Assembly: GCF_000378125.1 (NCBI RefSeq)
Contig: NZ_KB899242.1
Location: forward strand, 744,001-808,000
DNA length: 64,000 nt
Direction: 5' to 3'
DNA from: Rudaea cellulosilytica DSM 22992
Lineage (GTDB): Bacteria; Pseudomonadota; Gammaproteobacteria; Xanthomonadales; Rhodanobacteraceae
The notes beneath the pieces are model-generated. The model made no database searches. It saw nothing but the letters and a program-made list of their open reading frames with translations, and was not told the DNA's origin. Every line of letters begins with the position of its first letter. Positions within the stretch are counted from its first letter, which is position 1. This document shows positions 1-64,000 of the stretch, one piece after another. A program made the position numbers and the translations under genes.

Positions 1-860
1 CCGTCGTCGCCGAGCTGGTCGAACTGCTCGGCCTGGAACGCCTGGAAGACAACCTGTTCCGCGGCCAGAGCCGCGACATCGGCACGCGCTACGTGTTCGG
101 CGGCCAGGTGCTCGGGCAGGCCCTGTCGGCAGCGCAGCAGACGGTCGAGGATCATCGCGGTGCGCATTCGCTGCATGCCTACTTCCTGCGCGCCGGTGAC
201 ATCGGCGCGCCGATCGTCTACAACGTAGAGCGTACACGCGACGGGCGCAGTTTTTCCACGCGCCGCGTGATCGCGATCCAGCATGGCGAGCAGATCTTCA
301 ACTGCACGGTCTCGTTCCAGATCGAAGAGCCCGGCTTCGAGCATCAGATGGCGATGCCGAACGTGCCGCAGGCAGACGCGCTGCCATCGCGCAAGGTCCT
401 CTCGCCCGACGAACTCGAGAAGCTGCCGCCGAAGCTGCAACGCTGGCTCGGCAGCAAGGGACCGTTCGAACTACGCTACGTCGAGCCGCGCGACGAATTC
501 AATCCGGGCAAGCTCGATCCGGTGCAGCACATCTGGTTCCGCCTCGTCGACCGCATCGGCGACTCGCCCACGCTGCATCGCGCGATGGTCGCCTACGCCT
601 CTGATTTCAACCTGATCGGCTCTGCGATGCTGCCGCACGGCATTTCCTGGCTGACCGGCAAGGTCCAGCTCGCCAGCCTCGACCATGCGATGTGGTTTCA
701 TCGCCCGTTCCGCGCCGACGAGTGGCTGCTCTACTCGCTCGACAGCCCGACCGCGCAGGGCGCACGCGGGCTCGCGCGCGGGCAGATCTTCTCCGCCGAC
801 GGCCGCCTCGTCGCCTCCACGGCACAGGAAGGCATGATGCGATTGGCGGAGGGCAAGTAA
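1..860 (+). CDS. tesB: Acyl-CoA thioesterase II, 5' end outside window
   Basis: Hydrolyses acyl-CoA to free fatty acid and CoA in the cytoplasm. The frame is open from base 3, and the residues encoded before the first internal GTG (LLGLERL, LFRGQS) match the TesB N-terminus, so only a few codons are missing. The double hot-dog fold signature is clear: VFGGQVLGQAL near the start, FSTRRV in the first half, YASDFNLIG carrying the family's catalytic Asp, LDHAMWFHRPF, and a C-terminal STAQEGMMR that supplies the Thr/Gln of the Asp-Thr-Gln triad. Length and motif order agree with the E. coli enzyme of about 286 residues. Nothing suggests it is co-transcribed with the next gene, which follows after an 87-bp spacer containing hairpins. 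Confidence 0.95.
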   Translation, partial: VVAELVELLGLERLEDNLFRGQSRDIGTRYVFGGQVLGQALSAAQQTVEDHRGAHSLHAYFLRAGDIGAPIVYNVERTRDGRSFSTRRVIAIQHGEQIFNCTVSFQIEEPGFEHQMAMPNVPQADALPSRKVLSPDELEKLPPKLQRWLGSKGPFELRYVEPRDEFNPGKLDPVQHIWFRLVDRIGDSPTLHRAMVAYASDFNLIGSAMLPHGISWLTGKVQLASLDHAMWFHRPFRADEWLLYSLDSPTAQGARGLARGQIFSADGRLVASTAQEGMMRLAEGK

Positions 861-867
861 ATGACGA

Positions 868-921
868 GATCGACAAACGATCATCCTTGATCGCAAGATC
901 AACAAACGGTCATCCTGACCG
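868..921. repeat. Tandem paired-hairpin repeat, copy 1
   Basis: Two tandem units of about 28 bp, both of the form GATC-RACAAAC-hairpin. The first hairpin has stem CGATCA (878-883) and TGATCG (888-893) around a TCCT loop. The second has stem CGGTCA (907-912) and TGACCG (916-921) around TCC. The stems differ between units but stay complementary, while the ATCC core is kept. CTTCTCAA follows. A related copy lies on the other side of the DUF2007 gene at 1359-1418. Confidence 0.6.
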
Positions 922-947
922 GGCTTCTCAACGAACATCAGACCATC

Positions 948-1343
948 ATGAGGCAGATTTACACATCCGGGCGCAACGAGAACGTCGATCGCGTCGTCGC
1001 GCTGCTGCGCGAAGCCGGCATCGAGACCTCAGTGACGAACCGCAGCAACTACAAGGGCCACGACTACAAGGGGCCGAGCTACTCGTCGAAATCCGGCCGC
1101 GACGACTGGGCGCAGGTGTGGGTCGTGCACTCGGATGACCAGACGCGCGCACGCGCGCTGCTGCGTGAAGTCGGCATTGAACCACCGACACGCTATGCCG
1201 AGGAACTGGAAGCGTCGCGCGGCAAGGAGCGCACGCCCGAACAGCGTCGATCGCGCTTCGTCTGGAACATGCGCACTCTGCTGCTGGCAGCGATCGTGCT
1301 GCTGCTGATAGTCAACTGGCTCGGCATCATCAAGATTTTTTAG
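948..1343 (+). CDS. DUF2007-type membrane-anchored protein
   Basis: A 131-residue protein. The N-terminal ~75 residues (MRQIYTSGRNENVDRVVALL onwards) form the small ferredoxin-like DUF2007 'putative signal transducing' fold, with a typical WAQVWVVHSDDQTRARALL stretch. A charged linker (about 78-103) leads to one C-terminal transmembrane helix at about 107-128 (LLLAAIVLLLIVNWLGII). It is therefore probably a tail-anchored inner-membrane protein with its domain in the cytoplasm. Xanthomonad homologues are often named 'pathogenicity-like', but no biochemical role is established. No good ribosome-binding site precedes ATG 948. The gene stands alone between two copies of the paired-hairpin repeat. 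Confidence 0.8.
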   Translation: MRQIYTSGRNENVDRVVALLREAGIETSVTNRSNYKGHDYKGPSYSSKSGRDDWAQVWVVHSDDQTRARALLREVGIEPPTRYAEELEASRGKERTPEQRRSRFVWNMRTLLLAAIVLLLIVNWLGIIKIF

Positions 1344-1358
1344 GAACCGGTTATTTTT

Positions 1359-1418
1359 GCGATCGCCCTTGATCGCGAGAATCAAAAAAGCGGTTATCCA
1401 TGGCCGCACTTCTCAATA
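1359..1418. repeat. Paired-hairpin repeat, copy 2
   Basis: Related to the element at 868-921. The first hairpin is GCGATC (1359-1364) with GATCGC (1371-1376). The second is GCGGTTA (1390-1396) with TGGCCGC (1401-1407), containing two G-T pairs, around a TCCA loop. ACTTCTCAATAAA follows, compared with GCTTCTCAACGAA in copy 1. It lies between the DUF2007 gene and the HAD phosphatase gene. Base changes that keep pairing suggest that the structure is what is conserved. Confidence 0.55.
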
Positions 1419-1443
1419 AAATCTTTCCTCAGGATTTGTTCCC

Positions 1444-2121
1444 GTGAACCGACCCAAGACCCCCTTCCTGTTCGACCTCGACGGCACCCTGATCGACAGC
1501 GTCTACCAGCACGTGCTCGCCTGGAAGACCTCGCTCGATGCGGAAGACATCAATATTCCGGTCTGGAGCATCCATCGCAAGATCGGCATGTCCGGCGGCC
1601 TGTTCACCAATATCCTGCTGCGCGAAACCGGACTCGACGCCACGCCCGAGCGCCTCGAACGCCTGCGCCGTAATCATGCCGCCGCGTACAAGGAACTCTC
1701 CGGCAGCGTGCGTCCGCTGCCCGGCGCGCGCGAGCTGCTCGACTACCTCACCGAACAGGGCAATCCCTGGGCGATCGCGACCAGCGGACGCATGGAAACC
1801 GCCGGGTCCAATCTCGCTGCGCTCGGCATCGACCCGGCCAAGGTGACCGTGGTCACGCGCGACCAGGTCAAGTACGCCAAGCCCGACCCGGACTTGTTCC
1901 TGACTGCAGCCGAGCGCCTCGGCGTCGACATCCGCGATTCGCTCGTGCTCGGCGACAGCATCTGGGACATGATCGCGGCCAAGCGCGCGCGCGGCCTTGG
2001 CGTCGGCCTGCTCTCGGGCGGCTACGGCGAGGACGAACTGAGCAAGGCCGGTGCGTTCCGCGTCTATGCCGACCCGGCTGACCTGCTGCTGCACATCGAC
2101 GAGGTTGCGGCACGGGCTTAA
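1444..2121 (+). CDS. HAD-superfamily phosphatase (phosphoglycolate phosphatase-like)
   Basis: A 225-residue cytoplasmic HAD hydrolase starting at GTG 1444. Motif I is FDLDGTLIDS (nucleophile Asp11, acid/base Asp13), motif II is the ATSG stretch near residue 118, motif III Lys lies in KYAKPDPDLF, and motif IV is LGDSIWDM with Mg-binding acids. The four-helix cap between motifs I and II (RKIGMSGGLFTNILLRETG) is of the Gph/beta-phosphoglucomutase subclass I type. It should hydrolyse a small phosphomonoester. The substrate cannot be told from sequence, and no metabolic neighbour helps. The second hairpin-repeat copy and ~25 bp precede the start. Confidence 0.88.
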   Translation: MNRPKTPFLFDLDGTLIDSVYQHVLAWKTSLDAEDINIPVWSIHRKIGMSGGLFTNILLRETGLDATPERLERLRRNHAAAYKELSGSVRPLPGARELLDYLTEQGNPWAIATSGRMETAGSNLAALGIDPAKVTVVTRDQVKYAKPDPDLFLTAAERLGVDIRDSLVLGDSIWDMIAAKRARGLGVGLLSGGYGEDELSKAGAFRVYADPADLLLHIDEVAARA

Positions 2122-2236
2122 CGCATCGTGTTTGGCTCACCCGACGCGGATCGATAGGGATTCGCCTTCAGCCCGGCTCCCGGTCATTCCTTGCTTGCTG
2201 GGGCGCGTGATCGCACCCCTACAACGCCGCGGATGG

Positions 2237-2255
2237 GGGGATGTAAACTATCCCC
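2237..2255 (+). promoter_or_regulatory. Hairpin or leaderless promoter abutting bpt start
   Basis: GGGGAT (2237-2242) and ATCCCC (2250-2255) form a perfect 6-bp stem that ends immediately before ATG 2256 and includes the only purine-rich stretch that could act as Shine-Dalgarno. The loop contains TAAACT (2244-2249), which could also be a -10 hexamer placing the transcript start on the ATG itself, making a leaderless message. The two readings are alternatives, and neither is proven. Confidence 0.35.
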
Positions 2256-2963
2256 ATGAAGTCGGAAACCGTCCGCCTGTTTCAGACCTTGCCGCACCCG
2301 TGCGGCTACTTCGCCGAGCGGACGGCGCAGAACCTCGTCATCGATCCTTCCGCACCGCACCTGCCGCGTATGTACGCGCACGCGCTGACGCGCGGCTATC
2401 GCCGCGCTGGCGGCCATGTCTACCATCCGCAATGCCCACAGTGCCGCGCTTGCGTGCCGGCGCGCATCGCGGTCGCGCAGTTCGAACCCGACCGCAGCCA
2501 GCGGCGCAATCTCAAGCGCAACGCCGACCTTGCGCTGAGCATCGAGCCTGCGCGCTACAGCCACGAATACTTCAGCCTATACCGGCGCTATCTCGATGCG
2601 CGCCACGCGGGCGGCGGCATGGACAACCCCGATCCGCAGGACTTCAGCCGCTTCCTCTACACCGCCTGGAGCCCGACCTCGTTCATCGAGCTGCGCGACG
2701 CCGGCGGCGAGCTATGCGCCGTGGCGGTCACCGACATCACCGCGACCGGAATGTCGGCCGTGTATACTTTTTACGACCCAGCCTTCGAGGCGCGCGGACT
2801 CGGCACCCACGCTATCCTGCGCCAGATCGAACTCGCGCGCGAACGCGGCCTGCCGCACCTCTACCTCGGCTACTGGATCGAGGGCCACCCGAAGATGGAC
2901 TACAAGACGCGCTTCCAGCCGCTGGAATTGCTGACGTCCGAAGGCTGGAAAACTTCCGCTTAG
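2256..2963 (+). CDS. bpt: Aspartate/glutamate leucyltransferase
   Basis: A bacterial protein transferase of the Ate1/Bpt family, 235 residues, the usual length. Members transfer leucine from Leu-tRNA to proteins with N-terminal Asp or Glu, marking them for ClpS/ClpAP degradation (N-end rule). The N-terminal half has HPCGYFAERTAQNLVIDP and a cysteine cluster in YHPQCPQCRACVPARI. The C-terminal half has the GNAT-like fold with TDITATGMSAVYTFYDP, GLGTHAILRQIELAR and LYLGYWIEGHPKMDYK. It is convergent with the next gene, with a single base between the two stop codons. Start-proximal signals are unusual (hairpin or leaderless). Confidence 0.93.
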   Translation: MKSETVRLFQTLPHPCGYFAERTAQNLVIDPSAPHLPRMYAHALTRGYRRAGGHVYHPQCPQCRACVPARIAVAQFEPDRSQRRNLKRNADLALSIEPARYSHEYFSLYRRYLDARHAGGGMDNPDPQDFSRFLYTAWSPTSFIELRDAGGELCAVAVTDITATGMSAVYTFYDPAFEARGLGTHAILRQIELARERGLPHLYLGYWIEGHPKMDYKTRFQPLELLTSEGWKTSA

Positions 2964-2964
2964 A

Positions 2965-3279
2965 TCAATCCTGCGCTGCGGGTACTGCTGGCACCACCAT
3001 CTTCTTGCGCAGCCCGAATCCGAAATCGTGATCGCTGTGCAGCGAGACGACAAGACGGATGAACGCGTGCGGCAGCATGAGCTCCGCTTCGACCGCCCTG
3101 CCTTCGCCGTCGCGGCCCTGCACGGTCAAGGTAAAGAATGGCCCTGCCGGATCGATTTCCGAGCAGACGATGTGCGGTCCGACCGCGGGTACGTCGGTAA
3201 GGTAAGGCTTGATCACTGCGCCAAGCGTGTCGATCGCCTGCGGAAACAGGAATACAGCGAAACTGGTTGCATCGTTCAT
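2965..3279 (-). CDS. Conserved hypothetical protein
   Basis: A 104-residue soluble protein without signal peptide or membrane segment. It begins MNDATSFAVFLFPQ and contains a central beta-rich part (PAGPFFTLTVQGRDGEGRAV) and LMLPHAFIRLVVSLHSDHDF. I do not recognise a characterised family. Codon use and base composition match the neighbours, and the strand and position, exactly back-to-back with the bpt stop, make it a credible gene. It diverges from the transglutaminase-like gene across 97 bp that must carry both promoters. Confidence 0.65.
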   Translation of the reverse strand: MNDATSFAVFLFPQAIDTLGAVIKPYLTDVPAVGPHIVCSEIDPAGPFFTLTVQGRDGEGRAVEAELMLPHAFIRLVVSLHSDHDFGFGLRKKMVVPAVPAAQD

Positions 3280-3376
3280 GCGGTTACCATTCGTTCAATT
3301 CGGTCGAGTATAGCGAAAGCGCGACGCGGGATTTCCCCTCTAGTATTCTCGACACTTCTTCCTTCGCGACGCCTTC

Positions 3377-4819
3377 ATGCTGCGCTTTCTCTGTTTCCTC
3401 GCCTTACTCCCGCTTGCCACCGCCACGCATTCCGCCGCGGTCGACGACACCTGGATGAGCGTGCTGCTCGACGGCCGCAAGATCGGCAGCATGCACACCA
3501 CGCGCAGTATTGACGGCGAGCGCGTGCGCACGACGCAGGCAATGCAGATCGAGCTCGAGCGCTCCGGCCTCAAGGTGGCACTGAGCACGAGCGAGAGCGA
3601 CGAGGAGACGCGCGAAGGCAAGCCGCTGCGCTTCGAATCGCGCACGAAAATCTCCGGCATCGAAAACGTGCAGACCGGCGTGATCGGCGCAGACGGCAAG
3701 CTCGAGGTGACGACCGAAGTCGGCGGCGCCAAGCAGGTGCGCACGCAGGTTTGGCCGCAGGGCGCGCTGCTCGCCGAAGGCCTGCGCCTGATCGAGGAAA
3801 GGCACGGACTTACGCCCGGCACGCGCTACAAGACACTTGCATTCCAGGCCGAGAATCTCGAGGCGGTCGAGGTCGACTCGCGCGTCGGCGCGCGCGAGAC
3901 GATAGACCTGCCCGACGGCAAGCGCGAACTCGTGCGCATCGAACAGACGATCGCGCTCGGCGACGCACCGACGAAAACGGTGTCGTGGGTCGAGGCCGAT
4001 TCCAGCGTGCGCAAACTGCTCGTGCCGATGATGGGCTACGAGTTGACCATGCTCGCCTGCTCGAAAGCCTGCGCGACCGCGCCGAACCAGGCATCCGACA
4101 TCCTCGTCGGCACGATGCTTGCCGCGCCGCGCGCGTTGACCGCCGACGAGCGGGCCAAGGGCATGCGCATCATCGTCAGCGCGACCGACACGAGTGGCGA
4201 CGCGCTCAAGTTCGCGACGACCGACGAGCAGCAGTTCTCCGCCGCGGCCGGCGGCAAGGTCGAGCTGCGCGTCGCGCCGGCGTCCTCCACGGGGACATCG
4301 CGCGAAGGCAAGCCGACCGCTGTCGACACGCAGCCGAACGACTGGTTGCAAAGCGCCGCACCCGAAATCGTCAAGCTCGCGCATGACGGCGCGGGCGCAG
4401 CGAAGACGCCGGCCGCGCAGATGCAGAACCTCGAGGACTTCGTGCGCCGCTTCATCCGTACCAAGGACCTCAGCGTCGGCTACGCCTCCGCGCTCGAAGT
4501 GGCGAAAAATCCGGAGGGCGACTGTACCGAACACGCCGTGCTGCTTGCCGCGCTTGGCCGCGCGCTCGGCATTCCGACGCGCGTCGTCGACGGACTCGTC
4601 TACATCGACCACTACGCGGGCAAGAACAACGTCTTCGTGCCGCACGCCTGGGCGCAAGCCTGGGTCGACGGACGCTGGCGCAGCTACGACGCCGCGCTGC
4701 AGGGCTTCGACGCCGGACACGTCGCACTGTCTACCGGCAGCGGCGATCCGTGGCGGTTCTATGCGGGTTTCAGCACGCTCGGACGCGTGCGCGTGGAGGC
4801 GGTCGAGCCGCTGCCCTGA
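3377..4819 (+). CDS. Periplasmic transglutaminase-like protein
   Basis: A 480-residue protein with an N-terminal signal peptide (MLRFLCFLALLPLATATHSA, cleavage near residue 20). Residues ~25-330 form a beta-rich region of unknown function (DDTWMSVLLDGRKIGSMH, a pattern common in this family). A transglutaminase/protease core follows near 345-460: catalytic Cys in GDCTEHAVLLAALGRALG, His in PHAWAQAWVDGRW, Asp in SYDAAL. The complete Cys-His-Asp triad suggests an active thiol enzyme, either cross-linker or peptidase, acting on an envelope protein or peptide. The real substrate is unknown. A weak hairpin follows the stop. Confidence 0.85.
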   Translation: MLRFLCFLALLPLATATHSAAVDDTWMSVLLDGRKIGSMHTTRSIDGERVRTTQAMQIELERSGLKVALSTSESDEETREGKPLRFESRTKISGIENVQTGVIGADGKLEVTTEVGGAKQVRTQVWPQGALLAEGLRLIEERHGLTPGTRYKTLAFQAENLEAVEVDSRVGARETIDLPDGKRELVRIEQTIALGDAPTKTVSWVEADSSVRKLLVPMMGYELTMLACSKACATAPNQASDILVGTMLAAPRALTADERAKGMRIIVSATDTSGDALKFATTDEQQFSAAAGGKVELRVAPASSTGTSREGKPTAVDTQPNDWLQSAAPEIVKLAHDGAGAAKTPAAQMQNLEDFVRRFIRTKDLSVGYASALEVAKNPEGDCTEHAVLLAALGRALGIPTRVVDGLVYIDHYAGKNNVFVPHAWAQAWVDGRWRSYDAALQGFDAGHVALSTGSGDPWRFYAGFSTLGRVRVEAVEPLP

Positions 4820-4882
4820 CAGCCGACGCCCTCCAACGAAATTCCTAAAAGCACCGCTACTCTCTGTTTCTAAAGAAAATTA

Positions 4883-4905
4883 CCGCCATTTCTCTGGCGG
4901 CTTTC
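4883..4905 (+). terminator. Weak terminator-like hairpin
   Basis: CCGCCA (4883-4888) pairs with TGGCGG (4895-4900) around TTTCTC, followed by CTTTC. It lies between the transglutaminase-like gene and the SPFH promoter. The stem is short and the T tract interrupted, so termination is probably partial. Confidence 0.4.
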
Positions 4906-4915
4906 AATCCATGTC

Positions 4916-4944
4916 TTGAAAATTTGATATCTTTTTGATATCGT
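4916..4944 (+). promoter_or_regulatory. SPFH operon promoter with two TTGATATC operator sites
   Basis: TTGATATC occurs twice, at 4924-4931 and 4935-4942, exactly 11 bp (one helical turn) apart in an AT-rich island. TTGAAA (4916-4921) with TATCGT 17 bp downstream could be the -35/-10, so the repeats would cover the promoter. One-turn spacing of short sites is the typical arrangement for ribbon-helix-helix repressors, and an Arc-like RHH protein is encoded in this same cluster (6160-6357). Autorepression is inferred. Confidence 0.55.
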
Positions 4945-4969
4945 ATTTTCAATCACTGGAGAAGCCACC

Positions 4970-5836
4970 ATGAACGAACGTTCCGTTTCCGCGCCGTCCG
5001 GTATACCCGCCCTGATCGGCCTGGTCGTGCTGTTGATCGCCGATATCGCCTGGCTGATTTACGGCATCCAGAATAGGGCTCCTTGGGGCATCGTCGTCGC
5101 GATCCTGGCCGGGATCGTCCTGCTGGTCAGTCTTGGCGGCTTCTTCACCGTCGCGCCGAACGAGGGCAAGGTGCTGCAGTTCTTCGGCAAGTACGTCGGC
5201 ACGGTGCGCGACGCCGGGCCGCGCTGGGCGAACCCGTTTTACAGCAAGACCGGTGTGTCGTTGCGCGTGCGCAATTTCGAATCATCCAAGCTCAAGGTCA
5301 ATGATCTCGACGGCAATCCGATCGAGATCGCTGCGGTCGTGGTCTGGCAAGTTGTCGACACCGCCGAGGCGCTGTTCCAGGTCAACGACTACGAAGACTT
5401 CGTGCACATCCAGAGCGAATCCGCGTTGCGCACGATGGCGACGAGCTACCCCTACGATTCGCACGACACAGGCGCGCTGTCGCTGCGCAGCCACGGCGTT
5501 GAAATCTCCGATCACCTGCAGAAGGAAATCCAGGATCGTCTCGCCAGTGCCGGCATGAAAGTGGTCGAAGCGCGCATCACCCATCTCGCCTTCGCGCCTG
5601 AGATCGCGCAGGCGATGCTGCAGCGCCAGCAGGCGAGCGCGATCATTGCTGCGCGCACGCGCATCGTCGAAGGCGCGGTGACGATGGTCGAGATGGCGCT
5701 CGATCAATTGTCCAAGCGCGACATCGTCCAGCTCGACGAGGAGCGCAAGGCGGCGATGGTGTCGAACCTGCTCGTCGTGCTCTGCGGCGAACGCGGCACG
5801 CAGCCGATCGTCAATACCGGCACGCTGTACAACTGA
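4970..5836 (+). CDS. SPFH/Band 7 domain protein
   Basis: A 288-residue inner-membrane protein of the stomatin/prohibitin/flotillin superfamily. Two hydrophobic segments (about residues 14-32 and 37-58) form a hairpin anchor. The SPFH domain follows from [18 protein letters not shown] to the coiled C-terminal part ([20 protein letters not shown]). Family members assemble into large oligomeric rings in membranes and act as scaffolds for proteases or transport proteins. A good Shine-Dalgarno (TGGAG) precedes ATG 4970. It is the first gene of a tight cluster with a two-span membrane protein (17-bp gap) and an Arc-type regulator, controlled by the double TTGATATC site. Confidence 0.9.
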
Positions 5837-5853
5837 TCCCGCGGAGAAGAGCG

Positions 5854-6105
5854 ATGGACGCACGGCAACGCGAATTCTGGTTCCCCGCCAAGCGCTACGG
5901 CTGGGGTTGGGGCCTGCCGGTCGCTTGGCAAGGATGGGCAGTCCTAACCGCGTACGCCGCCCTGCTCGCTGCCGGCGCCATGCTGTTGTTGCCGGAACGG
6001 CGCGCCCTGTTCATAGCGCACGCCGCGGTCGTCACTGTGTTGCTGGTCCTGGTCTGCTGGCTCAAGGGCGAGAAGCCGCGCTGGCGTTGGGGCGACAAAG
6101 GCTGA
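5854..6105 (+). CDS. Small two-span membrane protein
   Basis: An 83-residue protein with two predicted transmembrane helices (about 26-46 and 50-69) and a basic C-terminus (KGEKPRWRWGDKG). GGAGAAGAGCG before ATG 5854 is a good ribosome-binding site. It is located 17 bp after the SPFH gene and was probably co-transcribed and co-translated with it. I recognise no named family. Its position between the SPFH protein and the RHH regulator suggests it works with the SPFH scaffold in the membrane, but this is inference only. Confidence 0.75.
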   Translation: MDARQREFWFPAKRYGWGWGLPVAWQGWAVLTAYAALLAAGAMLLLPERRALFIAHAAVVTVLLVLVCWLKGEKPRWRWGDKG

Positions 6106-6133
6106 TGCGCTCCATACCTGAAAAAATATTCGA

Positions 6134-6152
6134 ATGCCGGCTTCGCCGGCAT
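6134..6152 (+). other. Hairpin before the RHH regulator gene
   Basis: ATGCCGGC (6134-6141) and GCCGGCAT (6145-6152) form a perfect 8-bp stem with a three-base loop, seven bases upstream of ATG 6160, in the place where a Shine-Dalgarno would lie. It may lower regulator synthesis relative to the SPFH gene or act as a weak terminator. Confidence 0.4.
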
Positions 6153-6159
6153 AGCCTCC

Positions 6160-6357
6160 ATGCCGGCCGCTGACAAGAAAGCCTATCCGCTGCGCATCAA
6201 CGCCGACGTACTCGACGCCGTGCAGCGTTGGGCCGACGACGAACTGCGCAGCGTCAACGCGCAGATCGAATACGTGTTGCGCGACGCACTGCGCAAGGCG
6301 GGGCGGATCAAGGCACAATCCGCGCATGAACCGCCCGCGCCCGACTCCGCAAATTGA
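6160..6357 (+). CDS. Arc-type ribbon-helix-helix DNA-binding protein
   Basis: A 65-residue protein. [20 protein letters not shown] has the short beta-strand followed by helix of Arc/MetJ repressors, and [20 protein letters not shown] is the second helix. The family forms dimers that insert a two-stranded ribbon into the major groove, usually on short sites spaced one turn apart. The doubled TTGATATC at the head of this cluster is the obvious candidate target. There is no partner toxin next to it, so a toxin-antitoxin role is not supported. The last 32 bases overlap the start of the VanY-like gene. Confidence 0.82.
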
Positions 6358-6880
6358 TCCCGTGGCTCTCGCCCATTCCCTCGGCGTGCCGCGCGATTAC
6401 GGCCGCGTGCGTGGCCTGCGCCGCGTACGCGAACCGGCGCAGCTGGCAACCATCGGTCGGGATACGCAGGGGCGCGAGCAATACCTCGCCCCGCGCGCTG
6501 CGCGCGCGTGGGCACGCATGCGCGAGGCGGCGATGCACGACAGTGTGGAACTCGAAATCGTCTCGGCGTTCCGCGGCATCGAGTACCAGCTCGGCATCGT
6601 TCGGCGCAAGCTCGAACGCGGGCAATCGATGGACGAGATCCTGCGCGTCAGCGCCGCGCCGGGCTACAGCGAGCATCACACGGGACGCGCGCTCGACATC
6701 ACGACGCCGGGGTACACGGCGCTTGAAGAGGAATTCGAGCGCTCGCCTGCATTCGCCTGGCTGCGCAAAAATGCAAAGTTATACAAATTCTCGCTGAGCT
6801 ATCCACGCGGCAATCGCCACGGCATCGCTTACGAGCCGTGGCATTGGTGCTGGCACGAGAAATCCCCGAGACCGCGATGA
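6326..6880 (+). CDS. VanY/DdpX-like D,D-carboxypeptidase family protein
   Basis: A 184-residue zinc peptidase of the peptidase M15B/VanY family. The metal-binding signature is present as [17 protein letters not shown] (His and Asp ligands) and YEPWHWCWH (catalytic Glu and third His). Relatives cut the terminal D-Ala from peptidoglycan peptides. The coding frame starts inside the RHH gene (ATG 6326), and the N-terminus [20 protein letters not shown] has no signal peptide, so export is not explained. Either it acts on cytoplasmic muropeptides during recycling or the substrate differs. The catalytic residues look intact. Confidence 0.85.
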
Positions 6881-6881
6881 A

Positions 6882-6911
6882 TGCATGGGCGCGATGAATC
6901 GCGCCCATGCA
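6882..6911. terminator. Bidirectional terminator-like hairpin
   Basis: A perfect 13-bp stem, 6882-6894 with 6899-6911, around a TGAA loop, placed between two convergent genes (VanY-like and penicillin-acylase family). There is no clear T tract on either side. The location suggests it ends both transcripts. Confidence 0.6.
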
Positions 6912-6934
6912 CAACGTCGGCGTTTACGGCTTGA

Positions 6935-9802
6935 TCACGGATTGCCCACGGTCAACGGATGATATTGCCCGGTCAACCAGAGCGGCAGCTGGTCCACGTA
7001 GTTCGGACTGCCGAGCACGGCACTGTTGCCGCCGGGGATCACTTCGAACGCATTGATCGGCAGCGACATCTCGCCGACGAAGCGGCGGCCCGGCGCGGTA
7101 TCACCGCTGAACATGAAATCGTTGACGCCGCTGACGCGCAGCGCATGGCCGCCCGGATTGACCGTTTCCCAACCGCTGTCGCGAGCCAGGCCGGGCAGGT
7201 TCGCCGAGAGATCGGTGAACGGATACGGGCTGCCGGCACCCGGCACATTGAACGGTCCGCCGAGCGGATGCGCGAGCACGAAACGGTGCAGCAGGCCCCA
7301 ATGATAGTCGGCGGGATTCGTCGAGTTGTTGAACGCGGCCGCGAACGCGTTGCTTGATGCCTGCGTCAGCGCGTCCTTGAGGCTCTTGAGGAGCACGTAG
7401 TCGCGCGCCGACGCCGCATCGGGCGCGCCGCTGACAGCGAAGAAATTCACGCCTGAAGCTCCCTTGCCGCCGAGCACCGGGAACGCATCGAGCAGGAATT
7501 TCACGCTGGTCCAAGCATCGTCGTCGGCAGGCAGGTAGCTGCCGAGACCGAGGCCAGTCAAGGTCTTGTCCTCGATATTCTTGATCGCGTTGCTGCGCCA
7601 CAAGTAGTACAGCGTCGCCGCAACATCTGCGTTCTTGCCGTAGGTCGCGGGGAGAAACACACCAGGCGGAAGCGCAATGGTGTCGATGGAGCTGGGGCTG
7701 TCGTAACCTTGCGCCAATCCGGTCGGCGTAGCGAGATTCCATCCCTGCAGATAGCTCATCGCCTGGACGACCCCGCTGTCGTTCGCGAGTGCGCTGAGTT
7801 GGCTCCATGCACTCCCCTGCGCGTTCGTGTACGCGGCCAGCAGATACGGCAACACCAGTTCTGCATCGGCGGGCTGCCGATTGAGCTGCACGGTTTTGAT
7901 GTTGTCCGGCGTGATCTTTCTGCCCTGGGCGATCATCGCCGACAGCAGCTTGCTGATGCGCGTGACGCGGTACACGCTGTAGTTGTAGTTGAGATAGTAG
8001 ATGCCGCCGCCGGGGCGCTGCATCGCTAGCGGGTTGTTGCCCGCAAGGATGCCGATCGGGTCGTTGTTGCCGTTGGCGAAGAAGCCCGAGGCCGGGTTGA
8101 TCACATGCGGCATTTCCGCCGCCGGCATGATCTCGAACGGCGTCGCCTGGTTCGGTTGCGGATGCTGCACCGGCAACCAGTCGTGATGCAGCTTGCCGGA
8201 GCCGTCGCGGATCAGCCACGGCGGGATGCCGCCGCCGGGCGCGCCTTCCTGCAGATCCTGGCGGATCGGATTCTCCGCACTGGTGAAGTAGGCGATGTTG
8301 CCTGCGGTATCGGCATAGGCGAAGTTCTGCGAGCCGAAGTCGAAGTAGGTCAGCGCGTTCTGGAAATCGGCGAGGTTGTTCGCGCGATTGATCTTCTTGA
8401 ACGCCTTCAGCTCCATCGTCGGACCGAAGCCGGTGTAGGCGATCGACAGGCCGCTGCTGCCGTCGATCTGCACGATCGGTCCGTTGTTCCGGCGCGGCAC
8501 GATGACCGTCACGCCGCCGTTGGTCGGGCCGATCGAATCGTCGCGCACGAGGTTGTCGGTCACGCCCGCCTGCATCTTGTTCACGTAGTAACTCTGGAAC
8601 TGCCAGATCACCGGCTCGGCCTGGCCGTTGTGCACGATCGCGGTCGGCAGACCGACGGCGTTGAGCTGCAGCGTTTCCTGGAAGAAGTCGGTCACGTCCA
8701 TCGGGTTGACGGTCGTGCCCCAGCAGACGTTCGTCGTACAGCCTTGGATGATGCCCGGCGCGCCCGGCACGCTGACGCCGCTCGCGTTGAGCGGCTGCGT
8801 ATAGGCCGGATCGTTCGAGGTGATGTGCATCTCCATGAAGATCGGCGGCAATGCGAGCGTGAGATGCGGGTCGTTGGCAAGGATCGGCTTGCCCGACTCG
8901 GTGACGCTACCCGACACGGCGAACTCGTTGCTGCCCTCGCGATCGGCACGCGAACGCAGGGTCGGCGCGATCAGCGGATGATTTGCGACCTTGTCGAGCC
9001 AGCTCTGCGCGAGTTTCACGGTCTGCGCGGAAATCAGCTGTGGCTGGCTCGCCGGCGTTTGCACCGTTGCCTGTAGCGCGGCGGCGGGTGCGCCGCTGCC
9101 CACGCTCGCGGCGCCCGGCGTGAAACCGGGAATCGTCACGGTCGAATCGGGCGGTGCGAAGCGATGCGTGTCGCCGAAGTACAACGCGACCGGATCGACC
9201 TTGGCCGCGGCCGCGGCCTTCTGGTACGCGGCGAAATTGATCGTGTTCGATACCTTGGACGAGTCGAATGAGAGCTGATAAGCGAGCCCCTTGCCGACGC
9301 TGATCGTGTCGATCGGCAGCCACGGCTCCGCCTGGCTCAGGCTCAACGCGTGGTATTCGGGCGGGAGCGACGGCGTCGTCTTCAGCCAGTAATTGACGCC
9401 GTTCGCATAGGCCTGCAGCCAGCCGCGCGTGTCGTCGTCCATCGCCTGCCAGGTCGCCAGCGCGGCGCGACGCAGGCCGAGCGTGCGCGACTGGATGTCG
9501 TTGGCGAGTGCGGGCTGGCCGACGAGTTCGGCCAGCGTGCCGCTGACCGCGCGGCGGTTGAAGTCCATTTCGAAGAAACGTGCCTTCGCCTGTGCGTAAC
9601 CCTGCAGGAAGGCGGCGTCGTTGTCGGTCGCCGCGGTGATCGTCGGCATGCCGAGCGCATCGTAGACAAGGGTGCCCGGCGCGGACATGCCGGGCGCGCT
9701 GATCGTGTCGGCCAGCGCGGCCGTGCTGCAAAATCCCAATGTGGAAAAAGCAAGAAGTATAGGGCGCGCGCAGAGGGCGCGCCGGACACGTGAGGTCGAC
9801 AT
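6935..9802 (-). CDS. Penicillin acylase family amidohydrolase
   Basis: A 955-residue Ntn-hydrolase precursor. ATG 9802 follows AGGAGG at ideal distance. The frame extends further upstream but that part lacks family features. Residues 1-34 are a signal peptide (ILLAFSTLGFCSTAALA). The alpha part contains VYDALGMPTITAATDNDAAF, GYAQAKARFFEMDFNRR and GTLAELVG. The beta chain would start at Ser291 in REGSNEFAVSG, where autocatalytic cleavage creates the N-terminal serine nucleophile. KPILANDPHL and the downstream Asn/Arg stretches support an active enzyme. It is periplasmic and could cleave acyl-homoserine lactones, beta-lactams or other N-acyl compounds; the substrate is not decided by sequence. 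It stands alone, 137 bp from the DUF423 gene. Confidence 0.9.
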   Translation of the reverse strand: MSTSRVRRALCARPILLAFSTLGFCSTAALADTISAPGMSAPGTLVYDALGMPTITAATDNDAAFLQGYAQAKARFFEMDFNRRAVSGTLAELVGQPALANDIQSRTLGLRRAALATWQAMDDDTRGWLQAYANGVNYWLKTTPSLPPEYHALSLSQAEPWLPIDTISVGKGLAYQLSFDSSKVSNTINFAAYQKAAAAAKVDPVALYFGDTHRFAPPDSTVTIPGFTPGAASVGSGAPAAALQATVQTPASQPQLISAQTVKLAQSWLDKVANHPLIAPTLRSRADREGSNEFAVSGSVTESGKPILANDPHLTLALPPIFMEMHITSNDPAYTQPLNASGVSVPGAPGIIQGCTTNVCWGTTVNPMDVTDFFQETLQLNAVGLPTAIVHNGQAEPVIWQFQSYYVNKMQAGVTDNLVRDDSIGPTNGGVTVIVPRRNNGPIVQIDGSSGLSIAYTGFGPTMELKAFKKINRANNLADFQNALTYFDFGSQNFAYADTAGNIAYFTSAENPIRQDLQEGAPGGGIPPWLIRDGSGKLHHDWLPVQHPQPNQATPFEIMPAAEMPHVINPASGFFANGNNDPIGILAGNNPLAMQRPGGGIYYLNYNYSVYRVTRISKLLSAMIAQGRKITPDNIKTVQLNRQPADAELVLPYLLAAYTNAQGSAWSQLSALANDSGVVQAMSYLQGWNLATPTGLAQGYDSPSSIDTIALPPGVFLPATYGKNADVAATLYYLWRSNAIKNIEDKTLTGLGLGSYLPADDDAWTSVKFLLDAFPVLGGKGASGVNFFAVSGAPDAASARDYVLLKSLKDALTQASSNAFAAAFNNSTNPADYHWGLLHRFVLAHPLGGPFNVPGAGSPYPFTDLSANLPGLARDSGWETVNPGGHALRVSGVNDFMFSGDTAPGRRFVGEMSLPINAFEVIPGGNSAVLGSPNYVDQLPLWLTGQYHPLTVGNP

Positions 9803-9939
9803 GATTCCCTCCTGTTGAGAACGCTTGCGGATATCGAAACGAGCGTTTGAACCGGAGTATGCGCTTCGCCGATTGCAGCGAAAAGCGGCGCGGGTGAATT
9901 TCGATTTTGCGCCGCAACAAATCGCCGACGCAGGCCGAC

Positions 9940-10311
9940 TCAGTCGGAACGCGCGCGCAGGCAGGCCATCGCCGCAGCGAGCCAGCCTGCGATCAGCGCA
10001 ATGCCGCCGAGCGGCGTAACCACGCCGACGAATTTCGACGCGCCGAGGGCAAGTGCATAGAGGCTGCCACTGAACAAGACGGTGCCGAGAGCGAAGGCAT
10101 ACGCGCTGGCGCGGCGCCAACGCGTTGCGGGCAGCGACGCGAGCGCCAGCGCGAACAGCGCGAGCGCGTGCCAGAACTGGTACTCCACCGCGGTATGCCA
10201 GAGGCGCAGCGCCGCTTCGTCGAGCGTGCCGCGCAAGGCGTGCGCACCGAACGCGCCGAGCATGACAGCGAGGGCACCGAGGACCGCGCCGCCAGCGGCG
10301 AAAGCGCGCAT
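9940..10311 (-). CDS. DUF423 family membrane protein
   Basis: A 123-residue inner-membrane protein with four predicted helices. The typical DUF423 (YgdD-like) start is seen: AVLGALAVMLGAFGAHALRG, followed by the WHTAVEYQFWHALALFALAL stretch, GTVLFSGSLYALALG and VVTPLGGIALIAGW. No function is established for the family. It follows the DUF4340 gene by 8 bp, so it is probably the last gene of the leftward ABC operon. Confidence 0.88.
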   Translation of the reverse strand: MRAFAAGGAVLGALAVMLGAFGAHALRGTLDEAALRLWHTAVEYQFWHALALFALALASLPATRWRRASAYAFALGTVLFSGSLYALALGASKFVGVVTPLGGIALIAGWLAAAMACLRARSD

Positions 10312-10319
10312 GCCGAGAG

Positions 10320-11603
10320 CTAGGGCTTGATCGCCGGAGTCGAACCCGGCGTCGGCAGGATGGGCGGCGCAGGCTTGCTGCCTTTCACGCCCGCTTGCTT
10401 GGTCTGCAGCGGCTTGAGCAGTTCGTCGATGTTCTTGTGGAAGTTCTGAAACGCGTACTGCGGGACAGTGTAGGTCCAGCCCTGCAGTTTCCTGTTCAGA
10501 TCCTGAGCGGCCTTGTTGGCTGCCGCGATGCGCTCGGCGCGGTCCTTCGCCGGATCGACGAGCGAAGCCGGTTTCGCCACGTCGGCTTCCGCCTTCGCAA
10601 TCGCCGCGTCATCGCCCTTGGCCTCGACGACCTTGAGCTTGGCCGCGGCAACGGCGGTTTCGTAGGCAGCCTTGTCGCCGGCCTGCGCGCTGGCGATGCC
10701 GGCATCGAGTTGCTTCGCGTCAGTGGATGCGGCGAATTGCACACGCGCCTTGCCGTCCGTTTCCCACGCGGTCACTTCGACGACGCGACCATCGAAACCG
10801 AGATAGCGTGCTTTGAAAGGTTTCTCTGGCGCAGGCGCATCCTTGGCCACGGCCACGTCGTCGGCACGCAAGTTCGACAGGCCCGAGCCCATGCCGTTGG
10901 CGACGAAATCCGAAACCGGCTCCCTGCCCTTGGGCAGGTCGGCGATCCTGAAGTTGCCGTCGGCCGGCTGTTCCTTGTAGACGCGCAACGTTTTGCCGTC
11001 GGCACCGGTCAGCGTGACCTCCTTGACCTTCGCCGCATCGACGTCGATCAAGTCCTTGCGGATCCACGCGGCCGGATCCTTTTCCGCGAGCAGCGTGCCG
11101 CTCGCGAGCAGGCTCTGTGCTTCGCCCTCGCGACGCACGAACGTACCGCCGCCGCCCTGGCCGTTGTAGAGGCCGACGATCAGCTTCGGCAAGCCCTGCA
11201 AACCGCCGAGCGCGACAAGCACGCTCTGCGCCTTCGGGTCGATCGGATCCTCGACGCCAAGCTCGGCGTAGCGCTTCGGGCTGGCGGTCTTCGTGTCGAG
11301 CACCTTCGCATCTGCAAGCCGGTACAGATACTCGCGCAGCTTGCCGATGTCGGCTGGATAACCGGAACGCTCGACGACCTGCCAACCTTCGCCGCTGCGC
11401 TTGAGCGTAACCAGCGCCTTGCCGCCCGCGCCGCTCAGCGCGAACGTATCGACCTTGTTGAGCTCCTCGCGCAGGCCAGGCAGCAACGGCTTGTCCTTCG
11501 TCGAGTCCTCGCTGATCGGTGCGTTGGCCGAGTTGATCCAGATCGCGGCGCCAAGCGCGATCGTGGCGGCGGCGGCAAGTGCGGACAAGGTTTTTGTGTT
11601 CAT
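10320..11603 (-). CDS. DUF4340 domain protein of gliding-type ABC system
   Basis: A 427-residue envelope protein. ATG 11603 is preferred because AAGGA lies ten bases upstream. Residues 7-24 are an uncleaved anchor or signal sequence (LSALAAAATIALGAAIWI). The DUF4340 region follows (LPGLREELNKVDTFALSG, GWQVVERSGYPADIGKLREY, YAELGVEDPIDPKAQSV). An Ala/Lys/Asp-rich coiled segment lies near 280-365, and the C-terminus is Pro/Lys rich. DUF4340 proteins regularly sit beside GldG-like proteins. A 180-bp spacer separates it from the GldG-like gene. Its molecular role is unknown, probably periplasmic. Confidence 0.8.
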   Translation of the reverse strand: MNTKTLSALAAAATIALGAAIWINSANAPISEDSTKDKPLLPGLREELNKVDTFALSGAGGKALVTLKRSGEGWQVVERSGYPADIGKLREYLYRLADAKVLDTKTASPKRYAELGVEDPIDPKAQSVLVALGGLQGLPKLIVGLYNGQGGGGTFVRREGEAQSLLASGTLLAEKDPAAWIRKDLIDVDAAKVKEVTLTGADGKTLRVYKEQPADGNFRIADLPKGREPVSDFVANGMGSGLSNLRADDVAVAKDAPAPEKPFKARYLGFDGRVVEVTAWETDGKARVQFAASTDAKQLDAGIASAQAGDKAAYETAVAAAKLKVVEAKGDDAAIAKAEADVAKPASLVDPAKDRAERIAAANKAAQDLNRKLQGWTYTVPQYAFQNFHKNIDELLKPLQTKQAGVKGSKPAPPILPTPGSTPAIKP

Positions 11604-11783
11604 TTCCAACGGGTCCTTCAATGTCTTCGGCTCGGCTTCGCCTCGCCGGTTGTTGCTAGCTCGCGCATCCGACGCTCGCCAAGCAACCCGTCCCTACGCT
11701 CCTGCTACGGACACTCGACGTCGCGCGATGCGCTTTACCACGCCCTACGCGGGGTCCGCGCCGTTCGGCCACGCTCCTGCGCC

Positions 11784-13658
11784 TCAACGCATCGCGCGTG
11801 CGCGGCGCCTCGCCCAGGCGAATCCCAGAGCAAACAAAGTGATCAGCAGCGGCATCAGCCCGATGTTGACGAGCTTCAGGCGCGTGCCCAGTGCCTCGAT
11901 GCGGTCGTCGAGGCTGCGCCGCACTTGGCGCAATTCCTTGCGGATCGCGATCTTCTGGTCCTGGAAATTCGTCAGTTCGGCCTTCTGCTCGGGCGAGAGG
12001 ATCATCTCGTTCTCCTTGCTCTTGCCGCTCTGCAGCTCGGTGAGCTTGCGCTCGGTATCAGACAGGCGCTGCTGCAATTCGCGCTCCTTGCCGCGGAAGC
12101 TTTCTTCGGCGGCGCGGCGCATGTTGTCGACCGTGGTGAAAGGACGCTGCGAGGTCGCGCGGCCGCGGATCGAGATCAGGTCGGAGGAGCCGCCGAGATT
12201 GTCGACCGCGTTGACGATGAAGTCACCGTTGTTGGCGAACGCATTCATGACCTGCTGGCCGAAGAACTGCTGCACCTGCACCCACAAGCGGTTGCTGAGA
12301 ATGTCGGTATCGGCAACCAGGATGATCTCGCCGCCATCCTTGGATTCGGCCAGATGGTCCGCCGCTTTGCGCTCGGGAAACGCCGTGGCGAACTTGCCCT
12401 CGAGGCGACCGGCAACGACAAACGGCTGCGCACCGTCGGGCTTGTAGTCGACGAGCAACTGGCTCGGGTCGGTCATGAACTTCACGCGATCCGCCGCCAC
12501 GGTCATCGCATCGGCGCTGGTCTGGATCAGCGGCGTCAGCTTGTTCTTCGAGTCCTTGGCGAGTTGGAAGAAGCCGGCGGTCGATACGTTGATGCTCTGC
12601 AACTGCGCCGTGGTGATGTCGGTCGGATTGAGATCGCGCTGATTGAAACCGAGGATCGCCGGATGGCGGATCGGCTGGCCCTGCGCCGAGGACACCTGCA
12701 GCGCGTGTTCGCGGTCGAGCACGATCTTCTTCGCGTCGTAGTCGACGCCCCAGGCCTTGAACAGCTTCGGCAGGTCCGAGGAACGGTCGGCCATCATCGC
12801 CGCCTGCGGATTGTTCGGATCCGCGCCCGAATCATCACTCTCGGCGAGCGGATCGACGAAGACGAGCAGATGGCCGCCGCGCAGCACGAACTGGTCGATC
12901 GCGTATTGCGCATCGTCGCTCAGGTTCTTCGGCTGCACGACGACGAGCACGTTGATGTCCTTGTCGATCGATTTGACCGACGCTGCGGTGAGCGTGCGCA
13001 CCTCGAACATCTGCTCGAGCTGGGACTGGATCGCCCAGGGCTGGCGCATCTGCCGTGTCTGCGCGTCGAAACCGGCGCCCATCGGCAAGCCCGAAATCAG
13101 CCCCACCGCCGGCTTCTTCGCCATCGACAGCTCGTGGATCATCTTGGCGACGTCGTACTCGAGGAAAGTCTCCTTGTTCGGATTCGCGATCGGCATGACC
13201 GACTTGCCGTTGGTCGAGTTCGTCCCGACGATGCCGAGAAAGAGGTTGCTGCTGCCCTGTCCCCATGGCAGCGCCTGCAGGCCGAGCGTGGTCGCGCGGT
13301 CCTCGTCCTCGGAAAACGGCAGCGGATCGACCGTCGTCACGCGCAGCTTGCCGCCGGCGCGCGCAGCCATCTCGGCGAGCATCTCGCGCACGCGCGGCGC
13401 ATAGTTGCGCAGCGCGGCGGCATCGGGATTCGCACTTTCCGCCGCGGCCTTGTCCGAGAAGTACAAGGTCAGATTGACCGGCTCCTCGATCGAGGAAAGG
13501 ATGTTTTTGGTACCTTGCGACAAGGTATACAAATGATTCTGGGTCAGGTCGAGGCGCGCGCCGCGGAACAATGTGTTGCTGACCAGGATCACGGCGACGA
13601 ACAGCACGGCGAGCACGGCCAAGGCACCGATCGTGAGAAGTTTCTTGTTCGATTTCAT
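11784..13658 (-). CDS. GldG-like ABC auxiliary protein
   Basis: A 624-residue membrane protein of the GldG/'ABC-type uncharacterised transport, gliding auxiliary' family. An N-terminal helix at about 7-29 (LLTIGALAVLAVLFVAVILV) anchors a large periplasmic region: DLTQNHLYTLSQGTKNILSS, NLFLGIVGTNS, LEYDVAKMIHELS, KPAVGLISGLP, and DQFVLRGGHLLVFVDPLAES. A coiled coil occupies about 520-590 (ERELQQRLSDTERKLTELQS). A second helix near 600-617 (NIGLMPLLITLFALGFAW) is followed by a basic tail. It is encoded directly after the permease, whose stop lies 13 bp away. In Flavobacteria such proteins serve gliding, but this is not a gliding lineage, so another envelope role is likely. Confidence 0.85.
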   Translation of the reverse strand: MKSNKKLLTIGALAVLAVLFVAVILVSNTLFRGARLDLTQNHLYTLSQGTKNILSSIEEPVNLTLYFSDKAAAESANPDAAALRNYAPRVREMLAEMAARAGGKLRVTTVDPLPFSEDEDRATTLGLQALPWGQGSSNLFLGIVGTNSTNGKSVMPIANPNKETFLEYDVAKMIHELSMAKKPAVGLISGLPMGAGFDAQTRQMRQPWAIQSQLEQMFEVRTLTAASVKSIDKDINVLVVVQPKNLSDDAQYAIDQFVLRGGHLLVFVDPLAESDDSGADPNNPQAAMMADRSSDLPKLFKAWGVDYDAKKIVLDREHALQVSSAQGQPIRHPAILGFNQRDLNPTDITTAQLQSINVSTAGFFQLAKDSKNKLTPLIQTSADAMTVAADRVKFMTDPSQLLVDYKPDGAQPFVVAGRLEGKFATAFPERKAADHLAESKDGGEIILVADTDILSNRLWVQVQQFFGQQVMNAFANNGDFIVNAVDNLGGSSDLISIRGRATSQRPFTTVDNMRRAAEESFRGKERELQQRLSDTERKLTELQSGKSKENEMILSPEQKAELTNFQDQKIAIRKELRQVRRSLDDRIEALGTRLKLVNIGLMPLLITLFALGFAWARRRARAMR

Positions 13659-13671
13659 CGTCGGCCCCGGC

Positions 13672-14406
13672 TCAGTCGGCTTTCTTCAGATCGATCACGA
13701 CCGCGCTCGCATACAGCCAGAACGCGATTGTCAGACCGAAGTAAACAAGGTCGCGCAGGTCGATCACGCCCTTGGCGATCGCGGCGAAATGAGTGAGGAA
13801 GCTCAGGCCGGAAATCGCATCGACCAGCCCTTGCGGCGCCCACGCGCTGAAAAAGTTCAGCACCAACGGGAAGCCCGCGAGCAGGAATAGGAAGCAGACG
13901 ACCACAGTCAGAATGAACGCGACGACCTGGTTGCGCGTGCACGCCGAAATGCACGAGCCGATCGCGAGGAATGCACCGGCCATGAGGAAGCTGCCGAGAT
14001 AGCTCGCGAAGATCACGCCGTTGTCGGGCGAGCCGAGATAGTTGACCGTGATCCAGATCGGGAACGTCAGCGCGAGCGCGATGCCGATGAATGCCCACGC
14101 CGCAAGAAATTTCCCGACCACCGCTTGCCACATCGTGATCGGCAAGGTCAGCAGCAGCTCGATCGTGCCGCTCTTGCGCTCTTCCGACCACAGGCGCATG
14201 CCGACCGCCGGCACGAGGAACAGGTACAGCCATGGATGGAAGTTGAAGAACGGCAGCAGATCGGCCTGGCCGCGCTCGTAGAAGTTGCCGATGTAGAACG
14301 TGAACGCGCCGGCCAGCAGCAGAAAGATCACGATGAACACGTAGGCCACGGGCGTCGCGAAATAGCTCGCGAGTTCGCGCTTGAACACGGTGACGATGTT
14401 GCTCAT
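13672..14406 (-). CDS. ABC transporter permease (GldF-like)
   Basis: A 244-residue ABC-2 type permease with six predicted transmembrane helices: VFIVIFLLLAGAFTFYIG, LYLFLVPAVGMRLW, then WAFIGIALALTFPIWITV, LGSFLMAGAFLAIGSCI, FILTVVVCFLFLLAGFPLVL and VYFGLTIAFWLYASAVVI. The cytoplasmic loop SEERKSGTIELLLTLPIT is the family signature. The ATG (14406) overlaps the end of the ATPase gene by four bases, so the two are translationally coupled. Together they form the core of the gliding-type ABC system. Confidence 0.9.
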   Translation of the reverse strand: MSNIVTVFKRELASYFATPVAYVFIVIFLLLAGAFTFYIGNFYERGQADLLPFFNFHPWLYLFLVPAVGMRLWSEERKSGTIELLLTLPITMWQAVVGKFLAAWAFIGIALALTFPIWITVNYLGSPDNGVIFASYLGSFLMAGAFLAIGSCISACTRNQVVAFILTVVVCFLFLLAGFPLVLNFFSAWAPQGLVDAISGLSFLTHFAAIAKGVIDLRDLVYFGLTIAFWLYASAVVIDLKKAD

Positions 14407-15356
14407 GCGCGTGCCTCCTCGGCCAGGTCTTCGCCGAGATCGCCATGCGTGATCGTGCGGAACACCTCGTCCATGCGTCCGGATTCGAGCTGCAATTCGC
14501 TGACCGGGATGCCCTGCTCCTTCAGCAGCTCGCTGATCGGAGCAAAGATCTGCCGGCCTGGCTTGGGGATCGCGGTCAGGCGGCGCGTGATCGTGTCGTA
14601 CTCGACCGCGGCGACGTCGGCAACGCGCGAGAGCACGTCCTTCGCGCCCGCGAGGTTCGTCGTCGTCAGCGACACGGCCTGGTGGTAGCGCGAACGCGCC
14701 TCGAGTTCCGCCGGCGTCGCATCGGCAAGAATTTTTCCGCGCGCGATGATCACGGCGCGCGTGCACACCGCCTGCACTTCCTCGAGGATGTGGGTGGAGA
14801 CGACGATGGTCTTGTCCTTGGCCATCGCATTGATCAGGTTGCGCACTTCGAACTTCTGGTTCGGATCGAGGCCGTCGGTCGGCTCGTCGAGGATCAGCAC
14901 GGCCGGATCGTGGACGATCGCCTGGGCCAGGCCGACGCGGCGCTTGAAACCCTTCGACAGGGTCTCGATCGACTGTTCGAGCACGTTGTGCAGGTGCAGG
15001 CGCTCGATCACCTCTTCGACGCGCTGTGCGCGCTTGTCGCCGCGCAGGCCGCGCGCCTCGGCGACGAAATGCAGGAACTGGCGCGGGGTCATCTCGCCGT
15101 AGCTCGGCGCGCCTTCGGGCAGGTAGCCCGTCACGCGCTTGGCCGCGAGTGCGTCGTCGACGACATCGTGGCCGCAGACGCTGGCACTGCCCGAAGTCGG
15201 ACTGAGGAAGCCGGCGATCATCTTCATCGTCGTCGACTTGCCGGCGCCGTTGGGGCCGAGAAAGCCGAGCACTTGGCCGGGCTCGACCTTGAAGGTGATG
15301 CCGTCGACCGCGTTGAGGTCGCCGTAACGTTTGCTCAATTGCCGGGTTTCGATCAT
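14403..15356 (-). CDS. ABC transporter ATP-binding protein (GldA-like)
   Basis: A 317-residue ATPase. Start ATG 15356 has AGGGA seven bases upstream; the longer open frame upstream lacks homology. Walker A is GPNGAGKSTTMK (near 36-47), the Q loop lies in GYLPEGAPSYGEMT, the signature appears as LSKGFKRRVGLAQAI, Walker B is VLILDEPTDGLDP, and the H loop is VVSTHIL. The C-terminal ~90 residues form the extension common to the CcmA/GldA group. It energises the permease encoded four bases downstream. First gene of the operon ATPase, permease, GldG-like, DUF4340, DUF423. Confidence 0.92.
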   Translation of the reverse strand: MIETRQLSKRYGDLNAVDGITFKVEPGQVLGFLGPNGAGKSTTMKMIAGFLSPTSGSASVCGHDVVDDALAAKRVTGYLPEGAPSYGEMTPRQFLHFVAEARGLRGDKRAQRVEEVIERLHLHNVLEQSIETLSKGFKRRVGLAQAIVHDPAVLILDEPTDGLDPNQKFEVRNLINAMAKDKTIVVSTHILEEVQAVCTRAVIIARGKILADATPAELEARSRYHQAVSLTTTNLAGAKDVLSRVADVAAVEYDTITRRLTAIPKPGRQIFAPISELLKEQGIPVSELQLESGRMDEVFRTITHGDLGEDLAEEARA

Positions 15357-15544
15357 GCGCGAGTCCCTGGTGGTAAGTTTTCCCAAAACTAGGGCTGCAC
15401 AATCCCTGGGGTTGGCAGCCCGCACCGAGCCCGGCGTGAATTCGGGTTCGGCTACGCAGCCGGAGCGTACACGGCCGCGAGTCAAATACCGCGCCGTCGC
15501 GAAAAAGTTCCGCGTGCGATGAAGCTGCGATCGCGGAAACGAAA

Positions 15545-15577
15545 CGGCGCGGACAAGGGTTCGCCTTGTCCGCGCCG
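15545..15577 (-). terminator. Rho-independent terminator of SRPBCC gene
   Basis: A perfect 14-bp stem (15545-15558 with 15564-15577) around a five-base loop, 14 bp after the SRPBCC stop. On the minus strand it is followed by TTTCGTTTCC, a T-rich tail. Confidence 0.8.
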
Positions 15578-15591
15578 CGTTGTCGTGCCGC

Positions 15592-16653
15592 TTACTGCTG
15601 CACCGTAACCGGCAGCGAGACCGTGAACGACTGGTTGTCTTCGGCCGCGTTCGCGTCGGTCGTGGTCAATTCGTCGTAGAAACGTCCCGGACCGGTGCCG
15701 CTGTCGTCGAATCCGTAACCGTGGGTCGATGCGTAGGCCTTGAGCAGCAGGCGCGTCAGCGGCAATTGCGCAGGCGAGCCGGTGAACGAGGCGGTCAGCA
15801 CCTTGCCGGCATAGGTCGTGCCGACCTTGACCGGATCAGCCGGGGTGATGCCATCGGTCTTCTCGACCGGCACGGCGATGTCGAACTCGTAGTTCTCGTC
15901 GCCCCAATTCGAGGTGACCGTGATGCGCGGACCAGTCTGGGCGAGCTTGTCCTTCTTGATTTCGGCGTTGATCGCGGTCAGCGCCTTGTCGGTCGCATCG
16001 GCGACTTCGTCGAGCGAACGCTTGGCCTGGGTGGAAACATAGAGGATCGGGCGCGCGGTCACGTCCTTGAGCTCGAACGTCGTGTCCTTGTAGTCGACGT
16101 TCGGCACGGTCGCCAGATACTTTTCGAGATCATCCAGATGCAGTTGCACCAGCGTCGCCGGCTCGCCGCCGACATACAGGCCGCTGTAGCGCGCGAGCAA
16201 GTCCCAGCCGTATTCGACGTCGTAGCCGAGCGTGACCTTGACCGTCTTGCCGTTCTCGGCCTGATCGAGGTCCCAGGTGAGCGTCTTGCCTTCGCCCTTC
16301 CAGTTGTTGTCGACCGCCCAGCGCACCTGCTTGTCCTGCACCGGGTCGGGAATGACGGTGAACGCACCATTGCCGAGCTTGGCATCGGCGGAACCGGTCC
16401 AGTTGAGTTTGGCGCCCGAGCCGCTCTCCGGCCCCTGGAAATCGAAGCGTACCTTTGAATCGAACGCACGCAGCGGCGACGGCCACGAGGGATAGGTACG
16501 GTAGCCGTTCAGCACATCGTAAATCTGACGCACCGGTGCGGAATACACCTTCGCCTTGTCGATATGCCGATGGTTCGGCAACGCAATCGCGAAGACTACC
16601 GCGAGGATAGCGACGATGATGAGGGCAACGAAAATCTCAAGCAGACGAATCAT
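15592..16653 (-). CDS. SRPBCC (START-like) protein with effector-binding-like C-terminus
   Basis: A 353-residue protein with an N-terminal transmembrane helix (about 5-27, IFVALIIVAILAVVFAIALP), then a polyketide-cyclase/SRPBCC domain to about residue 175 (APVRQIYDVLNGYRTYPSW, VRWAVDNNWKGEGKTLTW, YDVEYGWDLLARYSGLYVG). The remaining ~170 residues (ARPILYVSTQAKRSLDEVAD, VGTTYAGKVLTASFTG) resemble a GyrI/AraC effector-binding fold. It is probably a membrane-anchored periplasmic ligand-binding protein. It is monocistronic with its own strong terminator, and no ligand can be named. Confidence 0.75.
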   Translation of the reverse strand: MIRLLEIFVALIIVAILAVVFAIALPNHRHIDKAKVYSAPVRQIYDVLNGYRTYPSWPSPLRAFDSKVRFDFQGPESGSGAKLNWTGSADAKLGNGAFTVIPDPVQDKQVRWAVDNNWKGEGKTLTWDLDQAENGKTVKVTLGYDVEYGWDLLARYSGLYVGGEPATLVQLHLDDLEKYLATVPNVDYKDTTFELKDVTARPILYVSTQAKRSLDEVADATDKALTAINAEIKKDKLAQTGPRITVTSNWGDENYEFDIAVPVEKTDGITPADPVKVGTTYAGKVLTASFTGSPAQLPLTRLLLKAYASTHGYGFDDSGTGPGRFYDELTTTDANAAEDNQSFTVSLPVTVQQ

Positions 16654-16901
16654 CCTATCTCTCTCCAGAATTGGAACCGGCAGGCCACGTCAAGTCCCCG
16701 CCGCGGCCGCACGACAAGAGCCCGGACACACACAGTTCTCGAGATCAGGAGCTTTCCCAACCGCCTGCGTCCAGCCCGGGCACCGCCCGAATGTTACTTG
16801 CAAATTCCAGCAATGGCTACGGCGACTGCAACAAATCCCTGCAAGGACCGGGAAAGACGCTGGATCAGCGCGAAAAGCGGCTTCAAAAAAATTTTGAATG
16901 C

Positions 16902-17570
16902 CTAGACGATACCGATTTCGAACGCCTTGAGCACGGCGCGGGTACGGTCGCGCACGCCGAGTTTGGAGAGGATGTTGGAGACGTGGTTCTTCACCGTGCC
17001 TTCGGCCACGGTCAGCGAGTTGGCGATTTCCTTGTTGCTGTAGCCGCCGGCCATCAGGCGCAGGATTTCGGTTTCACGATCGGTCAGCGGATCGGGGCGT
17101 TCGAGGCTGACGAACTCGTTGTGCATGCGCTCCAGGCCCGAGAGCAGGCGCTGGGTGACGACCGGGGCGACCAGCGAGCCGCCGTCGGCGACGGTCTTGA
17201 CCGCGTCGACGAGCTGTTCGAGCGAGACATCCTTGAGCAGATAACCGCGCGCGCCAGCCTTGAGTCCCGCGAGCACGAGCTGGTCGTCGTCGAACGTGGT
17301 CAGGATGATCGTCGGCGGCAGTTCGTTCTTCGCCGCGAGCGCATTGAGCACGTCGAGCCCGGACATGCCCGGCATGCGCATGTCGAGCAGGACGACGTCC
17401 GGCTTGGCCTGCGGGATGATGGTCACCGCCTGCGCGCCGTCGCCGGCCTCGGCAACGACAGCGATATCGTCGGAAAGCTCGAGCAGCGAGCGGATGCCCT
17501 GGCGTACCAGGGTCTGGTCGTCGACCAGGCATACCCCGATCTTGCCCGGCATCGTCTTGTTCGTGGTCAT
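16902..17570 (-). CDS. NarL/FixJ-family response regulator
   Basis: A 222-residue DNA-binding response regulator. The receiver domain has acidic pair VDD (near 16-18), phosphoacceptor Asp63 in LLDMRMPG, the conserved TT near 89 and Lys in YLLKD. The LuxR-type HTH occupies about 155-215 (LTDRETEILRLMAGGYSNKE, IANSLTVAEGTVKNHVSNIL). ATG 17570 overlaps the kinase stop by four bases. With the DesK-type kinase it forms a complete two-component pair. The regulon is unknown; the adjacent SRPBCC gene is a possible target by position only. Confidence 0.93.
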   Translation of the reverse strand: MTTNKTMPGKIGVCLVDDQTLVRQGIRSLLELSDDIAVVAEAGDGAQAVTIIPQAKPDVVLLDMRMPGMSGLDVLNALAAKNELPPTIILTTFDDDQLVLAGLKAGARGYLLKDVSLEQLVDAVKTVADGGSLVAPVVTQRLLSGLERMHNEFVSLERPDPLTDRETEILRLMAGGYSNKEIANSLTVAEGTVKNHVSNILSKLGVRDRTRAVLKAFEIGIV

Positions 17571-18727
17571 CGCGCGGCCTCCAGTGGCAGCCACGCGTCC
17601 AGCGCGAAGCCGCGGTCGAGATGGGTATCGATATTCAGGCGTCCGCCTACCTGGGCCAGGCGCTCGCGCATGCCGGTCAGGCCGTTGCCCTGCTTGAATC
17701 CGGCGGCGCCGCGGCCGTCGTCACGCGCATGGATCGCCAATTCGTTGTTTTCCGTACGCTCGCAGCGTAGCCACAGGTTGCTCGCGCCGGCGTGCTTGAC
17801 CGTGTTGGTGATGATTTCCTGCGCGCAGCGCAATAGCACCTGCGCGCGCTGCGGATCGTCCACGGCGAAGCGCGCCGGCAGGTCGAGATGGATGGTCAGG
17901 CCCGGCACGCCGTCAACCAGCGTGCGCAGCGCGGCCGAGAGGTCGATCGTGTCGCCCTCGCGCAGCTGGCTGACCACTTCGCGTACGTCGGACAGAAGCA
18001 GCTTGGCCACGGTCTGCGCCTGGCGCACGTGCTCTTGCGCCGCGCCGTGGACGAGATGGCTGGCGACTTCGAGGTTGAGGCTCAGTGCGGTCAGGTGATG
18101 GCCGACGAGGTCGTGCAGCTCGCGCGAGATGCGCATGCGCTCGCTCATGCGGCTCGATTCGGTCAGCAGCGTGCGCGTCGCGCGCAGTTCGGAGTTGAGG
18201 CGGCGCAATTCCTCGCGCGAATCGGCCTGCTGCTTGGCGACGAGCGAGCTGACGAAGGCGACGCAGGAAAAACCCACGTACATGGCGCACTGCAGAAAGG
18301 CTTCGAACCAGGAAAACTTGTACTCCGGATCGATCAGGTGAACGTACAGCGGCGCCATCGAGAAATTCTGCAGCACGAGCCAGATTACGCCAAGCTCAAC
18401 GGGCAGCAGCCAAGGCAGAATGACGGCGATCACCATGAGCAGCATCGACGCGAGCGAGGGCGAGGCGAAATAGCCGACGGCCATCGCCATTGCGTACAGC
18501 AGCAGCAACATCGGCAGGCGCGACAGCCATGAACGCCGTGCGCCCATGTTCCCGGTCGCCAGCCAGTAGGCGACACCGAATACGGCGTAGGCGGTGATCC
18601 AGCCGATGCGGTTGCCGACCACGATCGGACCGTTGCCGACGAGCAGGATCGGAATACCCACACTGACGTAGGTGACGAGACCGGCGTAGCGGAGCAGGCG
18701 GACGTGATTGAAGAAGGAGACCTTCAT
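17567..18727 (-). CDS. DesK/NarX-type sensor histidine kinase
   Basis: A 386-residue membrane kinase. ATG 18727 is chosen; an in-frame ATG at 18748 is possible and neither has a strong ribosome-binding site. Five or six transmembrane helices fill residues 8-165. The HisKA_3 dimerisation helix contains phospho-His in RELHDLVGHHLTALSLNLEV. A HATPase domain with the N box LRCAQEIITNTVKHA and G box DDGRGAAGFKQGNGLTGM completes it. No large periplasmic domain is present, so it probably senses membrane state or a signal within the bilayer, as DesK does. Coupled to the regulator downstream. Confidence 0.9.
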   Translation of the reverse strand: MKVSFFNHVRLLRYAGLVTYVSVGIPILLVGNGPIVVGNRIGWITAYAVFGVAYWLATGNMGARRSWLSRLPMLLLLYAMAMAVGYFASPSLASMLLMVIAVILPWLLPVELGVIWLVLQNFSMAPLYVHLIDPEYKFSWFEAFLQCAMYVGFSCVAFVSSLVAKQQADSREELRRLNSELRATRTLLTESSRMSERMRISRELHDLVGHHLTALSLNLEVASHLVHGAAQEHVRQAQTVAKLLLSDVREVVSQLREGDTIDLSAALRTLVDGVPGLTIHLDLPARFAVDDPQRAQVLLRCAQEIITNTVKHAGASNLWLRCERTENNELAIHARDDGRGAAGFKQGNGLTGMRERLAQVGGRLNIDTHLDRGFALDAWLPLEAAR

Positions 18728-18956
18728 GCCTGCATCATAAGACGCCATCGTGCGCTGGCAACATGCAACAAGTCATATTTGCACAAAAGCGGCAACCGCG
18801 GCGCCGTCACCCGGTCCAGCCGACGGCGGCGGATTTTGTTAGACACCCTTAACGAAAAAGCCCGCACCGCGTCATGGCCCAAGCCAGCGACACATGCAAT
18901 AATGCGCCCCGTCGAGCGCGCCCTAGACGCGCGCCACGCCCACGGAGCACCTCCGC

Positions 18957-19556
18957 ATGAGCATCACCATACGCGACGTTCGCGAGCACGAGCTGGATTC
19001 GATCCTCGCGCTCAATAACGCCGCCGGTTCCACGATCCTGCCGCTGGACGCGATCGGCGTGCGCAAGTTTTACGACGAAGCTGCCTATTTTCGCGTCGCC
19101 GAAGCCGAGGATCATCTCGCCGGTTTCCTCATCGGCCTGCGCGAGAACGCCGACTACGCCAGCGACAACTTCCTCTGGTTCCGCGAACATTATCCGCAGT
19201 TTCTCTATATCGACCGCATCGTCATCGCGCGCCCGTACCGCGGCCTCGGCCTTGGCCGCATCTTCTACGCCGACGTGACCAGCTTCGCCGAAGTGCGCGT
19301 GCCGCTGCTCGCCTGCGAGGTGTTCCTCGAACCACGCGACGACGTCGCCGTGCTGTTCCATGGCACCTATGGTTTCCGCGAAGTCGGCCAGCAGAACATG
19401 GCCAGCGTGTCGCGCCATGTGTCGCTGCTCGCGAAGGAATTGTGCAGCTTCGAGTTCGTGCGGCAGAAATATCTCGACGCCGGCGGCCTGCCGAATCAAC
19501 CCTGGCTTGCCGAACGCACGCACGGCATCCTCGCGCCGCAAGCGCGCATCGCCTGA
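18957..19556 (+). CDS. GNAT family N-acetyltransferase
   Basis: A 199-residue acetyltransferase. ATG 18957 has GGAG about ten bases upstream. The GNAT fold is seen in IRDVREHELDSILALNNAA, FLIGLRENADYASDNFLWF, the strand IDRIVIARPYRGLGLGRIFY with the acetyl-CoA loop RGLGLG, and a C-terminal VLFHGTYGFREVGQQ. The acceptor cannot be predicted. It lies 22 bp upstream of minC and may be co-transcribed with the min genes. Confidence 0.9.
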   Translation: MSITIRDVREHELDSILALNNAAGSTILPLDAIGVRKFYDEAAYFRVAEAEDHLAGFLIGLRENADYASDNFLWFREHYPQFLYIDRIVIARPYRGLGLGRIFYADVTSFAEVRVPLLACEVFLEPRDDVAVLFHGTYGFREVGQQNMASVSRHVSLLAKELCSFEFVRQKYLDAGGLPNQPWLAERTHGILAPQARIA

Positions 19557-19578
19557 CATCACGGAAGCCCCCAATTCA

Positions 19579-20364
19579 ATGCGAGCGACGATAGCGGCCG
19601 CGGAGCCCATCCTCGAACTGAAATTCGGCCAGGTCGGCATCGCCAACCTGCGCCTCAACCTCAACGACCCCGCCGCGCTGCGCGATGAGATCGAGCAGAA
19701 AGTTGCCGCCGCGCCGCAGTTGTTCGCACGCGCGCCGGTCATCCTCGACTTGAGCCGCCTACCGCAGTTGCCCGACGCCGCCGAGGCACAGGCGCTGCTC
19801 GATGCGATCCGCGCGGGCGGCATGCTGCCGGTCGGCCTGTCCTACAGCACGACCGAAAACGAGTTGCTCGCGAAGGAACTCGGCGTGCCGCTGCTGGCGA
19901 AATTCCGCGCGGTGTACGAGAAACAGAATGCGGACGAGGCCGTCGCCAGCATCGCGCCCGCCCCGGCGCCGAGCCGGCCGAAAGCCGTGCCCAAAGCCGA
20001 GGCGGAACCCGCGCGCGCGCCGGCCGCGACGGTGTCGGGCCAGCGTCACGACAAGGCCGTGCGCTCGGGCCAGCAGGTCTACGCGCGCGGACGCGACCTG
20101 ATCGTCAACGCGATGGTCGGCAACGGCGCCGAGGTGATCGCGGACGGCTCGATCCACATCTACGGCCGCCTGTCCGGTCGCGCGCTCGCCGGCGCGCAGG
20201 GCGATGCCTCGGCGCGCATCTATTGCATGGATTTCCAGGCCGAGCTGATCTCGATCGCCGGCCGCTACCGCGTGTTCGAAGACCTGCCGAAGGAACTGCG
20301 CGGCAAGCCCGTGCAGGCCTGGCTCGACGGAGAGAAATTGCTGATCGAGGCATTGGTGCCTTAG
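19579..20364 (+). CDS. minC: Septum site-determining protein MinC
   Basis: A 261-residue division inhibitor. The N-terminal domain (ILELKFGQVGIANLRLNLND, to about 110) inhibits FtsZ assembly. An Ala/Pro-rich linker (about 125-155) leads to the C-terminal beta-helix domain (VRSGQQVYARGRDLIVNAMV, GAEVIADGSIHIYGRLSGRA, GDASARIYCMDFQAELISIA) which binds MinD and dimerises. ATG 19579 gives the usual family N-terminus; upstream codons in the same frame lie inside the GNAT gene. First gene of the minCDE cluster. Confidence 0.95.
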   Translation: MRATIAAAEPILELKFGQVGIANLRLNLNDPAALRDEIEQKVAAAPQLFARAPVILDLSRLPQLPDAAEAQALLDAIRAGGMLPVGLSYSTTENELLAKELGVPLLAKFRAVYEKQNADEAVASIAPAPAPSRPKAVPKAEAEPARAPAATVSGQRHDKAVRSGQQVYARGRDLIVNAMVGNGAEVIADGSIHIYGRLSGRALAGAQGDASARIYCMDFQAELISIAGRYRVFEDLPKELRGKPVQAWLDGEKLLIEALVP

Positions 20365-20429
20365 CCACGGCAAATCGGAAAAAGTGTAAATTTGCAGTTC
20401 TAGCTTTATATAAAAATGGAGATTCTAAG

Positions 20430-21242
20430 TTGACCGAAAATATCGTGGTGACATCCGGCAAGGGCGGCGTCGGCAAGACGACGACAAGCGCCTCCATCGC
20501 GGTGGGCCTGGCCAAGCGCGGCAAGAAGGTCGCGGTGATCGATTTCGACGTCGGCCTGCGCAACCTCGATCTGATCATGGGCTGCGAGCGTCGCGTGGTC
20601 TACGACTTCGTCAACGTCATCCACAACGAGTGCACGCTCAAACAGGCGCTGATCAAGGACAAGCGCTACGAAACCCTGTACGTGCTCGCGGCCTCGCAAA
20701 CGCGCGACAAGGACGCGCTGACCCAGGACGGCGTGCAGCGCGTGCTCGAGGAACTCGCCGCGGACGGCTTCGATTTCGTCGTCTGTGATTCGCCGGCCGG
20801 CATCGAGAAAGGCGCATTCCTCGCCATGTACTTCGCCGATCGCGCGATCGTCGTGGTCAACCCGGAAGTCTCTTCGGTGCGCGACTCGGACCGCATCCTC
20901 GGCCTGCTCTCGTCGAAGACGCGCCGTGCCGAAGCCGGCAACAGCAAGGTGCAGGAACATCTGCTGCTCACGCGCTACAACCCCTCGCGCGTCGCCACCG
21001 GCGACATGATGAGCATCAGCGATGTCGAGGAAATCCTCGGCATCAAGGTCGTCGGCGTCATCCCGGAATCGGAAGGCGTGCTCGCCGCATCGAACTCGGG
21101 CGTGCCGGTGATCCTCGACGAAGCCTCCAGCGCCGGCCAGGCCTACGACGACGCCGTCGCCCGCTTGCTCGGCGACGAGCGTGCGTTGCGCTTCACCGAA
21201 GCACCGAAGAAGGGCTTCTTCTCGCGCGTGTTCGGAGGCTGA
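20430..21242 (+). CDS. minD: Septum site-determining ATPase MinD
   Basis: A 270-residue ParA-type ATPase that recruits MinC to the membrane and oscillates with MinE. The start is TTG 20430, with GGAG eight bases upstream, giving the canonical [20 protein letters not shown]. The deviant Walker A is [10 protein letters not shown], switch I is [14 protein letters not shown], and DSPAGIE carries the Walker B/switch II region. The C-terminal [11 protein letters not shown] is the amphipathic membrane-targeting helix. The 65-bp AT-rich gap after minC contains TATATAAAA and may hold an internal promoter. Confidence 0.96.
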
Positions 21243-21244
21243 AC

Positions 21245-21523
21245 ATGGGCATCTTCGATTTCCTGCGCAAGGGCCCGCAGAACACCGCCTCGGTGGCCAA
21301 GAATCGCCTGACGATCCTGATCCAGGAAGAACGCGACCGCAGCGGCCGCGGCGCACCCGACTATCTGCCGATGCTGCGGCGCGAGCTGCTTGAAGTGATC
21401 CGCAAGTTCGTCAACGTCGACGCCAACGCGGTCGACGTGAAGACGCACAAGGACGGCGACCACGACGTGCTCGAACTGTCGATCGCGCTGCCTGACAAGG
21501 CAACCGCGGCGGGCAGTGCCTGA
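21245..21523 (+). CDS. minE: Cell division topological specificity factor MinE
   Basis: A 92-residue protein that stimulates MinD ATPase and confines MinC/MinD inhibition to cell poles. The N-terminal membrane-targeting MGIFDFLRK, the anti-MinCD helix [17 protein letters not shown] and the topological specificity part ([27 protein letters not shown]) are in the usual order and length. Starts two bases after the minD stop. Confidence 0.95.
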
Positions 21524-21549
21524 AACAGCAAGGTCTTGGTGCGGCTCGC

Positions 21550-22032
21550 TTGCTGACACTGGCCGACATTGACTGGAACGACGCTGCCGCGCTGCTCGAA
21601 CGCCACGGCCTCGCGCTCAAACGCATTGTCGACGGCGTAGCGATTCCCGGCAGCTACTGGGGCGAACCCGAAGCCGGCGTGATCGGCACCGCCGTCTACG
21701 CGCGCGGCGACACGCCGGTGCATTCGCTGCTGCACGAAGCCAGCCACCTCATCGTCGCTCCGGCCGAGCGCCGCGCAGCCATCCACACCGATGCCTCCGA
21801 TTCGCAGGCCGAGGAGGACGCAACTTGCTACCTGCAGATCGTGCTCGCGGACGAATTGCCCGGCGTCGGCAGCGCGCGTTGCATGGACGACATGGATGCC
21901 TGGGGCTACACGTTTCGCCTCGGCTCCACGCGTGCCTGGTTCGAGCGCGATGCCGAAGACGCGCGCGCGTGGCTGGCCGCGCGCGGCCTGCTCCAAGTCG
22001 CGCGTGGGTCGCAGTCCGGCGAGGTTGCCTGA
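21550..22032 (+). CDS. Small HExxH-containing protein after minE
   Basis: A 160-residue soluble protein with no recognised named family. The reading begins at TTG 21550; no strong ribosome-binding site marks this start and the exact start is uncertain. Residues 56-65 read VHSLLHEASHLIV, an HExxH motif of zinc metallopeptidases in a helix, followed ~30 residues later by acidic SQAEEDATCYLQIVLADELP that could supply a third ligand. The N-terminus (WNDAAALLERHGLALKRIVD) is helical. Proximity to minE (26 bp) suggests co-transcription. A peptidase or zinc-binding role is inferred from the motif alone. Confidence 0.7.
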   Translation: MLTLADIDWNDAAALLERHGLALKRIVDGVAIPGSYWGEPEAGVIGTAVYARGDTPVHSLLHEASHLIVAPAERRAAIHTDASDSQAEEDATCYLQIVLADELPGVGSARCMDDMDAWGYTFRLGSTRAWFERDAEDARAWLAARGLLQVARGSQSGEVA

Positions 22033-22036
22033 TCAC

Positions 22037-22051
22037 TTCACACTACTTTAC
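22037..22051 (+). promoter_or_regulatory. CpxR-type box upstream of the Spy-like gene
   Basis: TTCAC (22037-22041), five bases, TTTAC (22047-22051). The E. coli CpxR consensus GTAAA-N5-GTAAA reads TTTAC-N5-TTTAC on this strand, so only one base differs. It lies about 80 bp before the Spy/CpxP-like gene and the cpxRA-like pair, suiting autoregulation. Confidence 0.55.
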
Positions 22052-22129
22052 ACAAGCTACAAATTCCGCTGACGCATGCTCCGCAGACTGCACCGTGGGA
22101 ATCGTCCCACCATGCATCGGAGATACGCC

Positions 22130-22615
22130 ATGACCATTTTCACCTCTGTTTCACGCAAAGCCCTGCTCGCACTTGCACTGATTGGCAGCATCGCCGTCGG
22201 CGCGGGCGCACTCGCTCATTCGCCCGGCGGCGCGCACGCAATGCCGGCAGGCGCCGATGGCGCGCAAGGCATCGTCGCCCACGTCAACGGCATGCTGGAG
22301 TACGTCTACACTGAAGCCGGCGCAACCGACGCGCAGAAGACCCAGCTCGCCGCGATCACGCAGCAGGCGCAAACCGACCTTGCCCAGATACAGAACCAGG
22401 GCGGAGACGGGCACGCGCGCATCTTCGGTCTGCTCACCCAGCCGACCATCGATCGCAGCGCGGTCGAGGCCGAGTATGCGGCGCACATGAAGGTTCACGA
22501 ACAGGTGTCCAAGCGCACTCTGCAGTTCCTGCTCGACGTGGCCGAAGCACTGACGCCGGCACAGCGCAAGACACTGGCTGACCATGCCGCGCAACACGCG
22601 GCGCACGCGGGCTGA
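22130..22615 (+). CDS. Periplasmic Spy/CpxP-like LTXXQ protein
   Basis: A 161-residue protein with a signal peptide (KALLALALIGSIAVGAGALA, cleavage after residue ~29). The mature part is helical and charged with two LTXXQ-like repeats: one degenerate near 74-80 (GATDAQKTQL) and one clear at ALTPAQRKTLADH near 144. A His/Ala-rich end follows. Spy and CpxP are periplasmic chaperone/sensor adaptors that hold the Cpx kinase off in the absence of stress. GGAG precedes ATG 22130, and a GTGGGA/TCCCAC hairpin (22095-22110) lies in the leader. It is followed by CpxR- and CpxA-like genes, the typical arrangement of an envelope stress module. Confidence 0.8.
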   Translation: MTIFTSVSRKALLALALIGSIAVGAGALAHSPGGAHAMPAGADGAQGIVAHVNGMLEYVYTEAGATDAQKTQLAAITQQAQTDLAQIQNQGGDGHARIFGLLTQPTIDRSAVEAEYAAHMKVHEQVSKRTLQFLLDVAEALTPAQRKTLADHAAQHAAHAG

Positions 22616-22661
22616 AAACCGCCGCTTGCGCTTCGGCCCGGCAATATCCACAGTGACGCGC

Positions 22662-23351
22662 ATGGCCGAACGCATCCTGTTGGTCGAAGACGACGCCCGC
22701 CTCGCCGAGATGCTGTCGGAGTATCTCGGCGGGGCCGGCTTTCGCGTAGTGCACGTGGGCTTCGGCGCAGCGGCACTCGAACGGCTGGCTGCCGAGCCCT
22801 GCGACGCCGTGGTGCTCGATCTGATGCTGCCGGACATGGACGGCCTCGACGTCTGCCGGCAATTGCGCACGAAATCCGACGCACCCGTACTCATGCTCAC
22901 CGCGCGCGGCGACGCGACCGACCGCATCGTCGGCCTCGAACTCGGCGCCGACGACTACCTGCCGAAGCCGTTCGCGCCGCGCGAACTGCTCGCGCGCCTG
23001 CGCGCGATCCTGCGCCGGCGCGGCAACGGCACGTCGAGCGAGGCGCCGCTGTGCTTCGGCCGCCTCGAGATCGATCGTGCGGCGCGCACGCTGCGCATCG
23101 ATGGCGCCGAACGCATGATCACTTCCTACCAGTTCGCCCTGCTCGTCGCGCTTGCCGAAAACGCCGGGCGCGTGCTCTCGCGCGACACCCTGATGGACCT
23201 CGTCAAGGGCGAGGCACTCGAAGCGTTCGACCGCTCGATCGACGTGCACGTTTCGCGCATTCGCGCCGCGATCGAGGACGATGCCAAGCATCCGCGCCGC
23301 ATCATCACCGTGCGCGGCGCGGGTTATGTGTTCGCCAAGGCCCAGGAATGA
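22662..23351 (+). CDS. cpxR: OmpR-family response regulator, CpxR-like
   Basis: A 229-residue regulator. The receiver has VEDD (8-11), phospho-Asp53 in VLDLMLPD, MLTARG and Lys in LPKPF. The segment DRIVGLELGADDYLPKPF closely resembles E. coli CpxR. The winged helix is C-terminal (MITSYQFALLVALAENAGRV, DVHVSRIRAAIEDD, IITVRGAGYVF). ATG 22662 lacks a clear ribosome-binding site; GTG 22653 is an alternative. It ends overlapping the kinase start by four bases. Probable target: the TTCAC-N5-TTTAC box at 22037. Confidence 0.88.
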   Translation: MAERILLVEDDARLAEMLSEYLGGAGFRVVHVGFGAAALERLAAEPCDAVVLDLMLPDMDGLDVCRQLRTKSDAPVLMLTARGDATDRIVGLELGADDYLPKPFAPRELLARLRAILRRRGNGTSSEAPLCFGRLEIDRAARTLRIDGAERMITSYQFALLVALAENAGRVLSRDTLMDLVKGEALEAFDRSIDVHVSRIRAAIEDDAKHPRRIITVRGAGYVFAKAQE

Positions 23352-24325
23352 TGATGTCGCATCTGCATACGCGTTTCTTCCTCACCCTGCTCGGCAGCCT
23401 CGCCGCATTCGCGCTCGGCGGGATTGCCTTCATGCACATCGACGACGGCAGCCGCGTCGTCCACGTGGTCCACAGTTTCATCATCTTTCCCGCGCTCGCG
23501 CTGTGCATCGGCATCGCCACCTACCCGCTGACGCGTCGCCTTCTGCGCCGCCTGGAACGTCTCGAACAGGCAGTCGATGCGTTGGGTGCAGGCGATTTGT
23601 CCGCGCGTGTCGCGGTCGAAGGCAAGGACGAAGTCGCGCGGCTCGCGCAGAGTTTCAATCGCGCTGCTGGCCGCATCGAGGACCTCGTCGTCGCGCACAA
23701 GCGCCTGCTGGCCAATGCCTCGCACGAACTGCGCACGCCGCTCGCGCGCGTGCGCCTCGCGGTCGAGCTGATGGGCGAGTCCGCCGACCCGAAGCGCAAG
23801 GCTGGGCTGGACGGTGACATCGCCGAGCTCGACCAGCTCATCGACGAGATCCTGCTCGCCAGCCGCCTCGATGCAGTCGCCAGCCCCGATACCGACGAAG
23901 AAGTCGATCTGCTCGCGCTGGCCGCGGAAGAATGCGCACGCTACCGCGACGTGCGCCTCGACGGCGTGAGGGCCGTGCGGCGCGGTGACCCGCGACTGCT
24001 GCGGCGGCTGCTGCGCAACCTGCTCGACAATGCGCAACGTCACGGCGCGGCGCCGATCGAAGTGCGCCTGATGCGCTGCGGCGACACCGCCGAAATCGTC
24101 GTTGCCGACCACGGCCCGGTCATCCCCGACAACCAGGCGGCACACCTGTTCGAACCGTTTTACCGTCGCAATGCGAGCGGGCAAGTCTCCGGCGCCGGCC
24201 TGGGACTCAGCCTCGTCCGCCAGATTGCGCGGCGCCATGGCGGCGAAGCGCACTATAGGGCTACGGCGGCAGGCAACTGCTTCGTCGTAACTCTGCCATT
24301 GGACGTACCCGTGCTTTCGGCGTGA
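23348..24325 (+). CDS. cpxA: Sensor histidine kinase, CpxA-like without periplasmic domain
   Basis: A 325-residue kinase coupled to the regulator by an ATGA-type overlap. TM1 (about 10-28, FFLTLLGSLAAFALGGIAFM) and TM2 (about 42-60, FIIFPALALCIGIATYPLT) are separated by only ~14 residues, so the large periplasmic sensor loop of enterobacterial CpxA is absent. HAMP (RRLERLEQAVDALGAGDLSA), HisKA with phospho-His in NASHELRTPLARVRLAVELM, the N box LLRNLLDNAQRHG and the G box GAGLGLSLVRQIARRHGG are complete. The signal is presumably read within the membrane or through the Spy/CpxP-like partner. The gene symbol is by resemblance and context. Confidence 0.82.
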   Translation: MMMSHLHTRFFLTLLGSLAAFALGGIAFMHIDDGSRVVHVVHSFIIFPALALCIGIATYPLTRRLLRRLERLEQAVDALGAGDLSARVAVEGKDEVARLAQSFNRAAGRIEDLVVAHKRLLANASHELRTPLARVRLAVELMGESADPKRKAGLDGDIAELDQLIDEILLASRLDAVASPDTDEEVDLLALAAEECARYRDVRLDGVRAVRRGDPRLLRRLLRNLLDNAQRHGAAPIEVRLMRCGDTAEIVVADHGPVIPDNQAAHLFEPFYRRNASGQVSGAGLGLSLVRQIARRHGGEAHYRATAAGNCFVVTLPLDVPVLSA

Positions 24326-24442
24326 TGTTCCTTTTCACCGGAACGCATCCACGCGCAGTCGAGCTCATTCGACACCATCACGAGAACCCGCTCAAACCAG
24401 TCCGCAACGCTGTTGTCGACAGTGGGCGGACGTCACAGCGGA

Positions 24443-24907
24443 TCAATTCGCCGGCACACGATCGAAAGTCGACCGCAGCACGAGCATGGCGCCACGACCA
24501 AACCCATAGCTCGTCGTCAGCAAGCTGGCGAAGAGATAGGTCTGGTTGAGGGTCGCCACAAATCCCGATGCGTGCGGCCCCTGGGTGGCCGGGTCGAGTG
24601 AGGGGAAAACGGCCATGAGCAGAAACAGGCTCGAGTTGGTAAACGCACCGACCACCATCGCCCAGCGCACATGCCATGGAAGCGGCACCTTCGCCGCATA
24701 GAAGCCGAGGATCAGCGCGCTCATCAGCAGAAAATCGATATGCGCCTGCAATAGTCGATGGAAGTTGCCGGAAAAAATATCGCCAAGCAACGGCACGTGA
24801 TTGAACAAACCGACCATGCACCAGGCGAGGATCAAGGCGGCGGTAATCCACAAGGTCGCGCCGCGCAGCAGAACGACATTGCCGGCGTGAGTGGAGCTGG
24901 ACTGCAT
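24443..24907 (-). CDS. Four-helix membrane protein, HAB/styrene-oxide-isomerase-like pattern
   Basis: A 154-residue membrane protein with four predicted helices (about 15-33, 52-71, 80-101, 122-141). A QAH motif at the start of helix 2 (LQAHIDFLLMSALILGF) and an Asn in helix 3 (GAFTNSSLFLLMAVFPSL) recall the positions of functional residues in hydroxylaminobenzene mutase / styrene oxide isomerase proteins, but overall similarity cannot be tested here. GGAG precedes ATG 24907. It is transcribed divergently from an AraC regulator, its likely controller, across 108 bp. Confidence 0.65.
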   Translation of the reverse strand: MQSSSTHAGNVVLLRGATLWITAALILAWCMVGLFNHVPLLGDIFSGNFHRLLQAHIDFLLMSALILGFYAAKVPLPWHVRWAMVVGAFTNSSLFLLMAVFPSLDPATQGPHASGFVATLNQTYLFASLLTTSYGFGRGAMLVLRSTFDRVPAN

Positions 24908-25015
24908 GAACTGTCTCCGTTTCGAGTCATTCCGCCGGCAGCGCGCCGGACCCTATGTGTCGTTCTATGATCGCGCCTGTACGAGCGCTGTGAATGCTCT
25001 CAACGGAGGTGGAAC

Positions 25016-26002
25016 TTGACTGCACCGGCGGTGACTCTGCCTTCCCCTATGCCTGTTCGTGCACCAGCCACGTATCTGTCGACGGTGGACATCTCACCAT
25101 CTCGCCGCCACGATTGGCTGCGCGAAGTGATCGGCCGCGAATACGCTGACGTCGAGATCGAACCTCCCGCCGATAGCGAGTTGTTCAACGAGATGTGCAT
25201 TACGCCATGGCGGGACTTGCAGCTTTCCGCAATCCGCTCGAATGCGCTCGCCCTCGAACGGCTGTCGCGCGAACCCCGCCGCATCGCTCAGGACGCCTAC
25301 TTCGCCGTGATTCTGCTCGATGGCGAATATCGCCTGCGTCAGGATGGGCGCGAAGCATTCCTGCGTCCCGGCGACCTGAGCCTGTACGATGCCGCACGCC
25401 CGCACCGCATCGATTGTCCGCGACCGTTCCGCAAGCTGATCGTGTCGATCCCTCGCGCGCTGCTCAGTGAACGCCTTGCCGGCGTCGAACATTGCACGGC
25501 CCGGCGCATCGCGGGCGATGCAGGCATCGGCGCCATCGCTGCGAATTTCATCCGCCACTGCACTGCTGAGGTGGAGACTCTGGCATCGAACGATGCCATC
25601 GCTTTGTCCGGGCATGCGCTCGATCTCCTCGCACGCGCGATCGCAACGACACGTCCGGGAACCTGCAGCCTGAGTCGCGCGCGACAGTCCTCGCTTGCAG
25701 CGACAAAGGCCATCGTCGAGCGGCGCCTCTGCGATCCGTTGCTGGATGCAGGAGCAATCGCAACCGGTGCCGGCCTTTCGACTCGCTACATCAACGAACT
25801 GTTCGCCGCCGAAGGGACCTCGCTGATGCGCCATGTCTGGGAACGCCGTCTTCAGAAAAGCATGGACCGACTGCTCTCCGGCGAGCCATGCAGTCTGGCC
25901 GAACTCGCCTGGCGTTGCGGCTTTGCCGATCCGGCGCATTTCAGTCGCGCTTTCAAATGCCGCTTCGGCGCGCCGCCGCGCGAATTCCGCAAGTCGCGCT
26001 GA
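25016..26002 (+). CDS. AraC-family transcriptional regulator
   Basis: A 328-residue regulator of the AraC-binding-like (FeaR/NphR) subgroup. The start is TTG 25016 with GGAGG six bases upstream, which decides the start. The N-terminal sensor region has YFAVILLDGEYRLRQDGRE and GDLSLYDAARPH. The two HTH motifs lie near 240-325: DAGAIATGAGLSTRYINELF and SLAELAWRCGFADPAHFSRA, followed by FKCRFGAPPREFR. It probably senses a small aromatic or amine and regulates the divergent membrane protein gene; both points are inferred. Confidence 0.9.
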   Translation: MTAPAVTLPSPMPVRAPATYLSTVDISPSRRHDWLREVIGREYADVEIEPPADSELFNEMCITPWRDLQLSAIRSNALALERLSREPRRIAQDAYFAVILLDGEYRLRQDGREAFLRPGDLSLYDAARPHRIDCPRPFRKLIVSIPRALLSERLAGVEHCTARRIAGDAGIGAIAANFIRHCTAEVETLASNDAIALSGHALDLLARAIATTRPGTCSLSRARQSSLAATKAIVERRLCDPLLDAGAIATGAGLSTRYINELFAAEGTSLMRHVWERRLQKSMDRLLSGEPCSLAELAWRCGFADPAHFSRAFKCRFGAPPREFRKSR

Positions 26003-26094
26003 GCACCCCGCCGAGCAACCGGCGCGGCGATGCAGGCCGCACTTGCTTGCCGCGTTATCATGTCCGTCAACTGATTCTCTCAAACCGAAGCCCC

Positions 26095-26721
26095 ATGAAA
26101 CTGACCAGCTACAGCTTTGTCGATGGCGCGAATATCCCTGCTGAATTCGCTTTTTGCGCGATCGATCCGAACACCCACGTCGCGCTGAGCGCGAACCGCA
26201 ATCCGCATCTGGCATGGACCGACGCGCCGGCCGGCACGAAATCGTTCGCTGTGATCTGCCACGACCCCGACGTGCCGAGCCGTGGCGACGACGTCAACCA
26301 GGAAGGCCGCGAAGTGCCGGCGTCGCTGCCGCGCGTGGACTTCTTCCACTGGCTGCTATGGGACATTCCTGCTTCCGTGCACGAGATCGCCGCGGGCAGT
26401 CACAGCGACGGCGTCAGCGCGCGCGGCAAGAGTGGCCCCGCAGCGCCGCAGGGGTGGCACCACGGCATCAACGACTACACCGGGTGGTTTGCAGGCGATG
26501 CCGACATGGGCGGCACGTACTACGGCTACGACGGCCCCTGCCCGCCATGGAACGATGCGCTCGTCCATCGCTACGTGTTTACCGTCTACGCAGTCGATGT
26601 GGCGAAGCTGGACATCGTCGGCGAACCGACCGGGGCGAATCTGCGTGCGGCGCTGCAAGGACGCGTGCTCGCCGAGTCCAGCATCAGCGCCAGCTACACG
26701 CTCAATCCGCGCCTGGTGTAG
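26095..26721 (+). CDS. PEBP / YbhB-YbcL family protein
   Basis: A 208-residue phosphatidylethanolamine-binding-like protein of the bacterial Raf-kinase-inhibitor-like group. Signature stretches are present: HLAWTDAPAGTKSFAVICHD with DPDVPS, FFHWLLWDIPASVHEIAAG, and the C-terminal Y-G-P-PP (GYDGPCPPWNDALVHRYVF). No signal peptide, so cytoplasmic. The insert around 68-80 (GDDVNQEGREVPASLP) is longer than in E. coli YbhB. Function in bacteria is unclear. ATG 26095 starts 92 bp after the AraC gene, and the stop lies ten bases from the convergent MFS gene. Confidence 0.88.
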   Translation: MKLTSYSFVDGANIPAEFAFCAIDPNTHVALSANRNPHLAWTDAPAGTKSFAVICHDPDVPSRGDDVNQEGREVPASLPRVDFFHWLLWDIPASVHEIAAGSHSDGVSARGKSGPAAPQGWHHGINDYTGWFAGDADMGGTYYGYDGPCPPWNDALVHRYVFTVYAVDVAKLDIVGEPTGANLRAALQGRVLAESSISASYTLNPRLV

Positions 26722-26731
26722 GACGCGGCTT

Positions 26732-28030
26732 TCAATCCGCGCTCGTCCCCGCCGCCGCGATCACTGCGGCGTCGCCGTCGATCTTCTCGGGAATGCGCTT
26801 GGCGACGCGGCGATACCAGCGCCAGCCGATCAGGCCGATCAGATAGAACGCGCTCGATGTGATCGCGAGGCTGAGCGCGGAATGCGCGACCAGCGGACCG
26901 AGCACGCCGGCAAGCAGCGCGCTGAAAGTGAGCATGAGGAAAGCCTGCACCGAAGAAGCACCACCGCGGTATTGCGGGAAGCGGTCGAGCACGAGCAGGT
27001 TGAGCGCGGGCGCGACGAGGTTGACGCCGATCGCACCGATTGCAACCGGCAGCACCGTCCACGGCACGCGCGCTGGCTGCACGGCGAACGCGATGACGAG
27101 GTTGAGCAACGAAGCGCCGAGCATGACGGCGTAGCCGGCGCCGACGAGCGTGCGCACCGGCACGCGTCCGGCCAGGCGGCCAGTCAGCAGCGCGCCAAGC
27201 ATCAGGCCGCTGATCGCCGGCACGAACAGCCAAGGGAACTGGTTCTGGTCGAGGCGGAGAATGCCGAGCACGAGCGCGGGCGCGTTGGCGATGTAGACGA
27301 AGAATCCGGCCGAATTGAAGGTCAACACCAGCGCCAGCGCGGCGAACTGGCGGTCGCTGACGATGCCGCGATAATTCGAGAACAGCGTGCGCGGCAGGAA
27401 CGCGACGCGGCGTTCACGCGCATGCGTTTCCGGCAGCACCGCAAGGCACAGGCCGATCAAGGCGAGGGTGAACAACGCCAGCGCCCAGAACAGCGCGTGC
27501 CAGCCGACGAGCCAATCCGGCGGCGTAGCCAGCGGACTGCCGTCCCAGGCGACAAGCCAGGCGCCAACCACAGGCGCCAGCGCGGGCGCGAGGCCGAAGA
27601 TCAGGCTGATCTGCGCCATGAGCTTCTGCGCAGAAGGTCCGGCAAAGCAGTCGCGTACGATCGCGCGGCCGACGATCATGCCGATGCCCGCGCTCGCACC
27701 CTGCAGCGAGCGAAACACGAGCAGCGCGTGCATCGACGGCGCAAGCGCGCAGCCGATCGTGCCGGCGAGGAACACGACGAGGCCGCCGAGGATGACCGTG
27801 CGCCTGCCCCACGCATCCGACATCGCGCCGACGAACAACGACAGCGCCGCGTAGGCGAACAGGTAGACGCTGATCGTTTGCTGCATTACGACCGGGCCCG
27901 CGCCGAAACGCCGCTCGATCTCCGGGAACGCCGGAAAGATCGCATCGATGCAGAACGGACCGAGCATCGCCAACGCCGCAAGCAGGCCCGCGAGCAACGC
28001 GCGATGCGGAACCGGGGGAGAAGAACTCAT
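26732..28030 (-). CDS. Bcr/CflA family multidrug MFS transporter
   Basis: A 432-residue inner-membrane exporter with 12 predicted helices. Family markers: DAIFPAFPEIERRFGAGPVV at the N-terminus, helix 2-3 loop GAMSDAWGRRTVILGGLVVF, the RSLQGASAGIGMIVGRAIVR motif of helix 4, and LIFGLAPALAPVVGAWL in helix 5. Drug/H+ antiport is expected, with bicyclomycin or sulfonamide-type compounds known for relatives. ATG 28030 is chosen; upstream in-frame GTG-type starts would add a few residues. Its promoter must lie between 28031 and the terminator-like hairpin at 28123. Confidence 0.9.
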   Translation of the reverse strand: MSSSPPVPHRALLAGLLAALAMLGPFCIDAIFPAFPEIERRFGAGPVVMQQTISVYLFAYAALSLFVGAMSDAWGRRTVILGGLVVFLAGTIGCALAPSMHALLVFRSLQGASAGIGMIVGRAIVRDCFAGPSAQKLMAQISLIFGLAPALAPVVGAWLVAWDGSPLATPPDWLVGWHALFWALALFTLALIGLCLAVLPETHARERRVAFLPRTLFSNYRGIVSDRQFAALALVLTFNSAGFFVYIANAPALVLGILRLDQNQFPWLFVPAISGLMLGALLTGRLAGRVPVRTLVGAGYAVMLGASLLNLVIAFAVQPARVPWTVLPVAIGAIGVNLVAPALNLLVLDRFPQYRGGASSVQAFLMLTFSALLAGVLGPLVAHSALSLAITSSAFYLIGLIGWRWYRRVAKRIPEKIDGDAAVIAAAGTSAD

Positions 28031-28122
28031 CAAGAAAAGACGTGCACGGCGCACGATGGGCTCAACAAGCCCGGCATCATACGCGTAAACACCAGCGATC
28101 GTCTTCGACGTTCGAAGCGATT

Positions 28123-28159
28123 GCGCCGAACGTTCCGGTCCGTCGGGAACGTTCGGCGC
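28123..28159 (-). terminator. Terminator-like hairpin after the giant gene
   Basis: A perfect 14-bp stem (28123-28136 with 28146-28159) around a nine-base loop, 19 bp after the stop of the giant minus-strand gene. The minus-strand tail (AATCGCTTCG) is only weakly T-rich. Confidence 0.6.
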
Positions 28160-28177
28160 GCCATTGATTTCGGGTCG

Positions 28178-31100
28178 CTATTTCCGTTGCCGCAGTCCGC
28201 GTATGGCTTGATAGGCAAGCATCACCGTCATTAGCCACAACATCCAGCGCGCATCGATCGGCGCCGCCACCGGCGGTATCGTCGGCGTGTATTGCGCACT
28301 GCCCTGCACCGACTGCGCACAGGCCGTCACGTTCGTCGTGTTGTTCTGCGTATCCCAACACGCCGAGGCCGTGTTCGTCACCGCCAACGGACCGTTGACG
28401 AAGCGCGCCTGGAATGCAATCGACAATCGATTCGGCCCCGACGCGGCATTGGCAACACCGTAGTCAGACTGCATCAGTGCGTCCACCACGATGCGGTTGT
28501 TCGCCGCATCGAACGTACAGTTGCTGATCGTCGAGCCACCGAACGTCGTGCAGGTCAGCGTGCCGCTGACGAAGGTCATGTTCGCCGGCATCGGATCGCG
28601 GATCTCCAGGTTCTGTGCCGCCAGGTTCTGATTGTTGTCGACCACGATCGACCACAACAGCGTCTGCGCATTCACCACCGTCGCCGCCTTGGTGATGAAC
28701 GGCGGATCGAACGCATTCGGCGGTGAACTCGTCGTCGTGCCCGTGCATGGCGGCGCGGTGTTGCCCGGACTGCACAGGCCACCTGACGGCGGGGTGACAC
28801 TCACCGTGTTGGTCACCGTGCCCGCCGGCGTCGCACTGACCGTGGCCGTGATCGTGTAGACCACGCGGCCGCCGGCCGGCAAGGTTGCGATCGTTTCGTT
28901 CAACGCACCGCTGTTCGGACCGGCGCCGTTCGGACACACCGCCCCGCCCGTCGCTGCGCAAGTCGTCGAATACGCCGTCAGGCCGCTCGCGATCGGATCG
29001 GACACCTGCGTGTTGTCCGCCGCGATGCTGCCAGTATTGGCCACTGTCACCGTGTAGACGATCGTGCCGCCCGGGATCAGGCTCGGTGTGTTCGCCGTCT
29101 TCGTCACGCTGACTTGCGGCACCGGCGGCACAGTCACCGAGCTCGCGCAGGGTGGCGGCGTGTTGTTCGGCGTGCACAGGCCACCGTTCGGCGGCGTTGC
29201 GGTCGCCGTATTCGTCACGGTCGATGGCGGGGTCGCAATCACGGTTGCCGTCACCGTGTACGTCACCGTGCTACCCGCGGGGAACGTGGCGAGCATTTCG
29301 TTCAAGTCACCCGTGCCGCTCGCGTTCGGACAGACCGCACCGCCACTCGCCGCACACGTCCACGTTTGGCTGGCAATGCCGGTTGGGGCCGGATCGGACA
29401 CTGTCGTCCCGGCCGCACTCACACTGCCCGTGTTGCTCGCCACGATCGTGTAGACGATCTGGCCATTCGGTGTCAGCGTCGTTGCCGGCGTGCTCTTCTG
29501 CACGCTCACCTGCGGCACCGGCGGTACCGTCACGATGCTGTCGCACGGTGGCGCGGTGTTCCCCGGCGTACACACCCCTCCGGGCGGCGGCGTCGCCGTC
29601 GCCGTGTTCGTCACGTGAGCCGGTGGATTCGCGCTTACTGTCGCTGTCACCGTGTACGTCACCATGCCACCCGCCGGAAACGTCGCTAGGGTTTCGTTCA
29701 AGCTACCGCTACCCGACGCGCTCGGACACACCGCACCGCCCGTCGCATTGCATGTCCAGATCTGGCTCGCGATGCCTGCCGGGATCGGATCGGTCACTGC
29801 CGTGCCCGACGCATCGACCGTGCCGGTGTTGCCCACCACGATCGTATAGACGATCGTGGCATTCGGCGTCAGCGTCGTCGCGGTCGTGCTCTTCTGGATG
29901 CTCACCTGCGGCACCGGCGGCACGGTCACTGTGCTGTTGCACGGCGGTTGCATGTTGCCCGGGGTGCACACCCCTCCGGTCGGCGGCGTCGCCATCGCGG
30001 TATTCGTCACGTGCGCCGGCGGCGTCGCGCTCACCGTCGCCGTCACCGTATACGTCACTCCGCCACCCGCCGGGAATGTCGCCAGCGTTTCGTTCAGCGC
30101 ACCGTTGCCGCTGGCGTTCGGACACACCGCGCCACCGGAGGCGCTGCATGTCCAGGCCTGGCTCGCGATACCGGTCGGGATAGGATCCGACACGACTGAG
30201 CCAGACGCACTCACGCTGCCGGTGTTGCTCGCCACGATCGTGTACACGATCGTGGCGTTCGGCGTCAGTGTCGTCGCCGGCGTGCTCTTGGCGATGCTCA
30301 CCTGCGGCACCGGCGCACCGATCACCGTCGCGCTGCACGGCGGCGCCGTGTTCCCCGGCGTGCACACGCCTCCGCTCGGCGGCGTGGTCGTGGCCGTGTT
30401 GATCACCTGCGCCGGTGGGTTCGCACTCACCGTCGCCGTCACCGTGTACGTCACCACATTGCCCGGATCGAAGGTGATCAGGGTTTCGTTCAACGCGCCG
30501 CTGCCACTGGCGTTCGGACATACTCCGCCGCCGCTCGCGCTGCAGGTCCAGGTCTGGCTCGCGATGCCGGCCGGAATCGGATCAGACACGACCGTGGTAT
30601 CCGCATCGATCGAACCGGTGTTGGTCACCACGATCGTATAGATCACCGTGCCGCCCGGGATCAGCACCGACGTGTTGGCCGTCTTGGTGATGCCGACCTG
30701 TGGTACCGGCGGCACGATCACCGTGCTGTTGCACGGCGGCGGCGTGTTGTTCGGTTCGCATACGCCGCCGGTCGGCGGTGTTGCCGTTGCGGTGTTCGTC
30801 ACGTGCGCGGGTGGGGCCTCACTCACAGTGGCGGTCACTGTATAGGTCAGCGTACTGCCCGCCGGGAAGGTCGCCAGCGTTTCGTTCAACGTGCCACTGC
30901 CGCTCGCGTTCGGACACGCGGCGCCGCCCGCGGCGCTGCAGGTCCAAGTCTGGCTGTCGATACCGGTTGGGATCGGATCGGACAAGACCGTACCTGCCGC
31001 GTCGACTGCACCGGTGTTGCTGGCCACGATCGTGTACACGATTTGACCGCTCGGCGTCAGTGTCGTCGCCAGCGTGCTCTTGGCGATACTCACCTGCGGC

Positions 31101-34100
31101 ACGGGCGGCACGATGACGGTACTGCCGCACGGCGGTGCCGTGTTCCCCGGCGTGCACACCCCTCCATTCGGCGGCGTCGCCGTCGCCGTGTTCGTCACGT
31201 GTGCCGGCGGGTTAGCAGCCACCGTCGCCGTCACCGTGTAGGTCACCGTGCTACCTGCAGGGAATGTCGCCAGCGTTTCGTTCAACGCACCGTTGCCGCT
31301 CGCATTCGGACACGCGGCACCGCCCGTAGCGCCGCACGTCCACGTCTGGCCGGCGAGGCCGGTCGCGATCGGATCGGCTATGACCGTACCCGCCGCATCG
31401 ACGGCGCCCGTGTTGTTGACGACGATCGTGTAGACGATCTGGCCGCCCGGCGTCAGCGTCGTCGTCGGCGTGCTCTTCTGGATACTCACTTGCGGGAACG
31501 GCGGCACGACCACGATGCTGTTGCAAGGCGGTGTCGTGTTGCCCGGCGTGCACAACCCTCCGCTCGGCGGTATCACCGTTGCCGTGTTCGTCACATGCGC
31601 CGGCGGGTTGGCGCTCACCGTCGCGGTCACCGTGTAGGTCACCGAACTGCCTGCCGGGAAGATCGCCAGCGTTTCGTTGAGCGCACCGCTGCCGCTTGGG
31701 TTCGGACATGCCGCCCCGCCGGTCGCCACGCTGCAGATCCATGTCTGGCTGGCAATGCCGGTCGGGGGCGGATCGGACACGACTGTGCCCGCGGCATCCA
31801 CCGACCCGGTGTTGCTCGCCACGATGGTGTACACAATCGTGCCGCCCGGCGTCAGCGTTGTAGTGTTCGCCGTCTTGGCGACGCTTACCTGCGGCACCGG
31901 CGGCACAGTCACGATGCTCTCGCATGGAGGCGCGGTGTTGCTCGGCGTGCATACACCTCCGCTCGGCGGCATTGCCGTCGCCGTGTTCGTCACGTGTGCC
32001 GGCGGATTCGCGCTCACTGTCGCGGTCACCGTGTAAGTCACCGAACTGCTCGCCGGGAATGTCGCCAAGGTTTCGTTCAAATTGCCGCTGCCCGAAGCGT
32101 TTGGACAGACGGCGCCACCGCTCGCCGCGCAGGCCCAGGTCTGGCTCGCGATGCCGGCGGGGATCGGATCGGACACTATGGTGCCCGCGGCGCTCACCGT
32201 GCCGGTGTTGCTCGCTACGATCGTGTACACAATCGTGCCGCCCGGCGTCAGCGTCGTTGCCGGTGTGCTCTTCTGAATGCTCACTTGCGGTACCGGCGGC
32301 ACGATCACGATGCTGCCGCACGGCGGCGCCGTGTTGCCCGGCGTGCATACGCCTCCGGGCGGCGGTGTCGCCGTCGCTGTGTTCGTCACCTGTGCCGGCG
32401 GATTCGCGCTCACGGTTGCCGTCACCGTGTAGGTCACCGTGCTGCCGGCCGGAAACGTCGCCAGCGTTTCGTTCAAATTGCCGCTACCCGACGCGTTCGG
32501 ACATGCTGCACCGCTGCTGGCTGCACACGTCCATGTCTGGCTGGCAATGCCGGTCGGGATCGGGTCGGCGACAACCGTGCCCGCGGCGTTCACCACACCG
32601 GTGTTGCTCGCCACGATCGTGTAGACGATCGTGCCGCCCGGTGTCAGCGTCGTTGCCGGTGTGCTCTTCTGGATGCTCACCTGCGGCACCGGCGGCACGA
32701 CCACGATGCTGTTGCACGGCGGCGTGGTATTGCCCGGAGTGCACACGCCTCCCGGCGGCGGATTTACGCTCGCTGTGTTCGTCACGTGTGCCGGCGGATT
32801 CGCGCTCACCGTTGCGGTCACCGTGTAGGTCACCGTGCTTCCGGCAGGGAACGTTGCCAGCGTCTCGTTCAAGTTGCCGCTGCCCGAGGCGTTCTGGCAC
32901 GTCGCACCACCGCTCGCCGCGCACGTCCAGCTCTGGCTCGCGATGCCGGTTGGGATCGGATCGGACACCACGGCTCCTGCCGCGTCGACCGTGCCTGTGT
33001 TGCTCGCCACGATCGTGTAGACGATCTGCCCACCCGGCGTCAGCGTCGTCGCCGGCGTGCTCTTCTGGATGCTGACCTGCGGCACCGGCGGCACCGTCAC
33101 GATGCTGTTGCAGGGCGGCGGCGTGTTGTTCGGCGTGCACACGCCTCCCGACGGCGGCGTTGCCGTCGCCGTGTTCGTCACGTGCGCCGGCGGATTCGCA
33201 CTCACCGTTGCCGTCACCGTATAGGTCACGGAACTGCCCGCCGGGAACGTCGCCAGCGTCTCGTTCAAGCTGCCGGTGCCACTCGCGTTCGGGCACGCCG
33301 CACCGCCGGTGGCGTTGCACGTCCAGGCCTGGCTTGCAATGCCGGCCGGAATCGGATCGGACACCACCGTGCCCGCGGCATCGACCGTGCCGGTGTTGCT
33401 CGCCACGATCGTGTAGACGATCTGATCACCCGGCGTCAGCGTTGTCGCCGGTGTGCTCTTCTGGATGCTCACCTGCGGCACCGGCGGCACCGTCACGATG
33501 CTGTTGCAAGGTGGCGGCGTGTTGGTGGGCGTGCATACGCCTCCCGACGGCGGCGACGCCGTGGCCGTATTTGTCACATGCGCCGGCGGGTTCGCACTCA
33601 CCGTCGCGGTCAAGGTGTAGGTCACCGAGCTGCCCGCCGGGAATGTGGCCAACGTTTCGTTCAACGCACCGCTGCCGCTCGCGTTCGGGCATGAGGCACC
33701 GCCGCTGGCGCTGCATGTCCAGCTCTGACTGGCAATGCCGGTCGGAATCGGATCGGCGACGAGCGTACCCGCAGCATCGACCGTGCCGGTGTTGCTCGCT
33801 GCGATCGTGTAGACAATCTGGCCGCCCGGCGTCAGCGTCGTTGCCGGCGTGCTCTTCTGGATATTCACCTGCGGCACCGGCGGCACCGTCACGATGCTGT
33901 CGCAGGGCGGCGGCGTGTTGTTCGGCATGCACACGCCTCCCGTCGGCGGCGTCGCTGTGGCCGTATTCGTCACGTGCGCCGGCGGGTTCGCAGTCACCGT
34001 CGCCGTCACCGAGTACGTCACCGAGCTACCCGCCGGGAACGTCGTCAGCGTTTCGTTCAGACTGCCGGCACCGATCGCATTCGGGCACACCGCGCCGCCG

Positions 34101-37100
34101 CTTGCCGCACACGTCCATGTCTGGCTGGCAATGCCGGCCGGAATCGGATCGGACACCACCGTGCCCACCGCGTCGACCGTACCGGTGTTGCTCGCAACGA
34201 TCGTGTAGACGATCGTGCCGCCCGGCGTCAGCGTCGTCGTCGGGGTGCTCTTCTGGATGCTGACCTGCGGCACCGGCGGTACCGTCACGATGCTGTTGCA
34301 TGGCGGCGGCGTGTTGTTCGGCGTGCACAGGCCCCCCGTCGGCGGTGTCGCCGTGGCCGTATTCGTCACGCGCGCCGGCGGATTCGCACTCACCGTCGCC
34401 GTGACCGTGTACGTCGTCGCGCTGCTCGCCGGGAAGGTCGCCAGCGTTTCGTTCAACGCACCTGTGCCGCTCGCGTTCGGACACACGGCGCCACCGGCCG
34501 CACTACAGGTCCAGGCTTGGCTGGCGATTCCGGCCGGAATCGGATCGGACACCACCGTGCCTGCCGCACTCACGCTGCCGGTATTGCTCGCCACGATCGT
34601 GTAGACAATCGTGCCTCCCGGCGTCAGCGTCGTCGCCGGCGTGGTCTTGACGATGCTCACCTGCGGCGCCGGCGACAAGATCACCGTGCTGCCGCACGGC
34701 GGCGCCGTGTTGCTCGGTGTGCATACGCCGCCCGTCGGGGGCGTCGCCGTCGCCGTATTCGTCACCGTGGCTGGTGGGTTCGCGCTCACCGTTGCCGTGA
34801 CGGTGTAGGTCACCGTAGCTCCGGCAGGGAACGTCGCCAGCGTTTCGTTCAACGCACCCGTGCCGCTCGCGTTCGGACACGCCGCACCGCCGCTTGCCGC
34901 ACAACTCCAGCCTTGGCTTGCGATGCCGGTCGGGATCGGATCGGCGACGACCGTACCCGGCGCACTCACCGTGCCGGTGTTGCTAACGACGATGGTGTAG
35001 ACCACCGTGCCGCCCGGCGTCAGCGTGCTGACGTTCGCCGTTTTTGCGATGCCGATTTGCGGCACCGGAGGCACCGTCACGATACTGTCGCACGGCGGCG
35101 GCTTGTTCCCCGGAGTGCACAGGCTTCCTGCAGGCGGCACCAAGGTCGCCGTGTTCGTCACCTGCGCGGGCGGTGCTCCGCTCACCGTCGCCGTAACCGT
35201 GTACGTCACCGTGCTGCCGCCCGGGAACGCCGCCAGCGTTTCGCTCAGTCCGCCGCTGCCCGACGCGTTCGGACACGCCGCGCCGCCGCTCGCCGCGCAC
35301 GTCCACGTCTGGCTCGCGATGCCGGTCGGAATCGGATCGGACACGACCGTGCCCGCCGCACTCACCGAACCGGTGTTGCTCGCTACAATCGTGTAGACAA
35401 TCGTGCCACCGGGCGTCAGCGTCGTCGCCGGCGTACTCTTCTGGATGCTCACCTGCGGCACCGGCGGCACCGTCACGATGCTGTTGCACGGCGGCGGCGT
35501 GTTGTTCGGCGTGCACAGGCTGCCGCCCGGCGGCGTCGCCGTGGCGGTGTTGGTCACCTGCGCCGGCGGCGTCGCGCTTACCGTCGCCGTCACTGTGTAG
35601 GTCACCGAGCTGCCGGCCGGGAACGTCGCCAGCGTTTCGCTCAGCGCGCCGCTGCCGCTCGCGTTCGGACACGCTGCGCCGCCCGCCGCACTGCACGTCC
35701 ACGCCTGACTCGCAATGCCGGTCGGGATCGGATCAGACACCACCGTGCCCGGCGCATCCACCGAGCCGGTATTGCTGGCGACGATCGTGTAGACAATCGT
35801 GCCGCCCGGCGTCAGCGTCGTCGCCGGCGTGCTCTTCTGGATGCTTACCTGCGGCGTCGGCGTGACAATGGCCGTACAGGCGCCAGACGGGCAATTCGAC
35901 GGATCCGGAGTGACCACGGTATTTGTCATCGAAGCCGGCGGATTGGGATTCGCCGTCACCGTGTATTTGATCGTCGCCGTCGCGCCCGCCGCCAGCGGAC
36001 CGCTCCACGACAACACCGGCGCTGCGTAGGAGGCCGTGCCGGCCGAAGCGCTCAGGTTGTCGCTGTAGGCCGCGCCGGCGAGCACATTGGTGAGATCGTC
36101 GGTGAACGAAGCCGGCGCTGCCGCCGAGTACGGCATCGTGCCGTTGTTCGTCACCGTAATCGTATACGTCAGCCCTCCGCCCGGTTGGATGACCGGCGCC
36201 GAAGAAGTCTTAGCGAATTTCAGCGTGCACTGCGCCGCCGTCGGCGCCGCAGTAAACGACGTGGAGCCGCTTGAGGTGCCGCCCGGACCATCCGTCAAAC
36301 TGCCCGCCGTGGTCACGACGCTGGCCACATCATTTACCGGCGCGGTGGTCAGACAGGACACCGGCGGCACTACCGTCTGGTAGCACATCTGCATCGGATC
36401 GCCTGTCCACGACAGGGCGGCGGAGGCCGCATTGACTGCCGCCGTATTGGTCACGCCGGTCAAAGTGACTGACGCGCCCAATGATGTGTAGTTACCCGAA
36501 ACGGCCAGCGAGGAAATATCTAGCGTGGTACCGCTCATTACGACGTTGACGAAGCCCGGCACCGGATTGCCGTTGATGTCGTACAGAGTGACGGTGGTCG
36601 ATGCGTACTCGGAACCGGTCAACCCGACCAAGGTCAGCTTGTCCCAATTCGACACGTGCGTCCCGCCGTCGCAGTAGAACGACGTCGGCGTCGTCTTCGT
36701 GACCGTGGTCGAAGCGCTGACGCACGGGCCCCCGGTGCTTGCGTTGAACACGACGATCTGCGCGCCGTCGCCGTTGTCCGCCATGCATCCGGGCAGATTG
36801 GCCAGCGGGCGCACGGTATAGCTCCTCAGGTCTGCCGGGCCGCGGGTCGGCGAGGCGATGCCCGGACCGCTGGTACCGCATTCCGGCACCAAGCCCGTGC
36901 CGACGCGCAGGGCAAAGTCGTAACACAGAGTCGTCACGCTGCCATAAGTTGTGTAGTACTTGGTGCCGATCAGCACGCCTGTGCCGAAACCGAAGCTCCC
37001 GGGGCCAAAGCCGTATTGCGTCGCGCTCCAAGGATTTGCGATCGGCGTGTTCGAGGTGCTGAAGCAGACCGAGTTGTAGACCGCGCAAGCGCCCAGCACG

Positions 37101-40100
37101 GTGCCGGTCGACGAAACGACCGGAAACACTTCGCTGGGGTTCGGCCCACTCTGCACGGGCCCCGTGTACTGCGCCGTGGCAATGGTCGGCGTCGCACCCG
37201 AGATGTTGTAACCGAACAGATAGTTGTTGTTGTTCCACGAATAGGTGAAATACACATAGTTGCCATACGTGCCGAACTCGGCGAAGTAACCTGAATAGGA
37301 CGTGGCCGTCTCGGCGCCCGTTCCAGCATTGACTACGCCGCAAGATGCCCCGTTTGCGCCGACGGTCGGATCGAAACAAACCAGACTGCCGTTGATATCG
37401 GCGTAGTAATACCTGCCGTTGGCAGCTTGAATGCCATCACCGGCGATGCCGAGGGCACCACTCCCCAGCGCGACGGTGTCAAGCTGGATAAAGCCGCAGC
37501 TCACGAGGCTGGTCAGGTTGAGGCACTGCAGGCCAACCGGATAGACACCGCCGACGGCGGCCGACATATGCACCGGCCAATACAGTTTGCCGTTGTAGAT
37601 GAACGAGCCGTTGACTCCAGATGTGGTGCTTTGCCCTGCGCCACCCGTACCGAGCGGGGTCCCCGCAACCGGGCTTACGTAGGTCGAATACGCCGGCCAG
37701 CCAGGGCAGACCGTGTTGCCCAGGGTCGCGCAGAAGACCACCGTTGCGCTGTTGTTGTGATGGAACACGGTGTAGATGTTGTTGCCAAAACCCTCTACCG
37801 AATAACCGTCGCCACCCGGCGTATTGAACGTCAGCGTGCTCGCCAGGAACGGCGGCGCCAGCGCCGAAGTGCCGCTGTTCACGCCAGCGACGCGATTGCT
37901 GCCCGTCGTCAGCGCGCCCACGCCGTTCACTCCGGCCGGTGGCGTGCCCGTCGTCCAGGTGCCGCCGCTGTTGGTCGTGTACTGCATCGACAGGGATGGC
38001 GGTACCTTGAGCGAACCGGGGACGTAGATCTGTCCGTTGGTGATCAGGTCAGTGATATTGACCGTCGCGTTCGAGCCCGTGTTGTTAGAGTAATTCACCA
38101 CCCACTGGATCGTATCGCCCGGCACCGCGGTGCCAGTCGTGCTCGTGCGCGAATCTGAGGTCGAGCTGTTGACGAGATTCTTTGCGTTCTTGAACAGCGT
38201 CGACACGCCGATCGAAGCGTTCGTCAACGTGCAGGAAATCGCCGCACCGTTTACCGGGGTGATCGTCGCCGATCCGCTGAACGCACCGCTCGGCAAGCCG
38301 GTCTGCACGTTGTTCAAATCGGTACAAGAAATATTCGAGCTGTACTTCGACAACGGCGTCGAACCGGAGATCGATTCGGTCAAATAATAAGTGGTGCCCG
38401 CGATGGCGGTGTAAGTGCCTGTCGTGCCCGTTCCTGCGGTGACCGTCGAGCCGGTGCCCGTCGTGGTGGAATTGGCGGTCGAATTCACCACGGTGCCGCT
38501 CGCGCTACCGGTGTGGATTGCGACGGTGAATTGATCGCTCGCCGCGAATCGATTGCCCGCCAACGCTTTCTTCAACGAAATCGTCGGCGCAGTCACCACG
38601 ATTCCCGCGACATCGCTTGGACTCAGTGCCGGCCCGGTCGGCGGCGTCACCGATGCGACCGCGGTATTGATCAGCGTTCCCGCGGCCGATGCCGTCGTCG
38701 TACACGTTTGCGTCTGCGACACACTTGGCGCGAGCGAGCCAACCGTGAAATTGCACGAAGGCGCAATGGCATCGGTCACCGAAATACCGGACAACGCGCC
38801 CGTGCCCAAATTGGTGATCACGATCTTGTACGGAATCGTGTCGCCTAGGTTGTACTGCTGATAGTCGGCCGAAGTATTCGCGTCGTGATAATCCGCAGGA
38901 TTCGCCGGATTGCCACCTTTAACCAACACGTACTTGACGATGCCGAGCGCGTAACAATTGCCGATCGTCGTCGTTGCCGACGAAAGCATCGGCAATGCGG
39001 TGTGACCGGTAATGGAGTTGGCCGAATTGACCAGCAGTTGTCCGGGCTTGTTGTCCGTCGGCGCCGGCGCGGTGCAGCTCGTTCCCGCCGGCGTGGTAAA
39101 CGCGATGCGAATGGTTTGCGAGGCACCGGGTGCGAGCGCAGGCCCGATCACGCGGATCGCGGTCGGCGCAGCCGGCTTGGTCGTCGTCCAACCGACTGTG
39201 TTACCGGCGATGCTGCCCGGCGTGCCGCCGTTGGACGCGGCGCGCGGATCGTTGCTCAGCGTCGACGGATTGGCGGTGGTGTAATACACCGTCGCTCCGG
39301 TCGCGGTCACCGTGCCGATCGTGTACGTCCCACTGATGTTCGTGCCGCGCCCGTCACTGGCGTACGGCAGGATATCGATCGTATCGGTATACGGATTCGA
39401 TACCGGGTCTTGCGAATTGATCGTCAGATCCCACGCCGACGAATCGCCGTAGAAAGACAGCAGACTCGACTCTACCGATTTGTCGAACGTGGTCGCGCCG
39501 TTGTTCGGCACCGTCACGCTGGCGGTTGCTTGTTTTGCGGAGGCTGGGCGGTTGTCTCCGGTAACATCAACCTCCGCCGTGTTGGTGAGAACCGTGCCGG
39601 GCGCGATCGCGCTGTTCGCCGCGGTCTGCGCCTTGTAGGTGATCGGCTGCGGCGTGTTCGCCGGCACGTTCGTGAACGTGTAGGTGAGGATCTGCTGCCC
39701 CGAGCCGTTGGTTGAAAGCGCCGGCACCGGCGTTCCCGATCCGGCGACGTAGGTCATACCGACCGGCAGGGTGTCGGTGACGGTGAAAGTCTGCGCCGGC
39801 GGGCTGGCCGTAGCGAGATCCGCCTCCGCACTGAGCGTGAAGGTCACCGGCACGCCCGGCTGAGCCGACTGGGTCGACGCTGTCTTGGTGATGACGCCAT
39901 TCGGGCCCTGGATGCGCATCGCATCGCGCTGACCGTTGGTATTCGGACCGTAGGTGCTGCCGGGAATGGTCGCATAGACGGTGTTGTTGGCACTGATGTT
40001 GACGTAGTTGTTCAGTGTCGGCCAGCCCGGGAACACGGTCGAAACGTTGTAAGGGGCGTTGAAGGCGCCCACGGTCCACGACTCGGCTCCCACGGGCGCC

Positions 40101-41842
40101 GTTGTCGGGACGTAACCCCATACCCGCAGCGTGTGATGGAATTGTTTGTCCACCGCCGGGTTCCAGGTCATCTTCACGGCGGTGACACCGGCGGGCAGGC
40201 TCACGATGCACAGGTCGTCCGAGTAAGCCGGCGAAATCGACACGGTCTGGCTGGCGCAGGCTGCGGGAAGCGGTGCGGCGATCCATGGGCTTCCGGCGAC
40301 GCCGACCGGCTCGCCGCAGGTCTCAGTCTTCGTATTGATCGCATCGGTGCGGTACCACAGATGCCCGGTCGTCATATTGGTATAGGACGCGCCGTCGACG
40401 CCGACGAAGTCCGCCCATCTCGGGACGAACGCGGCCGGGTTCTGCACCATGCTGCAGGAGCCAGCGATGTCGGCGCCGCCCGCGCCGGTGTAGGCGGACC
40501 AGGTCACACTGTCGGCATTGCTGGCTAACGGCTGGTTATAGATCGTGTAAGGGCCGGGATTGGTCGACGTCCCCGCTGCCGGCCAGGGAAGGGTCAGGTT
40601 CTGCGCCGCGCCCGGCGCGGCCCACAGATTGGCGTCCCACGGCGAGCGGCCGACAGTCGGGCCGCCCGCCCAACTGATCGCGAACACGCCCGGAAGAATG
40701 AGGGTCGTGGTCGAGGAGTCGTTGGAAGTATTGGTCTCGGGCTGAGTAACGCTGTCAATGAAGGTGAACGTGCTCGGCGTCGCTGTGAAGCTCACGCCGG
40801 TGCTGGCCGTGATCTGGCTGGTGTAGCTAAAGATAAGCTGCCCTGCGGCGACGAAGTTCGTCGTCGACGGGATCGCCTGGTAGAGACTGTCAACTGTAGG
40901 GACGTGCTGCAGGGAGTAGTCCAGGCCGCTCAATGTGACCGTATAGTGCGTGCCGCTGCCACTGATCGAACAGGTCGGGAAGTTCGTCCTATTGGGGAAG
41001 CTCGAGGCGGAGTGTGGAATCCCCGGGAATTGCGCAGAGTCGTCGACCGCCGCGCAGCCTTCCCACTGAAGGCCCGGCAACTGGCCGGCGACGGATACTG
41101 CGATATCCACCGTGAATGTGTACGTCGCCGGACCCGGAACGCTGCCCGCAGTCATCGAAACACCGTAGTCGACCACCACGTACGGGCGATTGCCGCCGCT
41201 GCGACTGGTGATGGTGTTTTGCTGGTAATTCTGATTTGGCGCGCCGAGTATCAGATCCATGCCGTGGCTGCCGGTGATCGTGAGACCCGGCGTGGTTACC
41301 GATGGCGTTGGAGCCGCGGCGGAGTCCGAAGTGGCGCTTCCCGATACCGACAACGTCGATCCCACCGTGCCGTTGGCCTTAAGCGGTGCCTGGATGACGG
41401 TCGCCGTGCCTTCATTGATCGTGCCGAGGTTGCACACCAGCTGGGTGCCGTTGGCGCTGATCGCCGACACCGGAGTCACACCGGTCGTCTTGCACATCGA
41501 GGGGATACTTGAAAATGCCCCGTTGGCGGCGATCAACGTGACACGTACGTTATTCACAGGGTCGTTCGCCTGCGGATTGTTCGCGTCATTTGTGCTGACA
41601 TGCCACTCGGCCGTCACCGTGCCGCCGTAGGGCGCCGTTGCCGGTGATCCCAGCCAATTCGTCGTGATCTCATGAGTGGCGGATGTCGCCGCCGACGCCG
41701 CTGGCGCAATTGCGAATGCCCCCAAGATTCCGACTGCAGTGGTCAGATGCAGAAACAGACGAGCTAATCGACTCTTTGCGCCTACGGGCTTCGGAACAAG
41801 GGCAAAGCGGTAGTTTGTGTGAGGGACTCCGGACACAGACAT
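28178..41842 (-). CDS. Giant secreted DUF11-repeat protein (~4,550 aa) with C-terminal sorting-like tail
   Basis: One uninterrupted frame of 4,554 codons from ATG 41842, eight bases after AGGGAG; ATG 41848 is too close to it. A signal peptide ends after APAASA (near residue 51). Residues ~52-1330 hold several Ser/Thr/Gly-rich beta-sandwich and DUF11-type modules. About 1340-1710 resembles a beta-propeller (YVYFTYSWNNNNYLFGYNIS). Eighteen tandem 132-residue repeats fill 1997-4373, each with PQVSIQKSTPATTLTPGGTI, NTG and two Cys pairs (WTC...CPN, VCTP...PPC). The last ~180 residues are a divergent module ending IPPVAAPIDAR, a hydrophobic helix (MLWLMTVMLAYQAI) and RGLRQRK, the tripartite layout of IPTL/PEP-CTERM tails. 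Probably a long surface fibre or adhesin; inferred. Monocistronic, divergent from an orphan response regulator. Confidence 0.92.
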   Translation of the reverse strand: MSVSGVPHTNYRFALVPKPVGAKSRLARLFLHLTTAVGILGAFAIAPAASAATSATHEITTNWLGSPATAPYGGTVTAEWHVSTNDANNPQANDPVNNVRVTLIAANGAFSSIPSMCKTTGVTPVSAISANGTQLVCNLGTINEGTATVIQAPLKANGTVGSTLSVSGSATSDSAAAPTPSVTTPGLTITGSHGMDLILGAPNQNYQQNTITSRSGGNRPYVVVDYGVSMTAGSVPGPATYTFTVDIAVSVAGQLPGLQWEGCAAVDDSAQFPGIPHSASSFPNRTNFPTCSISGSGTHYTVTLSGLDYSLQHVPTVDSLYQAIPSTTNFVAAGQLIFSYTSQITASTGVSFTATPSTFTFIDSVTQPETNTSNDSSTTTLILPGVFAISWAGGPTVGRSPWDANLWAAPGAAQNLTLPWPAAGTSTNPGPYTIYNQPLASNADSVTWSAYTGAGGADIAGSCSMVQNPAAFVPRWADFVGVDGASYTNMTTGHLWYRTDAINTKTETCGEPVGVAGSPWIAAPLPAACASQTVSISPAYSDDLCIVSLPAGVTAVKMTWNPAVDKQFHHTLRVWGYVPTTAPVGAESWTVGAFNAPYNVSTVFPGWPTLNNYVNISANNTVYATIPGSTYGPNTNGQRDAMRIQGPNGVITKTASTQSAQPGVPVTFTLSAEADLATASPPAQTFTVTDTLPVGMTYVAGSGTPVPALSTNGSGQQILTYTFTNVPANTPQPITYKAQTAANSAIAPGTVLTNTAEVDVTGDNRPASAKQATASVTVPNNGATTFDKSVESSLLSFYGDSSAWDLTINSQDPVSNPYTDTIDILPYASDGRGTNISGTYTIGTVTATGATVYYTTANPSTLSNDPRAASNGGTPGSIAGNTVGWTTTKPAAPTAIRVIGPALAPGASQTIRIAFTTPAGTSCTAPAPTDNKPGQLLVNSANSITGHTALPMLSSATTTIGNCYALGIVKYVLVKGGNPANPADYHDANTSADYQQYNLGDTIPYKIVITNLGTGALSGISVTDAIAPSCNFTVGSLAPSVSQTQTCTTTASAAGTLINTAVASVTPPTGPALSPSDVAGIVVTAPTISLKKALAGNRFAASDQFTVAIHTGSASGTVVNSTANSTTTGTGSTVTAGTGTTGTYTAIAGTTYYLTESISGSTPLSKYSSNISCTDLNNVQTGLPSGAFSGSATITPVNGAAISCTLTNASIGVSTLFKNAKNLVNSSTSDSRTSTTGTAVPGDTIQWVVNYSNNTGSNATVNITDLITNGQIYVPGSLKVPPSLSMQYTTNSGGTWTTGTPPAGVNGVGALTTGSNRVAGVNSGTSALAPPFLASTLTFNTPGGDGYSVEGFGNNIYTVFHHNNSATVVFCATLGNTVCPGWPAYSTYVSPVAGTPLGTGGAGQSTTSGVNGSFIYNGKLYWPVHMSAAVGGVYPVGLQCLNLTSLVSCGFIQLDTVALGSGALGIAGDGIQAANGRYYYADINGSLVCFDPTVGANGASCGVVNAGTGAETATSYSGYFAEFGTYGNYVYFTYSWNNNNYLFGYNISGATPTIATAQYTGPVQSGPNPSEVFPVVSSTGTVLGACAVYNSVCFSTSNTPIANPWSATQYGFGPGSFGFGTGVLIGTKYYTTYGSVTTLCYDFALRVGTGLVPECGTSGPGIASPTRGPADLRSYTVRPLANLPGCMADNGDGAQIVVFNASTGGPCVSASTTVTKTTPTSFYCDGGTHVSNWDKLTLVGLTGSEYASTTVTLYDINGNPVPGFVNVVMSGTTLDISSLAVSGNYTSLGASVTLTGVTNTAAVNAASAALSWTGDPMQMCYQTVVPPVSCLTTAPVNDVASVVTTAGSLTDGPGGTSSGSTSFTAAPTAAQCTLKFAKTSSAPVIQPGGGLTYTITVTNNGTMPYSAAAPASFTDDLTNVLAGAAYSDNLSASAGTASYAAPVLSWSGPLAAGATATIKYTVTANPNPPASMTNTVVTPDPSNCPSGACTAIVTPTPQVSIQKSTPATTLTPGGTIVYTIVASNTGSVDAPGTVVSDPIPTGIASQAWTCSAAGGAACPNASGSGALSETLATFPAGSSVTYTVTATVSATPPAQVTNTATATPPGGSLCTPNNTPPPCNSIVTVPPVPQVSIQKSTPATTLTPGGTIVYTIVASNTGSVSAAGTVVSDPIPTGIASQTWTCAASGGAACPNASGSGGLSETLAAFPGGSTVTYTVTATVSGAPPAQVTNTATLVPPAGSLCTPGNKPPPCDSIVTVPPVPQIGIAKTANVSTLTPGGTVVYTIVVSNTGTVSAPGTVVADPIPTGIASQGWSCAASGGAACPNASGTGALNETLATFPAGATVTYTVTATVSANPPATVTNTATATPPTGGVCTPSNTAPPCGSTVILSPAPQVSIVKTTPATTLTPGGTIVYTIVASNTGSVSAAGTVVSDPIPAGIASQAWTCSAAGGAVCPNASGTGALNETLATFPASSATTYTVTATVSANPPARVTNTATATPPTGGLCTPNNTPPPCNSIVTVPPVPQVSIQKSTPTTTLTPGGTIVYTIVASNTGTVDAVGTVVSDPIPAGIASQTWTCAASGGAVCPNAIGAGSLNETLTTFPAGSSVTYSVTATVTANPPAHVTNTATATPPTGGVCMPNNTPPPCDSIVTVPPVPQVNIQKSTPATTLTPGGQIVYTIAASNTGTVDAAGTLVADPIPTGIASQSWTCSASGGASCPNASGSGALNETLATFPAGSSVTYTLTATVSANPPAHVTNTATASPPSGGVCTPTNTPPPCNSIVTVPPVPQVSIQKSTPATTLTPGDQIVYTIVASNTGTVDAAGTVVSDPIPAGIASQAWTCNATGGAACPNASGTGSLNETLATFPAGSSVTYTVTATVSANPPAHVTNTATATPPSGGVCTPNNTPPPCNSIVTVPPVPQVSIQKSTPATTLTPGGQIVYTIVASNTGTVDAAGAVVSDPIPTGIASQSWTCAASGGATCQNASGSGNLNETLATFPAGSTVTYTVTATVSANPPAHVTNTASVNPPPGGVCTPGNTTPPCNSIVVVPPVPQVSIQKSTPATTLTPGGTIVYTIVASNTGVVNAAGTVVADPIPTGIASQTWTCAASSGAACPNASGSGNLNETLATFPAGSTVTYTVTATVSANPPAQVTNTATATPPPGGVCTPGNTAPPCGSIVIVPPVPQVSIQKSTPATTLTPGGTIVYTIVASNTGTVSAAGTIVSDPIPAGIASQTWACAASGGAVCPNASGSGNLNETLATFPASSSVTYTVTATVSANPPAHVTNTATAMPPSGGVCTPSNTAPPCESIVTVPPVPQVSVAKTANTTTLTPGGTIVYTIVASNTGSVDAAGTVVSDPPPTGIASQTWICSVATGGAACPNPSGSGALNETLAIFPAGSSVTYTVTATVSANPPAHVTNTATVIPPSGGLCTPGNTTPPCNSIVVVPPFPQVSIQKSTPTTTLTPGGQIVYTIVVNNTGAVDAAGTVIADPIATGLAGQTWTCGATGGAACPNASGNGALNETLATFPAGSTVTYTVTATVAANPPAHVTNTATATPPNGGVCTPGNTAPPCGSTVIVPPVPQVSIAKSTLATTLTPSGQIVYTIVASNTGAVDAAGTVLSDPIPTGIDSQTWTCSAAGGAACPNASGSGTLNETLATFPAGSTLTYTVTATVSEAPPAHVTNTATATPPTGGVCEPNNTPPPCNSTVIVPPVPQVGITKTANTSVLIPGGTVIYTIVVTNTGSIDADTTVVSDPIPAGIASQTWTCSASGGGVCPNASGSGALNETLITFDPGNVVTYTVTATVSANPPAQVINTATTTPPSGGVCTPGNTAPPCSATVIGAPVPQVSIAKSTPATTLTPNATIVYTIVASNTGSVSASGSVVSDPIPTGIASQAWTCSASGGAVCPNASGNGALNETLATFPAGGGVTYTVTATVSATPPAHVTNTAMATPPTGGVCTPGNMQPPCNSTVTVPPVPQVSIQKSTTATTLTPNATIVYTIVVGNTGTVDASGTAVTDPIPAGIASQIWTCNATGGAVCPSASGSGSLNETLATFPAGGMVTYTVTATVSANPPAHVTNTATATPPPGGVCTPGNTAPPCDSIVTVPPVPQVSVQKSTPATTLTPNGQIVYTIVASNTGSVSAAGTTVSDPAPTGIASQTWTCAASGGAVCPNASGTGDLNEMLATFPAGSTVTYTVTATVIATPPSTVTNTATATPPNGGLCTPNNTPPPCASSVTVPPVPQVSVTKTANTPSLIPGGTIVYTVTVANTGSIAADNTQVSDPIASGLTAYSTTCAATGGAVCPNGAGPNSGALNETIATLPAGGRVVYTITATVSATPAGTVTNTVSVTPPSGGLCSPGNTAPPCTGTTTSSPPNAFDPPFITKAATVVNAQTLLWSIVVDNNQNLAAQNLEIRDPMPANMTFVSGTLTCTTFGGSTISNCTFDAANNRIVVDALMQSDYGVANAASGPNRLSIAFQARFVNGPLAVTNTASACWDTQNNTTNVTACAQSVQGSAQYTPTIPPVAAPIDARWMLWLMTVMLAYQAIRGLRQRK
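28724..35854 (-). repeat. Eighteen tandem 396-bp repeats inside the giant gene
   Basis: Reading leftward, each unit starts at the Pro-Gln codons of PQVSI. The first unit begins at 35854 and the eighteenth at 29119, a distance of 17 x 396 + 3 bp. The extra codon is in unit 11 (CSVATGG). Units are highly alike in DNA and differ mainly at third positions and in a few variable residues. Units 3, 11, 14 and 18 carry a KTAN variant of the first strand; the others carry KSTP or similar. The length of the array makes assembly collapse or length variation likely. Confidence 0.93.
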
Positions 41843-41848
41843 CGACAT

Positions 41849-42783
41849 AGCTCCCTGTTGTTACTTGACGGGTGAACTCGCGAGGCGCGAAAGCGCGTAA
41901 GCACGCGTATCGATCTCGGCGCACGACGATTCGGTCCCGGCGATACCGATTCGCCGGAAAGACCCTTGTGCTTCATGAGACGTCGACCAACTAGAGCGGA
42001 TGCGCGCGTCCGCTGAGCGAAATCGGCAAGCGATAGCGCGTTCTGCAAACGCGGCTCGGTTAGCAGGTTCGTTTGAAATGAAAAGCGAAAAAATCGATCG
42101 CGCACCCGAGCGGCGCGACGAAGTCATCCATTGGTCTGCTCTGCTTTCCGCTTCGCCGTCGATCGATCGCAGCGGCCACGCAAACTCACTCGCCATACCT
42201 AGCAGCATGCCTCACCCCGGTGCCTGAGTTTTGTCGCGAAACAAGATCAGAATCCGTCTGATCGCGATCGGCGCTCATCACGCAATATTGGAGATCGGCC
42301 GCAAGACACTACCTGCGACGAAGATCGCCCACCCTTGAAATTGCGTGAGGAATTGTGCGAACGCGTTAGTGCGTTGGCCGGAAGGTAACGAATCAGCAAG
42401 GCAGATTCATTCACCAATTCTCACCGATTCTCACATCGTCAAATCAACGGCATCGAAGATCGAAATTCGCAGCATGAAGAAAAGTTCATGTTGTTCGATG
42501 CGATGACGCCGTGCGCGGAGAAACGAGCACTGATACTGATTCGATGAGCGATATGAAAAAATGAATATATCGATCAGATTTCCTTGGTGCACAAAGGAAT
42601 TCGACGTATTGCAAAGGCGATCTGCGTGCACGCGCGGCGCGCATCGCAAAAAAAAACGTCGACAACCATCATCCTTCCGACTTATAACGATTGATACAAA
42701 TGTGACCGCTATCACTCCGAAAAAAATTTCGGAGCCTGCACAATTCGCGGTTGCCGTGATTCGTTCCAATGTGATCGATTGTC
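41849..42783. promoter_or_regulatory. 935-bp divergent regulatory spacer
   Basis: A gene-free spacer between the giant gene (minus) and the orphan regulator (plus), richer in A+T than its flanks from about 42240. On the giant-gene side it has a CCGGCGA/TCGCCGG hairpin (41937-41957) that would be in the mRNA leader. Further out are GATCAGA/TCTGATC (42246-42264), direct repeats at 42411-42434, and CTCCGAAA/TTTCGGAG (42715-42734) about 50 bp before the regulator start. TATAAC at 42683 is a possible -10 for the regulator. Short open frames here have no Shine-Dalgarno or recognisable product. Confidence 0.6.
42405..42434. promoter_or_regulatory. 10-bp direct repeats, candidate response-regulator site
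   Basis: TCAC recurs at 42411, 42421 and 42431, exactly 10 bp apart, in the decamers TCACCAATTC and TCACCGATTC and a shortened third copy; ATTCA precedes the first. OmpR/PhoB-type regulators bind direct repeats one helical turn apart, and an orphan regulator of this type starts 350 bp away. The link is inferred. Confidence 0.45.
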
Positions 42784-43482
42784 GTGTCTTTTAAAGTTGC
42801 TGTGCTAGAAAATGATTCCTCTTCGCTCACCGACACAGTTACCCCCGGACTGACTTCGCTTGGATTCGATGCCGAAGGTTTCGGCACGGCAAACGAGCTG
42901 TACCGGAGGATGCTCGCCAAATCGTTCGACGCGATCGTTGTCGATATCGCCGTACCTGACGAGAATGGATTTGAGGTTGCGCACTATCTGCGCGCCCATT
43001 CCCGACTCGCCATCGTCGCTGTGGGCAAGTCACGTCTCAGCGAAGCGGACAAAATGAAGGTGCAAGCGGACGCCTGGCTGACCAAACCGATCGACATCGA
43101 CGTGCTCGGCGCCGTCCTCTCCGATCTGCACAAGCGCAAGCTGTCAGGCGGTCTCGCGCGGACTACGGCGAAGAGATGGCGAGTCGATCCGACCGACTGG
43201 AAACTGTATGCGCCGGACGGACGCAACATCACGCTTAGTCTGTCCGAACGGTTGGTCATGCAGCGGCTGCTGGTCGCGCCCGGCGAGGTGGTCGCACGCG
43301 ACGAGCTGATCACCGTGCTCACCGACAGCGCCTACGACTTCGATCCCCATCGCCTGGAAATGCTCGTCCATCGCCTGCGCCGCAAAGTCAGCAATACGCT
43401 CCTTCTTTCCCTGCCGTTGCGCACCGTGCGCGGCATCGGCTACACGATGCTGACTTCGGCTGGAGATTCCGCTCATCTCTGA
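42784..43482 (+). CDS. Orphan OmpR-type response regulator
   Basis: A 232-residue regulator starting at GTG 42784. The receiver domain has phospho-Asp54 in IVVDIAVPDENG and Lys in LTKPIDI near residue 97, with an atypical LENDSS acidic pocket and AVGK in place of the usual LTA. The C-terminal winged helix has LSLSERLVMQRLLVAPGEVV, RLEMLVHRLRRKV and LRTVRGIGYTML. No kinase gene is adjacent. It diverges from the giant repeat gene, making that gene the first candidate target. The product could be phosphorylated by a distant kinase or act constitutively. Confidence 0.88.
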   Translation: MSFKVAVLENDSSSLTDTVTPGLTSLGFDAEGFGTANELYRRMLAKSFDAIVVDIAVPDENGFEVAHYLRAHSRLAIVAVGKSRLSEADKMKVQADAWLTKPIDIDVLGAVLSDLHKRKLSGGLARTTAKRWRVDPTDWKLYAPDGRNITLSLSERLVMQRLLVAPGEVVARDELITVLTDSAYDFDPHRLEMLVHRLRRKVSNTLLLSLPLRTVRGIGYTMLTSAGDSAHL

Positions 43483-43639
43483 AGACCGTTCGGCACGGCT
43501 TCCATCCCTCGTTTGCCTTGCCCTGCGCCCCCGCGCGGTGCTCGTCGCTTCGGCAAAAAGTAAGGACTGTCATATTTCGCTTGCGTTGCATGGTTAGGAT
43601 TTGCGATCGTCTGTATCGAAGCATCGGGAAGTCCACGTC

Positions 43640-45172
43640 GTGAGCAACGTTCGCAACCAGAAGATCAGCAACGGCGAGCTGCTCGCCGCCGTCGACATGG
43701 GCTCGAACAGCTTCCATCTCGTCGTCGCGCGCTACGAGCACGGCGAGTTGCGCGTGATCGATCGCCTGCGCGACAGCGTGCGCATGGCCGCCGGCCTGCG
43801 CGCCGACGGCAGCCTCGACGACACGCGTCGCGATCGCGCCCTTGCCTGCCTCGCGCGCTTCGGCCAGCGCCTGTCGGGCCTGCCGCCCGAGCGCGTGCGC
43901 GCGGTGGCGACGAACACGGTGCGCCGCCTCGCCGTGCCGGGTACCTTCCTGGTTCCCGCCGAAGACGCGCTCGGCCATGCGATCGAAGTCGTCTCCGGCC
44001 GTGAGGAAGCGCGCCTGATCTATCTTGGCGTCGCCCACGGCATCCCCGAATCGTCCGAACGCCGCCTGGTCATCGACATCGGCGGCGGCAGCACCGAGTT
44101 CATCATCGGCCAGCGCTTCGAAGCGCTGGAGAAGGAAAGCCTGCAGATGGGCTGCGTCGCGAGCACGATGCGCTTTTTTGACGACGGCAAGCTCAGCACC
44201 AAGCGCTGGCAGCGCGCGCAGGACGAAATCGCAGTCGAACTGCAGCAGTTCGCCGCCGACTACCGCGCGCACGGCTGGAGCGAGACGATAGGATCGAGCG
44301 GCACCGCGAAGGCGATCGGCAACGTCGCCCAAGCCTGCGGTTGGAGCGACACCGGCATCTCGCGTACCGCGCTGGAGAAGATCCGCGACGCCCTGCTCGA
44401 TGCCGGCAGCATCGACAAGATCCGCCTGCCCGGTCTCGCCGAAGACCGCGTCGGCGTGTTCGCCGGCGGTGTCGCCATCCTCGAGGCCGCGTTCGCTGCG
44501 CTCGACATCCGCCAGATGCGCGTCTGCGAAACCGCCATGCGCGAAGGCCTGCTCTACGACATGGTCGGCCGTGCCGAGCATCGCGATCCGCGCACCGCGA
44601 GCATCGCTGCGCTGGCCCATCGTTACGGCGTCGACCGTGCCCACGCAGCGCGCGTCGAAGCGACCGCCCATGCCCTGTTCGATTCGATCGCGCAGGACTG
44701 GCAGCTCGGTCGCGACGAACGCGACTGGCTGGCTTGGGCCGCACACATCCATGAGATCGGCCTGGCGATCGCTCACAGCCAGCACCACGTGCACGGTGCG
44801 TACATCGTCGAGAACTCCGACCTCGCCGGTTTCGCCCGCCACGAACAGATCGTGCTCGCGATCATCCTGCGCTGCCACCGGCGCAAGCCCGACCAGAGCA
44901 TCATCGACATCGCCCCCGAACGCCTGCGCCGCTCGACTGCGCGCATTACTGCCCTGCTGCGCCTTGCGGTGCTGCTGCAACGGGCGCGTAAACCCGAGCC
45001 GCTACCCCAGCTCACGCTCAAGCTCGACGACAAGACCCTGCAGTTGCGCCTGCCCGAAGCATGGCTCGACGCGCATCCGCTGACGCGCACCGACCTCGAC
45101 CAGGAGCGCGACTATCTCAAGCACCTCGACATCAAGCTGCAAGTGAAGACCGGCGAAAAACTCGCGGCATGA
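43640..45172 (+). CDS. ppx: Exopolyphosphatase (Ppx/GppA family)
   Basis: A 510-residue enzyme releasing orthophosphate from polyphosphate ends. GTG 43640 with GGGAAG about eight bases upstream is chosen; TTG 43601 in the same frame is less likely. The ASKHA nucleotide/phosphate loops are AAVDMGSNSFHLVVA and VIDIGGGSTEFIIG, with GSSGTAKAIGNVAQACG in the second lobe. The C-terminal HD-like helical part (HIHEIGLAIAHSQHHVHGAY) marks the long Ppx form. Length matches E. coli PPX (513). It lies 157 bp after the orphan regulator and is probably separately transcribed. Confidence 0.93.
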   Translation: MSNVRNQKISNGELLAAVDMGSNSFHLVVARYEHGELRVIDRLRDSVRMAAGLRADGSLDDTRRDRALACLARFGQRLSGLPPERVRAVATNTVRRLAVPGTFLVPAEDALGHAIEVVSGREEARLIYLGVAHGIPESSERRLVIDIGGGSTEFIIGQRFEALEKESLQMGCVASTMRFFDDGKLSTKRWQRAQDEIAVELQQFAADYRAHGWSETIGSSGTAKAIGNVAQACGWSDTGISRTALEKIRDALLDAGSIDKIRLPGLAEDRVGVFAGGVAILEAAFAALDIRQMRVCETAMREGLLYDMVGRAEHRDPRTASIAALAHRYGVDRAHAARVEATAHALFDSIAQDWQLGRDERDWLAWAAHIHEIGLAIAHSQHHVHGAYIVENSDLAGFARHEQIVLAIILRCHRRKPDQSIIDIAPERLRRSTARITALLRLAVLLQRARKPEPLPQLTLKLDDKTLQLRLPEAWLDAHPLTRTDLDQERDYLKHLDIKLQVKTGEKLAA

Positions 45173-45246
45173 GTCCACACGTTTGCGACTGTGCGCACCT
45201 CCGCCGTGCCGCTATCATGTCGCACTTTCGCACTCGGAGTTCCTGC

Positions 45247-45930
45247 ATGACCCGCCATCTCCTCCTCAGCCTTGCCTTGTTCGCCGCCGCTCCGCTGGCG
45301 CTTGCCCAGGCGCCGTCCAAACCGGCCGCCCAGCCCGCCGCGAAAGCCGTCACGACAAAACCGGCCACCACCGCTCCGGCGAACAAGCCCGCTGCACCTG
45401 GGCCCGCAGTGGCAGTGTCATCAGCCAGCAAGGCCGTGCTGCACACGAGTCTGGGCGACATCACGATCGAGCTCAACGCCGAGAAGGCGCCGAAGTCGGT
45501 CGAGAATTTCGTCCAGTACGCGAAGGAAGGTTTCTACAACGGCACCGTGTTCCATCGCGTGATCCCCGGCTTCATGGTCCAGGGCGGCGGCTACGCCAAG
45601 GACCTGCAGGAGAAGAAGACGCGCGCGCCGATTCGCAACGAGGCGAACAACGGCCTGTCCAACCTCAAGTACAGCGTGTCGATGGCACGCACGCCTGATC
45701 CGCACTCGGCGCGCGCGCAGTTCTTCATCAACCTCGTCGACAACAAACGCCTCGACTATACGAGCGACGCGAGCCCGGCCACTTGGGGTTATGCCGTGTT
45801 CGGCAAGGTCGTCAAGGGCAGCGAGATCGTGGACAAGATCGCCGCGATCCCGACCGGCGCCGCCGGCCCGTTTTCCAGCGACGTACCGACGACGGCCGTC
45901 ACGATCGACAAGGTTGACCTGCTGCCTTGA
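45247..45930 (+). CDS. Periplasmic cyclophilin-type peptidyl-prolyl isomerase
   Basis: A 227-residue PpiA-like protein. GGAG lies seven bases before ATG 45247. Signal peptide MTRHLLLSLALFAAAPLALA (cleavage ~20), then a Lys/Pro/Ala-rich linker to about residue 62, then the cyclophilin domain: LHTSLGDITIELNAEKAP, catalytic Arg in GTVFHRVIPGFMVQGG, SARAQFFINLVDN, and WGYAVFGKVVKGSEIVDKIA. It catalyses cis-trans isomerisation of prolyl bonds in envelope proteins. Next gene is lpxH, 77 bp later. Confidence 0.93.
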   Translation: MTRHLLLSLALFAAAPLALAQAPSKPAAQPAAKAVTTKPATTAPANKPAAPGPAVAVSSASKAVLHTSLGDITIELNAEKAPKSVENFVQYAKEGFYNGTVFHRVIPGFMVQGGGYAKDLQEKKTRAPIRNEANNGLSNLKYSVSMARTPDPHSARAQFFINLVDNKRLDYTSDASPATWGYAVFGKVVKGSEIVDKIAAIPTGAAGPFSSDVPTTAVTIDKVDLLP

Positions 45931-46007
45931 CGAACCATGCCTCTCTCCCTCGCGTGGGAGGGGCGTGATCGCCGCGCCGCGCGCGGCGACGTCAGCTGAT
46001 GCGATCC

Positions 46008-46697
46008 ATGGCAACCCTGCTCATTTCCGATCTGCACCTCGATCCGCAACGTCCGCGGATCATGGATTTGTTCGCCGACCTGCTCGCCGGCGAAGCGCGC
46101 CGCGCCGATGCGCTCTACATTCTTGGCGACCTGTTCGATAGTTGGATCGGCGACGACGACGATGCCGCGCTGGCCACGCAGGTCGCCCAAGCCACGCGTG
46201 CGCTGCGCGATTCCGGCGTGCCGATCTGGTTCATGCACGGCAACCGCGACTTCCTGCTCGGTGCGGATTACGCTGCGCGCGCCGGCATGAGCCTGCTCGC
46301 CGATCCGAGCGTGGTCGAACTCGGCGGCGAGCGCGTGCTGCTGATGCATGGCGACACCTTGTGTACCGACGACACCGAATACCTTAAATTCCGCGCGCTC
46401 GTACGTGACCCGCGCTGGCAAGCGCAGTTTCTCGCCAAACCGCTGGCCGAGCGCCGCGCCTTTGCTGCGCAGGCGCGCGGTGAAAGCCAAAAGCACACAT
46501 CGGCGGCGAGGCCTGAGATCATGGATGTCAACCAGGAAGCGGTCGTCGCAGCGATGCGCGCGCACGGCGTGCGCAGGCTGATCCACGGCCATACGCACCG
46601 GCCGGCCACGCACCGGTTCCAGCTGGACGGCCATGCCGCCGAACGCGTGGTGCTCGGCGACTGGTACGAACAGGACAGCGTGCTGCGTTTGAGCTAG
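46008..46697 (+). CDS. lpxH: UDP-2,3-diacylglucosamine diphosphatase
   Basis: A 229-residue peripheral membrane enzyme of lipid A synthesis that converts UDP-2,3-diacylglucosamine to lipid X and UMP. Metallophosphoesterase motifs are complete: ISDLHLD, GDLFDSWIGDDD, HGNRDFLLG, LMHGDTLCTDD and HGHTHRP. ATG 46008 (MATLLISD) is the family-like start; ATG 45999 is also in frame. Its presence confirms a lipid A-bearing outer membrane. Confidence 0.94.
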   Translation: MATLLISDLHLDPQRPRIMDLFADLLAGEARRADALYILGDLFDSWIGDDDDAALATQVAQATRALRDSGVPIWFMHGNRDFLLGADYAARAGMSLLADPSVVELGGERVLLMHGDTLCTDDTEYLKFRALVRDPRWQAQFLAKPLAERRAFAAQARGESQKHTSAARPEIMDVNQEAVVAAMRAHGVRRLIHGHTHRPATHRFQLDGHAAERVVLGDWYEQDSVLRLS

Positions 46698-46792
46698 GCA
46701 GTAGCTTCGGCAAGTTGCGCTTCGCGAACCTGGACACGATTCCCCGCGGAAAAACCGTTACCATGGCCGCTGGAGACCTGCGGGAGATTCGC

Positions 46793-47455
46793 ATGCGATT
46801 CGTGACCAGTCTGCTGTTGTCTGCGTTGCTGCTCTGCCTCTCCCCGACCGTCTTCGCCGCAGACGGCTACGTCAGCGCGGACGTCAATCTGCGCGCCGGA
46901 CCGGGCACGGACTATCCGGCCATTACCGTGGTACCGAAATGGAGCGGCCTGCAGGTGCAGGGCTGTGTCGATGGCTATTCGTGGTGTGACGTGCAAGTCG
47001 GCTCCGACCGCGGCTGGATTTACGCCCAGTATCTGGAGTTCGCGCGCGCCGGCGGCGAACCGGTCTATATCAACGACAACGGTCCACAGCTAGGCATTCC
47101 CGTCATCACGTTCACGCTGGGCACGTACTGGGACAGCTACTACCGGACGCGGCCCTGGTATCGCCAGCGCAGCTACTGGGCTAGCCGCCCGGCGCCGATC
47201 TATCGTCCGTTGCCGTCGCGCCCGCCATGGACACGACCACCGCAGCGGCCGCCGATCAGCCGCCCGCCGCCGCGGCCACGACCGCCGATTGGTTCGGGAC
47301 CGGGCGGCAGGCCGCCGGTCACCAATCCGCCACCGCGGCCGGGCCCGGGTGGCCGACCGCAACCTGGTTCGGGCAACCGGCCCGGGCGCCCCGGCGACTC
47401 GAACAGCGGCCGCCCGCCGCGCCCGCAGACGCGTCCTGCACAGCAAGACGGTTAA
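46793..47455 (+). CDS. Secreted SH3 protein with Pro/Arg-rich tail
   Basis: A 220-residue protein. GGGAG precedes ATG 46793, and the N-terminus MRFVTSLLLSALLLCLSPTV ending VFAA is a signal peptide. A bacterial SH3 (SH3b) domain lies at about 28-82: DVNLRAGPGTDYPAITVVPK, then GWIYAQYLEF. A short linker rich in Tyr/Trp/Arg follows (about 115-140). The last ~75 residues are low-complexity Pro/Arg/Gly, probably disordered. SH3b domains commonly bind peptidoglycan, so an envelope role is inferred. The basic tail could contact cell-wall or surface polyanions. Confidence 0.82.
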   Translation: MRFVTSLLLSALLLCLSPTVFAADGYVSADVNLRAGPGTDYPAITVVPKWSGLQVQGCVDGYSWCDVQVGSDRGWIYAQYLEFARAGGEPVYINDNGPQLGIPVITFTLGTYWDSYYRTRPWYRQRSYWASRPAPIYRPLPSRPPWTRPPQRPPISRPPPRPRPPIGSGPGGRPPVTNPPPRPGPGGRPQPGSGNRPGRPGDSNSGRPPRPQTRPAQQDG

Positions 47456-47470
47456 GCGACAGCAACCATC

Positions 47471-47492
47471 GCGGCGCCGACATCGGCGCCGC
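47471..47492. terminator. Bidirectional GC hairpin between convergent genes
   Basis: GCGGCGCCGA (47471-47480) pairs perfectly with TCGGCGCCGC (47483-47492). It lies between the convergent SH3 and DUF1631 genes. No T tract follows on the plus strand, so strength is uncertain. Confidence 0.5.
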
Positions 47493-47512
47493 TCGTCGTG
47501 CTGAATTGGATT

Positions 47513-50215
47513 TCAGGAAAGCGCGGAAGCTACGCTGCTGCGCAATTTCTGGAACATGGACTGCAGGGACCGGTCGAACAGCGACTCGCGCGGAACGATC
47601 ACGGCAAGCTCGCGATCGAGAAGATCGTCCAGATCGGTCCGGCTTTCTTCGCGCCACAGCGTACCGTCGGTCTTGACCAGGATCGTGCGCCCGGTAAACG
47701 CGCCGATCCATGAAACCTTGCCACGACCCGCCCGGCTGGGTTTCGCATCTGCGGAATCCTGCGCGCCCGCCGCGTCGACCTCATCCCTGAATCCGATCCA
47801 GTCACCCACCTTCCAACGTGGGGGCGTCGACTTGGTCAAGATCGGCTTGATCCTGAATGTGGATACGCGCGCGTCCGCGACAGACGTTTCCGACGCGGAT
47901 ACCTTGTCCACCTCCGAGGCCGTCTCGTTTACCTGAGCGGCCACTTCGTCCGAACGCGGTTGCATACGGGGCGCAGCAATCAGCCCCTCGAGCCAGTTCC
48001 AGCGGAACGCGGGATCAACCTTGATGCGGCCGATGCGGACTTCCGCCCAGTGCCGGAACGTGGCGATCCAGCGCTCGCGTGCTTCGGCCGGCGCCGGCCC
48101 TTCCCCGAGCACGCCTTTCCAAGCGCGTTCGATATCCGCCCAATCCTGCTCCAGGCTCGCCCGTGCCTTTGCATCAGGCACCGCGGAGAGCAAGCCGACG
48201 ACCGCGTCGAGTTGGCGGTCCAGCCACATGGCTTCATAGGAGCGTTTGCCGTGTGCTTCGCAAATCCGGACCTGGTGGTTTACCCAGAGAATCGACAAGG
48301 CGTGGCGCAAACCTTCGGGAACCGACTTCCCTTCGAGCCGCTCGCGCATACGCGCGGTGGTTGCGAGACGGATCTGATGCAGATGCGAGTGCAGTTCGGC
48401 GGAGTCCGCCGCGGACGCAGCCTGCGTGCGCTCCGGCTGCGCCGTTTCCTCCGACAGTTCCTCCGACAGTTCTTCGGCCGGAGCAGGCGGCTCGGCGCTC
48501 GCCAGGGCAGCAACTTGATCGCGCTCACGTTCAGCCGCGCGTGCGTCGAGCATGTCCGACCAGGCGCGAAACTGGGTCCGCTCGCGCTCGAAGAAGGCAC
48601 GGGTGACATCATGGTTCTTGACGATGCGTCCTACCAGGGAATGCATCCTCAGCATCTTCTCGGCCAGCATCGGGCTGTCCGGCGTGCACCCTTTTCCGAC
48701 CTCGGCCAGCCGATCCATCAGCGCACGCGCCGGGTGGTCGGCATCCGAAAACATTTCCGCGTCGATCAGGGCCAGACGCAGATAGGGCAATTGCAGGCGC
48801 GACAACAACGCTTGGACCGCGGCAGGCAAGGCATCGTCCTTCTGGATGAAGCCGAACATCATCGCAACCATGTCGATGACGTCCTCATGCTCGCCAAGCG
48901 GGATGTTGCGCTCCTCCGCCTGCCCTGTCGGAGCAGAAGATCTGCCCGGATGCAATCGACTGCCCAGGTTCCGGCGCAGCTCGAGCTTGAGCCTTTCGGG
49001 ATCCCAGTGTTCTTCATCGGCATCGCCCACCCAGGAGGTCGGCAACGTAGGCGGCGGCAAGGAGGCGAGCACTTCCATCAGGGTTTCCAGCCCCAATGCC
49101 TGTGTCGCAGATTGCGCGACGTCGGCACCCCAGGCTGCGCCATCCAGCGCACCGTCGCTGGGAGCGGCGTGATGGCCGCCCGCATAGGCGCGTGAAGCGG
49201 CATAGCGCGCGAGGCGCCGGTGTTCGAGCAATGCGCGCACCGAGGCGGTCAGGCGAGCCTGCTCGACCGTCTCCGGCGGCAAATCCTGCAACGACGTGTA
49301 TACCGAGCCGGCGTGGACGCCGCCACGGTTCAAGCCGGCAAATTGCGCGGCCGCGGCATGCGCACCTGCATCGAGCCCCGGCACGGTCTCGAGCCACGCG
49401 CGCTCTTCGCTGGTGATATGTTGATGTGCGTTTGCGCCGGGAGGCGGTGTCGGATGCATGGGTGCGGATCGGCGCTGCACCGGCGAAGACCAGTTCCAGT
49501 TTGGTGCGACGCCGCCCTGCACGAGCAAGCGGTTGAGCTCCTGACAAGCGACGCCCGCCATGCTCACAACAATGCGGTCGAACAGCTTCAACACGACCAG
49601 TGCTACTTCGACCGGAAGATCCGGCGATTCATCCAAGGACTTGGCGAAGGTCCGCACCAGCACGGCAGGCGCTGCGGGAACCTCCTCGGCCTGCGCCTCA
49701 ACACCACTGCGCAGGACCGACAAGCGGTGGAGCAGCGGCGGCAGTTCCATCCGACATAGGGATGCACCCCTGGCGACGGCGCTTTCCACGGCGAGATTGC
49801 GCTCGAGCGTCACTTCGTCCACGAGGCTCAATCCCGCGAATCCTCCACCCACCGTCATGCCACCGGCGGCGACCAGGCGCGGTCGAAACGCGCCCGGCGC
49901 CTGCGGACGCAGGCTATTCCAGCCGTCGGCGAGATTATCGAACCAGGTCTGGGTGAGGACATCGCGATTCTTGCGCAGGATCCGCATGCCCTCGAAAAAC
50001 TGCTGGGACGAGGATTCGGAGCGGTCGAACAGCGTGTCGTCGAGCTTTTCGAAGAGCTGGGCGGCAAGGGGGCGAAGCAAGTCGATCTGAGCATTGCTCA
50101 GGCGACTCCACCAATCCTGCCTCTGGACGGCGTCGCCGCTGTGCTTGGAGTCGTCGTCGAACTTCCCGTGCGGTTTCGCGGGAGGGGTGTTGTATGGAGG
50201 GACTGGCGACGCCAT
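47513..50215 (-). CDS. DUF1631 family protein
   Basis: A 900-residue cytoplasmic protein; ATG 50215 has AGGGGAAG seven bases upstream. DUF1631 markers are present: LSNAQIDLLRPLAAQLFEKL, VDEVTLERNLAVESAVAR, PEVALVV-type helices, YLRLALIDAEMFSDADHPAR, LMDRLAEVGKG and VGRIVKNHD. A helical region near 555-640 is rich in Glu/Ala. The C-terminal ~110 residues (PRWKVGDWIGFRDEV, GKVSWIGAFTGRTILVKTDG) look like a PilZ-type beta barrel without an obvious RxxxR c-di-GMP motif. Xanthomonad homologues are sometimes mislabelled thymidine phosphorylase. Function unknown. Confidence 0.85.
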   Translation of the reverse strand: MASPVPPYNTPPAKPHGKFDDDSKHSGDAVQRQDWWSRLSNAQIDLLRPLAAQLFEKLDDTLFDRSESSSQQFFEGMRILRKNRDVLTQTWFDNLADGWNSLRPQAPGAFRPRLVAAGGMTVGGGFAGLSLVDEVTLERNLAVESAVARGASLCRMELPPLLHRLSVLRSGVEAQAEEVPAAPAVLVRTFAKSLDESPDLPVEVALVVLKLFDRIVVSMAGVACQELNRLLVQGGVAPNWNWSSPVQRRSAPMHPTPPPGANAHQHITSEERAWLETVPGLDAGAHAAAAQFAGLNRGGVHAGSVYTSLQDLPPETVEQARLTASVRALLEHRRLARYAASRAYAGGHHAAPSDGALDGAAWGADVAQSATQALGLETLMEVLASLPPPTLPTSWVGDADEEHWDPERLKLELRRNLGSRLHPGRSSAPTGQAEERNIPLGEHEDVIDMVAMMFGFIQKDDALPAAVQALLSRLQLPYLRLALIDAEMFSDADHPARALMDRLAEVGKGCTPDSPMLAEKMLRMHSLVGRIVKNHDVTRAFFERERTQFRAWSDMLDARAAERERDQVAALASAEPPAPAEELSEELSEETAQPERTQAASAADSAELHSHLHQIRLATTARMRERLEGKSVPEGLRHALSILWVNHQVRICEAHGKRSYEAMWLDRQLDAVVGLLSAVPDAKARASLEQDWADIERAWKGVLGEGPAPAEARERWIATFRHWAEVRIGRIKVDPAFRWNWLEGLIAAPRMQPRSDEVAAQVNETASEVDKVSASETSVADARVSTFRIKPILTKSTPPRWKVGDWIGFRDEVDAAGAQDSADAKPSRAGRGKVSWIGAFTGRTILVKTDGTLWREESRTDLDDLLDRELAVIVPRESLFDRSLQSMFQKLRSSVASALS

Positions 50216-50275
50216 GGCGGTACTTCCCCTAGGGATCCCCGCCTTGCCCCCCAAAGCCCGGCGATGATCTGAAAA

Positions 50276-50577
50276 CGAACGGCCACCGAATGTTAAGGAA
50301 AAGGGAAATTTCCGTTCGTGACGGACTTCTCTTTTATTTCAATCACAAACGCGCGATTCCTCACAGTCCGATAACCGTCCGCAACGTGCGCACGCCATGT
50401 TTCAACCCGGTTGCGGATTCGATGCGCCGCCGTTTTGCCTGACGGCGATGCCGCGACGGGCCGGCCGCCGATTTTTACCCGGTCTTTACGCGATCTGGAC
50501 GATTTCCTACGCCTTCCTTATGCGCGCAAACCTAGAGTGGCGACCCCTAGATCGATAGGTCCACGAGGGTTGCCGCT
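50276..50577 (+). promoter_or_regulatory. kdp upstream region: TTTAC repeats and SD-masking hairpin
   Basis: This gene-free stretch precedes the kdp locus. TTTAC at 50476-50480 and 50487-50491, 11 bp apart, is a candidate KdpE site by comparison with the T-rich direct-repeat sites of OmpR-type regulators. GGCGACCC (50539-50546) pairs with GGGTTGCC (50567-50574, one G-T pair) and would mask the GAGGG that serves the first small gene; CTA/TAG inside extends the fold. No convincing -35/-10 could be fixed. Confidence 0.45.
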
Positions 50578-50670
50578 ATGGATGTTTGGTATCTGCTGCT
50601 GTTGATCGCGCTGATCGGCTCGACAGCCGCCTTCCTGCGCCTCTGCACGCGGCTGGAGGACAAGCCGTGA
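50578..50670 (+). CDS. Single-span microprotein at the head of kdp
   Basis: A 30-residue peptide, beginning MDVWYLLLLIALIGSTAAFL and ending RLCTRLEDKP: one transmembrane helix followed by a charged cytoplasmic end. The ATG has GAGGG nine bases upstream, which the leader hairpin can cover. Its stop overlaps the GTG of the next microgene, so the three small genes and kdpA are translationally chained. It resembles KdpF only in design (short helix, charged tail). A role in stabilising or regulating the Kdp complex is inferred. Confidence 0.65.
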   Translation: MDVWYLLLLIALIGSTAAFLRLCTRLEDKP

Positions 50671-50750
50671 TCGTCTTCTTTGTCGTCGCCACCATGGCGC
50701 TCACCCTGGCCGGCCTCTACGTCGCCCTGTGCAAGACGGGAGCGAAGTGA
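50667..50750 (+). CDS. Second single-span microprotein of kdp
   Basis: A 27-residue peptide from GTG 50667: one hydrophobic helix (IVFFVVATMALTLAGLYVAL) and a basic end CKTGAK. It overlaps the first microgene by four bases, and its TGA shares an A with the ATG of kdpF. GGAGG precedes the GTG by about ten bases. No family recognised. The unbroken overlap chain argues that it is translated. Confidence 0.6.
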   Translation: MIVFFVVATMALTLAGLYVALCKTGAK

Positions 50751-50842
50751 TGAGCGCCCTGTATTGGTTTGCCGCCGCGATTGCGTTCGGACTGAGCCTC
50801 TATCTGACCATTGCCCTGCTCAAACCGGAGTGGTTCGAATGA
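50750..50842 (+). CDS. kdpF: K+-transporting ATPase subunit KdpF
   Basis: A 30-residue membrane peptide. The helix FAAAIAFGLSLYLTIALL and the end KPEWFE fit the KdpF pattern (...Y-L-x-x-A-L-x-x-P-E-x-F). KdpF binds between KdpA and KdpB and stabilises the complex. GGGAGCGAAG precedes ATG 50750. The stop overlaps kdpA ATG in ATGA. Confidence 0.88.
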   Translation: MSALYWFAAAIAFGLSLYLTIALLKPEWFE

Positions 50843-52644
50843 CCGCAAATGCCTGGCTGCAGATCGGCCTCTATCTGGCCGTCCTGCTCCTTACCGTCAA
50901 GCCGCTCGGCACCTACATGGCCGCAGTGTTTTCCGACGCCCCCAATCGGGTGACACGCCTCGGCGCGCCGATCGAGCGTCTCCTCTATCGGCTCTGCGGC
51001 GTGCGCGCCGACGAGGACATGAGCTGGAAACGCTACGCCGTCGCCATGCTCGTGTTCAACGTGCTCGGTCTACTCGCCGTCTATCTCTTGCAACGTGTGC
51101 AGCAGTGGCTGCCGCTCAACCCGCAGCATTTCGACGCGGTCAGCGCCGACTCCGCGATGAACACCGCGATCAGCTTCGCCACGAACACCAACTGGCAGGG
51201 TTACGGCGGCGAGTCGACGATGAGCTATCTGACCCAGATGCTCGGTCTCGCCGTGCAGAACTTCCTCTCTGCGGCGACCGGCATCGCCGTGCTGATCGCG
51301 CTGATCCGCGGCTTCGTGCGCAAGACGACGCAGGGCATCGGCAATTTCTGGGTCGATATGACGCGCAGCACGCTCTACGTGTTGCTGCCGCTGTCGCTCG
51401 TACTCGCTTTGGTACTCGTCGCGCAAGGCGTGCCGCAGAACTTCAAACCCTACGAAACCGTGCCGCTCGTGCAGGCGACGACGGCGACCGAAACGGTCAA
51501 GGACGCCGACGGCAATGCGCAGAAAGATGCCGCTGGCAAGGACGTGACCAAAGAATCGCAAGTCACCGAACAATCGCTGCCACTCGGCCCAGCCGCATCG
51601 CAGATTGCGATCAAGCAGCTCGGTACGAACGGCGGCGGCTACTACAACGCGAACTCGGCGCACCCGTACGAGAACCCGACGCCGCTGTCGAACTTTCTCG
51701 AAGTGCTCTCGATCCTGCTGCTGCCGGCCGCGCTCTGCTACACCTTCGGCGCGATGGTCGGTGACCGCCGCCAGGGTTGGGCGCTGCTCGCGACGATGTT
51801 CGTGATCTTCGTGCCCCTGCTGATCGGCTGCGCGCTGGCCGAACAGGCCGGCAATCCCGCACTCACTGGCTTGAACCTCGACCAGAACGCCACGGTGCTG
51901 CAAGCCGGCGGCAACATGGAAGGCAAGGAAACGCGCTTCGGCATCGTCAATTCGGCGATCTGGGCGACGGCGACCACGGCCGCGTCGAATGGCTCGGTCA
52001 ATGCAACGCACGATTCGTTCACCCCACTTGGCGGTCTTGTGCCGATGTGGCTGATCCAGCTCGGCGAAGTGATCTTCGGCGGTGTCGGTTCGGGCCTGTA
52101 CGGCATGCTTGCGTTCGCCGTGGTCGCGGTGTTCATCGCCGGTCTGATGGTCGGACGCACGCCGGAATATCTGGGCAAGAAAATCGAAGCCTACGAGATG
52201 AAGATGGCGAGTCTCGTCGTGCTGATTCCGTGTGCACTCGTCGTCGTCGGCACGGCGATCGCCGTGCTCGCGCCAGCGGGTGTCGCCGGCATCGCCAACC
52301 CGGGCATCCACGGTTTCAGTGAAGTTCTCTACGCACTGTCTTCTGCGTCGAACAACAACGGCAGCGCGTTCGGCGGATTGTCGGCTAACACACCATTCTG
52401 GAACGTATTGCTCGGCATCTGCATGTTCCTCGCACGTTTTCCGCTTGCGATCGGCATGCTCGCGATCGCGGGCTCGCTTGCGGCGAAAAAGCACGTACCG
52501 CAATCCGCCGGCACGCTGCCGACACACACACCTCTGTTCGTCGTGCTGCTGGCGAGCACGGTAATCGTGATCGGCGCGCTGACCTTCCTGCCCGCGCTTG
52601 CGCTCGGACCGATCGCAGAGCAGCTCGTCGCAATCGGCCACTGA
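50839..52644 (+). CDS. kdpA: Potassium-transporting ATPase subunit KdpA
   Basis: A 601-residue, K+-binding channel-like subunit with ten expected helices. The four selectivity-filter regions are recognisable: [39 protein letters not shown] and [11 protein letters not shown]+ enters here and is passed through the intersubunit tunnel to KdpB. ATG 50839 overlaps the kdpF stop. A periplasmic stretch near 215-250 ([20 protein letters not shown]) is more polar and longer than in E. coli KdpA (557 residues), which explains part of the extra length. Confidence 0.97.
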
Positions 52645-52688
52645 TTCGTTGCCGGCGAACAATTTCGCAAACCCAATTGCAGGCATCT

Positions 52689-54755
52689 ATGAGCACCATT
52701 CAAACCAGCGCGCTAGACACGCGCCTTCTGCTTCCCGCCATCGGCGATGCGTTTCGCAAGCTCTCGCCGCGCGCGCAATTCCGCAATCCGGTGATGTTCG
52801 TTGTCTTCGTCTGCAGCATCCTGACCACACTGCTGTGGCTGCAGGCCCTGCACGGCGACGGCGAAGCGCCGGCCGGCTTCATCCTCGGCGTCGCGCTGTG
52901 GCTGTGGTTCACCTTGCTTTTCGCGAATTTCGCCGAAGCGATCGCCGAAGGTCGCGGCAAGGCGCAGGCCGCGTCGCTGCGCGGCGCGCGCAAGGATGTC
53001 GTCGCGAACAAGATTCCTTCGCTCGACCGGCGCGATGCGATCACCGTCGGCGCCGCGCATGATCTGCGCAAGGACGACCTCGTCATCATCAAGGCCGGTG
53101 AGTTCATCCCCGGCGACGGCGAGATTGTCGAAGGCGCGGCGACCGTGGACGAAAGCGCCGTCACTGGCGAATCGGCGCCCGTGATCCGCGAATCGGGCGG
53201 CGACCGCAGTTCAGTCACCGGCGGCACACGTGTGCTGTCGGATTGGATCATCGTGCGCATCACGAGCAATCCCGGCGAGAGCTTCCTCGACCGCATGATC
53301 GCGATGGTCGAAGGCGCGAGCCGGCGCAAGACGCCGAACGAGATCGCACTGACCATTCTGCTCGCCAAGTTTTCGCTGATCTTCCTGCTCGCCTGCGCGA
53401 CCCTCTTGCCCTACTCGCTCTATGCCGTGAAGAGCGCCGGGCACGGCGAGCCGGTGACCATCACCGTGCTCGTCGCTTTGCTTGTTTGTTTGATTCCGAC
53501 GACGATCGGCGGCCTGCTCTCGGCGATCGGTATCGCCGGCATGGATCGCATGATCCAGGCCAATGTCATCGCCATGTCCGGCCGCGCGGTCGAAGCCGCC
53601 GGCGACGTCGACGTGCTCCTGCTCGACAAGACCGGCACGATCACGCTCGGCAACCGTCAGGCGGTTGCATTCCATGCGGCGCCCGACGTAGACGACAACG
53701 CGTTGGCCAACGCCGCGCAACTCGCCTCGCTCGCCGACGAAACACCGGAAGGCCGCAGCATCGTCGTGCTCGCCAAGGAAAAATTCGGCCTGCGCGAACG
53801 CGAGGTTGGAGGCAGCGGCGTCGTCTTCGTGCCGTTCACCGCGCAGACGCGCATGAGCGGCGTGGACATTGGCGGCCAGCACATTCGCAAGGGCGCGCTC
53901 GACGCGGTGAAGAAGTACATCGAATCGCAAGGCGGCCAATTGCCTGTCGCGGTCGTGCGCGTGGCTGAGGACATCGCACGCAAGGGCGGCACGCCGCTCG
54001 TCGTCGCCGAAAACGAACAGGCGCTCGGCGTGATCGAACTCAAGGACATCGTCAAGGGCGGCATCCGCGAGCGCTTCGCCGAACTGCGCCGCATGGGCAT
54101 CAAGACGATCATGATCACCGGCGACAACCCGCTGACCGCCGCGTCGATCGCCGCCGAAGCCGGCGTCGACGACTATCTGGCCGAAGCGACACCCGAAGCC
54201 AAGCTCCAGCTGATCCGCAATATCCAGGCCGAAGGCCGCCTCGTCGCCATGTGCGGCGACGGCACCAACGATGCGCCCGCACTCGCGCAGGCCGACGTGG
54301 CCGTAGCGATGAACAGCGGCACGCAGGCCGCGAAAGAAGCCGGCAACATGGTCGACCTCGACTCGAACCCGACCAAGCTGATCGAGGTCGTCGAGATCGG
54401 CAAGCAGTTGTTGATCACGCGCGGTGCGCTGACCACGTTCTCGATCGCGAACGACGTGGCCAAGTATTTCGCGATCATTCCGGCCGCGTTCGCCTCGACC
54501 TATCCGGCGCTCAACACGCTCAACATCATGCATCTGGCGACGCCGCAGAGCGCGATCCTCTCGGCGGTGATCTTCAACGCGCTGATTATCATCTTCCTGA
54601 TCCCGCTCGCACTGAAAGGCGTGCGCTACCGCGCGGTCGGCGCGGGTGAGCTGCTGCGCCGCAATCTGCTCGTCTACGGTGTGACCGGCCTGATCGTGCC
54701 GTTCGTCGGCATCAAGCTCATCGACATGCTGCTGGTCGCTCTGGGCCTGGCCTGA
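52689..54755 (+). CDS. kdpB: Potassium-transporting P-type ATPase subunit KdpB
   Basis: A 688-residue catalytic subunit. ATG 52689 is preferred over TTG 52677. Actuator TGES is in [20 protein letters not shown], the phosphorylated Asp is in [13 protein letters not shown], the nucleotide domain has [16 protein letters not shown], and the hinge has [20 protein letters not shown] and [20 protein letters not shown]. It powers high-affinity K+ uptake at low external K+. It is followed, unusually, by a porin gene instead of kdpC. Confidence 0.97.
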
Positions 54756-54796
54756 AATCTTTTGTTGCATCAAACCCTCCTCGCTCAAGAAAGTTC

Positions 54797-55612
54797 ATGA
54801 ACAAAAAATATACCTTTGCAATTCTTGCTTTTGCCGCAACCGCTGCGCACGCCCAATCGGACGCAAGTCAGGAAACGCCGCCATATACCGTCACAGGCAA
54901 CGTTGCCGTAACCAGCGACTACATGTTCCGCGGGCTGACTCAAACTTGGGGCGGACCTGCCGTTCAGGGCGGCTTCGACCTTGCTCTCGCCAATGGCTTC
55001 GCCGCGGGCACCTGGGCGTCGAGCGTCAGCGACAAGACTTATCCCGGCGCCGCGCTCGAGCTTGATCTGTATGCAAGCTATGGCACGCAGATCAACGACG
55101 ACTGGTCGTGGCGCGTCGGTCTGTACGGCTATGTCTATCCGCACGGCAACCTTGACGACGCCGGTTTGCGCTCGCGCTCGTTCAATACGCTCGAAGCCAA
55201 TGCCGCACTGGCCTACAAGTGGCTGACGCTGAAATACTCGCATGCGCTGACCGACTACTTCGGCATCGATACCGAGCAGGGCTATCGCGGCGACTCCAAA
55301 GGTGCCAGCTACGTGCAGCTCGATGCCGCCATCCCGCTCAACACGGAGTGGAGCCTCGCTCTGCATGCCGGCCATACGCGCATCGGCACGCGCCTCGCGG
55401 TTCCGTACGCGAACGGCGCCGACGATCCCGACTACAGCGACTACGGCGCGTCTGTGAAGTACCAGTTCTCGACGCACTGGAACGCGAGCCTCGGAGCCAC
55501 CTACGCCAGCAACAAGGCGTTCTACGGCACCACGTCAAGCTTCCGCGACGCTACCGACACGCGCGACGTCGGTGGCACCCGCGGCTTCGCACAACTGCAA
55601 GGAACTTTTTGA
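54797..55612 (+). CDS. TorF family putative porin inside the kdp operon
   Basis: A 271-residue outer-membrane protein. Signal peptide MNKKYTFAILAFAATAAHAQ (cleavage after AHA). GNVAVTSDYMFRGLTQT is the start of the TorF/'conserved hypothetical Gcw_chp' family, followed by alternating beta-strands (GTWASSV, LELDLYASYG, WSWRVGLYGYVYP, VKYQFSTHWNASLGATY) and C-terminal aromatic Phe typical of barrels. Same strand, 41 bp after kdpB, so co-transcription with kdp is likely; it may let K+ pass the outer membrane during starvation. A strong hairpin follows. Confidence 0.85.
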   Translation: MNKKYTFAILAFAATAAHAQSDASQETPPYTVTGNVAVTSDYMFRGLTQTWGGPAVQGGFDLALANGFAAGTWASSVSDKTYPGAALELDLYASYGTQINDDWSWRVGLYGYVYPHGNLDDAGLRSRSFNTLEANAALAYKWLTLKYSHALTDYFGIDTEQGYRGDSKGASYVQLDAAIPLNTEWSLALHAGHTRIGTRLAVPYANGADDPDYSDYGASVKYQFSTHWNASLGATYASNKAFYGTTSSFRDATDTRDVGGTRGFAQLQGTF

Positions 55613-55638
55613 CGTCTTATCGTCATTGCCCGGCCGCT

Positions 55639-55671
55639 CCGGCCCTTGTCCAAAACGACGACAAGGGCCGG
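55639..55671 (+). terminator. Hairpin between porin gene and kdpC
   Basis: A perfect 12-bp stem, 55639-55650 with 55660-55671, around CAAAACGAC, followed by CTTCCTCC. It could be a partial terminator or an mRNA-stabilising end that sets porin and KdpC levels apart. Confidence 0.55.
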
Positions 55672-55735
55672 GCTTCCTCCGAGGTCCCACGACCAAGAGG
55701 GCCGAGAGGACGATGAAAACCGAGGAAACAAAGCC

Positions 55736-56308
55736 ATGTTGAAAATCATTCGCCAAGCTCTGCTGATCTTGTTGTTCCTGACCGTCCTCACCGGCGTTGC
55801 CTATCCGCTCGCGGTCACGGGACTCGCGCAGATCCTCTTCCCGAGCCAGGCCAACGGCAGCCTGATCGAGCACGACGGCAAGGCGCTCGGATCGAGCCTG
55901 ATTGGCCAGCCCTTCGCCGACCCGAAATATTTTTGGAGCCGGCCTTCGGCAACGACACCGTTCGCGAACAACTCGACCTCGTCGACGGGCTCGAACCTCG
56001 GCCCCACCAATTCGGCGCTGACCGATGCGGTCAAGCAGCGCATCGATGCCCTGCACGCCGCCGATCCTGGCAACGACGCGCCGACACCGGTCGATCTGGT
56101 CACCGCATCGGGCTCGGGCCTCGATCCGGAAATCTCGCCGGCGGCAGCACAATACCAACTCGCACGCGTGGCCCGCGTGCGCGGGCGTACGCAAGCGGAC
56201 GTCGCCAAACTCGTCGCCGAAGCCACCGAAGGCCGTCAGTTCGGCATCCTCGGCGAGCCGCGCGTCAACGTCCTGCGTTTGAACCTGTTGCTCGACGGCA
56301 AACTCTGA
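55736..56308 (+). CDS. kdpC: Potassium-transporting ATPase subunit KdpC
   Basis: A 190-residue subunit with one N-terminal membrane helix (about 7-29, [20 protein letters not shown]) and a periplasmic domain. Family markers: [54 protein letters not shown] and [18 protein letters not shown] 55736 has GAGGAAA upstream. It is separated from kdpB by the porin gene but otherwise complete. Confidence 0.96.
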
Positions 56309-56321
56309 CGGAGTCACGGCC

Positions 56322-56603
56322 ATGCACGCACTGCAAGTTCTCGGTGCGCTCGCGGTCGTTGCCGCATTCGCCAGTTGCGCGTTCGACGACGGCTCGCGGC
56401 GCTGGGCAGTTGTTTCTCTCGTCGCCTGCGTCCTCGGTACGCTCATCGAATTCGCGCTGGGCGCATGGCCGCTCGGCCTCGCGGCCTGTGCCCTCAGCAT
56501 CGTCGCCGGCCGTCGCGGATGGCAACGAATGAACCCGCAGCGCGCCAACAAGCAAGCGCCGGCCGACAAGTATCCGTCGCGGGATCCGCATCCGCGCGCA
56601 TGA
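56322..56603 (+). CDS. Small membrane protein after kdpC
   Basis: A 93-residue protein with two to three hydrophobic segments (about 3-20, 28-46, 48-65) and a polar, Pro/Lys-rich C-terminal tail ([20 protein letters not shown]). I do not recognise a family. Thirteen bases after kdpC, its TGA overlaps the ATG of the kup remnant, so it belongs to the same message. It has no obvious motif for K+ handling. Confidence 0.65.
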
Positions 56604-56737
56604 CTCTTCGCGTCGCACTTCCCGGCCTCGCCCTCGCCACGCTCGGCGTCGTCTTCGGTGACATCGCGACGAGTCCGCTCTACACATTGCAGGAGGCATT
56701 CGGCGCGCACGACGTCGCGGCGACGCCCGAAAACTGA
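56600..56737 (+). pseudogene. kup: Truncated Kup potassium transporter remnant
   Basis: Forty-five codons. [20 protein letters not shown] and [16 protein letters not shown] match the first conserved segment of Kup/HAK transporters (about 630 residues), including the VFGDIGTSPLYT-type signature. The frame then stops at TGA directly after TPEN. The downstream 160 bp does not continue Kup in any frame, so the remainder is deleted rather than frameshifted. It starts in an ATGA overlap with the preceding gene, as in an intact operon. A short peptide could still be made. Confidence 0.8.
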
Positions 56738-56847
56738 AGCCTCGGGCCAAGCTCCATCGTGCCGAACGAAATCGAGCGCCAAGACCCATGCCTTTCTGGG
56801 CCGCCAGAGAGGCCGATCCTTGTCTTAAGAATGCGAAGCAGTGAACA

Positions 56848-56875
56848 TTGCAAATTCACAATAGCCGTTTATGAT
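56848..56875 (+). promoter_or_regulatory. Sigma-70-type promoter before the beta-helix gene
   Basis: TTGCAA (56848-56853), 16-bp spacer, TATGAT (56870-56875), in a locally AT-rich stretch. The transcript would begin near 56882 and leave a short leader holding GGGGG six bases before GTG 56899. Confidence 0.65.
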
Positions 56876-56898
56876 CACACTATCCTCGGGGGCCGACT

Positions 56899-57648
56899 GT
56901 GAAAACATTACGAAGCGCATTGCTTACGCTCGTTTTCGTGTGTGTTGCGCCGCCAGCGTTCGCCCAACTCGCAATACCTTCTGGCGGCTCGCTGACACTC
57001 AACGGCGGCAGCCTTAATCTCGCCGGCACGGATGCGCAGATCGGCGGATTCCTCTCCCTCGGTGGCGGCCAACTAGACAACGCGGGCAGCATCGACATTC
57101 TCGCAAGCGGCACATTCGACGCCGGCAGTGGCCAGCTGATGTTGTCCGGCAATTGGTCGGACGCCGGCAGTTTCCTCGCCGGTACCAGCAGCGTCGATTT
57201 CATCGACGGCTCGACTTCTTCCTCGCAAGTCCTCGGCAACACGACTTTCGCCAACCTGAGCTTGGTCAGCGCGACCGGCAAGAACTACATCTTCGGTGCC
57301 GGCAGCACGCAGACGATCGCCGGCCTGCTGACGATAGCCGGCACGGCAGCGCAGCCGATCCAGTTCCGCAGCTCGGCTGCAGGTCAAGCCGCCAATATCA
57401 ACCTGCTTGCCGGCGGCTCGCAAAGCATCGTCCACGTCGGCGTGTCCGATGTGCACGCCACGGGTCAGCATCTCGCCCCAAGCCTGAGCAACGAAGGCGG
57501 CAGCGGCAATGCGACCGGCTGGTTCGCCGCGATCGTCGCACAGACCGCAGTCCCTGCCGTTGCGCTTTCACCGATCGGCTTGCTGCTGTTCGCGTTTGCC
57601 CTGCTCGCCGTCGTTTGGCACTCTCGCCGGTATCGATTCAACAGCTAG
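56899..57648 (+). CDS. Secreted beta-helix-like protein with CTERM-type tail
   Basis: A 249-residue protein starting at GTG 56899. Signal peptide (LRSALLTLVFVCVAPPAFA, cleavage ~23). The mature part is made of short repeated Gly/Ser/Leu strands (GGSLTLNGGSLNLAGTDAQI, GGFLSLGGGQLDNAGSIDIL), as in right-handed beta-helix or filamentous surface proteins. It ends with VPAVALSP, a hydrophobic helix IGLLLFAFALLAVVWH and basic SRRYRFNS, the tripartite IPTL/PEP-CTERM-like sorting tail also seen on the giant protein. It has its own promoter and interrupts the kdp cluster. Confidence 0.78.
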   Translation: MKTLRSALLTLVFVCVAPPAFAQLAIPSGGSLTLNGGSLNLAGTDAQIGGFLSLGGGQLDNAGSIDILASGTFDAGSGQLMLSGNWSDAGSFLAGTSSVDFIDGSTSSSQVLGNTTFANLSLVSATGKNYIFGAGSTQTIAGLLTIAGTAAQPIQFRSSAAGQAANINLLAGGSQSIVHVGVSDVHATGQHLAPSLSNEGGSGNATGWFAAIVAQTAVPAVALSPIGLLLFAFALLAVVWHSRRYRFNS

Positions 57649-57679
57649 TCTTCCGGACAGTTCGCGCTAATCTCTCGGC

Positions 57680-58759
57680 ATGCGTATTTGCCTATCGATG
57701 ATCGTCAAAAACGAAGCGCCCGTGATCGAGCGCTGCCTGGCCTCGGTGCGCCCGTATGTGCACGCCTGGGCGATCGCCGACACCGGATCAAGCGACGGCA
57801 CCCAGGACCTGATCCGCCGCGCGATGGCCGGTCTGCCCGGCGAGCTGATCGAACGGCCTTGGGTGGATTTCGCGACCAACCGCAACGAGGCGCTGGCGCT
57901 GGCGCAAAAACACGGCGATTACGCGCTGATCATCGATGCGGATGAGGTGCTCGAAGCCGACAAAGGTTTTGCCTACCCGAAACTCGGCGCGCCCGGCTAC
58001 ATGCTCGAACTCATCTACGGCGATACGCGCTATCGCCGCGTCGCGATGCCGCGGCTCGGTCTCGACTGGGTCTGGCGCGGCGTGCTGCACGAAGCGCTCA
58101 ACTCGGCGCATGCGATGCAGGCGCAGTATCTGCCCGGGCTGCGCATCCGCGTGCATACCGACGGGGCGCGCAGCCAGCTGACGCAACGCGAAAAATTCAC
58201 TCGCGACGCCGAGGTGCTGCGCCGCGCGCTCAAGGACGAACCCGACAACGCGCGTTACGCGTTCTACCTGGCCCAGAGCCTGCGCGACGCCGGCGACACC
58301 GCCGAGTCGATTACCGCCTATGAAGCGCGCGTTGCGATGGGCGGTTGGGTCGAAGAGGTATACTTTTCCAAGCTGCAGATCGCGGTGCTCAAGGAACGTC
58401 TTGGCGCCGCGCCCGCCGAGATCGCTCTCGCCTATCTCGATGCCTATGACTACCGTTCGACGCGCGCCGAAGCGCCGTGCGAATTCGCGCGCTGGAACCG
58501 GCTCAATCGCCGCTTTGCGGTGGCACGCGATTTCGCCCGCATCGCCATGAACACGAAGTTGCCGAACGATGTGCTGTTCATCGACCGTCCGGTCTACGAC
58601 TGGCGCGCGAAAGACGAACTCGCGGTCGCGCTGTACTGGTGCGGCGAGCGTGAGGAAAGCGCACGCCTTTGCCGCCAACTGCTCGCCAACGAACGTCTGC
58701 CGGCAACACAGCGCGAGCGCATAGCCAAAAACCTCGATTTCGCGCTCGGCAAGGCCTGA
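57680..58759 (+). CDS. Family 2 glycosyltransferase with TPR-like C-terminus
   Basis: A 359-residue cytoplasmic GT-A enzyme of the SPBc2/'TPR glycosyltransferase' type. CLSMIVKNEAPVIERCLASV is the GT2 start, DTGSSDGTQDLI the nucleotide-sugar loop, and IIDADEVLE the metal-binding DAD. VWRGVLHEALN lies in the acceptor region. Residues ~175-340 are helical, tetratricopeptide-like (RDAEVLRRALKDEPDNARYA). It follows the CTERM-tailed protein by 31 bp. Since CTERM systems often pair with glycosylation and exopolysaccharide genes, it may modify that protein; inferred. Confidence 0.88.
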   Translation: MRICLSMIVKNEAPVIERCLASVRPYVHAWAIADTGSSDGTQDLIRRAMAGLPGELIERPWVDFATNRNEALALAQKHGDYALIIDADEVLEADKGFAYPKLGAPGYMLELIYGDTRYRRVAMPRLGLDWVWRGVLHEALNSAHAMQAQYLPGLRIRVHTDGARSQLTQREKFTRDAEVLRRALKDEPDNARYAFYLAQSLRDAGDTAESITAYEARVAMGGWVEEVYFSKLQIAVLKERLGAAPAEIALAYLDAYDYRSTRAEAPCEFARWNRLNRRFAVARDFARIAMNTKLPNDVLFIDRPVYDWRAKDELAVALYWCGEREESARLCRQLLANERLPATQRERIAKNLDFALGKA

Positions 58760-58800
58760 TCGCTTTGCATCCCGCGCGCCCACGCGTGCGAGAATGAAGC

Positions 58801-61539
58801 ATGTCCGCAAACCTGCCCGAGCGTCGCTCGCCTGATCAACGCGTCGATCCTGACGAACTTCTCGCGCGCATGCGCCGCGAGGAGGCGCGCGCGCGGCGCG
58901 GACGACTGAAGATCTTTTTCGGTGCAGCGCCCGGAGTCGGCAAGAGTTACGCGATGCTCGAGGCCGCGCGCAAGCTCGCGGCCGAGCACGTCGATATCGT
59001 CGTCGGCTATGTCGAACTGCATGGCCGCGCCGAAACCGAAAAACTGCTCGAAGGGCTGGAAGTTCTGCCGCCGCAACGTCTCGACCATCGTGGAGTGACG
59101 CTCACCGAGTTCGATGTCGACGCCGCGCTCAAGCGCCATCCGCGCGTCGTCTGCGTCGATGAGCTCGCGCACAGCAACCATGCGGGCGCGCGCCATCCGA
59201 AGCGTTGGATGGACGTCGAGGAACTGCTCGTTGCCGGCATCGACGTCTACACGACGGTCAACGTGCAGCACATCGAGAGCCTCAACGACGTGGTCGCGCA
59301 GATCACCGGCGTTCACGTACGCGAAACCGTGCCCGACCGCGTGTTCGACGCCGCCGACGAGGTCGAACTCGTCGACCTGCCGCCCGACGAACTGCTGCAG
59401 CGCCTACGCGAAGGCAAGGTCTATGCGAGCGAAAAGACCGGCCAGGCGTTGACCTCGTTCTTCCGCAAGGGCAACCTGATCGCGCTGCGCGAACTCGCGC
59501 TACGCACCACGGCCGACCGCGTCGACGCCGCACTGCGCGCCTACCGCGAGGACCATGCGATCGTCGAGACCTGGGCCGCAGGCGAGCGCGTGCTCGTCTG
59601 CATCGGTCCCGATCCGCTGTCCGAACGCGTGGTGCGCGCCGCGCGTCGGCTCGCGACCGCGCTGCATGCCGGCTGGATCGCCGTCTACGTCGAGACACCC
59701 GCGCTGACGCGATTGCCGCGTGCGGCACGCGATCGCGTTCTTGCGAATCTGAAACTGGCCGAGACGCTCGGCGCGGAAACGGCAAACCTGTCCGGCGAAT
59801 CGGTCGCGGGCGAACTGATCGCCTACGCGCGCCGGCGCAATGTCAGCAAGATCATCCTCGGCAAGCCGAGCCGCCCGCGCTGGCACGACCGGCTGCGGCC
59901 CTCGCTCGTCGACGAGATCGCGCGGCAAAGCGGCGCGATCGACGTCTACGTGATCTCCGGCGAGGCGGGCGAGCAGACCACGCAGCCGCGGCGCATGCCG
60001 CGACGCACGAGCCCGTGGCAGGCGTATGCGCGCAGCGCCGCCGTCGTTGTCGCGATCACACTGCTCTGCGAACTGCTGTATGCCTACGTCGAACTGACCA
60101 ACCTGGTCATGCTCTACCTGCTCGGCACCGTCTATGTCGCCGCGCGCATCGGTCGCGGGCCGTCGGCGCTCGTCGCTGTGCTCAGCGTCTGTTTGTTCGA
60201 TTTCCTGTTCGTGCCGCCGATCTACTCGTTCGCCGTGTCCGACGCGCAGTACCTGATCACGTTCGGGGTGATGCTGGCGACCGGCCTCGTCATCAGCCAC
60301 TTCGCGGCGCGCGGCAAGCGCCAGGCCGCGGTCGCGCGCGCGCGCGAGCGGCGCACGAACGAGCTCTACGCGTTGAGCCGCGAGCTGGCGCAGTCGCGCA
60401 AAGTTGACGAACTCGGCCGCATCGTGATCCGTCACATCCTCGCCGACATCGACGGCGAGGCGGCGGTGTTGCTGCCCGATGCGCATGGCCATCTGCTCGA
60501 TCCGGCGCACTTCTGCACACGCGGCGCCGCGACGGCGAATGCAACGCGCTACCCCGTTCCCGGCAACGATCTCGGCATCGCGCAGTGGGCCTACGACCAC
60601 CGCCAGAAGGCCGGGCGCAACACCGACACGCTGGCGAGCGCCGACGCGATCTACCTGCCGCTCAACGCGCTCAAGCGCTGTATCGGCGTGATCGGGCTGC
60701 GGCCTGCGGACCCATCCCGACTCGATGCGCCGGAGCAGATGCAGTTGATCGAATCGTTCGTCAACCAGGCTGCAGTCGCGATGGAGCGCGTGCAGCTTGC
60801 CGAAACGGCGCAGGCCGCCGGCGTCGAGATCGAATCGGAAAAAATGCGCAACGCGCTGCTGTCCTCGATCTCGCACGACTTCCGCACCCCGCTCGCGAGC
60901 ATCATCGGCGCGACCTCCACGCTGCTCGACGAATCGCCTGGAGGCATCGACGCGGCCCAACGCAAGACCCTGCTCGGCGCGGTGTTCGACGAGGCCAATC
61001 GCCTGCACCGCCTCGTCGACAACCTGCTCGACCTGACTCGGCTCACCGCGGGCAAGCTCGCACTCAAGCGCCAGTGGGTGCCGCTCGAGGAAATCGTCGG
61101 CGCCGTGCTGCACCGCCTGCACGCCGCGCTGGCCGGCCGCAAGATCAGCGTCGACATACCCGCCGATCTGCCGCTGCTGCACGTCGACGAAGTGATGCTC
61201 GGGCAACTGCTGTTCAACCTCGTCGACAACGCGCAAAAGTACACTCCGGCCGGCAGCGCGATCGAAATCGCCGCATCGGTGCAGCGCGGCGAGATCGTCG
61301 TCAGCGTGCGCGACCACGGCCCCGGCGTGCCGGCCGGCGAGGAAGAGCGCGTGTTCGACAAATTCCAACGCGGTCATGCGGAAGGCGCGCAGAGCGGATT
61401 CGGCCTCGGCCTCAGCATCGCCAAGGCGATCGTCGAGGCGCACGGCGGCGAGATCCGCGCACGCAACTATTCCACCGACCACGGCGGCGGCGCCGAATTC
61501 CGCTTCAGTTTGCCGCTCGCCGCGCAGCCGCCGGCATGA
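58801..61539 (+). CDS. kdpD: Sensor histidine kinase KdpD
   Basis: A 912-residue membrane sensor of K+ limitation. Walker A GAAPGVGKSYAML (41-53) and CVDELAHSN open the KdpD N-terminal domain; a universal-stress-like domain follows (VLVCIGPDPLSERVVRAARR). Four transmembrane helices lie around 410-500 (VVVAITLLCELLYAYVELT, LVMLYLLGTVYVAARIG, ALVAVLSVCLFDFLFVPPIY). A GAF domain (LPLNALKRCIGVIGLRP) precedes HisKA (phospho-His near 693 in SSISHDFRTPLASIIG) and HATPase (NLVDNAQKYTPAG, GLGLSIAKAIVEAHGG). Complete. It is separated from kdpFABC by more than 2 kb. Confidence 0.97.
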   Translation: MSANLPERRSPDQRVDPDELLARMRREEARARRGRLKIFFGAAPGVGKSYAMLEAARKLAAEHVDIVVGYVELHGRAETEKLLEGLEVLPPQRLDHRGVTLTEFDVDAALKRHPRVVCVDELAHSNHAGARHPKRWMDVEELLVAGIDVYTTVNVQHIESLNDVVAQITGVHVRETVPDRVFDAADEVELVDLPPDELLQRLREGKVYASEKTGQALTSFFRKGNLIALRELALRTTADRVDAALRAYREDHAIVETWAAGERVLVCIGPDPLSERVVRAARRLATALHAGWIAVYVETPALTRLPRAARDRVLANLKLAETLGAETANLSGESVAGELIAYARRRNVSKIILGKPSRPRWHDRLRPSLVDEIARQSGAIDVYVISGEAGEQTTQPRRMPRRTSPWQAYARSAAVVVAITLLCELLYAYVELTNLVMLYLLGTVYVAARIGRGPSALVAVLSVCLFDFLFVPPIYSFAVSDAQYLITFGVMLATGLVISHFAARGKRQAAVARARERRTNELYALSRELAQSRKVDELGRIVIRHILADIDGEAAVLLPDAHGHLLDPAHFCTRGAATANATRYPVPGNDLGIAQWAYDHRQKAGRNTDTLASADAIYLPLNALKRCIGVIGLRPADPSRLDAPEQMQLIESFVNQAAVAMERVQLAETAQAAGVEIESEKMRNALLSSISHDFRTPLASIIGATSTLLDESPGGIDAAQRKTLLGAVFDEANRLHRLVDNLLDLTRLTAGKLALKRQWVPLEEIVGAVLHRLHAALAGRKISVDIPADLPLLHVDEVMLGQLLFNLVDNAQKYTPAGSAIEIAASVQRGEIVVSVRDHGPGVPAGEEERVFDKFQRGHAEGAQSGFGLGLSIAKAIVEAHGGEIRARNYSTDHGGGAEFRFSLPLAAQPPA

Positions 61540-62240
61540 ACGCCAACGGACCACGCGCGACCGTGCTCGTGATCGAGGACGATCCGCAGATCGCGCGCTT
61601 TCTCGCCACCGCGCTCGACGCGCACGGCTATGCGCTGCACGTTGCCGCAAACGGCCACGATGGCCTGCGCGAGGCGGCGCTGCGCCAGCCCGACATCGTC
61701 ATCGTCGATCTCGGCCTACCCGACATCTCCGGCCTCGAAGTGATCACGCGCCTGCGCGAGTGGTTCACACGATCGATCATCGTGCTCTCGGCGCGCAACC
61801 GGGAGACCGACAAGGTCGGCGCGCTCGACCTCGGCGCGGACGATTACCTGACCAAGCCGTTCGGCATCGGCGAACTGCTCGCGCGCCTGCGCGTGGCCGA
61901 ACGCCATCGCGCGAAGAACGACAATGCCGACCCCGAAGCGCGCATCGAAGCGGGCGACCTCGTCATCGACCTCGCCGCGCGCCGCGTGCAGCGCGACGGT
62001 GCCGACGTGCACCTCACCCCGATCGAATACCGCTTGCTCGCCGCGCTGGCGCGCCACCGCGGCAAGGTGCTCACCCACCGCCAATTGCTGACCGAAGTCT
62101 GGGGTGCCGCCCACGTCGAATCGCCGCACTACCTGCGTATCTATCTGCGCGCGCTGCGGCACAAGATCGAGGCCGACCCGGCCCAGCCGAAACACCTGCT
62201 GACCGAGGTTGGCGTCGGTTATCGCTTCGCCGACGACTGA
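61536..62240 (+). CDS. kdpE: Response regulator KdpE
   Basis: A 234-residue OmpR-family activator of kdpFABC. ATG 61536 overlaps the kdpD stop in ATGA. Receiver: VIEDDPQIA, phospho-Asp58 in VIVDLGLPD, VLSARN and Lys in LTKPFGIGELLAR. Winged helix: LTPIEYRLLAALARHRGKVL, WGAAHVESPHYLRIYLRALR and LLTEVGVGYRF. Likely target: the TTTAC repeats before the first kdp microgene. Confidence 0.96.
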   Translation: MNANGPRATVLVIEDDPQIARFLATALDAHGYALHVAANGHDGLREAALRQPDIVIVDLGLPDISGLEVITRLREWFTRSIIVLSARNRETDKVGALDLGADDYLTKPFGIGELLARLRVAERHRAKNDNADPEARIEAGDLVIDLAARRVQRDGADVHLTPIEYRLLAALARHRGKVLTHRQLLTEVWGAAHVESPHYLRIYLRALRHKIEADPAQPKHLLTEVGVGYRFADD

Positions 62241-62619
62241 TTTTGGCTGAACGCCTGCCACGGAAAGCCGCCCCGCAAGCAAAACCCCATCAAATCCGGT
62301 ATAATCAGCGGGTTGTGCGGCCGTGTGGCCGCGATTTACGCACCGCAGCGGCCTCATCGCCGCAGATTTCGTGTCGCGTCAAACGACTTTCATCCGCCTC
62401 CGGCATCCTTGATCGGTTGCCGCGGGCGATTGCATTTTCGCAAACGTTGAAAGAACCAAATCGGCACATGGATGTGCCGACGCAATGAGCGCTTTTTGCT
62501 CATTGCGACAAACGTGGCGCGGCTTTGCCGCGACCGTTTGTGAGCCCGATTCTAATCAAGATCGGGCGGCAGGATGCCCAGTTTTGCACTCCAATTACTT
62601 AACCTTACGAGTTACGACC
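62241..62619 (+). promoter_or_regulatory. Hairpin-rich leader before the EF-G gene
   Basis: A 379-bp gap. A consensus -10 TATAAT lies at 62300-62305 without a good -35. Downstream come GCGGCC/GGCCGC (62317-62332) and four adjacent perfect hairpins: 8-bp stem 62461-62480; 10-bp stem 62481-62507 with a T-rich loop; two-step stem 62508-62541; 7-bp stem 62544-62567. The last ends 52 bp before ATG 62620. No hairpin has a classical T tail. The leader would be about 310 nt and heavily folded. Confidence 0.6.
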
Positions 62620-64000
62620 ATGGCCCGTACCAAAGACCTCAAGTTCTACCGCAACATCGGCATCATCGCGCACATCGACGCCGGCAAGACGACGACGACC
62701 GAGCGCGTGCTCTATTACACCGGCAAGAAGCACCAGATCGTCGACGTGCACGACACCAAGGATGGCAAGGGCTCGACCACGACCGACTACCTCGAGCAGG
62801 AACGCAAGCGCGGCATCACGATCCAGTCCGCCGCGGTGTCGACCGAGTGGAAGGGCTACCAGATCAACGTCATCGACACCCCGGGACACGTCGACTTCAC
62901 GATCGAAGTGAACCGCTCGCTGCGTGTGCTCGACGGCGCGGTCGTCGTGTTCGACGGCGTCGCCGGCGTGGAGCCGCAGACCGAGACCAACTGGCGCCTC
63001 GCCGACCAGTACCGCGTGCCGCGCATGTGCTACGTCAACAAGATGGACCGCATCGGCGCCAACTTCGCCCATTGCGTCAAGGGCATCCGCGAACGCCTCG
63101 GCGCCAACGCCCTGCTCTGCCAGGTTCCGCTCGGCAGCCATGACGAGTTCTGCGGCATGGTCGACCTCGTCGCCGGCGTCGGCTACAAGTGGGATTCGCA
63201 CGACAAGGATTCGACCTGGGAAACGATCCCGCTCGACCAGATCAAGGACAAGGTCACGTTCGCCGCCACGGCCGACAACGAGTGGGTCGCGAACCTGCCG
63301 AAGCTGCGCCAGGATCTGCTCGAATCCGCGCTCGCGATGGACGACGAAGCGTTCGAGAAGCTGCTCGAAACCGGCGAATTCGACCCGGCCGTGCTCAAGA
63401 AGTGCATCCGCAAGGGTTGCATCGAAGGCAAGCTCGTACCGATCTTCTGCGGCTCGTCCTATCGCAACAAAGGCGTGCAGCAACTGCTCGACGGCGTCAT
63501 TGACTACATGCCGGCGCCGGGCGAGAACGGTGGCATCGCGATGGTCGACGAGGACGGCAAGGCGATCGGCATGCAAGAAGTGACCGACGACGCGCCGGCG
63601 CGCGCGCTCGCGTTCAAGGTCATCAATGACCAGTTCGGCACGCTCACTTTCGTGCGCGTCTATTCGGGCGTGATCAAGAAGGGCGACACCCTGCTCAACG
63701 TCACCCGCGACAAGAAGGAGCGCATCGGCCGCATCGTCGAAGTGCAGGCGAACGCGACCAAGGACATCGACGAAGTGCGCGCCGGCGACATCTGCGCGTT
63801 CGTCTCGATGAAGGATACCGAGACCGGCGATTCGCTCAGCGATCCGTCCAAGCCGGCCCTGCTCGAGCGCATGCGCTTCCCGGATCCGGTGATCTCGGTT
63901 TCGGTCGAACCGAAGTCGCGCAACGACATCGACAAGATGTCGACCGCGCTGTACAAGATGGCCAAGGCCGACCCCAGCCTGCGTCTGCAGGTCGATCCGG
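62620..64000 (+). CDS. fusA: Elongation factor G, 3' end outside window
   Basis: The first 460 residues of a translational GTPase. G1 is IAHIDAGKTTTTER, the switch I region is RKRGITIQSAAV, G3 is DTPGHVDF, G4 is NKMD, and domain II begins near 290 (LAFKVINDQFGTLTFVRVYS). EF-G drives ribosomal translocation and, with RRF, recycling. The upstream neighbour is kdpE, not rpsL-rpsG, and the switch I loop TKDGKGSTTTDYLEQERKRG differs from the E. coli str-operon EF-G, so this may be a second EF-G paralogue. The symbol is family level only. The start is fixed by the standard MARTKDLKFYRNIGI. Confidence 0.92.
   Translation, partial: MARTKDLKFYRNIGIIAHIDAGKTTTTERVLYYTGKKHQIVDVHDTKDGKGSTTTDYLEQERKRGITIQSAAVSTEWKGYQINVIDTPGHVDFTIEVNRSLRVLDGAVVVFDGVAGVEPQTETNWRLADQYRVPRMCYVNKMDRIGANFAHCVKGIRERLGANALLCQVPLGSHDEFCGMVDLVAGVGYKWDSHDKDSTWETIPLDQIKDKVTFAATADNEWVANLPKLRQDLLESALAMDDEAFEKLLETGEFDPAVLKKCIRKGCIEGKLVPIFCGSSYRNKGVQQLLDGVIDYMPAPGENGGIAMVDEDGKAIGMQEVTDDAPARALAFKVINDQFGTLTFVRVYSGVIKKGDTLLNVTRDKKERIGRIVEVQANATKDIDEVRAGDICAFVSMKDTETGDSLSDPSKPALLERMRFPDPVISVSVEPKSRNDIDKMSTALYKMAKADPSLRLQVDP

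Follow-up and report, generated by a model that had tools for sequence, protein, structure and literature searches.

The giant surface-protein gene of Rudaea (P0001), found within the window (the whole 64,000 nt stretch of DNA that was analysed), is best read as encoding a fibrillar adhesin in which an actinobacterial head has been grafted onto a Gram-negative, cross-linked stalk. The head is absent from a second Rudaea giant protein that matches the rest of P0001, which argues that a head of actinobacterial type and a Rudaea backbone were joined at approximately residue 1088/1089. The full picture of a giant Rudaea fibrillar adhesin, with the actinobacterial head as its tip, a cross-linked stalk of 18 units, an exosortase H tail and a block shared with a regulator, is considered fairly probable.

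Gene and domain organization

An initial annotation had described one giant open frame of about 4,550 residues at 28178–41842 with the strand unstated. A single frame of 4,556 aa is indeed present; it lies on the minus strand, with its start codon at 41848 and its stop at 28178 (Table 1). The signal peptide proposed at that time was recovered as a hydrophobic N-terminus (the highest Kyte-Doolittle windows start at residues 31–39) with an AxA-type end placed by eye at about residue 53, and the mature start of the actinobacterial relatives is similar. P0001 therefore combines a signal peptide with a repeat stalk, the combination used as a criterion for fibrillar adhesins. The earlier assignment of the repeats to DUF11 was borne out by the Pfam model (PF01345), which scored 674.6 bits against a cut-off of 24.6 over 19 stretches. 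The whole protein contains 108 cysteines, 72 of them in the array. An Rfam search gave no hit, and searches of PDB sequences found no relative, one of them returning weak antibody-domain hits only.

Table 1. Features of the giant gene and its surroundings (window coordinates; residues are those of P0001)
Feature	Coordinates	Strand	Basis and remarks
Giant surface-protein gene P0001	28178..41848	-	single open frame, 4,556 aa; DUF11 in 19 stretches, E 6.4e-207
Signal peptide, residues 1-53	41690..41848	-	cleavage by AxA rule, by eye
Actinobacterial-type head, residues 54-971	38936..41689	-	identity to actinobacterial loci; trees
DUF7507-type (CLIPPER_2) domain, residues 972-1088	38585..38935	-	PF24346, best stretch 998-1075; also present in Actinobacteria
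SpaA_3 prealbumin-like domain, residues 1089-1226	38171..38584	-	PF20674, E 2.1e-24; first domain of Rudaea-type backbone
Unclassified section (formerly 'propeller'), residues 1227-1870	36239..38170	-	no Pfam match at E 10
DUF7927 domain, residues 1871-1998	35855..36238	-	PF25549, E 5.1e-23; 83 % identity to L079
Stalk, 18 tandem four-Cys DUF11/CLIPPER units, residues 1999-4377	28718..35854	-	unit alignment; K7, D41, N102, C54, C62, C114 and C123 invariant
C-terminal module, residues 4378-4556, with IPTL-like tail at 4523-4556	28178..28717	-	identity to L079, L017 and L011; tail comparisons
Response regulator, divergent from giant gene	42784..43482	+	PF00486 and PF00072
15.5-kb block, giant gene plus response regulator	28091..43566		flanked by MFS gene and ppx/gppA; missing from four relatives

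Distribution and phylogeny of the head

Over aligned residues 56–985 the head is 71–79 % identical to six actinobacterial loci, the giant DUF11/DUF7927 proteins of Leifsonia, Arthrobacter and Humibacter (L016, L018–L022; head of about 930 residues), and 53–55 % identical to four more. Identity to the orthologue in Rudaea sp. 3F27F6 (L017) is 80 %, so that the six actinobacterial loci are about as near to P0001 as its counterpart within the genus. A comparison of residues 1–655 with 84,980 species genomes, by a scan that needs exact short peptides and against incomplete collections, returned 11 loci: one from Rudaea (L017) and ten from actinobacteria, at best-segment identities of 47–79 %. The actinobacterial hosts were Leifsonia (2), Arthrobacter (2), Microbacterium (2), Humibacter, Cellulosimicrobium, Salinibacterium and one further actinobacterium. 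The same segment was matched in 2 of 16 genomes of the genus and 2 of 197 of the family, these being the same two genomes. Residues 400–985 found only the own genome and two weak partial hits among 398 genomes of the phylum. Within the family of the Leifsonia locus they were matched in 25 of 299 genomes, seven of which aligned over nearly the whole query at 54–80 % identity, the others being partial or distant.

In a tree of 21 head sequences the Rudaea pair falls within a clade that also holds eight actinobacterial rows (support 100/100). The pair stays nested (98/98) in a reduced tree from which six of the 21 rows were left out, three for long branches, two for odd composition and one, L080, as incomplete. 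L080 is broken into two frames, and L025 and one copy of L083 are incomplete at the sequence end. Grouping of the inner actinobacteria as one clade was rejected (AU p 0.035), although the group was chosen with the first tree already known. As the head trees have no true outgroup, the direction of transfer rests on midpoint rooting, on the broader distribution among actinobacteria and on the chimeric structure of the protein. Transfer from Actinobacteria to Rudaea would be the direct reading of these sequence comparisons. The GC content of the head (0.62–0.66) and its GC3 (0.77–0.83) carry no foreign mark. The phage and plasmid collections gave no sign of a candidate vehicle: residues 400–985 had no match in the former and one partial 37 % match, from Arthrobacter alpinus, in the latter.

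Pfam scans of 12 head sequences found no adhesion domain. DUF11 was recognized in one of the 12 and a marginal Mala_s_1-like match, with E 0.067 at best, in two; the two heads with the latter match are those of relatives, and the match is a possible lead to the fold of the head. The C-terminal part of the head (653–762) resembles DUF11/RrgB-D2 isopeptide-type domains, and TIGR04226, with a cut-off of 30 bits, scored 31.6 bits on the whole of P0001 but 20.5 bits when the head was searched by itself. The AF2 model of the head is poor (pLDDT 61.9), and Foldseek run on that low-confidence model gave no lead. With no adhesion domain and a poor model, a role in adhesion is inferred from the architecture. 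The head is conserved across phyla while the length and type of the stalk and the anchor vary, which suggests that the head is the functional part.

Chimeric build of the protein

The genome that carries L017 encodes a second giant protein, L079, of 4,029 aa with 18 four-Cys units. P0001 and L079 are 67–89 % identical over residues 1089–1998 and 82 % identical over the last unit plus the C-terminal module (4244–4556). Residues 56–1088 of P0001 have no match in L079 at E 1e-5, and the N-terminus of L079 is different.

Individual segments fall on either side of this junction. The DUF7507-type domain is 52 % and 65 % identical to the domains of the actinobacterial loci L016 and L019; neither L017 nor L079 has a match to it at E 1e-5. 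The SpaA_3 domain that follows has no match in L016 or L019 and is nearer to L079 (77 %) than to L017 (about 60 %). For the section of residues 1227–1870, previously called propeller-like, no Pfam model gave a match even at E 10, and the two NCBIfam hits were both below cut-off. This section occurs in 2 of 197 family genomes; its identity to L079 is 67–89 %, and it has no match in L017. At the other end of the protein, the last unit and tail are 82 % identical to L079 versus 78 % to L017, with quartet support of only 79/79. The nearness of the P0001 backbone to L079 rather than L017, together with the lack of section 1227–1870 in L017, points to one head on two backbones.

The C-terminal module by itself is 82 % identical to L079, 76 % to L017 and 58 % to L011, a paralogue from the own genome (C1, about 1976–1978 kb, 2,730-aa frame) that has this module and the tail in common with P0001. 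None of the other P0001 segments tested was shared with L011, in a comparison that covered the L011 frame beyond its first part.

The 15.5-kb block and its response regulator

Among 16 genomes searched, the MFS and ppx/gppA flank genes were found on one contig in six, the window included. The two homologues adjoin in four of these (G002–G005), about 136–274 bases apart. Collinearity of G003 with the window stops at 28090 and resumes at 43567, and these two edges are 9 bp apart in G003; the edges are looser in G002, G004 and G005, with 174–263 bp in between. At the block edges there is only a single 10-bp direct match and no clear target-site repeat. Absence of the block in the relatives could in principle also be due to loss.

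In the genome of Rudaea sp. 3F27F6 (G001) the MFS-ppx gap (L090, G001:C12) is filled by 7.1 kb of other ORFs, which suggests a variable site. The corresponding site in G005 (L086) holds about 260 bp that are unmatched in the window and have inverted ends, AGAACCTATCTCAAAA ... TTTTGAGATAGGTTCT; the MFS-ppx gap may therefore be a repeated insertion spot.

Among ORFs of 150 aa or more, two genes were recognized in the 15.5-kb block, namely the giant gene and the response regulator. L017 lies elsewhere in its genome, away from the MFS-ppx site and next to a gene which we take, by eye, to be threonine synthase. A homologue of the response regulator, 64.5 % identical, is again located upstream of L017, and the giant gene and regulator are thus found together at two sites. 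As far as the contig of L079 reaches, no homologue of the regulator was found near that gene.

Divergence and turnover of the stalk units

Residues 1999–4377 consist of 18 tandem units of 132–134 residues, in line with the 18 units of 132 residues first described. They had also been taken as near-identical, which does not hold: mean pairwise identity is 76.8 % at the protein level (range 52–89 %) and 76.8 % at the DNA level, with a median dS of 0.66 and a median dN/dS of 0.24. The units are old and under purifying selection. The longest exact DNA match among the 153 unit pairs is 41 bp, and with identity, dS and exact matches at these values the array is very unlikely to be an assembly product. 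An assembly artefact was rejected on this divergence among units.

In L017 the best matches of units 3–16 are at 92–98 %. Mean unit identity is 76.8 % within P0001, 83.4 % within L017 and 67.9 % between the two proteins. The last units of P0001 and L017 are mutual best matches at 77 %, near the 76 % of the C-terminal flank, and L017 units 1 and 2 are closest to P0001 units (80 %); for the remaining units of both proteins the closest match lies within the same protein. Since identity is higher within than between the proteins and best matches are mostly internal, the two arrays expand and homogenize largely independently. The unit-by-unit comparison with L079 covered the last unit of the array.

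Ig-like units are assumed to be 4–5 nm long, and at that length a stalk of 18 units would be some 70–90 nm long.

Predicted isopeptide bond of the DUF11/CLIPPER units

DUF11 was renamed CLIPPER in 2025, and the domain is closed by a Lys-Asn isopeptide bond, according to the published description (PMC12617251). The solved CLIPPER structure 9IFR, from a fibrillar adhesin of Acinetobacter silvestris, has a Lys715-Asn806 isopeptide with Asp748 nearby and a disulfide C818-C821 (PMC12617251). A K7, D41, N102 triad is kept in 18 of 18 P0001 units and 17 of 17 L017 units, in 150 of the 160 units outside these two proteins and in 92 of 97 actinobacterial units. The spacings in P0001 (K-D 34, K-N 95) are near those read from the 9IFR description (33, 91), and in both cases the next cysteine, the disulfide cysteine, is 12 residues past the triad Asn. 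P0001 and 9IFR are thus alike in family, triad and tandem use in a stalk. They differ in that P0001 has a CX8C pair where the 9IFR protein has a CXXC motif, an additional pair C54-C62, 18 units, and an IPTL-like tail instead of an OmpA-like anchor.

When 33 natural unit pairs (17 from P0001, 16 from L017) were supplied as AF2 input, units 6+7 of P0001 were modelled with a pLDDT of 96.8 and a pTM of 0.84. The best 50 of 1,853 Foldseek matches of the unit model are integrins, AgI/II C-domains, PrgB and other Ig-like folds; 9IFR is absent from these 50.

The initial annotation had proposed a stalk stabilized covalently by disulfides. A stabilized stalk is supported, but the likely main lock had been missed: with K7, D41 and N102 invariant, a Lys-Asn isopeptide bond is likely to be the principal lock of each P0001 unit.

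Paired cysteines

The four cysteines per unit noted at the outset, in two close pairs and about 72 in number, were found at unit positions 54, 62, 114 and 123 in all 18 units (72 in total), and are invariant in all 35 units of P0001 plus L017. Cysteine pairing was then counted in the 160 DUF11 units outside these two proteins, 19 of which come from L079, a Cys being accepted within 2–3 columns of each position. The counts derive from the 196 of 323 aligned DUF11 stretches that cover positions 7–123, the others being dropped and 21 overlapping loci excluded beforehand. At positions 54/62 both cysteines are present in 53 units, the first only in 0, the second only in 18 and neither in 89; at positions 114/123 the figures are 124, 8, 1 and 27, respectively. 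Phi is 0.79 and 0.83 within the pairs and -0.26 to 0.22 across them. Gain and loss of cysteines mostly by pairs is the pattern expected from two local disulfides gained and lost independently, and the covariation backs the cysteine pairing first proposed. Each unit would thus probably hold two disulfides (C54-C62 and C114-C123) and one isopeptide bond.

A regular four-Cys DUF11 unit had been regarded as unusual. Four-Cys units, however, recur in related Xanthomonadales: of 44 Xanthomonadales units outside the three Rudaea giants, 29 have both pairs, 6 pair 1 only, 3 pair 2 only and 6 neither, although the 44 are mainly from best-scoring loci, so that the proportion with both pairs is best taken as an upper estimate. 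In this sample the four-Cys form is not rare among the closest relatives of the order. Among 97 actinobacterial units none has pair 1 and 73 have pair 2, and the stalk units of the six giants nearest in the head lack the first Cys pair, unlike those of P0001. A profile of the unit was matched in 135 of 398 genomes of the order at E 1e-10, a match that does not by itself imply four cysteines; best scores were 229–242 bits inside the genus and 168 or less outside.

Another DUF11 protein of the own genome (L009, G000:C2 about 331.8–334.8 kb, 2,041-aa frame), with an IPTL-like tail, has six units with the first Cys pair and other cysteines, the second pair being absent by eye.

C-terminal tail and anchoring

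The tail had been described as membrane-spanning. Inspection by eye shows a short hydrophobic segment followed by basic residues, but none of its 17-residue hydropathy windows exceeds 1.6. Seven of ten actinobacterial relatives end, by eye, in LAxTG followed by a hydrophobic segment and basic residues; two have variants (AFTG, LPEAG) and one is broken off at the contig end. Of the six nearest giants five end in LAxTG and L019 in a variant. P0001, in contrast, has no LPxTG/LAxTG motif at its end, by eye, and does not qualify as a sortase substrate. Sortase was found in 10 of 10 actinobacterial genomes and in 0 of 2 Rudaea genomes (G000, G001).

The own genome has one exosortase match, to exosortase H (TIGR04177; 167.4 bits, cut-off 86). 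Four other ORFs of this genome are over the IPTL-CTERM cut-off, with none in 14 control genomes, and four own-genome tails (L009, L011, L027 and L030) resemble that of P0001 in having P-x-x-x-R-W, a hydrophobic stretch and a basic end. P0001 thus shares with the exosortase H/IPTL-CTERM system (TIGR04177, TIGR04174) the presence of exosortase H in the genome and, in the tail, the Trp, hydrophobic stretch and basic end. It differs in that its tail is under the curated cut-offs: midcut-by-XrtH gave 13.9 bits (cut-off 45), and the tail was not among the matches of the IPTL-CTERM model at E 1. Exosortase H and the similar own-genome tails make exosortase anchoring likely, even with scores below the cut-offs.

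Within the window, the C-terminus of an ORF of about 250 aa (L029, 57562–57630) is over the IPTL-CTERM cut-off with 21.3 bits. This ORF sits just before a glycosyltransferase-like gene and is a possible further exosortase H substrate.

Proposed mechanism and alternative readings

In the mechanism proposed here the signal peptide would export P0001, and the head of about 1,000 residues, acquired from an actinobacterium, would serve as a putative binding tip, as its place in the architecture suggests. The 18 DUF11/CLIPPER units would form a long stalk that holds the tip away from the cell. Within each unit a Lys7-Asn102 isopeptide with Asp41 as catalyst is predicted from sequence, and two disulfides (C54-C62, C114-C123) may add stability, for a predicted 54 cross-links in total. 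Heat and protease resistance have been reported for the single isopeptide lock of CLIPPER, and disulfides accompany isopeptide bonds in 29.7 % of CLIPPER domains (PMC12617251); three covalent locks per unit, in combination, may resist force, heat and proteases. Comparison with L017 shows that repeat turnover within the gene lengthened and homogenized the stalk, with the last unit kept as a recognizable orthologue. Exosortase H would probably process the C-terminal tail, a role that falls to sortase in the actinobacterial relatives, and the giant gene and regulator may have arrived together, with the regulator presumably controlling the giant gene.

Other readings differ on what the protein does and how it is held. 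P0001 could be a surface coat or spacer, forming a layer or brush, with a head that has no ligand or is an enzyme. The lack of a recognized adhesion domain and the poor head model speak for this, as do the DUF11 repeats of archaeal proteins proposed as part of the S-layer (PMC12617251); a head conserved across phyla while stalk and anchor vary is nonetheless the pattern expected of a functional tip, and a coat or spacer is judged unlikely. The tail as a plain membrane anchor, or as no anchor at all, with no exosortase step and P0001 periplasmic or exposed otherwise, is a real if lesser possibility. No sorting model reaches its cut-off and hydropathy is weak, but against this stand the P-x-x-x-R-W pattern in four other own-genome tails, the four other ORFs over the IPTL cut-off and the presence of exosortase H. 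The initial annotation's picture of disulfides as the essential stabilizer, with the isopeptide absent or marginal, can appeal to four cysteines that never vary in the 35 units of P0001 and L017. It is improbable, since K/D/N are equally invariant in those units and the actinobacterial units keep the triad (92/97) beyond pair 2 (73/97) and pair 1 (0/97).

As to origin, the head could instead have passed from Rudaea to Actinobacteria, or both groups could have received it from a third donor outside the sample; this would be compatible with trees that have no true outgroup and with an exact-peptide scan of incomplete collections. The wide actinobacterial spread as opposed to one genus, the nested tree position and the mounting of the head on a Rudaea-type backbone make this quite unlikely. 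That P0001 is an artefact of assembly or contamination is extremely improbable: repeats can misassemble, but the units are too different to be confused, an orthologue exists in a second genome of the genus, and the flank genes are also present in further genomes of the genus. The grafted fibrillar adhesin can be placed in a wider proposal, held with slightly better than even confidence, in which heads move between phyla as whole tips of about 1,000 residues and are remounted on the stalk and anchor of the new host; in Rudaea one actinobacterial head would have come to sit on two backbones, on a stalk with three locks per unit, and would travel together with a response regulator of its own as a cassette of two genes.

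Relation to known adhesins and significance

CshA-type fibrillar adhesins are described as spreading by domain shuffling (PMC10952558). The head of P0001 differs in having no CshA-type or other adhesion domain, and P0001 differs in offering one high-identity graft that can be traced, with a likely donor group, a junction and an empty site. CLIPPER stalks were already known. The head family of P0001 is new in the literature searched, as far as could be found, and the same applies to a high-identity graft from a sortase-type into an exosortase-type setting, to the two-gene block and to a CLIPPER stalk whose units each have two likely disulfides. Literature searches on Rudaea adhesins or chimeric adhesin heads gave nothing relevant by title, and none was found on DUF11 in Xanthomonadaceae.

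In P0001 the passage of a surface-protein tip from a Gram-positive to a Gram-negative setting can be traced in a natural example, with a probable donor group, a junction, an empty site and a second backbone. With these in hand, the function of the head can be asked about apart from the stalk and anchor. The stalk is likewise a natural test of how a single domain combines isopeptide bond and disulfides, which would be useful in work on protein mechanics and on stable scaffolds.
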